In this document: positions 1 through 34,085 of the stretch, in pieces
Position numbering within the stretch: the stretch's first letter is position 1
Layout: every line of letters starts with the position of its first letter
Assembly (NCBI GenBank): GCA_016125225.1
Contig: WGME01000022.1
Location: 1 to 34,085, forward strand
Direction: 5' to 3'
Length of the DNA: 34,085 bases
Origin: a bacterium
Lineage (GTDB): Bacteria > Planctomycetota > Planctomycetia > Planctomycetales > Planctomycetaceae
The notes under the pieces: generated by a model
The model's input: the letters and a program-made list of their open reading frames with translations, nothing else
Database searches by the model: none
What the model was told of the DNA's origin: nothing
Made by a program: the position numbers and the translations under genes

Positions 1-1
1 G

Positions 2-238
2 CCCGGAGCCCCGGGGGAACCGCTCTATTTCGAGGTCTGGAACGATGGCTGGCGGGATGAACTCTTGGGGGGCTTCGTGCTCTATCCGACCTTGAATGCT
101 TCCGCTGATCCAACATCACCACCGAAGATGCAGGAACAGACTCAGAGTGTGCGGATTCTGTGGGACTGGAAAGATCGTTCGCTGCGGACCCAGGTAGGAG
201 TCGCCCATCTGCGATTACGGCTGATTCCCGTGCATTGA
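2..238 (+). CDS. C-terminal fragment of an unrecognised protein (5' end outside window)
   Basis: An open frame runs from the window edge to a TGA at 236-238, giving about 78 residues. The visible part is rich in Trp and Leu (WNDGW, ILWDWKDR, VAHLRLRLIPVH) with no low-complexity bias, and it is the only frame without early stops here, so it is likely the 3' end of a real gene. There is no recognisable domain, signal or membrane segment in the fragment. I cannot assign a function; the upstream sequence would decide it. Confidence 0.6.
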   Translation, partial: PGAPGEPLYFEVWNDGWRDELLGGFVLYPTLNASADPTSPPKMQEQTQSVRILWDWKDRSLRTQVGVAHLRLRLIPVH

Positions 239-250
239 CACCGCTGAGCT

Positions 251-271
251 CCCCCCCCCCCCCCAAAAAAA
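251..271. repeat. Homopolymer tract, 14 C followed by 7 A
   Basis: Fourteen consecutive C are followed directly by seven A, ending about 17 bases before the likely start codon of the small lipoprotein gene at 289. Tracts of this length are prone to slippage in replication and to sequencing error. Its position in the leader of the next gene would allow length-dependent expression, but that is inference. Confidence 0.9.
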
Positions 272-288
272 CTCCCGAGGTAATGACC

Positions 289-465
289 ATGCTTGAGCCG
301 AAACTCAGCCACCCTGTTTCCCTGATCACGGGACTGCTGCTGGCGGCCATGACCGTCAGTGGCTGCGGCACAGCAACTACCGACGGCGTGGTCTCAGCCA
401 CCCCCACCGTCCCCGTGGAATCAGCTCCGACTCCCGCGGAAGCAACAACCCCGCCAGAACCGTGA
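289..465 (+). CDS. Small secreted lipoprotein
   Basis: About 58 residues. The N-terminus is a classic lipoprotein signal: a positively charged start, a hydrophobic stretch (LITGLLLAAMTV) and a lipobox ending S-G-C, so the mature protein would begin at that Cys and be lipid-anchored. The mature part is only about 35 residues, rich in Thr, Pro, Val and Ala with no fold visible, as in many tiny planctomycete lipoproteins of unknown role. Start choice: GAGG at 277-280 sits 8 bases before the ATG at 289; an ATG at 283 is in frame but only 2 bases from it. Function unknown. Confidence 0.55.
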   Translation: MLEPKLSHPVSLITGLLLAAMTVSGCGTATTDGVVSATPTVPVESAPTPAEATTPPEP

Positions 466-594
466 GGGATTTTGTTGCGGCCAACAAAGCGACCGAGATC
501 CCGTGCCAGTTGGCTTTGAACATAAAGCCATGCAAGACTGAGTGCTGCATTCTTTGTTGGCGTCGATCAATGACGGCGGTCATTAGATGAATGG

Positions 595-930
595 TCATAA
601 CTCCTGCCGGTCGGCGGCGGCGAGGCGGCTGAAGGCACGGGTGGTGGTGGCGACCTGGTGGCGGATTTCTTCTGGTGGGTCATGATCTTCGACCATATGT
701 TCCAGCAGCTCGAGCTTATCACGGAAGACACGGGATTTCATGTGGTGATAATCGCTGAGATGTCCGTGCCTCAAGTAGGCGTCTACCTGCAGGCGGCGAT
801 TCCAGCACGCTCAGATCGGAATCCGATGGGCCGCGTGCAATATTGCGCCACTCAAGGCGGACCCCAACGCCTCGGTCTTCTCGAGGTTCAGTTCTTCGAG
901 AGATTCCTCTACTGAGGGATAGTAGGCATT
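595..930 (-). pseudogene. Decayed reverse-strand frame, unknown protein
   Basis: On the minus strand one frame stays open from 930 to the stop at 595-597 except for a single TGA at 811-813. Its translation looks protein-like on both sides of that stop: an acidic Leu/Glu-rich stretch (SVEESLEELNLEKTEA) before it, and a charged helical stretch (KLELLEHMVEDHD, then ATTTRAFSRLAAADRQEL) after it. No start codon with a ribosome binding site is visible at the 5' end, where the frame begins after another TGA at 931-933. The likely reading is a truncated, nonsense-mutated gene remnant; the parent family is not recognised. The remainder of the gene gap, 466-594 and 931-1211, shows nothing supportable. 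Confidence 0.4.
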
Positions 931-1211
931 TCACCCAGCGATGCTGTAACCGACGATGGCCAGGAGACAGCATGGCGATATCAGGACCGCACAACAGGAC
1001 TACATACATATCTACTGTATTATTGCATGTGCTTTTCACGAAGTTGGGCTGCCAGGGCCGTCGGCGAAGACTTCCCCGCCTTGGCGAAACTCTCGCCGCT
1101 TGCGGGTTCGCCCCTCGAATTGCACGTTACAAGGGCTATGATGCCCGTGGAGCGTTTGGCAATCGGCCGCAGCTCACTCCATCTGATTCGGATCATCCGG
1201 AAAGGAATGAC

Positions 1212-2318
1212 ATGCACCGCTCGATCGTTACAGGATGCCTGACACTGATCATGTCCGTCGGTGGGCTTTCAGCCGCTGAACCGGTTGGCCCGGCAGCGAA
1301 CGCGTTGCAGAAATCCCGGACGAAGGCCATCGAGTTTCTGAAGACGTCTCAGGCACAAGATGGGACCTGGACTTCTCCTGATGCCATTGGCATCACCGCA
1401 CTCGTCACGTATGCCCTGCTGTCCTCCGATGTCAAACCCGATGATCCCGCTGTGGCCAAATCGCTGAAGAAGCTGGAAAGTCTGGCACGACCTGATGGGA
1501 GCATCTGCACGGCAAAAAGCCGCATCCCCGCCTATGAAACCGCCATCGCCATGATGACCTTGCAGGCCGCGAATTCCTCAGGCACCTATACTCCCTTGCT
1601 CGAAAAGGCCGAGAAATTCGCGCGGGGCATTCAGTTTGATGAAAGCCAGAGCCTCGACCGTACAGACGTGCGTTATGGCGGAGCGGGGTATGGACCCGGT
1701 GGTGGTCGCCCCGATCTCTCGAACACCACGTTCTTTCTGGAAGCCTTGCAGGCCGCGGGTGCCAAGCCCGATGACCCCGCCGTGCAAAAGGCGGTGCTGT
1801 TCATCTCACGCTGTCAGAACCTGGAAACGGAATTCAATCCGCAAGGGAGCAAGGTCAACGATGGCGGCTTCTCGTATACCCCAGTTGCCGGGGGCAATGC
1901 TCCTGCTGGGAATACCGACGAAGGGGGCGTCCGTTCGTATGGCAGCATGACCTATGCGGGCTTCAAGAGCCTGCTGTTTGCCGGTGTCAAAACCGATGAT
2001 CCGCGAGTGCAAGGGGCGGTGAAATGGATTCGCCAGCATTACACCGTTTCGGAAAATCCGGGGATGGGCAGCAACGGTCTGTTCTATTATTACTACCTCT
2101 TCGCGAAGTCCCTGAATGCCTGGCAGCAGGACACGCTGGAAGATGCTTCAGGCCAAACGCACGATTGGCGCAAGGAACTCGCCGAGCATCTCTTTTCGAT
2201 TCAGCAGGAGAATGGCAGTTGGGTCAATTCGCAAGCCACCCGCTGGTTCGAAGGTGACCCAAATCTGGTGACGGCCTATGTGCTCGTCGCGCTGCATTAC
2301 TGTGACAAGTCAGAATAA
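1212..2318 (+). CDS. Secreted terpenoid-cyclase-like (prenyltransferase repeat) protein
   Basis: 368 residues from the ATG at 1212 (AAAGGA at 1201 serves as ribosome binding site); the longer open frame upstream has no leader-like sequence. Residues 1-23 form a signal peptide ending L-S-A-A. The mature protein carries repeated alpha/alpha-barrel motifs of the prenyltransferase/squalene-cyclase fold: SQAQDGTW near residue 52, RPDGSI near 95, VNDGGFSY near 220 and QQENGSW near 335, each preceding a helical pair. Catalytic acid motifs of genuine squalene-hopene cyclases (D-x-D-D-T-A) are not evident, and the length is about half a cyclase, so enzymatic cyclisation is unlikely. Planctomycetes have many such exported proteins of unknown role. 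Three further members lie at 19.7-24.5 kb. Confidence 0.85.
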   Translation: MHRSIVTGCLTLIMSVGGLSAAEPVGPAANALQKSRTKAIEFLKTSQAQDGTWTSPDAIGITALVTYALLSSDVKPDDPAVAKSLKKLESLARPDGSICTAKSRIPAYETAIAMMTLQAANSSGTYTPLLEKAEKFARGIQFDESQSLDRTDVRYGGAGYGPGGGRPDLSNTTFFLEALQAAGAKPDDPAVQKAVLFISRCQNLETEFNPQGSKVNDGGFSYTPVAGGNAPAGNTDEGGVRSYGSMTYAGFKSLLFAGVKTDDPRVQGAVKWIRQHYTVSENPGMGSNGLFYYYYLFAKSLNAWQQDTLEDASGQTHDWRKELAEHLFSIQQENGSWVNSQATRWFEGDPNLVTAYVLVALHYCDKSE

Positions 2319-2382
2319 ATCAGCTGAGGGACACGCAGCTTCCTGTGCCGGGTGGAAAGCTTGGCGATGAAACTTCTCTGAC

Positions 2383-5300
2383 TCAAGACTGCGGTGGAGG
2401 ATTGTCCTGATTCTCCCAGGTACGGAGTTTGGCGTCCAATAACCGGGATATGGTATTCGTTGCAGGAGAGGCAGCATCAGTAGGTGGCGTTGCAGCTGCA
2501 TCGGTGGCGGATGAGGTCGGAGCCAATGCAGAAGGCCGCTGTGGGCGGTCGGATCGTGAAGGTGATTCGGATGGCAGCCGCGGCCGTGCAATCGGACGGG
2601 ATTCTTGTTCTCGGACAGTGGCCTGCTTTTGAGCCAGTAATGTCCCCAAGGATGTGGCAGACGCGGCTGGCTTCCTCCGGAACCACCGCGTGATCACCCC
2701 GAAATCAAGCTGCACGCGTCTCATGGCGACATCGAGCGGGACCAGCATCGCAAGGAGTTGCAGCAAGGTTGTCACAATCGACTGCGTTTGCTGTTTCACG
2801 ACCGTCGATTTGACATAAATCTGGTCTCCGGTTTCGTGTCCTGTCAGTATGCGACCGCCCGTCTCCACGGCGATGCGTTTGAGCATCAGCGGACTCGAAG
2901 TCAAACGCAGGTACTCTTGTGAATAGGGGACGACGAAACCATCCAAGGCCTGATGCGTCCCCGCACCGGTGACCACGATGTGATAGCGACCTTCTCCCGG
3001 TAACGGAAACTGGCCTTCATACCGGCGAGGCCCCTGCTGCGACAGTACCACTTGCTGCCGGAAGCTATTTGGCCCCTGCACAGTGGCCCGCAGCTCGAGC
3101 AGTTCCGCTTCTGTGCCAAAATCTTCGACCTGAATCACTCCCGTGGTGCCATTCGCGAAAGAATGGACCTGCAGGCGGCGGTTGATCTCTGCTCGTGACA
3201 CTTCAGTCATGAGTTGCTTCACGAACACCTGGTAACGGTTCCATCCCAGCCAGTCACGTCCCCAGTTGGGTGAGAGGTCGGAGGTGAAGGCCGCCGTGCG
3301 ACCCACACCGTAGCGTTGCAAGGCCAATAGCGGATCGCTGACATCGTTCGCCACTTCGGGGGGAGCCGACAGCACCAGTTCTGCGCGGTCTTTGGGCACC
3401 GTGACCACCAGACCATGCAAAGGTGGCATCTCGACAATCCCTTTGAGAATCGGCGAAATCATCTGGGCTTCCGGAGAGAACGTTGTATTCCGTAAGGCGG
3501 ACTTCCGCAGTGTCAGTGCTTCCCGAATCATGATTCGCGGCAAGCGCTGAGCGTCGGTCACCGCGTGGAAACGTCCGCCGGTCTCGTGAGCCATCATGGC
3601 GAGCAGTGGACCATTGACGTTTTGCGGATCGCCGACGCCGATCGTGGAAACGCTGATGTTGGCGGATTTGCAGCGTTGAACGAAGTCCACCGGGCTGCCA
3701 TAGCTCTGACCATCGGTCAGCAGGACGATATGTTTCACGGCAGCATCGCCGGGTTTCAGTGTCAGGAGTTCCGACAATGCCTCCTCAAGTGCCGGGTACA
3801 TATCAGTGCCACCGCCGGTTCCAATGTGTCGTACCGCATCGGTCGAACGGGCAGCGTCTGCATTCAAGGCGAAAGGCACAACCCATGTTGGGGCTACATC
3901 GAAGGCCACGACTCCCAACCAGTCGCGGGGATTGAGCAAGTTGATGGAGGCTGCCGCCGAGGTGTTCGCCAGAGTCTGTTTGTCGACCGAAGTTCCGGGA
4001 ACCTGCTCGCCCATCGAACCCGAATGGTCAAGCACGATCACCAAGGCCCCATTGAGCAGCACCTTGCGCTGCGTGATATCCATTTCGACCGGCAACGCCG
4101 TTTCGATGGGTGTTTGTCGCCAGCCGCCCGGACCGAAACTCTGTGCTCCCCCGACCATCAGAAATCCCACACCCTGATGATAGATGGCATCGTGCATGGC
4201 CAGGATCTGGTCTTTTTCAAAGGCATCGCTGGGCACATTTAGAAAGATCACGCCGTCGTAGGGCATGAGGGCCAGCGGCGAAAAGGGCAGGTCGTAGGCA
4301 GGAACCTGTTTGACTGAGAACTCTGACTGAATCAAGGTTTGCACCAGCGTTTGCCAGTCGCGTTCATCTCCCGCCGGATCGGTCACCACCAGAATCTGTC
4401 CCTGACCTTGCAGAAACAGTGAGTCCATTGCGATGTTGTTCTGGGGAATATGATCCTGTCCGTCCGGTTCAATCCGAGCTGTATATTCATAGTAACCGGG
4501 CTCGCGCAGCGTGATGGGAACCACATAGCGGCTTTTGCCCGCGGGGTACTCGACGGGCTGCTCCAGAACCGTCCGGTCATTTTCCATGAGAACCAGTTTC
4601 CCATGACCCGACGTAAGAGAAGAGAGAATGACGGCCGCTTCATACGTTTGACCTTGTTGCACCTGACGAGGCAGATCCAGGCGTTCCAGCCAGACTTCTT
4701 CGGTGTAGCTGTACTCGATAGGCAGGACATCAACGGCGATATCGCGTGACTTCAATTCCGACAAAACGGGAGCTAACTCACCTTCGGTGGCTGTACCATC
4801 ACTGATGAGCACAATGCGGCTGCTGGCAGTCTCCGATAGCATGGCCGCCGACAATGAGAGAGCCTCTGAGATATTCGTTCCGTCATTCCGAATCGCGACA
4901 TCGATCTGCTGCAATTGCTCCGCGGAAACTCGTTCACGTGGCGGCAACTGCACGGCGGCATCACGACCAAAGTAAACGACTCCGGCAAGCGTCTCATCTC
5001 GCCGGTCTGTTGGCCCCACCTGTTTAACGAATTGGGCCGCGGCGTCGAACGCTTCGGGAGACACGGAGCCAGAATGATCGACGACATAGACCACAGACAG
5101 GCGTTTGTCCTGGCGGACAGAACGGGGTTCGGTGAGCACGATCACCAGTAATGAAAACAACGCATAGCGAATACCGAGGGCCGCATATGAGCGCCAACCC
5201 GAAAGCCCTGCCCCTCCGGCCCACCATTGCCACCACAGCCACGGGGCCAGCACGAGCAGTGCAAACGGCCAGTAGTATGAGTAGCTGACGATCTCAGCCT

Positions 5301-5457
5301 GAGAGAGACCGGCTGTTATGGCAACAAACGCAAGAAAAAATAGCACCAGCGGTGCCACAGCGCCGATGCGTACCGGCCGACGTGCCACTGGAAGAAGGCT
5401 GTAAAACAATCGTCGGCACCAACTTTTCACTGCGGCACTCTGGTTACCGGTTGTCAT
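2383..5457 (-). CDS. Large membrane protein with two VWA domains and a GATase1-like domain
   Basis: About 1024 residues from the ATG at 5457; a TTG at 5517 would add 20 residues, and neither has a clear ribosome binding site. Order, numbered from the ATG: three hydrophobic segments (about 31-50, 60-80 and 90-110); a first von Willebrand A domain with MIDAS motif D-H-S-G-S near 127; a beta-rich region; a glutamine-amidotransferase-like domain (ILVVTDP near 355, then GFLMVGGAQSFGPGGW) without an obvious catalytic Cys; a second VWA domain with D-H-S-G-S-M near 477; then a hydrophobic segment (LLQLLAMLVPLDVAMRRV) and a Pro/Ser/Ala-rich basic tail. This is the layout of BatA/aerotolerance-like planctomycete proteins of unknown function. 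The VWA domains likely bind metal-dependent protein partners on the outer face. It converges with the upstream plus-strand gene across a 64-base gap. Confidence 0.85.
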   Translation of the reverse strand: MTTGNQSAAVKSWCRRLFYSLLPVARRPVRIGAVAPLVLFFLAFVAITAGLSQAEIVSYSYYWPFALLVLAPWLWWQWWAGGAGLSGWRSYAALGIRYALFSLLVIVLTEPRSVRQDKRLSVVYVVDHSGSVSPEAFDAAAQFVKQVGPTDRRDETLAGVVYFGRDAAVQLPPRERVSAEQLQQIDVAIRNDGTNISEALSLSAAMLSETASSRIVLISDGTATEGELAPVLSELKSRDIAVDVLPIEYSYTEEVWLERLDLPRQVQQGQTYEAAVILSSLTSGHGKLVLMENDRTVLEQPVEYPAGKSRYVVPITLREPGYYEYTARIEPDGQDHIPQNNIAMDSLFLQGQGQILVVTDPAGDERDWQTLVQTLIQSEFSVKQVPAYDLPFSPLALMPYDGVIFLNVPSDAFEKDQILAMHDAIYHQGVGFLMVGGAQSFGPGGWRQTPIETALPVEMDITQRKVLLNGALVIVLDHSGSMGEQVPGTSVDKQTLANTSAAASINLLNPRDWLGVVAFDVAPTWVVPFALNADAARSTDAVRHIGTGGGTDMYPALEEALSELLTLKPGDAAVKHIVLLTDGQSYGSPVDFVQRCKSANISVSTIGVGDPQNVNGPLLAMMAHETGGRFHAVTDAQRLPRIMIREALTLRKSALRNTTFSPEAQMISPILKGIVEMPPLHGLVVTVPKDRAELVLSAPPEVANDVSDPLLALQRYGVGRTAAFTSDLSPNWGRDWLGWNRYQVFVKQLMTEVSRAEINRRLQVHSFANGTTGVIQVEDFGTEAELLELRATVQGPNSFRQQVVLSQQGPRRYEGQFPLPGEGRYHIVVTGAGTHQALDGFVVPYSQEYLRLTSSPLMLKRIAVETGGRILTGHETGDQIYVKSTVVKQQTQSIVTTLLQLLAMLVPLDVAMRRVQLDFGVITRWFRRKPAASATSLGTLLAQKQATVREQESRPIARPRLPSESPSRSDRPQRPSALAPTSSATDAAATPPTDAASPATNTISRLLDAKLRTWENQDNPPPQS

Positions 5458-5677
5458 GGCGTCCGTTGCCGTGGCTGGACAGGTCAACGAACGACAGTAT
5501 TCATCAAGATACGACAACGCGCTGAGGCAGGGAAGTTGAAGAGACGCTATCTTTTGACGGTATTCGAACTCTCAATCAACCGTTAATAACTGGCGATCGA
5601 TTCGTCGATATGGCGAAACAATCGCCACGCCGTTTTACTGGCAGCCCGACATCAGTGTGACCATAATCGGTGACATT

Positions 5678-5704
5678 GTTTGGCATGATACCTGCGTGCC
5701 AAAC
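5678..5704. promoter_or_regulatory. Perfect 8-bp inverted repeat upstream of ABC operon (operator candidate)
   Basis: GTTTGGCA (5678-5685) and TGCCAAAC (5697-5704) form a perfect inverted repeat with an 11-base spacer, centre-to-centre about two helical turns, in the 355-base gene-free stretch 5518-5872 between the divergent VWA gene and the ABC operon. The geometry suits a dimeric regulator. No confident -35/-10 pair could be fixed, and the rest of the stretch shows nothing supportable. Confidence 0.4.
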
Positions 5705-5872
5705 ACTCTCTCAGCTAGCCATCGCCAGCCTACCCATGTGATATGTCGCTCGCTGACTTGAGCGGCCAGACCATCCGCCTTTCCCCGACTCGACGCCTGC
5801 CCGGCTTCGCCGTGGGATCACCAGACGGTCTGCAGCGTCATGGCCCTATTGAAATGAAAAAGGCTTGTCACG

Positions 5873-6694
5873 ATGTCGATCTCGACCGAGACCAAACCAC
5901 AGCCATCGCCTAACATAGTATCGGCTTCCGATACGGGCCCATTACCACTGGAAGTGCGTGACCTTACGAAACAATTCCAGCAAGGGGCCACGACAGTAAT
6001 GGCTCTTGATGGCGTCTCATTGTCGGTCTCACGCGGTGAATTTGTTGCTATCATGGGAGCCAGTGGATCTGGCAAGAGCACGCTCCTGAATTTGATAGCA
6101 GGAATGACCCGCCCCGATCGTGGACAGGTGCTGATTGATGGCATCGATATCGCTGGGCTCAAAGAACCACAATTGACTCAGACACGTCGTCGCAAGATTG
6201 GATTGGTCTTTCAATCATTCAACCTGATCCCAACCCTAACGGCCTGCGATAACGTGTTATTACCCGTACTTTCCGGGGGAGAGCCCGGCCCTTGGAGTGC
6301 CGAGGAATTACTGGAACGCGTGGGACTGAAAGAACGTCGGCAGCATCGCCCGGATGCATTGAGCGGCGGTGAGCAACAGCGCGTGGCCATTGCCCGGGCG
6401 TTGATTTCCAACCCGGCAATTCTACTGGCTGACGAACCCACTGGTAGCCTCGATTCCGTCACTGGACAAACCATCTGCCGCTTGTTGCGTGACTTACGCA
6501 ATGATTTGCAGCGAACGGTCATTGTCGTCACACATGAGCCTGCGGTCGCCATGTGGGCAGATCGTGTGGTGGTCCTCAGTGATGGGCACAAAGTCGCCGA
6601 ATTTGCCACGTCGGACTTCAGCGATCCCCAGGCGCTCGCGGCTCACTATCAGGAGATCGTCTGCATCCCAGCCGCGGAAGGAGTGATACGATGA
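5873..6694 (+). CDS. ABC transporter ATPase, LolD/MacB/YbbA type
   Basis: 273 residues; cytoplasmic ATPase that powers the permease encoded next. Visible motifs: Walker [10 protein letters not shown] at 62-70, a Q-loop (VFQSFNLIPTLTACDNV), the ABC signature [15 protein letters not shown], Walker [13 protein letters not shown] and the switch histidine in VVTHEP. The insertion-free core and the wording of the signature are those of the LolD/MacB/YbbA family, which drive mechanotransmission or extraction of lipids and lipoproteins rather than import. An N-terminal extension of about 25 residues is present. The last codons overlap the permease start in ATGA, indicating translational coupling. First of two tandem ATPase-permease pairs. 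Confidence 0.95.
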   Translation: MSISTETKPQPSPNIVSASDTGPLPLEVRDLTKQFQQGATTVMALDGVSLSVSRGEFVAIMGASGSGKSTLLNLIAGMTRPDRGQVLIDGIDIAGLKEPQLTQTRRRKIGLVFQSFNLIPTLTACDNVLLPVLSGGEPGPWSAEELLERVGLKERRQHRPDALSGGEQQRVAIARALISNPAILLADEPTGSLDSVTGQTICRLLRDLRNDLQRTVIVVTHEPAVAMWADRVVVLSDGHKVAEFATSDFSDPQALAAHYQEIVCIPAAEGVIR

Positions 6695-9609
6695 CGCTGA
6701 TGCTGAAACTCTTGTTCGGTCAGGTGCGTTGTCATCCCGCCAGATTTCTGTTGACGACATTGGCGATCGTGGCTGCCGCTGGGGTGGTGATCTGGGTGGT
6801 CAGTGGATACGACGCCCTTGTGGCACAATTCGATGATTTTGCGGATGAGTACCTGGGCCGTTATCAGCTTGTGGTTGCACCGGCAGAGCTCTCCAAAAAC
6901 CCCTTCGCAGCACCGCCGGGCCTCTCGTCGAACATGATTCGGGAACTGGGGCAAGACCCGGCAGTGAAACTACTCGACGCAGAGTCGCATCTCAAAGCAA
7001 CGGTTACCAAAGTCGAGCCCCCTGGTAATGCAGAAGTAGCAGGGCCTGGTCCAGCAACGAATTCCCGAGAAGGAAGGACGCGATCCGAAGGTACGGCATC
7101 CCGCAGTGGTCCCGGCGGACCCGGGGGCGGTCCACGGGGAAATGCGCCACGCGGGTTTGATCCCCGGCGGCCGGGAGCCTTTCCACCACCAAGCCCGACC
7201 GTGGTCGCCACGGCGGCAGCAGAGCCCCCTTATCCGCTCTCGGAAGGCCATTGGATTTCTGGCGAGACCGCTTCGAATCAGGCGGCTATCAGCAGCCGCA
7301 CTGCGGAAATGATGCGTGTCCAAGTGGGCGATCATGTAACGGTGGAAGTCAACAAGCGGAAGACCAATTTCGAGATCGTCTGCATCGTCGAACAAGTCCG
7401 CACGCTGGGATCGGGGCGAGGTGGTCCGGCCCCATCCCGCGGCCCGGCTACGTCCGCTTTGTATATCTCGATTCCTGCAGCCGAACAGATTCTACAAGCG
7501 GCTCCCGAAGTCACCATTGCCCAACTCGTGTTGAATGATGGCGAAGATGCCGAGCGATTTCGTGCCAAATGGAGCGAACGGCTTTCAGCTTCCAGTCCAC
7601 CTTTGATACTTATGTCGGCACATGAAGTGGAAGACGACCTGGATAGCAGTCGCGCGGCCTCCGGTGCTCGGAATCAAGCCTATTCGGCAACGGGAATCGC
7701 TCTGCTGGCATCCCTGTTCATCATCTTCACCGCGCTCAGTATGGGGGTGCATGAACGTTCGCGGCAATTCGCCGTGCTACGGGCCGTGGCGTTAACTCCC
7801 CGGCAGATTGGCCTGCTGATTCTATTCGAAAGCCTGCTGTTGGGGGCGATCGGCTGGATCGGTGGCTTGGTGGCCGGGATGGGGTTGTTAACCGTGATGA
7901 GTCTGGCCCGACCAACGATGTTTACGAGTGGCCCTGCCCTTGGTAGCTGGTGCCTGATTCTTTCCGGATGCTGCGCCTTTGGTGGTGCACTGGCCGCCGC
8001 CATATTGCCAGCGTGGCGTGCCATGCACATCAGTCCCCTGGATGCCATGACGACTCAGGTGGTGCCGCTATCGCAACGGGTATCTCGCAGTTTGACATTC
8101 ATCGGCCTGGGATTGATTGCGGTCAATCCGTTGCTGGTCTTCGCCTTTCCCATGAAAGACGATGCCCGCTATCCGGTCTATGTCGCCGTCGGTTGTTCCA
8201 GCATGGCCTTGGGGTTCATTCTGCTGGCACCGTGGGTGATCCAGTCGTTGGAACGTTGGTTAGGACCGGTGATCGCCCGATTGTTACGACTTGATCCGCG
8301 ATTGCTGGCAGCGGAACTGTCATCGAACCTGTGGCGGACTGTCGGAACCTGCATTGCTCTAACGCTGGGCTTGGGCTTGTACGTCTCCACTCAGATCTGG
8401 GGGTATTCCATGTTGCAGCCCTTCGTCCCGGGCGCGTGGGTTCCCGATCTGATGGTCAATTTTACCACGGGGGGATTGCCGGCTAGCGAATTCGCCGCAG
8501 TGGCAGATGTGGTTGGTATTCGTACGGAAACCTGTCTGCCGCTGGCCGTGGAACAACCGAAGTTAGCCCGCGATCTCACGCACAGCGCCGAGCGGGTTTC
8601 AGTCTCACGTCAAGACAGTGTGATCATGATCGGTCTTGATCCTGATCAGGGGATTGGCAATTCCGACGCCTTGCTGACTTTACGGTTTGTTGAAGGAGAT
8701 CGCACATCGGCAGCTCAGTTAATGAAAGAGAGCCGGGGCTGCGTCGTGCCCGACCACTTCGCCCGAGAAGCGGGCCTGAAGTTGGGAGACCGGTTTGAGG
8801 TGCTGCCTCCGGAAACGCCGCAATCGCCCCTGGAATACACCATTGCGGGCATCGTGGAATTGCCGGGGTGGCATTGGATGACCAAGTTTTCAGGAGTCCG
8901 TCGGCGTGATCCGCGTGCAGCGGCCATGGTCTTCGCCAGTTACGACACGGTCATGTCGGACTATGCCCTGCCAAGCACCAACTTCTTCTGGACGCAACTG
9001 GAATCGGGAGCCTCACTCGACAAAATTGGCACCTCGTTGCAAGCCATCGCTGACCGAAATCCAGGTGACAAACAACCGGTCAATTTTCAGGGGACCTGGT
9101 CGTTCGGCGCAATGGACTTTGGCACCAACGTCCGCCTGAGCACCCCGGGAGAAGTGCAGGAGCGCATTGCGGTGCGTGCCAGTGACATGATCTGGGGGAT
9201 GAGTCAGCTCCCTTTAGTGACGCTGGCCATAGCCGGGCTGGGGGTGCTGAATACGATCATGGCGTCGATTCGCGCCAGGCTGTGGAGCATTGGAGTGATG
9301 CGGGCCGTGGGTTTGACCCGTTCGGGTTTGGCCAGGCTGATACTCGCAGAAAGTCTGATGATTGGTCTGGTAGCCTGTGGGTTGAGTTTGGCTTTTGGCG
9401 CAATGGCCGGTTGGTGTGGAGCCGGCATCTCCCAGTATGTGAGCTTCTTTGGGGGATTGAATCCCTCGCTGGTGATCCCCTGGCAACCCCTCAGTTGGGG
9501 CTTCGGTCTGACATTACTGTTGTGTCTGTTGGCAGCCTTATTCCCCGCCATTCGGATCAGCCGTAGCGAACTATTACCGTTACTGCAATCTGGCCGGGCC
9601 TCGATGTAG
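6691..9609 (+). CDS. ABC transporter permease, two FtsX-like domains (YbbP-type architecture)
   Basis: 972 residues. TM1 lies near 10-32, followed by a periplasmic MacB-like core, a first FtsX-type block of three helices (from ATGIALLASLFIIFTALSMG near 330), two central helices, another helix (CIALTLGLGLYVSTQIW), a second periplasmic domain and a final FtsX block (PLVTLAIAGLGVLNTIMAS near 830 to the C-terminus): about ten membrane helices, as in YbbP-like permeases. The cargo is unknown. Odd feature: a Gly/Pro/Arg-rich low-complexity insert at about 120-170 in the first periplasmic domain, lacking at this strength in the downstream paralogue. Starts in an ATGA overlap with its ATPase gene. 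Confidence 0.9.
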   Translation: MTLMLKLLFGQVRCHPARFLLTTLAIVAAAGVVIWVVSGYDALVAQFDDFADEYLGRYQLVVAPAELSKNPFAAPPGLSSNMIRELGQDPAVKLLDAESHLKATVTKVEPPGNAEVAGPGPATNSREGRTRSEGTASRSGPGGPGGGPRGNAPRGFDPRRPGAFPPPSPTVVATAAAEPPYPLSEGHWISGETASNQAAISSRTAEMMRVQVGDHVTVEVNKRKTNFEIVCIVEQVRTLGSGRGGPAPSRGPATSALYISIPAAEQILQAAPEVTIAQLVLNDGEDAERFRAKWSERLSASSPPLILMSAHEVEDDLDSSRAASGARNQAYSATGIALLASLFIIFTALSMGVHERSRQFAVLRAVALTPRQIGLLILFESLLLGAIGWIGGLVAGMGLLTVMSLARPTMFTSGPALGSWCLILSGCCAFGGALAAAILPAWRAMHISPLDAMTTQVVPLSQRVSRSLTFIGLGLIAVNPLLVFAFPMKDDARYPVYVAVGCSSMALGFILLAPWVIQSLERWLGPVIARLLRLDPRLLAAELSSNLWRTVGTCIALTLGLGLYVSTQIWGYSMLQPFVPGAWVPDLMVNFTTGGLPASEFAAVADVVGIRTETCLPLAVEQPKLARDLTHSAERVSVSRQDSVIMIGLDPDQGIGNSDALLTLRFVEGDRTSAAQLMKESRGCVVPDHFAREAGLKLGDRFEVLPPETPQSPLEYTIAGIVELPGWHWMTKFSGVRRRDPRAAAMVFASYDTVMSDYALPSTNFFWTQLESGASLDKIGTSLQAIADRNPGDKQPVNFQGTWSFGAMDFGTNVRLSTPGEVQERIAVRASDMIWGMSQLPLVTLAIAGLGVLNTIMASIRARLWSIGVMRAVGLTRSGLARLILAESLMIGLVACGLSLAFGAMAGWCGAGISQYVSFFGGLNPSLVIPWQPLSWGFGLTLLLCLLAALFPAIRISRSELLPLLQSGRASM

Positions 9610-9644
9610 TCCAGTCCTCATCCCCTTGACGAAGCGTGTCTTGA

Positions 9645-10424
9645 ATGTCGAGCACACATCCATCGCAGGTGTCCGTCGAAATTCCATTGCAAGTCGAAGC
9701 GGTGGTGAAAACCTACAGGCAGGGTCAATCGGACGTAACGGCATTGAATGGTATCGACTTGACCGTCCGCCGGGGAGAATTTGTCGCCATCATGGGGGCT
9801 TCCGGATCGGGCAAGAGTACGCTGCTGCATGCCCTCGCCGGACTGACCGATGTCGATTCTGGTTGCGTGCGGATCGATGGTCAGGATCTGGCGAAACTGT
9901 CGGATACGCAATTGACCCGGTTTCGAGGCCAGCGAATCGGGTTGGTGTTTCAGGCCTTTAATCTCATCCCCAGCTTGTCGGCGGAAGACAATATCCGGCT
10001 ACCAGCGGCAGCCACGGCTCAGCTTGATCAGAAGGTACACGACCTGCTCGAACGGTTGGGGATGCTGCCACGGAGAACTCATAAACCCGAAGCGTTATCG
10101 GGCGGCGAGCAACAGCGGATTGCCATCGCCCGTGCTCTCATTTGTGATCCCGCGATCCTTCTGGCCGATGAACCGACCGGAAGCCTCGACTCCGTCTCCG
10201 GCCAGGAAATCTGTCAATTGCTGAGAACCCTGTGCGATGATCAGCAGCGCACGTTGGTGATGGTGACGCACGAACCCCATGTCGCCATGTGGGCCGATCG
10301 CGTGGTGGTCCTCAAAGACGGCAAGCAGCTCGCGGCATTTACGAACTCGCAGTTGCATGATCCGCAGGAAGTGGCGACCAATTATCAGCAGGCGCTGCGC
10401 CCCGCAGCGGAGTATGTGTTATGA
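9645..10424 (+). CDS. ABC transporter ATPase, LolD/MacB/YbbA type (second copy)
   Basis: 259 residues, closely similar along its length to the ATPase encoded at 5.9-6.7 kb: Walker [10 protein letters not shown] near 47-55, Q-loop [16 protein letters not shown], signature [15 protein letters not shown], Walker [14 protein letters not shown] and switch [17 protein letters not shown], a phrase shared nearly word for word with the first copy. It lacks most of the N-terminal extension of that copy. It begins 35 bases after the first permease ends, with no visible terminator between, so all four genes are probably one transcript. The stop overlaps the next start in ATGA. Confidence 0.95.
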
Positions 10425-13222
10425 AGAAGGTACTGCATTTGGCGGGAGCCTTCCTGCGCGAACATCCGGTCCGGGTGCTGCTGACGTCTCTGGCCACGAT
10501 GGCCGCAACCTGTATGGTGATCTGGGTCGCCAGCGGCTATGACGCTTTGAAGCGGACCTTTGATGACTATGCTGAGCTGGCTTTGGGTCGTTATACGCTG
10601 GCGATTGCTCCCATCAGCACCACGAATGAAGATGGTGTTTCCGTGGATGTGGTCATCGATCTGCTGGCTGACCCAGCGGTTGCTATCGCCGATCCGATGT
10701 GGGCGCGTCGTGTCACCGTTTTCTCCCCCGCATCAGCCGAAGCCCAGAAGGACCAGCGTGGGCCGGGATCTGGCTTCCGCGCCGGTCCCGGAATTGGTCC
10801 AGATGCACATCGTCCTCAATTGATGTTGCTGGGAACCACAGCCCCGGAACCGCCGTTTGAACTAGCAAGTGGGCGCTGGTTACAAGCGTCGAATCCACCA
10901 CAATGGGAAGCGGTTGTCCGGGTCGATATCGCAGACAATCTGGGTGTCACACTAGACGACGAACTGCTGGTTGGCGAGGGAGAGCATCAACAACGGTTAC
11001 GCATTGTCGGTCTCGTCCAGGCGCCGACGTTAACCGGGGCGGGCAGTTATGCCGTGATGCAGATTTTGACTCCGAGTTCCGGTGAGATTTTTGTCCCGGC
11101 ACAACTGTCCGACCAGTTGCTGGAAGCCGTTGCTCCAATCAGCCTCGTCGGTGTTTCCCTCAAACCCGAGGCCGATTTGACGAGGTTCCGATTTGGCTGG
11201 GGCCCCCGCCTCAGTCGCTACGACACTCCCGTGCAGTTCCAGGAAGCGTTCGAAATTGAGGAAGCGCTCGATCAGAGTGCTTCCTCTGAGAACGTGCAGA
11301 TGCAGGCGTATGCCGCCACCGGGATTGCAATGCTCGTGGGAATGCTGGTGATTTTCTGCACGCTGAGCATGGGTGTGACCGAGCGGATTCGACAGTTCGC
11401 CGTGCTCCGGGCCATTGCGCTGACACGCGGGCAAGTCGCCTGGCTGATTGGTTTGGAAGGCCTGCTTCTGGCAACGATTGGTTTGATCGGCGGCATCGTT
11501 CTCAGCCTGTGCCTGTTGTTCATCACTGCTCGCCTATCCTCACGGATGCTCGATCATGGCGTCTCGCTGGGAGCCTACAGTCTCGGACTGGCAGCCATCT
11601 CGGTGTATGGGGGCGCCATCCTGGCGTCTCTGCTACCGGCCTATCGGGCCACGCGTGTGCGTCCTATCGATGCCATGACGTTGCGAACAGCGAACCTCAG
11701 CGTGCAAGCTGTGCCTCGGTGGCTGGTAGGAATTGGGATCTGCCTCCTGATGGTCAATCCGTGGTTGACGTTTGTAACGCCACCCAGCTTCGATGTTGGC
11801 GTGCTGATCGCGATGGCCGTCAGTTTTCTTGCAATGACGATCGGATTTGTCCTCGTCTCTCCGGCCATTGTGGCCTGTGTCAATCGCTGGATCAGCCCGT
11901 TGACAGCCCGTCTCTTCGGTATCGATCCGAAGCTGCTGGCCAGCCAGATCACCAGCAACCTCTGGCGCACTGTCGGAGCCGCGATTTCCTTGGCCATCGG
12001 ACTCGGCTTGTATGTGAGCATTCAGGTGTGGGGGTTCACGATGCTCGAAGCCTTCATTCCCGGTCCTTGGGCTCCCGATGCCCTGCTCGCTTTTCAGCCC
12101 ACTCCGCTACCTTATGAACAAGCCTTAGCCGTGGCACAGTTTGAGGGCGTTGATGCTCAGCGCTGTTTGCCAATTGTCGTTGAACAGCCGCGTTTGCTTG
12201 AAGACTTGACGCATAGTGCTGACCGAGCTTCCGTGACTCGGCAGGATAACGTGGTCATTGTCGGTCTGGATGCGGATCCCGCGTTTCAAGGCGAGTATCC
12301 CCTTTTTGAATTGGAGTGGGTCCTCGGTTCCCCAGCAACTGCCGTCCCGTTGATTCAATCTGGCCGGGGTTGCGTGGTTCCCGATCACTTTCTCAAAGAA
12401 AGCGGCTTGAAGCTGGGTGAGACCTTCTCGCTGGTTCCGCCCGAAGATCCCGATCATCCGGTCGAATATGTCATCACCGGGGCGGTGCGATTACCAGGCT
12501 GGCACTGGCAAACCAAAATGACGGGCTTTCGTTCGCGAACGCACCGTGCCGCCGCACTGGTCTTCGCTGACTTCTCCACAGTCGCCAGTGATTTCGGCAT
12601 GGCTGGGGCGAACTATGTCTGGTTCGAGTACGCCACTCCACAGGTCGATGTGGACGAGATCACTGCACAAGCCGAGACATGGTACGGTCAGATTCTCGGT
12701 CAAACCGTCTCCGCGGAAGTCGCCAGAAATGGTGGCCCCGGCGTCAAGGTGATGCCCGTCGCAAACATTCGCGAAATGACCCGCGGTGCCGCCCGCCGCT
12801 GGATCTGGGTTGTCAGTCAAATTCCCTTAGTCGCATTACTGATTTCCAGCCTGGGCGTGCTGAATGTCATCTTGGCATCTGTTCGGACGCGGTACTGGGA
12901 ATTTGGTGTGCTTCGATCCATCGGTTTCACTTCCGGCAACCTGGTGAGAACGGTGCTGGCAGAGGGATTACTGATCGGCGTGGTCGCCTGTGTGATCAGC
13001 CTGGGATTCGGCATCATGGCAGGCTGGTGCGGAGCGGGAATCGCCCAGTACACCAGCTTCTTCGGAGGTCTGCATCCCTCTCTAGTGATCCCCTGGGTTC
13101 CCATTTCAGCCAGTGTGGTGGGTGTCTTGCTCTTGGCCACGCTCACCGCCGTCTGGCCAGCCATCACCGTGGGAAAAACGCGGCCCTTGCAGTTGCTACA
13201 ACAAGGACACGGCAGCTTCTGA
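10421..13222 (+). CDS. ABC transporter permease, two FtsX-like domains (second copy)
   Basis: 933 residues, paralogous to the permease encoded at 6.7-9.6 kb and collinear with it: TM1 (VLLTSLATMAATCMVIWVASG), first periplasmic domain, FtsX block (ATGIAMLVGMLVIFCTLSMG), central helices, second periplasmic domain carrying the shared phrase SGRGCVVPDHFLKESGLKLG, and a terminal FtsX block with WCGAGIAQYTSFFGGLHPS, also shared. The Gly/Pro-rich insert of the first copy is reduced to a short GPGSGFRAGPGIGP stretch. The pair likely arose by tandem duplication; whether the two complexes are separate or mix subunits cannot be told. Cargo unknown. Confidence 0.9.
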   Translation: MKKVLHLAGAFLREHPVRVLLTSLATMAATCMVIWVASGYDALKRTFDDYAELALGRYTLAIAPISTTNEDGVSVDVVIDLLADPAVAIADPMWARRVTVFSPASAEAQKDQRGPGSGFRAGPGIGPDAHRPQLMLLGTTAPEPPFELASGRWLQASNPPQWEAVVRVDIADNLGVTLDDELLVGEGEHQQRLRIVGLVQAPTLTGAGSYAVMQILTPSSGEIFVPAQLSDQLLEAVAPISLVGVSLKPEADLTRFRFGWGPRLSRYDTPVQFQEAFEIEEALDQSASSENVQMQAYAATGIAMLVGMLVIFCTLSMGVTERIRQFAVLRAIALTRGQVAWLIGLEGLLLATIGLIGGIVLSLCLLFITARLSSRMLDHGVSLGAYSLGLAAISVYGGAILASLLPAYRATRVRPIDAMTLRTANLSVQAVPRWLVGIGICLLMVNPWLTFVTPPSFDVGVLIAMAVSFLAMTIGFVLVSPAIVACVNRWISPLTARLFGIDPKLLASQITSNLWRTVGAAISLAIGLGLYVSIQVWGFTMLEAFIPGPWAPDALLAFQPTPLPYEQALAVAQFEGVDAQRCLPIVVEQPRLLEDLTHSADRASVTRQDNVVIVGLDADPAFQGEYPLFELEWVLGSPATAVPLIQSGRGCVVPDHFLKESGLKLGETFSLVPPEDPDHPVEYVITGAVRLPGWHWQTKMTGFRSRTHRAAALVFADFSTVASDFGMAGANYVWFEYATPQVDVDEITAQAETWYGQILGQTVSAEVARNGGPGVKVMPVANIREMTRGAARRWIWVVSQIPLVALLISSLGVLNVILASVRTRYWEFGVLRSIGFTSGNLVRTVLAEGLLIGVVACVISLGFGIMAGWCGAGIAQYTSFFGGLHPSLVIPWVPISASVVGVLLLATLTAVWPAITVGKTRPLQLLQQGHGSF

Positions 13223-13251
13223 CAGCAGTCCTTCTTTCCGATGGGAGACTT

Positions 13252-13279
13252 ATCGCGAAGAACTATCGCGATGTCTTTT
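13252..13279 (+). terminator. Possible weak terminator after ABC operon
   Basis: A 7-bp perfect stem (ATCGCGA, 7-base loop, TCGCGAT) at 13252-13272 is followed by GTCTTTT. It lies 30 bases after the second permease and overlaps the 3' end of the convergent esterase gene. The stem is short and the T-run impure, so efficiency is doubtful. Confidence 0.4.
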
Positions 13280-14912
13280 CAGATGGGATAGCGGACTGAG
13301 AGTTTTTTAGCAATGCGACAAGACCCGTGGGAAAACTATATCGCCAGTAAACATACCCGTGCCCGCCGGTGAATTCTCCATAATCCACTTCATAGCCTTT
13401 GGCACGAAGGACATCACGCAGATGACGCGTGGTGGGCAGAATCTCGTGCTTGATCTCGAACTGCCCGGCTTCGAGATAGAACCGAACGGGACGCCGTGGT
13501 GTGGTGGCGAACTGTCGCGTCAGCCATTCGGGTTCAGACTCCGAAGGGTCAGCCGACTGCGGCGACCACCAGAACGAACCCGATTGGCTGTAGACGTTGC
13601 CAAATATTTCCGGGTGCGTCCAGCCGGCATACGCTGCTGCCAGTCCTCCATAACTCGCTCCCACAACCACCGTGTGCTTCGGTGGTACCGAGAGTCTCTG
13701 TTGCTGAACCCAGGGCATCAGTTCTTCCGCCAGAAAACGGGAAAACTCGGGATGACATGGCAATTCGGTCGAACGGGATTCGCTGCTGGGGTTCGTGATA
13801 AACACTGCCGCCGTGGAGGGAATAATCCCCGCCGCAATCAAGTTATCGAGTACGATGGGTACTCCCATGTCGTCCTTGTAACGGTCACCATCGAAGATCA
13901 CGAGTAACCGATTGTCGTCGGACTCGGGACAATATCCGTGTGGCCGATACACAAAGACGTCCCGTGTGTTCCGCAAGATGGCACTCGTCACGGAGTGCCG
14001 CTCACAGGTTCCGGAAGGGACGTGCGGACGAGGCTCCAGCCAAGGCTGGGGAGCGGCCAGCGGCAATTCCAGCAGCGATTCCCCGGCAAATCGATCGGGT
14101 AAATCATGAGCTGGAAAACTGACCGGATTGAATGGATCGCGCTGTGCGGTGGCCAGGATCGCCCGCCGACGGATCATCGGCGAAGCATCCAGCTCCGGCA
14201 CATCTGGAGCATACTTGTAACTCACGCGAGCGGTCTCAGGGACTCGATAACTCCCAAACCAGACATCGGTACCTGCGAGATGGTTCAAGTCGTCATGATC
14301 ATTCGATGGCGCGCCAAACAATTTCACATTGTGCTTTGCTCCCCGCCAGACGAATGTGACCAGGGCCAGACCCTCGGCCACAGGTGGCAATACCCCATCA
14401 CGCTCGATGAGTGGACCGCGATTCTGCCGGACCTCGTTCCAGAACATTTCGGTATCGCCTCCCGTCGCGACGGTTTGTTGTAACTGTCGCAATCGTAGAC
14501 TTTCCAGAATCACTGCTGGGGCATATTGTTCGGCTCGTGAAACTATGCTGTCGACACTGAGCGTGAATGCTCCGCCGCTGATGGAACGAAGTTCCAGGGC
14601 ATACGGGCCGTGTTCACCAATAACAAATTGGAACTCATGCGTTGCTTGGTCGGTGGTGACCAAGGCTCGCTCTGCCTGCCCGGAGGATGTCATCAGAGTC
14701 AGACGCAAGTGGCGTCCTTCCAGGCGGCCACGCACGTAATCCCCACGAGCAAGATCCAGGGGAAATCGTCGCGAGTCAGCAGTCGGCAATTCACCAGAGA
14801 CTTTCGTAACTGACTGCAGTTTCGTGATTGGGATGTCGGTTTCCTGCGAGAGTCCTTCGTAGACGACTGCACACCATACTACTAGGCAGAAATAGCCCCA
14901 CCGTAGGTTCAT
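13263..14912 (-). CDS. Secreted enterochelin-esterase-like (Fes-type) alpha/beta hydrolase
   Basis: 549 residues with a signal peptide (about 1-22, hydrophobic YFCLVVWCAVVY). Residues about 30-150 form a beta-rich N-terminal domain; about 180-270 resembles the N-terminal domain of ferric enterobactin esterase (VTFVWRGAKHNVKLFG, then DVWFGSYRVPETARVSYKY); the rest is an esterase-D-type alpha/beta hydrolase. The nucleophile elbow is G-A-S-Y-G-G, an acid is likely in the stretch after it, and the catalytic His is probably in FTGGHGYVYWRYS. Fes-type enzymes hydrolyse the ester backbone of ferric catecholate siderophores to release iron; here export implies action outside the cytoplasm. It lies 42 bases downstream of the second esterase gene, same strand, so probably cotranscribed. 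Substrate remains inferred. Confidence 0.8.
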   Translation of the reverse strand: MNLRWGYFCLVVWCAVVYEGLSQETDIPITKLQSVTKVSGELPTADSRRFPLDLARGDYVRGRLEGRHLRLTLMTSSGQAERALVTTDQATHEFQFVIGEHGPYALELRSISGGAFTLSVDSIVSRAEQYAPAVILESLRLRQLQQTVATGGDTEMFWNEVRQNRGPLIERDGVLPPVAEGLALVTFVWRGAKHNVKLFGAPSNDHDDLNHLAGTDVWFGSYRVPETARVSYKYAPDVPELDASPMIRRRAILATAQRDPFNPVSFPAHDLPDRFAGESLLELPLAAPQPWLEPRPHVPSGTCERHSVTSAILRNTRDVFVYRPHGYCPESDDNRLLVIFDGDRYKDDMGVPIVLDNLIAAGIIPSTAAVFITNPSSESRSTELPCHPEFSRFLAEELMPWVQQQRLSVPPKHTVVVGASYGGLAAAYAGWTHPEIFGNVYSQSGSFWWSPQSADPSESEPEWLTRQFATTPRRPVRFYLEAGQFEIKHEILPTTRHLRDVLRAKGYEVDYGEFTGGHGYVYWRYSFPTGLVALLKNSQSAIPSEKTSR

Positions 14913-14954
14913 GGACCGATCCCATAGTAAAGAGAGCCAGACTTCATAGGCTGG

Positions 14955-15869
14955 CTACGGATGCGGTTGATTTAAGGCGAACCGTACACCACGACCGGCT
15001 GCCGGTAAGAGGACGGAGCCATGGTGTTCTTCAGGAAAAAGACGGAATTCTGCTTCCAGGCCGGGAATGTTCGACTCCGAAAGTCGCGCGGCCATCTCCC
15101 GCGAAGAATCAATCATGCGCCACTCAATCAACCGAGTTGCCCGTTCCTTCGGCTCGTTGGGTCGCGGCGTCTGCTCATCTCCACCGGCGGCAAAAAACAC
15201 ACGAGCGCTCACAGTATGGTTTGCATGGGCCTTCAGAAATTGTTGTTCCTCAGCCAGTAGGGAACGATCATTCCACCAGATCGACGGACTGACAGCGACA
15301 TAATTCTGAAAGGTCTCTGGACGAGTGAAGAGCACATGCAGCGCAAATAACCCGCCGAAAGAATGACCAAACAGCGTTTGTCGACTCCGATCGATCTTCG
15401 CGCGACTCTGAATCACCGGTTTGAGTTCCTGCTCGATCCACTGCAAGAACTCGTCTTGACCGCCTGTTTTGCCAATGGTCATCCAGCCAGCATGAGTCGT
15501 AATCCATTCAGGATGAGTGGCAGGGGTCAGATCGTACGAACGCAGTTCTCGATTCTCGCGTTCATCGTCATGGGGATAACCAATTCCTACAACCACGGCT
15601 CCAAGCCCTCCCGGACCTTGCCGCTGCGCTGCAGCCAGCAACACGGGAAAGTTGCTATTGCCATCCGTGAGGTAAATGACCGGCCATCCCATGGCTGGTG
15701 GCTGACTCTGGGGTGTTGCCAGAAAGATGCGGTACTTGCGACCCGATGCGGCTGACAGATCAAATTGCTCGGACAGTGGCAGAGTGACAGGTGTGGAAGG
15801 CGATTGTGTCACAGCCGGGGTCACCTGACCTATCCAGAGACAACAAGCAAGTACGGGCAGTCGAGTCAT
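14955..15869 (-). CDS. Secreted esterase, IroE/BesA-like alpha/beta hydrolase
   Basis: 304 residues with a signal peptide (about 1-21). The fold is that of the putative esterase family that includes IroE and BesA: PVIYLTDGNSNFP, VVVGIGYP, an R-x-x-D-L-T-P motif, GGQDEFLQWIEQELKPVI, the nucleophile elbow G-H-S-F-G-G and VAVSPSIWWNDRSLL, with the catalytic His likely in PEEHHGSVL near the C-terminus. Family members trim catecholate siderophores such as enterobactin in the periplasm. It is the upstream gene of a probable two-gene unit with the Fes-like enzyme and is preceded by a terminator for the pilin-like gene. No convincing Fur box was seen upstream. Confidence 0.85.
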   Translation of the reverse strand: MTRLPVLACCLWIGQVTPAVTQSPSTPVTLPLSEQFDLSAASGRKYRIFLATPQSQPPAMGWPVIYLTDGNSNFPVLLAAAQRQGPGGLGAVVVGIGYPHDDERENRELRSYDLTPATHPEWITTHAGWMTIGKTGGQDEFLQWIEQELKPVIQSRAKIDRSRQTLFGHSFGGLFALHVLFTRPETFQNYVAVSPSIWWNDRSLLAEEQQFLKAHANHTVSARVFFAAGGDEQTPRPNEPKERATRLIEWRMIDSSREMAARLSESNIPGLEAEFRLFPEEHHGSVLLPAAGRGVRFALNQPHP

Positions 15870-15904
15870 CGAAAAGTGATTCCATATGATGATTCAGGGA
15901 ATAC

Positions 15905-15943
15905 AAAAAAGACGCGTGTCAGTCAGCGCTGAGCACGCGTCTT
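15905..15943 (-). terminator. Intrinsic terminator of the DUF1559 gene
   Basis: On the minus strand a perfect 10-bp stem (AAGACGCGTG paired with CACGCGTCTT, 15-base loop) runs straight into a T6 tract at 15905-15910. It lies 18 bases after the stop codon of the DUF1559 gene. This separates that gene from the esterase pair. Confidence 0.85.
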
Positions 15944-15960
15944 CCGGTTCACTCTCGACA

Positions 15961-16971
15961 CTATTCCAGATTGAAGATTTCACCGCCGCTACGGGTCCAG
16001 AGCCCGCGATAGGCTTGGAGATCGATATTCTCGCTGATGAATCGCACGCTGCCATCGCACAGCAGAATGGTGACACCACCGGTATGGTAACTGCGAGCCG
16101 CCGTCAGTTTTGAAGAACCAATCACAAAATCGGGCTTGGCATCGTTCGGCCGCAGATAACCGTTCATCACCGGGCCTTCAGGAATTGAGCCCCGCAACCA
16201 GCAGTTAAAGCGTCGGCTGTCCCAATCGGTATAGCCCGAATTGGAATTGTAATTCGCATACACATCGGAGCCTCCTAAGGCACGATACAACAGGGGCTTG
16301 GTGATGGGGTTGGCATTGGTCGAGCGCGTACCATCTCCGCGAGTCGATTCGGCGAAAGCCAGTGTGTTCGATGAACCATCGGTTACATCGCGCAATTTGG
16401 AATTCGAGCCGACCCAGCACAAACCATTGCCGGGATTAATCGGATGGACTTGGGTCGGGGTTGTGGAAGTTCCATCGCTCTGATTCATGCCATAGTTGGT
16501 ACCGGCATACTGCACCGGAGTCGACACATAGGTCAGGCTGACCACGGACGGAGCTGGATCGCTAGGGCACAAGAACATCGGTACCACGGTGGCAGCCGCA
16601 GGTCGCAATGACACCGGCAAGTCAACCAGAGCGGGATGCCCCATGATGATGCTGAAGTCGACCAGACTCTGAAGGTTGGCTTGATCAGCATACGGCAACA
16701 AACGCGCGAGGGGGGAGTGGTCGTTGGGATAGCCACTAGAATATGCCCCTCCGGCATTGGGCATGCTCTCGTTGTAGGTGCTCATGTAGTTGTGCAACGC
16801 GAGCCCGATCTGCTTCATATTGTTCCGGCACTGCGTACGGCGGGCTGCTTCGCGGGCTTGCTGTACTGCGGGCAATAGAAGCGCAATCAAGATGGCGATG
16901 ATGGCAATCACCACCAGGAGTTCAATCAACGTGAAACCCAGACGCTGGGCGGACCGGTTCGACAGAGACAC
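15961..16971 (-). CDS. DUF1559 protein with type IV pilin-like N-terminal helix
   Basis: 336 residues from a GTG at 16971, chosen because GGAGGAG lies 7 bases before it and because it places the prepilin cleavage motif near the N-terminus; the frame is open 68 codons further upstream without a leader. The N-terminus shows G-F-T-L-I-E-L-L-V-V-I-A-I-I, the prepilin peptidase site and membrane helix shared with pilins and type II secretion pseudopilins, then LLPAVQQAREAARRTQC typical of DUF1559. The H-X9-DG-like C-terminal part (GGVTILLCDGSVRFISENID) is also characteristic. The family is greatly expanded in Planctomycetota; its role is unknown but an envelope-anchored, pilin-like surface protein is expected. 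Confidence 0.92.
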   Translation of the reverse strand: MSLSNRSAQRLGFTLIELLVVIAIIAILIALLLPAVQQAREAARRTQCRNNMKQIGLALHNYMSTYNESMPNAGGAYSSGYPNDHSPLARLLPYADQANLQSLVDFSIIMGHPALVDLPVSLRPAAATVVPMFLCPSDPAPSVVSLTYVSTPVQYAGTNYGMNQSDGTSTTPTQVHPINPGNGLCWVGSNSKLRDVTDGSSNTLAFAESTRGDGTRSTNANPITKPLLYRALGGSDVYANYNSNSGYTDWDSRRFNCWLRGSIPEGPVMNGYLRPNDAKPDFVIGSSKLTAARSYHTGGVTILLCDGSVRFISENIDLQAYRGLWTRSGGEIFNLE

Positions 16972-17083
16972 TGCAGACTCCTCCGTTTGACTTGGATTTT
17001 CAGGCAGGCAGACACGGCGGCTCAGAGGACTGGCTACAGCTGACCGGAGGGTGAGCAGATGGCTGGCGGGGAGCAACACCGAC

Positions 17084-17112
17084 ACAATATTGACACTGAG
17101 ACTCAATGTCAA
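17084..17112 (-). promoter_or_regulatory. Sigma70-like promoter with overlapping palindrome, upstream of the DUF1559 gene
   Basis: On the minus strand a perfect -35 TTGACA (17107-17112) is followed after exactly 17 bases by TATTGT (17084-17089, four of six matches to the -10 consensus). The -35 and spacer are also a near-perfect palindrome: 11-base arms at 17090-17100 and 17102-17112 match at 10 of 11 positions around one central base, an operator-like arrangement. The resulting leader would be about 105 bases. The rest of the gap 17113-17377 shows no gene. Confidence 0.55.
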
Positions 17113-17377
17113 CTCATTGTTAAGGAATTTATAGCAGCATTTCGCCATCCTGGCCCAGAAATTGAATCCATTCACCCCGTTAGAGGAATGGATCGATGCT
17201 GCCAGCAGTTATTGCGCCAAGTCCAAAATTGCTTATGCCATTTTCCGTAAAAGACTTCATGCAATCCACTTATAGCCTGTCGAACAGCGTTTTGCGGCGA
17301 TCAACGACAGCGATTCATTCAGCAGGTAGGAGATTTTTTCGCCTGTGGCATTTTTTCTTATAAGGCTCCGCTGATTG

Positions 17378-18769
17378 CTAAGTTTCTCGAGGCTGGGTTG
17401 CCGTCTGTGCCCAAGCTCGATCGCAAATCGCAACGAGAACCATTGAAATGCCTGCCACTGGCATCAGCATTCCAGAGACGGCAATGACACCCCATCCCCA
17501 GAGAGGCAGTCCGCCCCGCCCCGGTCGACGAGGAAAGCCCGTGCGTCCCACAGGACGGCGCTGCCACCACATCCAGACGCCCGTAACTGACAGAACCAAT
17601 AACCCGACAGCAGTCACAAAGGCCAGGATCTTTGTCGGCCAGCCAAAGATCTGGCCCATATGAATCGAGACGGCCCACAACCGCACGCGGTACATGAATG
17701 GCAATTCGCTACCATCGACAACGGCAATGGTCTCTGCCGTGTAGGGATCGACTGCCACCATGCGATACGAATTCTTGTTCTCGTCCTGCAACAGCCACGC
17801 CTTGTAGGATGTGCCGGGCTTAGCTTCCAGATTCAGTGCAACGGAGTCATAGGGTCGGCTATGTTCGAGGAGCGTTGTGATCAACGCATCCAGCGAGGCA
17901 TGCGGAGCATCTGCCTGCGGTGGTTCGACCTTGTAAGGTGAGAACCACTGAGGTGCCCAATGCCCCACCTGTTTGATTGTGGTATTGAAACCTGTCCCCC
18001 AGACCTGAGTGAAACACAATCCGGTCCCCATCACGAGGGCCGCTAACGGCAGCAGATAGACCCCGCCCACAGCATGCCAGTCCCGCAGTACGGCATAGAG
18101 TTTCCCACGAACGCGTGGCAACCAGACTCCAACATTCTTCTTACCCCGTGGCCACCAGAGATACACACCAGTGCCCAACAGCAGCAGGCCCCAGCAAGTC
18201 ACGAGTTCCGTCACGATACGACCCGGTACGCCCAGCATCAGCGATCGATGCAGCTTCAACACAATGGCAAAGAATTCGTCTTCCTCGATGCGGGTTCCCA
18301 GAATGTCACCGGTATAGGGATTCACAAAGACCGCCTGATGACGCTCAGCATGATCGCCTTCACCCTCAGCAGGTAAGTGAGCCACAAACTTGACCGAGCG
18401 GTTGTCTTCTGGATGAACCATTACTCCTTCAATCTCATGGGGAGCAACAGCAGCAGCGGCATGCTCGCGCAATTCGTCGTAACTCAAGCGACGACCCGTG
18501 GGCTCAACCACTTGCAGGGACTTGTCTCTCCAGGCAGAGATCTCTGTGCGAAAGACATAGATAGCACCAGTCCCCAGCACCAACCACAAAATCGGCGCAC
18601 AGAGCAAGCCCGCATAAAAATGCCAGCGCCAGACAACCGCATAGAGCCGAGGATCGGCCGTCTGGGATTGCGGCGTTTTTGCCGCTTCATCAGACTCGAT
18701 CGCATCGCTCGAAGACGACTTCTCAGCCGACGAACTCAAGACAGTTGACGCAGAGGAAATGACAGACAT
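17378..18769 (-). CDS. PepSY-associated TM helix protein (siderophore/iron reductase-like)
   Basis: About 463 residues from the ATG at 18769; a GTG at 18835 is in frame and would add 22 residues. After a Ser/Ala-rich cytoplasmic leader the first TM helix follows WRWHFYAGLLCAPILWLVLGTGAIYVF, the hallmark of the PepSY_TM family. A PepSY-like domain follows (YDELREHAAAAVAPHEIEGV, VNPYTGDILG), then TM2 with its preceding histidine (LKLHRSLMLG), TM3 with DWHAVGGVYLLPLAALVMG, a second PepSY-like stretch (VDPYTAETIAVV) and TM4 with SIHMGQIFGWPTKIL. The conserved intramembrane histidines resemble heme-binding sites of ferric-siderophore reductases of this family. Proximity to two siderophore-type esterases supports an iron role; direct operon linkage is broken by the DUF1559 gene. 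Confidence 0.85.
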   Translation of the reverse strand: MSVISSASTVLSSSAEKSSSSDAIESDEAAKTPQSQTADPRLYAVVWRWHFYAGLLCAPILWLVLGTGAIYVFRTEISAWRDKSLQVVEPTGRRLSYDELREHAAAAVAPHEIEGVMVHPEDNRSVKFVAHLPAEGEGDHAERHQAVFVNPYTGDILGTRIEEDEFFAIVLKLHRSLMLGVPGRIVTELVTCWGLLLLGTGVYLWWPRGKKNVGVWLPRVRGKLYAVLRDWHAVGGVYLLPLAALVMGTGLCFTQVWGTGFNTTIKQVGHWAPQWFSPYKVEPPQADAPHASLDALITTLLEHSRPYDSVALNLEAKPGTSYKAWLLQDENKNSYRMVAVDPYTAETIAVVDGSELPFMYRVRLWAVSIHMGQIFGWPTKILAFVTAVGLLVLSVTGVWMWWQRRPVGRTGFPRRPGRGGLPLWGWGVIAVSGMLMPVAGISMVLVAICDRAWAQTATQPRET

Positions 18770-19149
18770 CGCAGCAGGCTTCTTTGCAAGAATGAAAGCA
18801 GCGGGGAGTGGCTTTATTTCGAAACGAGGGGCCACTCGTGAGTCGCTGTTGCCTGGCTGAGGAGAACAATTCCAATCGCTGGGTGAGACGTTCGAAGATA
18901 GGATTGGTGGCTGGCCCTGTCAACTTGTGGTCAATCGTTGCCTGAGCTTTAGGAGCGTTAAAGCCTTCGGTATTTCACTGAACAGTCACCCCGGAGAATC
19001 TGAGTTACGACTGACACCTCGAACCACCCCCTCAGGAGACCACACCTTAATTTTCGTGTGATTTGTCAATAACTTTCGCACCCAAAGCAGATGTTTTCAT
19101 GCTCTCGATCACGAAATTCCAAGCCACTCAGTGCTAAAGAAAAATCCCT

Positions 19150-19178
19150 CCTGGGAGCGGCCATCCGGCGCTCCCAGG
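19150..19178 (-). terminator. Hairpin remnant, paralogous to the E1 operon terminator
   Basis: CCTGGGAGCG and CGCTCCCAGG form a perfect 10-bp stem with a 9-base loop. On its minus-strand 3' side follows an AT-rich GGATTTTTCTTTAGC stretch. The hairpin, its loop letters CCATC and the flanking GCTAAAGAAAA match the terminator at 26.5 kb, so the two are copies of one ancestral segment. Confidence 0.6.
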
Positions 19179-19229
19179 GGAAGGTTGGTGTGGTGCAACT
19201 GAGACGGGTATCGTTTTCCCTAACGGATC

Positions 19230-19500
19230 GGTGGGTCTGCGACACTCAGTTCACTCCCCAGCAGATTCACCGCGAGATCGGCATCGACCGGTAGGCCGCG
19301 ATGGCAGCGGCGTAGATGGTACTCTGAGCCGTGCAACTGCCGACCTGGGCTTCCCCTGCGGAAAGAGGGTCGTCATATAGTGCCAACTACTGTCCTGATT
19401 AGTCGCGGTCAGAATCATCACGACTTCATCGTGCATCCGGCCTCAGCTCAGAACTGGCCCTGTCGCTGTACGGCTCGCCAGAGCCATCCACAGCCGTCGC
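19230..19500 (-). pseudogene. Decayed duplicate of the 3' third of the E1/ThiF-like gene
   Basis: The minus strand here aligns with the 3' part of the E1 gene at 26.6 kb. Recognisable pieces are HYMTTLFPQGKP (E1: [12 protein letters not shown]), DEVVMILTATNQDSS (E1: [14 protein letters not shown]) and, after a frame change, the C-terminal region whose antisense reads CACTCAGTTCACTCC against CACTCAACTCACTCC. It corresponds to roughly E1 residues 135-235. It carries an in-frame TGA at the position of the WADG motif, at least one frameshift and a deletion of about 40-50 bases, and no 5' half, so it cannot encode an enzyme. The remaining 18836-19691 gap, apart from the hairpin, shows nothing. Confidence 0.75.
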
Positions 19501-19691
19501 CGCTGTCACATTGCTGGTGGAAACAGACGAGCAGGCATGCCAGATGCGGCGATTCCTATCCTGCAGTCGACAAAACCTGAGTTGGCAAAGTGCTGGGCCA
19601 GTGAGCAACCTTCACACCTCATTCGGAAATGAGTGCGTCATCGTGATCTTTTGCCGCCGATGTTTTCTCCGTTGAGAGAAATCGTGCTTCA

Positions 19692-22097
19692 TCAGTCTTG
19701 CGAAGAACTGTCAGAATCTTGGAGTCGCAAGTCTTGCATCAAAGCATACAGCATGATGTTGGTGGCAATCTGGACTGCTGATTCGAAGGAATAGACCGAG
19801 CAACGATTAGAAGTATGCCGGTCAAGCGCACAACTGATGTCGTGCCTGCTATAGATCACGGCGTATCTGCCATCAAGGAGAATGCCTTCCAGGGAGAATG
19901 GTTCCGATTCCGTGTCCGGAGCTGAGGGGCTGGAAGCTGAATCAACTATTGTTCGCTTTTCCTTAGTGGTCCTGCGAATGCCACGAAGATCATAACCGAT
20001 CTTTGTGGAGTAGAGTTTGTGCTCTAGGGGAATCTGCTGCAGTATTTGGTTAGGAAAAGTCTGCTTGATCGCGGTACGCAGACTGCTGTCAAATTTCGTC
20101 GAACCACAGCAGGCATCAGCAAACAGAAATCCTCCACGCTCCAAATGCAGCTTCAAAGCCCGCCGTTCCGAGTCCGAGAACGTGAACTCACCACTGCCGT
20201 GCATGTACAGCAACGCATGTTGGAAAAGCTGGGGACTGCTCAGGGGAACTGCAAGCTGTTGAGTGGAAACGATTGGCCCTTCCACGGCATTGACCGCATC
20301 AATCAAATGCGGCAAAGCACGACTGGCGGTATTCCAATGTCCGCTGTGCTGGATTTGGAGGATGCGTAACAATCGATCATCCAAGGGGTCCTCTCTTTTC
20401 TCACCAGCGGGTCTTAAGTTGTCCAGCCGCGTGTTCGCTACCTGGCCAGTGGCGTAGGCCAGTACATTCGCGCCGAGTTGAAACGCCAGCTCTGAATCGG
20501 TTGTCAGGTGGGTCGCCGAGGAATTTGAACCCTGTGTCCACAGGCATCCCAGATCATCTCTGCAGAAGACGATCGGTGTTCGGCAACCCATATCCGTGCC
20601 ATAGAGCTCAAAATCTCGTGGAGAAAGCTGATACTGTGAACGATAGATCGGATGCTCCGACGCCAGTGGCGAGAGCGTTCCTTCACCGGGAGGAAGCAGT
20701 TGTATCAGCAGCCGACGAAACCCCTCTTCGAACTCTGACGAATGGCAGGCTGCCACGGCGAACAGCAGGCTCCCTTGATACAGAGACTCCCTCAATTGCG
20801 CGATTTCCAGAGCCGTCAATTGTGGTGCGTAAGTCCCTGTCATGTAGAGAACGGGGGCAGGCTGTCGTGGCTGGAGATTGTCTGCCGGCGAAAAGGACAA
20901 ATCCATTTCGCCGGCAGTCATCAGTCGAGGCCATCTGTAGGTTCCTGCCAGCCGTCGCAGCAAGCCGTCGATGTCTCCTGGATGGGGATTCCCGTGGTGG
21001 TCGATCAAGTCCAAAGAATCATGTTTGCTCCTCGGACCGTATCGCAATTTGTTGACGAGCACCGATTCCAAACCCCGGGCGAGGAACAACAGGGCATGGC
21101 TGGTCCCAACGATAGGGTCATTACTCTGCCAGCTTCCGGTGCTCTCATTTTGTCGCTGAAGCAGTTCGTACGCACCTTTCCAGTACAATTCCTGGTTTTC
21201 TTCAAGGGCTGGGCCCTGCCACCCTGAGGATCGTTCCAGTCCATAGAGGCGATAGATCACTCCCTTCCAGGAATCATCTCTGGAGTGTTCACGGAACCTG
21301 CTCTGCAGCCAACTCAGTCCCCGTTTCAAATGTCGATCAGATTCCTGGGCCGTGCAGCATTCCGGAATACCAGACTGATCTCGGCGAGAGATGGCCAGCA
21401 TCTGATCGCAGATGGACAAAGCAGAGACGGCCGTCATGGTCTCAGCGGCCAAACCGACACCGTGATCATCAAGATGTGGTTCGTCAGCAGGCAGACCCCA
21501 GCTTCCCTCCGAATTCTGCTTTGCATGCCAATACAAACGCGTCTTCTCCCAGACGTCGTGAGGGATCATCACGCCGATTCCATGAGCATCGCGCAGGGCC
21601 AATAGCGCTAAGTGTGTCAACGAGCTTTCTACAAGCAGATCTTCGGGCAGTGATCGCCAGCCCCCGGACGGGGATTGTCGTACTAACAGCCGGTCTGTGA
21701 GTTCCTGCACGCGAGGGAATGCAGCCTCGCGGTCGGCTGCGCACAAGACCATGATCATCAGAGCGATTTCATTTGTCTTCGTGGGCTGATCTGCCGGTAG
21801 GCTCTTCAAAAACCGGAGTCCCCTGCTAACCGATGGCGAGGGGGTGTTCGGGCTGGAGTTCAGCAAGGCCAATGTGGCGAGGCTGGTGACGGCCACGGGA
21901 TGAGTCAGAACACCATCCGCGGGAAATGAACCGTCGCTCTGTTGATTCCGAGTGAGATAGGCACGTCCACGCAGGACGGCATCACGAACGGAATCAGCTG
22001 TGGGAGTTTGGGCCGAAATTTGCAGGGGGCTGATTCCGATCCCGGCAATCGTGAACCAGAGCCATCGGATGTGGTGTGAACAAAATAGCACGCTCAT
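19692..22097 (-). CDS. Secreted protein: terpenoid-cyclase-like repeats plus two DUF4159-like domains
   Basis: 801 residues from the ATG at 22097; the frame is open 40 codons further but only this ATG gives a signal peptide (HIRWLWFTIAGIGISPLQISAQ). Residues about 30-390 hold alpha/alpha-repeat motifs (NQQSDGSFP, SPSGGWRS, NSEGSWGLP, NESTGSWQS) of the prenyltransferase fold. The C-terminal half holds two copies of a DUF4159-like domain: one from APVLYMTGTYAPQLTALE with VAACHSSEFEEGFRRLL, the other from HALLYMHGSGEFTFSDSERRAL with GGFLFADACCGSTKFDSSL, each ending in a region with YSRHD or CRDDLG. DUF4159 resembles a Rossmann-like GATase fold; function unknown. Divergent from the repeat gene starting at 22193 over 95 bases that must hold both promoters. 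Confidence 0.85.
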   Translation of the reverse strand: MSVLFCSHHIRWLWFTIAGIGISPLQISAQTPTADSVRDAVLRGRAYLTRNQQSDGSFPADGVLTHPVAVTSLATLALLNSSPNTPSPSVSRGLRFLKSLPADQPTKTNEIALMIMVLCAADREAAFPRVQELTDRLLVRQSPSGGWRSLPEDLLVESSLTHLALLALRDAHGIGVMIPHDVWEKTRLYWHAKQNSEGSWGLPADEPHLDDHGVGLAAETMTAVSALSICDQMLAISRRDQSGIPECCTAQESDRHLKRGLSWLQSRFREHSRDDSWKGVIYRLYGLERSSGWQGPALEENQELYWKGAYELLQRQNESTGSWQSNDPIVGTSHALLFLARGLESVLVNKLRYGPRSKHDSLDLIDHHGNPHPGDIDGLLRRLAGTYRWPRLMTAGEMDLSFSPADNLQPRQPAPVLYMTGTYAPQLTALEIAQLRESLYQGSLLFAVAACHSSEFEEGFRRLLIQLLPPGEGTLSPLASEHPIYRSQYQLSPRDFELYGTDMGCRTPIVFCRDDLGCLWTQGSNSSATHLTTDSELAFQLGANVLAYATGQVANTRLDNLRPAGEKREDPLDDRLLRILQIQHSGHWNTASRALPHLIDAVNAVEGPIVSTQQLAVPLSSPQLFQHALLYMHGSGEFTFSDSERRALKLHLERGGFLFADACCGSTKFDSSLRTAIKQTFPNQILQQIPLEHKLYSTKIGYDLRGIRRTTKEKRTIVDSASSPSAPDTESEPFSLEGILLDGRYAVIYSRHDISCALDRHTSNRCSVYSFESAVQIATNIMLYALMQDLRLQDSDSSSQD

Positions 22098-22192
22098 GGA
22101 TGGAGCCTGAATTTCAAAGGCGGTCGGCAGGGAGGCATATCGGTCTCGAAACTGATTGGGAAATTCTACAACTGGGCAAGGAAATCGACGCG

Positions 22193-23278
22193 ATGAAACC
22201 CTTCCGTTTTCCCGCAATCGCCTTGATCAGTCTGGCTGCCATAGTGTCGGACTGGCCTGATAGACCTCTGGTCTTTGCGGAATCTCCCCCCACGCCTGGA
22301 TTTCCTGTGAGAGATCCTCGAAATCTGGCCCGGGTGACGCCGGAAAGTCAACGGTCGATTGAGCTCGGAACAGAATGGCTGGTCTCGGCCATCCAGCGTC
22401 ATGGAGTGGGCGTCGACATTCACCAACCTCCGGATCTGAGCTGTACCGCGATGGTTGGTCTGGTGCTCCTTTCTCAAGGCAACACGCTGTCGGGGGGACG
22501 CCATGCGAGCGACCTCCGGCGAGTTCTCGAAGCCGTGCTCTTCCGACTCGATCAGGTACCGGAAGACTATCGGCCGCGGGCTTCCTTTACCCTTGTGCAA
22601 ACGAAAATCGGCCGGAATGTTGACATGTTTCTCTCGGCGTTGTTCCTGAGCCAGATGCTGGGTGATTCCGGCTACTATGAGAAAGACGTGCGATCGGCAT
22701 TGGAAAAGCTGGTGCGCATCATCGGGAGCAGTCAGGGTGAGGACGGCACCTGGGGTAACGAAAGCTGGGCTCCCGTGTTGGGGACCGTTCTCGGCTGGGA
22801 AAGTTTGCGGGCGGCCCATTCGTGTGGGTTGTCTGTCCACGCCTCGGCAGAACGGGCCGGAGACGCCCTCATGACACGGTTCAAGGCCAAAGCGAGTGAT
22901 GAAGACTGGATGCGCAGCTTTTACAAAGAAGCCGCTGGCATTCGTGTGCTGCACTCGCTGGGGCATCGCGATGACCCGGTCTTCGAGGACTGTGTTCAAC
23001 GTCTGATTCACATTGCCCAGACCGACCGTCGGCACTTCGTACAGGCGGGGGGAGAAGAATACCTGGCGTTCTTCCTGGTCACGGAATGCCTGCTGCAGGA
23101 ACCCCGCCCTGCCTGGCAACCGTGGTATCCCACCGTGCGCGATAATCTGATCAAACACCAAAACCGCGACGGTAGCTGGTCTGGACACCATTGCATCACC
23201 GCAAGAACGTTTTGTACTGCCGCGGCACTGCTGACATTGCAGGCCCCCTATCGTTTTCTCTCGGTTTCCGATCTTTAA
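22193..23278 (+). CDS. Secreted terpenoid-cyclase-like repeat protein
   Basis: 361 residues from the ATG at 22193, preceded by AAGGA about 9 bases upstream; the open frame runs back to 22076 but would overlap the divergent gene. A signal peptide (KPFRFPAIALISLAAIVS) and then repeat motifs GEDGTWGNESW near 185 and NRDGSWSGHHC near 330 place it in the prenyltransferase-fold family. A D-x-D-D-T-A type catalytic motif is absent. It is one of three such proteins encoded within 5 kb here, suggesting a shared, non-cyclase structural or binding role outside the cytoplasm. Confidence 0.82.
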   Translation: MKPFRFPAIALISLAAIVSDWPDRPLVFAESPPTPGFPVRDPRNLARVTPESQRSIELGTEWLVSAIQRHGVGVDIHQPPDLSCTAMVGLVLLSQGNTLSGGRHASDLRRVLEAVLFRLDQVPEDYRPRASFTLVQTKIGRNVDMFLSALFLSQMLGDSGYYEKDVRSALEKLVRIIGSSQGEDGTWGNESWAPVLGTVLGWESLRAAHSCGLSVHASAERAGDALMTRFKAKASDEDWMRSFYKEAAGIRVLHSLGHRDDPVFEDCVQRLIHIAQTDRRHFVQAGGEEYLAFFLVTECLLQEPRPAWQPWYPTVRDNLIKHQNRDGSWSGHHCITARTFCTAAALLTLQAPYRFLSVSDL

Positions 23279-23300
23279 GTCCCCAATGGTAGGGGTTGGA

Positions 23301-24506
23301 TCACTGGGTTTCCTCCGGCCATTGCAGTCTGGCCAAAGCGACGATTGCGTAAGCCGTAGCGATCAGCGGATCGTCTTCGCGCATTCCCGGTTGTGAATTC
23401 GACCAGGAGCCATCCGACTGTTGCCGTTGCAAAAGCCTACGCTGGATGAGCAATCTCATCCGGCTGACATCGTCAGGATGTTTCTGCTGCGTCAATTCCG
23501 CGAGAGCGGCTGTCTCATAGAAATCCAGGCCTCCCCGAACAGTTCCCAGCCGGGGATCGCTGTCGAATTCTGACGATGAACACGCCTGATTGAGCCATTT
23601 CCAGGCAGCCTCCCTGCGAGGGGCGTCCTGCTCAACACTGAGAACAAACTGTGCCCGGAGACCATCGCATGTCGCTGATCGGTACGAGCGAGCCAATACC
23701 GAGCCATTTTCAGTGCGGAACCATCCGGCCTTGTTCAGTGGATGCTTTCTATTCGGAGTGAAGAAAAATCCACCGTCATCTTCAGCGCCTGCCATCGAAT
23801 TCTGACACCGTTCGATAAACATCAAGGCATCGGCGCGAGCCACTGGTGTCAAGTTCTGACTGCTCTGCAGGGCGGTCAGAACGCAAGCGGTCACCGCGAT
23901 GTTCGCAGGGCGATTCTCGTCCCATTCGGATCGGTGATTCGAGTCCCAACTCCAGCCACCAAAATCCTGATCCTTGGCGGTCCAGCCATTCGGCTTGCTT
24001 CGCTGTTGAGCAAGGAGAGCCTGCCCGAGTCGTTGTCGCAGTTCAGGGGTAGCCATCTCGGGGCGTCTGGCAAGGGACTGCAAGAAAAGAGCCGTTGCAT
24101 AGATCGGAAAGTCAGCGGCTTCGTCAGGAGTTTGAACGAGCCCTTTTTGGTCGAGAGAACGCGTAAGAAAATCACGGCTGTTCTCAAACGCAGGACGACA
24201 CCGGCTCCGCCAGGGTTCCGGAATTTCGGAGAGAGTGGTCATCACCAGCCCCGACAACCCCGTTCCGCCTTCGAGCGTGCGGTAGGTCTGAGAATGCCAC
24301 CCGCCGTCAGTCCCCTGCTGACCAAGCAGCCAGATCACTCCACGCTCGATTGCCGCCGATCTTGCCTCAGTGTCTTTCCGCGCTTCTTGCGCTGCCACTG
24401 ACCGCGTGGTACTGCCGAAGACCAAACCCAGACAGATGAGGATCGGCACAAAAGGTGCGAGCTTCGCAGGTTGCACTCGAGGGACTGATGCACGTCGGTT
24501 GGTCAT
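23301..24506 (-). CDS. Secreted terpenoid-cyclase-like repeat protein
   Basis: 401 residues from the ATG at 24506; a TTG at 24521 is in frame and neither has a clear ribosome binding site. A signal peptide (LAPFVPILICLGLVFGS..RSVAAQ) is followed by QQGTDGGWHSQTYR near 60, DFGGWSWDSNHRSEWDENRPAN near 195 and QQSDGSWSNSQPG near 370, the alpha/alpha-repeat motifs of this family. It resembles the protein encoded at 1.2-2.3 kb in its ending (DDPLIATAYAIVALARLQWP against GDPNLVTAYVLVALHYC) and in a DDGGFFFTP motif near 265, so the two look like direct paralogues. Convergent with the preceding repeat gene across 22 bases. Confidence 0.82.
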   Translation of the reverse strand: MTNRRASVPRVQPAKLAPFVPILICLGLVFGSTTRSVAAQEARKDTEARSAAIERGVIWLLGQQGTDGGWHSQTYRTLEGGTGLSGLVMTTLSEIPEPWRSRCRPAFENSRDFLTRSLDQKGLVQTPDEAADFPIYATALFLQSLARRPEMATPELRQRLGQALLAQQRSKPNGWTAKDQDFGGWSWDSNHRSEWDENRPANIAVTACVLTALQSSQNLTPVARADALMFIERCQNSMAGAEDDGGFFFTPNRKHPLNKAGWFRTENGSVLARSYRSATCDGLRAQFVLSVEQDAPRREAAWKWLNQACSSSEFDSDPRLGTVRGGLDFYETAALAELTQQKHPDDVSRMRLLIQRRLLQRQQSDGSWSNSQPGMREDDPLIATAYAIVALARLQWPEETQ

Positions 24507-24725
24507 TCGAGCGGTATTCAATGGAGTTCAGATCCAAGGGACACGATTGGCGAAGAGTTCCCCGACCGGAGAATTATTCGCCGCCTGATTGACCAGTTTC
24601 TCATCGATGAACCGTGTTCTGAGGCCAAAGAAACTGTCACAAAAATAGATTTTGAAAGTCCGGTCGATTCACCGCGAAAGACGTTCCAAATTTGATCAAC
24701 GCCCTGACCTTTCCAGCAAGAGGTA

Positions 24726-26318
24726 ATGATGACTTTTTCAGAGGGGCCTTCCCCAGGAATTCGGCTCGGAGCCATGGTTCTGGTCGTGAGCAGTCTCTGG
24801 CTGGGGCTAGTCACCGCCGAAGAACGGTCAGCGGCTGGGAATCAAATGGCACTCAAACCTCCCACTATTCCGGGCAACATTACGGGAGTTCTGCGGGAGA
24901 TCAATCAGGAACTATCTCGAGACTTGCAACCATCGGAAAATGCCGTGGTGATTCTAGTGCAGTTGTTTGGAACGGACGTCTTCGAACAGCCACTCCGTGA
25001 AACTTCACTGACCATGCTCGGTATTGAGGATGTCTCGAGCCGTGGGCCAAGGCTGACCTATATCGAGCCGTTTCTCAGAGGTCAAAAGTCAATCGCTCCG
25101 GCAGAACTCACTTCGACCATCGGGCGATTGGAACAACACTTAGCCATGGCTGGTGAGAAGCCCTGGCCAACGTTGGACGATCCTCTGCTGCATGAATATC
25201 TGGAAAGCAATAGAGAGGCACTGGACGCCTTTGTCACCGCATCGAACCTGCCACGATATTTTGCGCCGCTGCTTTCTCCCGATGCGCCACCGCGACTCCT
25301 TTCCGTATCCCTCGTGATCGAGCGTCGCTTGCCCTATCTCGTGCATTGCCTGGCTGCCCGGGGAATGTCGCGCTGGCAGGCCGGCCAACACGATGCCGCC
25401 CTGGAAGATCTTCTGGCATGCCACCGCTGGGCCGTGCTGCTTGCAAGTGGCTCCCCCTTCGATGTCTCACTGATCAAGGCGCAGAATCTCAACACAATTG
25501 GCTATCGGGCGGCCTTCGGTCTGCTCGAATCTGGAGCCTTGAACGGCGAACAGGCACGCAACTATCTTCAGCGATTGTCCCACATACCCCCCATGCCAAC
25601 CGCCGCAATGATTGCCGACCAAGGTGAGCGTGCCATTCTGCATCAGGAGCTGGAGTTTTTCCGGACGGATGCCGACTCTGTGCGAGATTTCTTTGAGAAC
25701 ACCAACCCGGAAGCTGCCGATATCGAGCAGATCTGGAAAGAGGACATTCCCCGCATCAAGTGGGATCTGGCACTGCAGCGTGCCAACCAGATTCAGGATG
25801 AATACGTTCATGCCCTTGGCGAAGCCAATTCGCAAAAGCAGTTGCAGCAATTTCAGAAACTGGAGGAACGCTTCGAGGCCTGGAATCAGACCGTCGATGC
25901 CAGAACGAAACAGTTCTCTGAGTCGTTGAACACCAATATCGAAGATGCCAGCCGTTGGATTGGCGAAAGCATGGCTTTTTCCTTAAAACCCTGGTTCTGG
26001 CAACGCCGGTTGATGGAACGCCAAGCCCGCGTCCGACAGGACTTCACTGTCATCGGGCTCTCTCTGGTGGCTTATCGAGATACGCATGGCAAATATCCGG
26101 AGAGACTGTCGGAGTTGGCTCCCTCGCCACTGTCGATGTTGCCGGTCGATCCCCATTCAGGTCAACCGTATCATTACAAACGCAGCGCCAATGGTGGGGC
26201 CTTGTTGACAAGCTGGGGAGCCAATCTGCTTGATCACGCCGGACAACAATTCAACGATGACCTGTCATTGCAATTCGCCCCGATCGCGGGAAAAGAGCAA
26301 GAGACGCGATCAAAATGA
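24726..26318 (+). CDS. Exported protein of unknown function
   Basis: 530 residues; AAGAGG precedes the tandem ATGATG start by about 5 bases. A signal peptide (about 15-32, GAMVLVVSSLWLGLVTAEE) is followed by a largely helical body: AARGMSRWQAGQHDAALEDLLACHRWAVLL around 215-240 resembles a TPR-like helix pair, and 370-400 is a Glu/Gln-rich segment that could be a short coiled coil. The C-terminus (TVIGLSLVAYRDTHGKYPERLSEL, then PVDPHSGQPYHYKR) matches a motif seen at the ends of pseudopilin GspG-like and other planctomycete proteins. No catalytic motif is recognised. Its gene is divergent from the repeat gene upstream over about 220 bases that hold no other gene. Confidence 0.75.
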   Translation: MMTFSEGPSPGIRLGAMVLVVSSLWLGLVTAEERSAAGNQMALKPPTIPGNITGVLREINQELSRDLQPSENAVVILVQLFGTDVFEQPLRETSLTMLGIEDVSSRGPRLTYIEPFLRGQKSIAPAELTSTIGRLEQHLAMAGEKPWPTLDDPLLHEYLESNREALDAFVTASNLPRYFAPLLSPDAPPRLLSVSLVIERRLPYLVHCLAARGMSRWQAGQHDAALEDLLACHRWAVLLASGSPFDVSLIKAQNLNTIGYRAAFGLLESGALNGEQARNYLQRLSHIPPMPTAAMIADQGERAILHQELEFFRTDADSVRDFFENTNPEAADIEQIWKEDIPRIKWDLALQRANQIQDEYVHALGEANSQKQLQQFQKLEERFEAWNQTVDARTKQFSESLNTNIEDASRWIGESMAFSLKPWFWQRRLMERQARVRQDFTVIGLSLVAYRDTHGKYPERLSELAPSPLSMLPVDPHSGQPYHYKRSANGGALLTSWGANLLDHAGQQFNDDLSLQFAPIAGKEQETRSK

Positions 26319-26499
26319 CGCATGGTTCCACGATGTGTCTTGAACCCACGCATTCCTGCCAGATTACATACGCGATCACCTGTTGCCAACAACAGTTCTA
26401 GTTTGAAGCAATGCTGGCGTCGCGAGTAATATCGGTTTCTTCAAATCTGCTGATCCTGAAGCACATTGCTGGCATATCATGAGGAGCCAACCGCTAAAG

Positions 26500-26541
26500 A
26501 AAATTAGGCTTGGGGGGAGCGACCATCAGGTCGCTCCCCCC
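26500..26541 (-). terminator. Strong hairpin terminator of the ubiquitin-like operon
   Basis: A perfect 13-bp stem, GGGGGGAGCGACC (26512-26524) and GGTCGCTCCCCCC (26529-26541), has a 4-base loop. On the minus strand it is followed by AAGCCTAATTTTCTTT. It lies 29 bases after the E1 stop codon. The rest of the gap back to 26319 shows nothing else. Confidence 0.75.
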
Positions 26542-26570
26542 AGGCTGTTACGAATGAAGTGAATCTGATT

Positions 26571-27290
26571 TCAAGATCTTCTATCGGAGACACTCAACTC
26601 ACTCCCGAGCAGATTGACCGCGAGATCGGCATCAAGGGGCAGGCCGCGGAGCCAGCGGGTGAATTGATGCACCATGAGCCCCGCGGCGATGCTGGCGGCG
26701 TAGATGGTGCTCTGCGCCGTGCAGCTGCCGACTTGGGCTTCTCCCTGCGGGAAGAGAGTCGTCGTGTAATGCCGCCCACTGGTCTCATCGGTTGCACTCA
26801 GGATCCGCAGCACTTCGCCGCGCATGCGGCCGTCGGCCCAGAACTGGCAATGGCGTTGCATTGTCCGCCAGATGGCGGCCCGCACCGAGATCGTGTCGAC
26901 ACACACAAACACCACGTCACTGATCGCCAGAGCCGGTCGATAGCGTTCCGCAATCAGCGTGAGTGACAGATCGAGCTGAAGCTCCCGCAGGGCTGCGGCC
27001 GTCGCCTCGACTTTCGATTGACCGAGGTCCGCCAGTCGATACCCCTGGGTCGTGATGTTCGTGGCTTCCACGACATCCGGATCCATCAGGTGGAGCTGCC
27101 GAGCCCCGATCGCGGCCAGTTGCAGGGCCACCTGACGGCCGATGGCCCCCACGCCGATCACGGTGATCGCGTGACGGGATAACTTCTCCTGCGGCACCAG
27201 GGCCGCCTGCCGCTGAAAGCGGTCGGTGAGAGTGATAGGAGTCTCCTTCAATCGAAACCTCTCCTTCCAAAAATCGGGATTCATGGACAT
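26571..27290 (-). CDS. E1-like adenylating enzyme (ThiF/MoeB family)
   Basis: 239 residues. E1-like enzymes use ATP to adenylate the C-terminus of a ubiquitin-like protein and usually pass it to a Cys as thioester. The Rossmann nucleotide site G46-x-G48-x-x-G51 is intact, followed by the acidic turn [10 protein letters not shown] (Asp70, Asn78), a [12 protein letters not shown] segment with Lys93 that contacts ATP, and VCVDT with Asp132. Cys190 in [12 protein letters not shown] is the best candidate for the transfer cysteine. The Zn-binding CxxC pairs of classical ThiF/MoeB are absent and the protein is short, as in E1s of bacterial ubiquitin-like operons. AAGGG lies 6 bases before the ATG. 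It is the last gene of the array; a decayed partial copy exists at 19.2-19.5 kb. Confidence 0.9.
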
Positions 27291-27886
27291 CAGTCAACCC
27301 TTCGTCTGCCAGACAACCGGCCCCCCACAGGTCATGGGGTTCCAGTCCGGGATCGATCTGCACACAGCGGTCATACTCCGCCGCCCAGCCAGCCTCGTCG
27401 GTCCCCGCAAATGGCGGCGTGAAATCGACCTCCACCGGCAGTTCGATCGCGCCCTGTGGCCCCGTGTGCCAGGCGAGCCGGGCGTAACTTGCTCCGGAAC
27501 GGGCGACGATCCCCATGACGGCCCAGTCACAGGGACCGAAGACTCGCGCGAAGGTGGCTTCATCGACGGCACTGGGCTGCGGACAGTCCCCCGGATGGGT
27601 GTGCAGCCAGAGGCGGGCGAATTCGGCCGGTTGCCGTCCGAGATCGACCTGCTGCTCGAAGTACTCCGCCAGAGCCAGGTCATCCAGCACCACCGTGGCG
27701 ATGCTGGTCCGCTGCGGGATCAGGACCACATCGGTGACGTGCAGCAGGTCAGCTTGGTGCGAAATCCCGAAGCCGCAGATCTCAGTCGGTCCCCCGATCC
27801 CGCAGCCAGAGCCATTTCGCCCAGGCGGTCGGCGTGAATCGCAACCGCGGGGATGTCCGGGGTGAGGCTCGTCTAGGTTTCGTCAT
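26917..27886 (-). CDS. JAB/JAMM metalloprotease (deubiquitinase-like), apparent frameshift
   Basis: JAB proteases cleave ubiquitin-like proteins from targets or trim their C-termini. The protein reads correctly only if two frames are joined. Frame one starts at the ATG at 27886 (GGAGG 9 bases upstream, overlapping the previous gene by 14 bases), gives [17 protein letters not shown] and stops at 27782. Frame two supplies TEICGFGIS with the JAMM glutamate, then [20 protein letters not shown], the intact H-x-H...S-x-x-D zinc site. Removing one G from the G5 run at 27791-27795 joins them exactly. Frame two stays open to 26917, 374 bases into the E1 gene, which is unlikely to be real; homology-like sequence fades near 27300, and a G6 run at 27321-27326 is a second possible slip site that would end the protein at 27294, just before the E1 start. 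A GTG-initiated short form from 27729 would lack the glutamate. Confidence 0.8.
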
Positions 27887-28814
27887 CACGCTCGTCCTCC
27901 AAATCAAGGGCCGAATTCGCCGCAACGACACATCGCGGACAGTGTTCTGGTGCGATACCGGTGGTGCGCGGCCAGCAGGCTCGACACCAGGCCGCCTCAC
28001 AGTCGTCACAGGTCCGTTGGCAACGGTGGCAGTGAGGTTCGTTGCAATCGGGACAGTCGGCGGCACAACTGTCACAGAGGTCGGTGCTACACTGTGCACA
28101 ACTGCGGCGGTCGTCGCTGGTGACCTGCGTACCGCAGTCGTGACAGGTGACTGCGAACCAGTGGGTCAGAGCCTGATAGGCACTGTCGAAGTTGTAGGTC
28201 CGCAGCACCTGCCGCAGGATCACGAAGTAATCACTCAGGCGACCCGTCGCCAGCGCGGCTTCGAGACCCAGCCAACCGTCGCCCACACACAACCGGTCGT
28301 CCAGGACATGCGGGTGGGTGAGATCATCGCGCCCGTCGGGCCGCAGGGGTTCGAGGGCCACGACCGTGAGAGCGTCATCGGTCGGCAGCCGCTCCCAGTT
28401 CCAGCGTAGGGCAAAGGGCCCGAAGTCCAAGTCCTCCAGCACGATGGCGTCGGTGGTGACCGTGAGGGTGGTGGCGGCCAGATCGAGCGTCACCTGCTCG
28501 AACTCCTGTTCCAGCCCCTGCAGTTCGTCGTAGAGCGTGCGCAAGCTGGGGACCACGGCGGTGGGCAGTCGCCGTTGCAACACCTGCAGATCGGTCTCGA
28601 ACCAGCCGAGTTGCTGCTGCCATTGGATTTGGAGATGCGCGGCCGCGGCCGACCAGCCCCGTTGACAGGCCAGTTGATAATGGATCTGCAATCGACAGAG
28701 ACGCTGCCAGCGGCCCTGGGGCAACGTGATTGCCTGCTGGTGAGACACCCGACGGGCCAACGCGGCTTGAATCGCCACCAGGCCCCGGGTGGCGGTCCGC
28801 AGATCAAGAGGCAT
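27873..28814 (-). CDS. Putative E2 (UBC-like) domain fused to a cysteine-rich RING/treble-clef-like tail
   Basis: 313 residues; AGGAG 6 bases before the ATG. Residues 1-105 are helical. Residues about 106-215 read like an E2 conjugating fold: alternating strands (TLTVTTDAIVLEDL, FALRWNWE, ALTVVALEPLRPD), then T-H-P-H-V (166-170) matching the E2 H-P-N-[IV] motif, then LCVGDGW with Cys176 in the place of the active-site Cys of E2 ICL motifs, and a C-terminal helix (DYFVILRQVLRTYN). Residues 224-295 hold 17 Cys and 2 His in repeated C-x2-C pairs (224/227, 239/242, 247/250, 254/257, 262/265, 269/272, 277/280, 292/295), consistent with cross-brace or treble-clef zinc modules as in RING E3s. Neighbouring E1, JAB and ubiquitin-like genes support the reading. 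The fusion could act as combined E2-E3. The E2 call is motif-level inference. Confidence 0.7.
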   Translation of the reverse strand: MPLDLRTATRGLVAIQAALARRVSHQQAITLPQGRWQRLCRLQIHYQLACQRGWSAAAAHLQIQWQQQLGWFETDLQVLQRRLPTAVVPSLRTLYDELQGLEQEFEQVTLDLAATTLTVTTDAIVLEDLDFGPFALRWNWERLPTDDALTVVALEPLRPDGRDDLTHPHVLDDRLCVGDGWLGLEAALATGRLSDYFVILRQVLRTYNFDSAYQALTHWFAVTCHDCGTQVTSDDRRSCAQCSTDLCDSCAADCPDCNEPHCHRCQRTCDDCEAAWCRACWPRTTGIAPEHCPRCVVAANSALDLEDERDDET

Positions 28815-28872
28815 GAGAACTCCTGAGGAAAGGAAGAAGGATGAAGGCGGAAGGAGGAAATTCCAGGCATCA

Positions 28873-28893
28873 GGTCTGAGGCATCAGGTGTCA
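28873..28893 (+). repeat. Copy of spacer repeat also found at 33.1 kb
   Basis: This 21-base element matches, at 19 of 21 positions, the reverse complement of the right arm of the inverted repeat at 33157-33178. A 14-base word, GAGTGCCCAGTGAT, follows at 28919-28932 and recurs exactly at 31496-31509. Both lie in the 191-base non-coding spacer 28815-29005 between the ubiquitin-like and E2 genes. Confidence 0.65.
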
Positions 28894-29005
28894 AGGAACA
28901 TGAGGAGTGATGAGTGTAGAGTGCCCAGTGATCAATGCCTGGTCTCTTTTCAACCTGCCTCCTTCTCCCTTCGGCCTTCAACCCTCAGCCCTGAGCCCTC
29001 AACCC

Positions 29006-29233
29006 TCAGCCTGCTTCCGCTCCCTCGATCTTGAGGGGGGTGATGGTGACGCGGTCGCCGGGTTGCAGGACGGTGTCGCCGGTCGTGGGCTGGCGGTTGA
29101 CCCGGATCAGGTAATCACCGGGTTGGCCCTGGGGCAGACGTTGCTCGAAGAGTTGCCGGACGGTGAGGCCGTCGGTGACGTCGATCTCATCGGCGAAGCC
29201 GCCACCGTCGTTGTTGATGAACAGGAGACGCAT
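29006..29233 (-). CDS. Ubiquitin-like beta-grasp protein (MoaD/ThiS-like)
   Basis: 75 residues. The expected strand-helix-strand order of a beta-grasp fold is visible: [15 protein letters not shown], helix [19 protein letters not shown], then [16 protein letters not shown], the last matching the GD-x-V-x-x-x-P ending of MoaD/ThiS proteins. It is the obvious substrate for the E1 and JAB enzymes encoded downstream. The tail ends in E-G-A-E-A-G rather than the exposed Gly-Gly of ubiquitin or MoaD, so either the terminal Gly is used directly or JAB trimming back toward the inner Gly is needed. AAGGA lies 8 bases before the ATG. It is not simply a molybdopterin or thiamin factor, since no such biosynthetic genes are nearby. 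Confidence 0.85.
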
Positions 29234-29294
29234 AAGAGGTCCTTGGTCAGGTTGAGGGTTGATAGTTGAGGGTTGAGAAAAAGGCGGACGTCGG

Positions 29295-29367
29295 AGTGCG
29301 GAAGGGGGAGTAAAAGCCCAGCACGAATACTGCCATGGGTACCACTCCGCGTTCCCCCTTCCGCACT
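29295..29367. repeat. 15-bp perfect inverted repeat in intra-operon spacer
   Basis: AGTGCGGAAGGGGGA (29295-29309) and TCCCCCTTCCGCACT (29353-29367) are perfectly complementary across a 43-base loop. The element sits between the lipoprotein stop and the ubiquitin-like start (spacer 29234-29393). In RNA it would form a long G/C-rich stem. No T-tract follows on either side, so it is not a typical terminator. Confidence 0.7.
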
Positions 29368-29393
29368 TTGTTGAACGCGGAGCACTTGCCGTC

Positions 29394-29834
29394 TCAGCGC
29401 TGCGGTCGGTCCGTCACCCGCTGATAGCGGGCGTGGTTGCCCGGATCGGTGTCGCCGGGCGCCGCCAGCACCAACTCAGTCTCGGTGAGCGACTGAATCA
29501 GCATGTCGGGCGTGGCAGCAGTAGGGTCAGTGGCCAGGGTCAATTCCCAGGCCCAGGGGATCGGCTGGTCGGGGTCCATGTGGACCGTCAGGGTCTGGCC
29601 TTCGACCGACCAGTTGCCGGTGAGATCGAAATCCGCTCGGGTGAGCTGGAGGATCCAGGCTCGGGATTCGAACTGTGCCCGCAACCGGCCTTCGGCTGCG
29701 AAGGTCAAGGTGAACGTCCCTTCCGGGTCGACCCGAGACCAGGTGCCGATCAGCCGCTGGGCGGTCGACGGAGGGGACGGGGCACAACCGGCCAGAGTGA
29801 GCGTCAGGAACAGCAACAACAGTCGAGAGAGCAT
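29394..29834 (-). CDS. Lipoprotein with lipocalin-like beta-rich domain
   Basis: 146 residues. The signal peptide [17 protein letters not shown] ends in a lipobox L-A-G-C, so the mature protein is lipid-anchored outside the cytoplasm. The rest is beta-rich: [28 protein letters not shown] resembles the first strands of small lipocalin-like or META-type domains (GxW near the start), then [14 protein letters not shown] and [18 protein letters not shown] lies about 8 bases before the start. An exported lipoprotein is unexpected in an array of cytoplasmic conjugation genes; spacing and orientation nonetheless place it in the same transcript. Function unknown. Confidence 0.75.
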
Positions 29835-29889
29835 GGAAGCGTCCTTTCAGAATAAGGAGGCAGGCCGAAGGTGGAAGGAGGGAACAACA

Positions 29890-30084
29890 TCAGACAGGGC
29901 AGAACAGAACGGCCCGTTCGGCGTCGACGAGATCCCAGTCGATCACCAGGGGCTGGCGGTCGTCATCGCAGTGGTGAGTGGCATCCGGAGTGAGGCTCAG
30001 CAGGCTGAAGCCCTGCCGCTGGATGGTGGTCAGGTCGTCGCCGGTGGCCCGGACGATGGCCGCGTCGAGTTGGGTTTGAGTCAT
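29890..30084 (-). CDS. Small conserved-looking protein in the ubiquitin-like array
   Basis: 64 residues from the ATG at 30084, with GGAA about 11 bases upstream. The sequence is compact: an N-terminal helix (TQTQLDAAIVRATGDDLTTIQRQGFSLL) resembling a short helix-turn-helix-like or adaptor helix pair, then an acidic part with IDWDLVDAERAVLF. Small proteins with the R-x-G-F-S-L ... DWD pattern are, as far as I recall, common hypothetical proteins in Planctomycetota. No catalytic residue is evident. It is the first gene after the internal hairpin at 30116-30157, so it would be first in the conjugation half of the array. Confidence 0.65.
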   Translation of the reverse strand: MTQTQLDAAIVRATGDDLTTIQRQGFSLLSLTPDATHHCDDDRQPLVIDWDLVDAERAVLFCPV

Positions 30085-30115
30085 GAAACAGGTTCCGATC
30101 GTGGCAAGGGACAAC

Positions 30116-30157
30116 AAAAAACCACCGCCCGCAGGAACGATCCCACGGGCGGTGGTT
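30116..30157 (-). terminator. Strong internal intrinsic terminator or attenuator
   Basis: AACCACCGCCCG (30120-30131) pairs perfectly with CGGGCGGTGGTT (30146-30157) over 12 bp with a 14-base loop, and on the minus strand the stem runs into a T6 tract (30116-30121) and then GTTG. It lies in the 106-base spacer between the 79-aa gene and the 64-aa gene. Only 31 bases separate it from the next start codon, which leaves little room for a new promoter downstream. Confidence 0.8.
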
Positions 30158-30190
30158 GGTCAGGGTGCACACAAGAACGAGACGGGAGCG

Positions 30191-30430
30191 TCAGTCACTG
30201 CCGTGGAGATGCTGCTGCGTCAGCCAGGCGACTTCGGCGGCCAGCGCGGCACTCCGCCTCGGATAAGGCCCCAGTCGGGGCCCATTGATGATCTGGGCCC
30301 ACCAGTCGCCATGAGGATCAGGTTCGATGTGGCTGGCCCGGGTGATGGTTAGAGTTCCGAGGGCAGTGAGATCGAACGTTTCGTCATAGAGGGTGGTGAT
30401 CTGACCCTCGGGATGAATCCGCAGTTCCAT
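30191..30430 (-). CDS. Small protein of unknown function
   Basis: 79 residues, starting at the ATG at 30430 in a TGATG overlap with the upstream stop codon, so translation is coupled to the 322-aa protein. It begins with a beta-rich part (MELRIHPEGQITTLYDETFDL, TLTITRASHIEPDPHGDWWAQI) followed by a short helix with GPYPRRSAALAAEVAWLTQQHL. The pattern ending in R-x-A-A-L-A-A-E-V-A-W-L is one I recall from other planctomycete small proteins. No enzyme motif is seen. It is the last gene before the internal terminator. Confidence 0.75.
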   Translation of the reverse strand: MELRIHPEGQITTLYDETFDLTALGTLTITRASHIEPDPHGDWWAQIINGPRLGPYPRRSAALAAEVAWLTQQHLHGSD

Positions 30431-31398
30431 CAATGCGTCTCCCGCGGTGTGGGGCGTTGAATCGCCCGCCGAGGGCGATCCACCAGCAGCCCTTCCAGGC
30501 TGGCCTGCACGCCGGCCAGTTGCGTGGCGACCTGCTGCCGCAGGCTGGTGCTGGTGCGCAGCTGCTGCGGCTGGACACCCCGCACAATCTGCTGGGCCTG
30601 ATCGACCAGCTGTTCGAGCTCGGCCTGTGAGCCGATCTCGAGATGGCGGAACCGCTCGAAGAAGGCCCGCAGATTGTCGACGGCTGAATCCCGAAAGACT
30701 TTCGGGGTCCCATGCTCCGAACCGGAGAGGCGTTCGGTCAGATGGCCGATGACCTGCGCGAACTCCTCCAGAAAGGCCTGTTCCGCCAGTGAGACTGCTT
30801 CGGTAAACCGCTGCTGCACCCGCTGGCATTCGGCCGCATAGAGGTCGGGATTCAATTGCGCGAGATACGGCGGGGGCTCCACACTCGGAAACTCCCAGCT
30901 CAGACCGAATTCGTGGTTGAGAGTCGCCGGATAATCGGTGGCGTTATACAGCTCACCGAGCCGCACCCGGGCCGCCTGTCGCAGTTCGGCATAGACCTCA
31001 TCGAGGGCCAGCACGGCGGCCTGCAGGTCGTGTTGCCACTGCTGCAACTGGGCGGCAAAGCCGCTCAGATCCTGCTGCCGCATCAGCCGCAGTCCCGGCT
31101 CCGGATAGGGCAACGTGCGGGCTTTCCAGGTCTGGGTGATCTGACCCCGCAGCGCCGTCACCGCCTGATAGGCGGGGTGCGTCGTATCAAGCAGCTTCTT
31201 GGCCGCCGAGACATACTTCGCCGCCGCCCCGAAGGCTTCGGCGGCCTGGGCTTTCTGCGCGGCCGACAGGGCTCGGCGCACGCCGAACCAGGTGAAACTC
31301 AATTTCGTGGCCGCCATCGTACGGCGTAACTGCGTGGCATAGTCGGTCGTGGTTGTAGACGCGCGAACCGGGGGCGGCTCCGCCAACGTGGGAGGCAT
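30430..31398 (-). CDS. 322-aa helical protein of unknown function (DUF3150-like resemblance)
   Basis: 322 residues from the ATG at 31398; GAAAGGA lies 7 bases upstream, whereas the frame open beyond it is made of spacer repeat. The protein is almost entirely helical: WFGVRRALSAAQKAQAAEAFGAAAKYVSAAKKLLD near 38-70, LPYPEPGLRLM near 95, long helices around 110-150, a central ELYNATDYPATLNHEFGLSWEFPSVEPPPY segment, and C-terminal coiled-coil-like helices. The general pattern (long helical, encoded beside an AAA ATPase) recalls DUF3150-type proteins found next to MoxR/AAA genes in phages and bacteria, but I cannot confirm membership. A substrate adaptor or partner of the AAA ATPase encoded upstream is plausible. 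Confidence 0.75.
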   Translation of the reverse strand: MPPTLAEPPPVRASTTTTDYATQLRRTMAATKLSFTWFGVRRALSAAQKAQAAEAFGAAAKYVSAAKKLLDTTHPAYQAVTALRGQITQTWKARTLPYPEPGLRLMRQQDLSGFAAQLQQWQHDLQAAVLALDEVYAELRQAARVRLGELYNATDYPATLNHEFGLSWEFPSVEPPPYLAQLNPDLYAAECQRVQQRFTEAVSLAEQAFLEEFAQVIGHLTERLSGSEHGTPKVFRDSAVDNLRAFFERFRHLEIGSQAELEQLVDQAQQIVRGVQPQQLRTSTSLRQQVATQLAGVQASLEGLLVDRPRRAIQRPTPRETH

Positions 31399-31500
31399 GG
31401 GGGTCCTTTCGTAGAAGGTTGAGGGTTGAGAGTTGAGGGCAAAGGCGGAAGGTTGAAGGTCGAAGGAGGAACAGAGAGGCCCTGTGCCCAGGGACGAGTG

Positions 31501-31569
31501 CCCAGTGATTTCTCTGCGGTCGGGCTTTCTGTTGTCCACTTTGGGCTTTCCGCTCGGAATTTTTCCTCC
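31501..31569 (-). repeat. 69-bp spacer repeat, copy 2 (inverted relative to copy 1)
   Basis: The reverse complement of this segment matches 33890-33958 at 63 of 69 positions. It lies in the non-coding spacer 31399-31582 between the AAA and 322-aa genes. Both copies also show the same reading when translated (K-I-P-S-G-K-P-K), which is a by-product of the repeat rather than evidence of coding. Confidence 0.85.
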
Positions 31570-31582
31570 TTTCCTCCCCCCC

Positions 31583-33040
31583 TCAATTGCTTGACGGATG
31601 CACTTTGCGGCGGCTGGGGGCACGGCCCGGGGGTTGATAGATGCCGGGTTGTTCGGCCGACAGGCAGCGGCCTTGCGCCCAGTCGCGGAGGGACGTGATA
31701 CTGTCGGCGGCGGTGATCGCCACCGGGACGATGTTGCGGGCGGCTTCGGTTAACGAGATCTCCAGCAGGGCCGCCAAGCGGCAGCAGCTGGCGATCTCGG
31801 CTCCGGTCCACGGATCATCGGGTGGGGTAGGTTGCGATGCCGGGATGTCATACTGCTGGCGATAACGAGTCCAGATCTGCTGACGCTGTGCGGGGCCTGG
31901 CAGATCGACGAAAAAGACCCCGTCGAGCCGTTCCGCCCGTGTGAATTCGGGAGGTAACCGGCGGATGTCATTCGCCGTTCCCACGAAGAAGACATCGGAG
32001 GTGTGTTCCGCCAGCCAGGTCAGTAAGGTCCCGAAGAGCCGGGTGGAGACCCCGGAATCGCCGGTGGACTGCAAGCCCGACAGCCCCTTTTCGAGTTCAT
32101 CCACAAACAGAATCGCGGGAGCCAGAGCGTCAGCGATGGCCAACGCCTGTCGGAGGTTCCGTTCGCTTTCGCCCATCAGCGAACCGAGCAACCGGCCGAT
32201 GTCGAGTGACAGGACCGGACGACCGACTTCGGCCCCGAGCGCACGGCAGAAGAGCGATTTGCCGCAGCCGGGGGGTGAGACCAGCAAGACACCCCGGGCC
32301 TTCACTGTTCGTCCGGGTGACAGGGCTCGACGGCAGAAGTCTTTCAAGGCGGTGAAGCCGCCGATCGCCGCAAAGGTCTCGGTCGACGGCGACAGCGTCA
32401 AAAGGTTCTGCGACTTGAGGGTCTGGGCTTTGAGTTCCCAGATCGCGGCCGGTTCGAGTTGCCCCGTGCGGGCCAGCGAGAGGGCGAAGGCCCCTTCGGC
32501 CTCACTGCGCGTCAGACCCCGGGCCGCATCGAGCACCAGCGCCCGCGCTGGACCGGTGAGCGGAGCTTCCGGGGTGAGTTCATCGGCAATCTGCCCCAGC
32601 TGCGCCCGATCAGGCAACGCATGTTCCAGTACCACGAACTGCCGGGCCAGTTCGACGGGCAACTGCACCACCGGCGCGAGAATCACCACGCAGGTTCGCA
32701 GGGTCTTGCCGAGTTGCAACTGGTGCAACAGGGCCTGCACGACCTCGGGGCTCTGCAGAAACCGCTGAAAGTGCGGCAGCACCAGCAGTGCGGTCCCCTC
32801 GGGAGTGGCCAGCGATGGCAGACATCGCAGCGCAGTGAGGGGATCCAGAGCGGTCGGCAACGGGCTGCTGGTCCCCGTGACCTGCCACCCCTGTTCGAGG
32901 TCCCAGGTGGCTAAAGTCCAATCTTCCTGGCGGCTGAGAGCCGTCAGTTCGCGCAGGGCTTCGTGGGGTTCGAGCGTTTCAATCCACAGGCCGCTGAACG
33001 CCGCCCGCAGATACTCGGGTAAGGTGTCGGTAAGGGACAT
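31583..33040 (-). CDS. AAA ATPase, Ycf46-like
   Basis: 485 residues from the ATG at 33040. Residues 1-190 form a degenerate N-terminal domain (LLVLPHFQRFLQSPEVVQAL, TCVVILAPVVQLPVEL, VLEHALPD) typical of Ycf46-like proteins, which look like an inactive RecA-like lobe before the real one. The active AAA domain follows: IGGFTALKDF near 227, Walker A S-P-P-G-C-G-K-S at 255-262, an MGESERNLRQAL pore/helix region, Walker B AILFVDELEKGL near 309-320, sensor-1 Asn in FVGTANDI and arginine candidates in FTRAERLDGVFFVDLPG. Ycf46 proteins are encoded in cyanobacteria, plastids of some algae and other bacteria, with unclear function. Here it likely remodels or unfolds a client linked to the neighbouring genes. 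Confidence 0.9.
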   Translation of the reverse strand: MSLTDTLPEYLRAAFSGLWIETLEPHEALRELTALSRQEDWTLATWDLEQGWQVTGTSSPLPTALDPLTALRCLPSLATPEGTALLVLPHFQRFLQSPEVVQALLHQLQLGKTLRTCVVILAPVVQLPVELARQFVVLEHALPDRAQLGQIADELTPEAPLTGPARALVLDAARGLTRSEAEGAFALSLARTGQLEPAAIWELKAQTLKSQNLLTLSPSTETFAAIGGFTALKDFCRRALSPGRTVKARGVLLVSPPGCGKSLFCRALGAEVGRPVLSLDIGRLLGSLMGESERNLRQALAIADALAPAILFVDELEKGLSGLQSTGDSGVSTRLFGTLLTWLAEHTSDVFFVGTANDIRRLPPEFTRAERLDGVFFVDLPGPAQRQQIWTRYRQQYDIPASQPTPPDDPWTGAEIASCCRLAALLEISLTEAARNIVPVAITAADSITSLRDWAQGRCLSAEQPGIYQPPGRAPSRRKVHPSSN

Positions 33041-33093
33041 GGGGGTCTCGGGAAGGAGGAAATGGGAAGGGAGAAAGAGGAAAAGAGGCATAA

Positions 33094-33178
33094 GGTCTCA
33101 GGTGTCAGGCATCAGGGGGAAAGCCGCAAGCCAGATCAGGCTTCACTGGGGACTCTCTGACACCTGACACCTCAGACC
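33094..33178. repeat. Imperfect 22-bp inverted repeat in intra-operon spacer
   Basis: Left arm 33094-33115 and right arm 33157-33178 pair at 19 of 22 positions (core AGGTGTCAGG). They lie in the 152-base spacer 33041-33192 between the DUF2997 and AAA genes. A related element is at 28873-28893. Confidence 0.75.
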
Positions 33179-33192
33179 TGAAACCTTGGCTT

Positions 33193-33387
33193 TCAACCTT
33201 GCTCCTTCAACCTGGTCTCTTCCCGCTCGCCGACATAGAAGGCGGCCGTCGGGGTGTCGCGGGTCACGAGACCCAGGGCCGCTTCGAGTTGGCGGCTCAC
33301 GTCACGGCAGGACGGGCCGGTAAGCCCCTGGGTTTCGAGGGTGATTTCGCCCTGCGGCGAGACGATCACCACAATCATGGCGGACAT
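33193..33387 (-). CDS. DUF2997 family protein
   Basis: 64 residues from the ATG at 33387, with AGGAG 6 bases upstream. IVVIVSPQGEITLETQGLTGPSC followed by a helix (RDVSRQLEAALG) and a charged tail matches the short DUF2997 family, in which the pattern I-x-V-x-I-x-x-x-G-x-[IV]-x-x-E-x-x-G-x-x-G-x-x-C is typical. The family is known mainly from gene neighbourhoods with DUF1257 and Ycf46-like AAA genes, exactly as here. Molecular function unknown; the lone Cys after the Gly-x-Gly region is conserved in the pattern as I recall it. Confidence 0.8.
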   Translation of the reverse strand: MSAMIVVIVSPQGEITLETQGLTGPSCRDVSRQLEAALGLVTRDTPTAAFYVGEREETRLKEQG

Positions 33388-33483
33388 GTCAGCTCCTGTC
33401 AGAAAGGGAAACATTCGAATGAGTGAAATGGACGAGCAGGCTGCATCAGGCTGTCCGCTTTTCGCCCTCCGCTTTCCGCTCCA

Positions 33484-33843
33484 CTATCCCACCGCGATCT
33501 GCAGGCGGATTGAGCCGTCAGGCAGGGAGTGTTCCAGCACTTGCCGCCCGGAACGCAGAGCTTCGAGACGGGTTTTCTGGACGGCATACTGTTGCAGCAG
33601 ACCGTGCAGGTGGGCGATGTCGCCCCAGCGGCCCTGGAAGTGGTCGTAGTGCAGGCGGCCGGTGGTGACGTCGCAGACCACGGGATACCGCCAGTCGGGC
33701 AGTTCCACCGCATACCCGGTCGCTTCCGTCTGAAACAACCGCACCGTGCGAAACTCCGGCATCGGTAACTGCCGCTGGGCACAGGCCTGTGTCAACGCCA
33801 TGACATCGCGAACTTGCGTCTGAATCGTGACCAGATGAGACAT
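33484..33843 (-). CDS. DUF1257 family protein (Ycf35-like)
   Basis: 119 residues from the ATG at 33843, with AAAGG 7 bases upstream; the 37 in-frame codons before it are spacer repeat and not likely translated. The start MSHLVTIQTQVRDVMAL, GYAVELPDWRYPVVCDVTTGRLHYDHFQGRWGDIAHLHGLLQQYAV and the closing basic/hydrophobic segment fit DUF1257/Ycf35, a small alpha/beta family. Together with DUF2997 and the AAA ATPase it forms a recurrent trio. It is the first gene of the array and is separated from the end of an insertion element by about 115 bases, so its promoter lies in that gap or within the element. Confidence 0.85.
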   Translation of the reverse strand: MSHLVTIQTQVRDVMALTQACAQRQLPMPEFRTVRLFQTEATGYAVELPDWRYPVVCDVTTGRLHYDHFQGRWGDIAHLHGLLQQYAVQKTRLEALRSGRQVLEHSLPDGSIRLQIAVG

Positions 33844-33889
33844 GAGGGACCTTTCGGTTGAGGGGGGAGGGGAGAGGCAGAAGGAGGCA

Positions 33890-33958
33890 GGAGGAAAAAT
33901 ACCGAGCGGAAAGCCGAAAGCGGACAGCAGAAAGCCAGACCGCAGAGTAATCACTGGG
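33890..33958 (+). repeat. 69-bp spacer repeat, copy 1
   Basis: Matches the reverse complement of 31501-31569 at 63 of 69 positions. With that copy it brackets the DUF1257-DUF2997-AAA module in inverted orientation. It ends at the boundary with the insertion element. Confidence 0.85.
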
Positions 33959-34085
33959 TGGACTTACCCACATTTGGTGGGCGCTGGGAAATCGTCAGGC
34001 GACAAGTTCGAATTGTTGTGGTGAGAGGTATCCGAGTGCGGAGTGTCTTCGGCTTCGGTTATAGAAGACTTCGATGTATTCGAAC
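33959..34085 (-). mobile_element. Right end of an IS3-family insertion sequence (truncated by window)
   Basis: The transposase 3' end is followed by about 36 bases of non-coding DNA that ends near 33959 in TGGACTTACCCACATTTGG (read on the plus strand), the sort of terminal inverted repeat seen in IS3 elements. The partner repeat lies beyond the window, so the exact border is not proven. Beyond it begins the spacer repeat of the ubiquitin-like array. Confidence 0.65.
33995..34085 (-). CDS. IS3-family transposase OrfB, C-terminal fragment
   Basis: The last 29 codons are visible before the TGA at 33995-33997: F-E-Y-I-E-V-F-Y-N-R-S-R-R-H-S-A-L-G-Y-L-S-P, the highly conserved C-terminus of the integrase-core (rve) transposase OrfB of IS3 elements. 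The catalytic D-D-E residues lie outside the window. It reads toward the ubiquitin-like array, so read-through from the element could feed transcription of the DUF1257 gene. Confidence 0.9.
   Translation of the reverse strand, partial: FEYIEVFYNRSRRHSALGYLSPQQFELVA

Follow-up and report, generated by a model that had tools for sequence, protein, structure and literature searches.

The planctomycete DNA analysed here (the window, 34,085 nucleotides) carries an eight-gene operon that probably specifies a cassette for the conjugation and removal of a ubiquitin-like protein (Ubl), borne by integrating elements and phages and coupled to an AAA+ unfoldase module. The gene order is AAA ATPase, DUF3150-like protein, two small proteins (S1 and S2), Ubl, an E2-like protein with a zinc-knuckle tail (E2-zinc), JAB and E1; all features described below lie on the minus strand. 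A preliminary description had taken the Ubl, E2, JAB and E1 genes as a complete unit. These four genes are genuine relatives of ubiquitin-type machinery, but the unit so drawn is too small: positions 26571-29233 hold its 3' half only, with the AAA, DUF3150-like, S1 and S2 genes upstream, to 33043. All eight genes are present at 31 of 48 loci, and the Ubl-E2-JAB-E1 order is kept at 43 of the 48. Of the four consecutive genes first proposed, three are single open reading frames in the window (75-aa Ubl, 313-aa E2/zinc protein and 239-aa ThiF protein), whereas the JAB gene lies in two frames.

The same genome carries a second copy of the operon (L033), the E2 protein of which is 94% identical to that of the window. 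Between the two copies, dN/dS is 0.17 for the Ubl, 0.14 for E2-zinc and 0.17 for E1, low values which imply that these three are maintained as proteins; across seven operon genes the range is 0.09-0.22, in keeping with purifying selection.

Components of the operon

The Ubl (29006..29233; 75 aa) is a ubiquitin-fold modifier, as its description as a beta-grasp protein had foreseen. Its nearest Pfam family is ThiS (E 0.0011, below the cut-off), and its AlphaFold model (pLDDT 90.5) has a ubiquitin fold by Foldseek search, with all 50 listed matches being ubiquitin-fold chains, judging by titles and lengths; the best include Caldiarchaeum ubiquitin, TtuB, ThiS and SAMP1. The protein closes with an invariant IEGA end (...KIEGA, followed by a three-residue tail), Gly71-Ala72 being invariant in the alignment (29/29). 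That planctomycete Ubls end in GA, not GG, counts against conjugation. Two phage relatives (L222 and L245) do have a GG end, and in two others (L224 and L225) the Ubl is repeated in tandem, with every repeat closing in KVQGA or KVEGA; together, these ends indicate that the mature Ubl terminates at G-A or G-G.

The E2-zinc protein (27873..28814; 313 aa) comprises N-terminal helices, a UBC-like core at about residues 91-206 (28197-28544) and a zinc-knuckle tail that starts at residue 224. In its AlphaFold model (pLDDT 87.6), the elements within residues 91-206 follow the UBC order; of the 50 PDB matches listed, 44 can be identified from title and length as E2 enzymes, among them UFC1, CDC34 and UBE2S. 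The UBC-fold match anticipated for the core was thus found in the model, with weak E-values: none of the 271 Foldseek matches reached E 0.001, those to E2 folds lying at E 0.06-1 with target TM scores of about 0.3-0.5. A PDB sequence-profile search with the protein gave no E2 match. Within the core, Cys176 (codon 28287-28289) is invariant in 35 of 35 sequences, in the motif H(P/S)H(V/I)-x4-(L/V)C-x-G, and is the candidate catalytic cysteine of the predicted UBC domain.

The earlier reading of the tail as a RING-like module found little support, and a RING identity was downgraded. The canonical RING pattern, as set out in the relevant part of PMC11354881, is C-x2-C-x(9-39)-C-x(1-3)-H-x(2-3)-C-x2-C-x(4-48)-C-x2-C. 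In the window the gaps between successive CxxC pairs are 11, 4, 3, 4, 3, 4 and 11, which breaks the pattern twice, at the fourth-to-fifth ligand gap (4, where 2-3 is needed) and the sixth-to-seventh (3, where 4-48 is needed); the pairs are all Cys-Cys, with no His at the ligand positions. When 35 members were scanned against Pfam with E allowed up to 1, the HMMER filters losing most weak matches, none matched RING, UBC, RWD or Prok-E2, the sole exception being IBR (E 0.17) in one member. PDB profile matches include MID1 (E 0.002), TRIM21 (0.03) and WDFY3 (0.07). The tail is best described as a zinc-knuckle array with a resemblance to treble clefs.

The JAB gene was only in part as first described: the JAMM motif is there and intact copies exist in relatives, but the window copy is not one open reading frame. 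Its N-terminal part (27782..27886), recognised by comparison with relatives and preceding the presumed catalytic Glu, does not share a frame with the JAMM part (26917..27729; HTHP-x5-PS-x2-D), the ORF of which continues past the beginning of E1 in another frame. The conserved N-terminus of relatives reads LRFSPTAWAKLLFLRD-x-G-x-TEVGGFGI and contains the presumed catalytic Glu; in the window this region belongs to the ORF ending at 27782, apart from the JAMM motif. In the genome's second copy (L033) a single uninterrupted frame contains both Glu and JAMM motifs, as it does in JABs of relatives. Under a strict motif criterion, the two share a frame in 37 of 46 JAB ORFs; the window is among the nine that fail, and the other eight may be true breaks, pattern misses or clipped ORFs. 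Given the split, the window copy may not deconjugate. A profile built from eight relatives, without the window row, is weakly similar to RPN11 (E 0.006), and at 30 of 37 loci JAB either overlaps the start of E1 by up to 56 nt or stops up to 68 nt short of it.

The last gene, correctly named at the outset as a ThiF/E1-like enzyme, encodes a 239-aa ThiF-type adenylating protein (26571..27290; Pfam ThiF, E 6e-25) with invariant ATP-binding residues and cysteine: Gly46, Gly48, Asp132 and Cys190 are identical in 28 of 28 sequences. Its profile matches in the PDB are PaaA, MccB, MoeB, ThiF, UBA5 and BubCD, that to Citrobacter BubCD (E 2.8e-10) covering part of the protein; by family profile search it is nearest to ThiF/MoeB.

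The operon opens with the 486-aa AAA+ ATPase (31583..33043; Pfam AAA, E 1.7e-25), the core of which is p97/AFG2-like (profile matches to AFG2, CDC48 and p97 structures, E down to 1.5e-50) and which matches phrog_8638, a phage family of unknown function, almost over its full length (E 2e-79). The second gene, CC (30430..31398; 322 aa), is related to plasmid genes annotated DUF3150 by tblastn and hhalign (probability 99.9, 243 columns); its dN/dS between the two copies is 0.09. S1 (30191..30430; 79 aa; alignment of 21) and S2 (29890..30084; 64 aa; alignment of 23, with a T-G-E...GF motif) are conserved proteins of unknown function that keep their operon positions. Between S2 and the Ubl lies a gene (29394..29834) that looks lipoprotein-like from its N-terminus, has a weak TIGR03066 match far below cut-off, and among the loci compared is confined to this genome's two copies. 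Operons that lack Ubl genes can also contain AAA and DUF3150-like genes, and Ubl operons without AAA exist (L112-L114), so the coupling is not obligatory. Some sister operons include a PDDEXK nuclease; the protein cluster containing it (F1) mixes two families, one being the nuclease by Pfam and the other, which has no Pfam match, presumably resembling a sliding clamp.

Distribution and viral relatives

Among 150 genomes scanned, the Ubl was found in 36, all of them within the 41 that have an E2 match. A scan of the phylum gave a match in 27 of 392 genomes, at least 13 of them over the full length, a lower bound as at most five candidates per genome were scored; the remaining 14 match only in part, mostly in the cysteine-rich tail, and were not retained as relatives. 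Also set aside was the sole match of the contig search (L003, Acidimicrobiia), in which 50 residues were covered and the stretch read contains no such gene.

The operon looks mobile. Integrases or serine recombinases occur at 21 of 47 relative loci compared with 0 of 20 control regions, with no integrase match on the window contig itself, and recombinases and transposases are the commonest families among 81 scanned neighbours. On viral contigs from IMG/VR, Ubl-E2-JAB-E1 stand in the same order at 20 of 21 loci; these were found via Ubl or E1, such that the presence of those two genes there is by selection, and the records, of up to 180 kb, are predicted viruses, some of which could be plasmids or misassigned. 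Terminase_6N is matched at E 0.001 in 6 of the 21 records (4 above cut-off) and in none of the other 15, but it is a weak test of viral nature, being found also in 6 of 14 ordinary control genomes. Genes of phage replication type adjoin the viral cassettes, some of which have tandem Ubls and two of which have two E2-JAB-E1 sets; a p97-like AAA and a DUF3150-like protein accompany the viral cassette in some cases. In the E1 tree, 28 planctomycete and two viral rows form one group (100/100), and the planctomycete group lies inside a wider viral set with PRTRC outside, in a topology where the root is on the long PRTRC branch, long branches meet and bootstrap support is unsettled.

Named phages gave a thinner picture. 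ThiF relatives of a viral E1 occur in 78 records, with 80% query coverage in one; searches with the viral E2 and with CC found no relative there, and no E2 relative was found on the plasmids searched. Of three named-phage ThiF regions that were read, a JAMM motif adjoins ThiF in two and the E2 motif is absent from all three. Among the papers listed in literature searches, mainly open-access ones, we found no phage-borne cassette of this kind.

Proposed mechanism and rival readings

We propose that E1, a ThiF-type enzyme and probably a MoeB/ThiF-like homodimer, would adenylate the Ubl C terminus at ...EG-A (GG in the two phage relatives), after JAB has first trimmed the tail where one is present. 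The Ubl may then move to Cys190 of E1 and on to Cys176 of E2, the zinc-knuckle tail of which could hold the substrate so that a separate E3 is unneeded, and would be joined to a lysine; JAB would take it off again, and the AAA ATPase with its DUF3150-like partner may extract or unfold the tagged proteins. Thioester relay, lysine conjugation, JAB trimming and AAA coupling are inferred from knowledge of the families. We would guess that it is the element or phage, and not the cell, that benefits (through host take-over, replication or maintenance). That large phages carry the cassette for tagging host or virion proteins, the planctomycete copies having been acquired from such elements, is a tentative proposal to which we give somewhat less than an even chance.

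The viral loci bear directly on a different reading, in which a system akin to Bil, Bub or CBASS serves the cell against phages or stress, happens to ride mobile islands and puts Ubl on phage proteins. The Bil operon encodes E1, E2, Ubl and JAB, and the sections consulted of PMC11354881 and PMC13373217 count Bil and Bub among known or putative immune pathways; integrase-rich surroundings suit defence islands, E1 partially matches Citrobacter BubCD (E 3e-10), and PADLOC gives partial matches of E1 to E1-E2 models (E 1e-14), JAB to JAB (E 7e-5) and AAA to IetA (E 6e-11). We regard it as distinctly unlikely: the same cassette sits at 20 of the 21 viral-contig loci and viral E1s surround the planctomycete group, recombinases and transposases are the commonest neighbour families, with one restriction-type family, in one protein, among the best 25 of 46 families, and Ubl, E2 and CC are unmatched in PADLOC.

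A role as the element's own maintenance cassette, PRTRC-like and serving replication or segregation, draws on shared layout, the Ubl-E2-JAB-E1 order equalling PRTRC C-(F)-B-A-ThiF, with an ATPase and a DUF3150-type gene farther along on pBMC401 and pRK1-1, a homologous DUF3150-like protein and the PDDEXK nuclease of some sister operons. We hold it unlikely, if by no means far-fetched, as the profiles of Ubl, E2 and JAB, from alignments only 4-7 rows deep, do not match PRTRC C, B and A, and the operon has no ParB. A sulfur-carrier pathway without tagging, in which ThiF activates a ThiS/MoaD-like Ubl whose sulfur is released or used by the remaining proteins, would fit the nearest families of the Ubl (ThiS, E 0.0011) and E1 (ThiF/MoeB), but is highly improbable given that at 43 of 48 loci the operon also holds a JAMM peptidase and a predicted E2 whose Cys is invariant, and that, E1 itself aside, cysteine desulfurase, rhodanese and cofactor genes have no match among the nine operon proteins scanned.

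The passages and titles consulted (PMC13373217; PMC10097602) treat Ubl conjugation in bacteria chiefly in terms of cellular defence or stress response. A probable conjugation cassette near integrases and on virus-like DNA suggests that phages may tag proteins in the manner of ubiquitin; if true, tagging of this type would extend to the viral side, with bacterial viruses running it. With its own E2, built-in zinc module, removal enzyme and linked unfoldase, the cassette would be a compact, testable system. It also provides examples of polyubiquitin-like precursors in phages and hints at how such cassettes may have moved between genomes.

Comparison with known systems

Among the closest published kinds is the PRTRC cassette on pBMC401 and pRK1-1, which has the order Ubl-E2-JAB-ThiF with an ATPase and a DUF3150-type gene near on the plasmids. 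At the sequence level PRTRC differs: the NCBIfam PRTRC ThiF model gives E1 36.5 bits, below its cut-off of 144.75; Ubl, E2 and JAB have no match to NCBIfam PRTRC models at E up to 1; and hhalign of their profiles, from alignments of 4-7 rows, gives probabilities of 1.4, 0.7 and 0.1% for PRTRC A, B and C. No PRTRC E or F match was found in the operon, nor a ParB-family gene among the nine operon proteins scanned, and in view of the missing profile matches a PRTRC identity was dropped. By content and hosts, we take the operons earlier classed as type 6d to be the cassette later named PRTRC. Such Ubl/E2/JAB/E1 operons were described by Iyer et al. in 2006, and in the text used of that source (PMC1779556) they likewise have a small stand-alone Ubl and separate E2, JAB and E1 genes in one operon, with mobility noted. 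Differences, on the same text, are that 6d E2s reportedly lack the classical His whereas H-P/S-H is invariant here, that 6d JABs have an alpha+beta N-terminal domain, that the zinc tail is on E2 here, and that where 6d adds an alpha-helical protein (PMC1779556) the present operon adds AAA and a DUF3150-like protein.

Bil and Bub are, like the present cassette, bacterial Ubl pathway operons, the further likeness to Bub being the partial E1 match to BubCD. RING-containing prokaryotic operons were reportedly described by Burroughs et al. in 2011, and this very family may already be among them. Such operons share E1, E2, JAB and Ubl with ours and have zinc domains of RING or treble-clef type, the latter resembled by the tail here; Planctomycetes are named as carrying related ones (PMC4197634). 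In Bil, E1 combines an inactive with an active adenylation domain, and BilA contains two Ubl domains (PMC11354881), unlike the single ThiF domain of the 239-aa E1 and the single 75-aa domain of the Ubl here. CBASS type II differs in its Cap2 E1-E2 fusion, E1 and E2 being separate genes here, and a CD-NTase had no match among the nine operon proteins scanned. The Caldiarchaeum operon, going by the portion of PMC5654768 consulted, similarly groups Ubl, E1, E2, RING and JAMM genes, and its Ubl precursor tail is removed by JAMM; its RING is a separate gene, whereas here the zinc module is part of the E2 polypeptide and there is an additional AAA-DUF3150-like module.

An eight-gene unit and the predicted folds of its products

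The complete order of genes for the ubiquitin-fold modifier (Ubl), the E2-zinc protein (a UBC-like core with a zinc-knuckle tail), the JAMM peptidase (JAB) and the ThiF-type enzyme (E1) was found in 43 of 48 loci, i.e. the window, 40 loci and 7 of a further 11 loci. Four of the five incomplete loci (L038, L052, L053 and L061) are truncated by contig ends; at L050, JAB and E1 were not found although the contig continues. A longer set, comprising genes for an AAA+ ATPase (AAA), a DUF3150-like protein (CC) and two small conserved proteins (S1 and S2), followed by Ubl, E2-zinc, JAB and E1, is present in 31/48 loci (30 from a stricter listing plus L048, where S2 was detected separately). AAA is fragmented in L039, L051 and L121, and L112, L113 and L114 are without AAA, CC and S1. 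At L054, L057, L035 and L037, a JAB-E1 gap of 740-820 nt holds additional gene(s) of 140-240 aa; that of L035 matches DUF6915, and that of L054 has no Pfam match. Within the order, E2 protein matches, some of them partial, occur in 41 of 150 genomes, with at most six copies per genome, Ubl matches in 36, all within those 41, and CC matches in 63; a phylum-wide draw gave a full-length E2 relative in at least 13/392 genomes.

The Ubl model (pLDDT 90.5) retrieved 1479 PDB matches, the best-listed 50 of which are all apparently ubiquitin-fold chains, as judged by titles and lengths; the top E value was 1.6e-4, with two matches at E ≤0.001. The Ubl sequence profile gave three PDB matches, just one of them, a weak one, to MoaD (E 0.98). 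The Ubl C terminus has the form TPxK/R-IEGA, with Gly71 and Ala72 invariant in 29/29 sequences, six of which stop exactly at IEGA, the remainder having a tail beyond it. The E2-zinc model (pLDDT 87.6) has a helix at residues 91-104, strands to 153, Cys176, and helices at 178-189 and 193-204. E2s, by title and length, make up 44 of the best 50 of its 271 PDB matches, none of which reached E 0.001; the other six are a microtubule doublet chain, a gp41 mimetic, a retron protein, and LIM, PHD and RIM zinc fingers. A sequence search of the PDB with E2-zinc found no E2. All 35 E2-zinc proteins have an H-(P/S)-H...C-x-G motif, and 25 of them have 10 CxxC pairs in the tail, with typical gaps of 11, 4, 3, 4, 3, 4, 3, 4 and 5; the window's tail has 8, compared with a mean of 2.1 and a maximum of 5 in 2000 shuffles. 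E1 matches Pfam ThiF (E 6.4e-25), and Cys190 is among 42 invariant columns in an alignment of 28 sequences. AAA is p97/AFG2-like, and CC, for which Pfam gave no clear family name, is homologous to plasmid DUF3150-type proteins (hhalign 99.9%).

Copies within the genome and the mobile-element setting

The window is the entire contig C11 (34085 bases) of a 6.35-Mb genome in 42 contigs, and carries every operon gene on its minus strand. In it, Ubl, E2-zinc and E1 each have an intact ORF; JAB is broken across two frames near position 27800. A second copy, on contig C22, has a single-frame JAB and an E2 protein 94% identical to that of the window. The dN/dS values between the two copies are 0.17 for Ubl, 0.14 for E2-zinc, 0.17 for E1, 0.09 for CC, 0.11 for S1, 0.22 for S2 and 0.12 for a lipoprotein-like gene; judging from this range (0.09-0.22), all seven compared genes are selected at the protein level. 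The lipoprotein-like gene (29394-29834, minus strand), which interrupts the operon and weakly matches TIGR03066, is confined to this genome's two copies among the loci compared for gene order. Contigs C8, C22 and C33 have further fragments of AAA at their ends; there is therefore more than one copy in the genome, with the assembly breaking inside copies. A 70-nt inverted repeat (91% complementary; 31501-31570 and 33889-33958) flanks the window's AAA gene, and related stretches occur at contig ends of other operon copies. At 19133-19482 (minus strand) lies a degraded remnant of an E1 3' end, 69-87% identical to the live copies, a sign of an older operon copy on the same contig.

With two HMMs, one built from a tyrosine recombinase and the other from a serine recombinase, we found a recombinase gene in 21 of 47 E2-type loci (732 kb), not all of which are independent because some are near-copies of one another. 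Of 20 control regions (360 kb), which we placed at round coordinates in ten of the genomes that hold these loci, none had such a gene. For 81 neighbour proteins, the 25 of 46 Pfam families listed are headed by Phage_integrase (8) and Resolvase (7). The window itself has no match to the two HMMs. Its upstream end matches contig C33 at 90%; C33 has a 706-aa serine recombinase further upstream, and the corresponding place would fall past the end of the window contig.

Viral relatives and tandem modifiers

In IMG/VR, the Ubl profile found 5 loci and the E1 profile 20. We examined 21 places, omitting the same-contig repeats L236, L237 and L239 and the contig-end Ubl of L221; ordered Ubl-E2-JAB-E1 is present in 20, and L244 has E1 alone. 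L230 and L231 are one stretch present on two contigs. The viral status of these loci derives from the IMG/VR assignment and partial hallmark evidence: Terminase_6N matches at E 0.001 in 6/21 records (4 over cut-off), and also in 6/14 ordinary control genomes. AAA relatives occur in eight of the 21 records (six strong), and the 25 of 87 families listed for 79 neighbour proteins include HNH endonucleases, a DnaB-like helicase, an RNA ligase, a UvsX-like recombinase and a DNA polymerase. On the L226 contig, the eight genes are all present and arranged as in planctomycetes, and a terminase match exceeds the cut-off; the E1 of L226 groups with that of the window (support 90/95). In an E1 tree of 58 rows (L231 omitted), where the bootstrap is unsettled and long branches meet, one group (100/100) inside a wider viral set unites 28 planctomycete rows with two viral ones (L226 and L235); PRTRC, a plasmid cassette with the order Ubl-E2-JAB-ThiF, lies outside (100/99). 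Profile comparisons of Ubl, E2 and JAB with PRTRC C, B and A, which drew on shallow PRTRC alignments, gave no match. In named phages, the relatives found were of ThiF alone, almost all partial, and a search of them for E2 gave no match. In two named viruses from animal faeces (L254 and L256), a JAMM-motif gene immediately precedes a ThiF gene near primase genes, with no E2 motif found in these regions; the pair is perhaps a simpler phage relative.

A 221-aa protein of L224 and L225 contains three Ubl-type matches, of which two are full INNDG...KV(Q/E)GA repeats, and L230 has another triple Ubl. Viral Ubl ends include KIDGG-SIL (L222) and IDGG (L245), others being GA, GN, GS or different. Such tandem Ubls and their ends are as expected of a precursor cleaved after G-A or G-G. 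L224 and L225 also have a second E2-JAB-E1 set, in whose E2-type protein the HPH-Cys motif was not found. On their IMG/VR contigs (79.8 and 66.2 kb; those of L246/L247), which also hold the triple Ubl, the E2-JAB-E1 sets adjoin, and between them is a 773-aa gene whose product, from our reading of its sequence, we take to be a Rad50-like ATPase.

Sister operons and published systems

Among 35 CC loci (L157-L191) selected for absence of an E2 match there, 31 have AAA and none has Ubl, E2, JAB or E1 within 7 kb; the AAA-DUF3150-like module is therefore common to the Ubl cassette and another cassette. In 21 of the 35 loci there follows a cluster comprising a PDDEXK nuclease (Pfam E 1e-30) and a ~450-aa family that Pfam does not match, and eight of the 35 have a recombinase gene. 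These operons are of the AAA-DUF3150-S1-S2 type, often with this cluster, the nuclease being present in some. Five viral contigs also carry CC with AAA. A Manganitrophus plasmid (L193) has another AAA-DUF3150 arrangement, with JAB, AAA, DUF1257, DUF2997 and DUF3150 genes clustered.

In the literature searched, we found no published description of the eight-gene unit, its mobile setting or its viral relatives. According to PMC13373217, phage protection by operons of Bub, another bacterial Ubl pathway, has not been demonstrated. PMC5654768 reports reconstitution of an archaeal five-gene set and JAMM trimming, and PMC4197634, citing Burroughs et al. 2011, places operons related to that set in bacteria including Planctomycetes. 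Operons of this kind, among them stand-alone Ubl/E2/JAB/E1 sets (6d), were described by Iyer et al. 2006 (PMC1779556), who also noted mobility and proposed roles in addiction or protection. Given these published Ubl/E2/JAB/E1 operons, the kind of system is already known.
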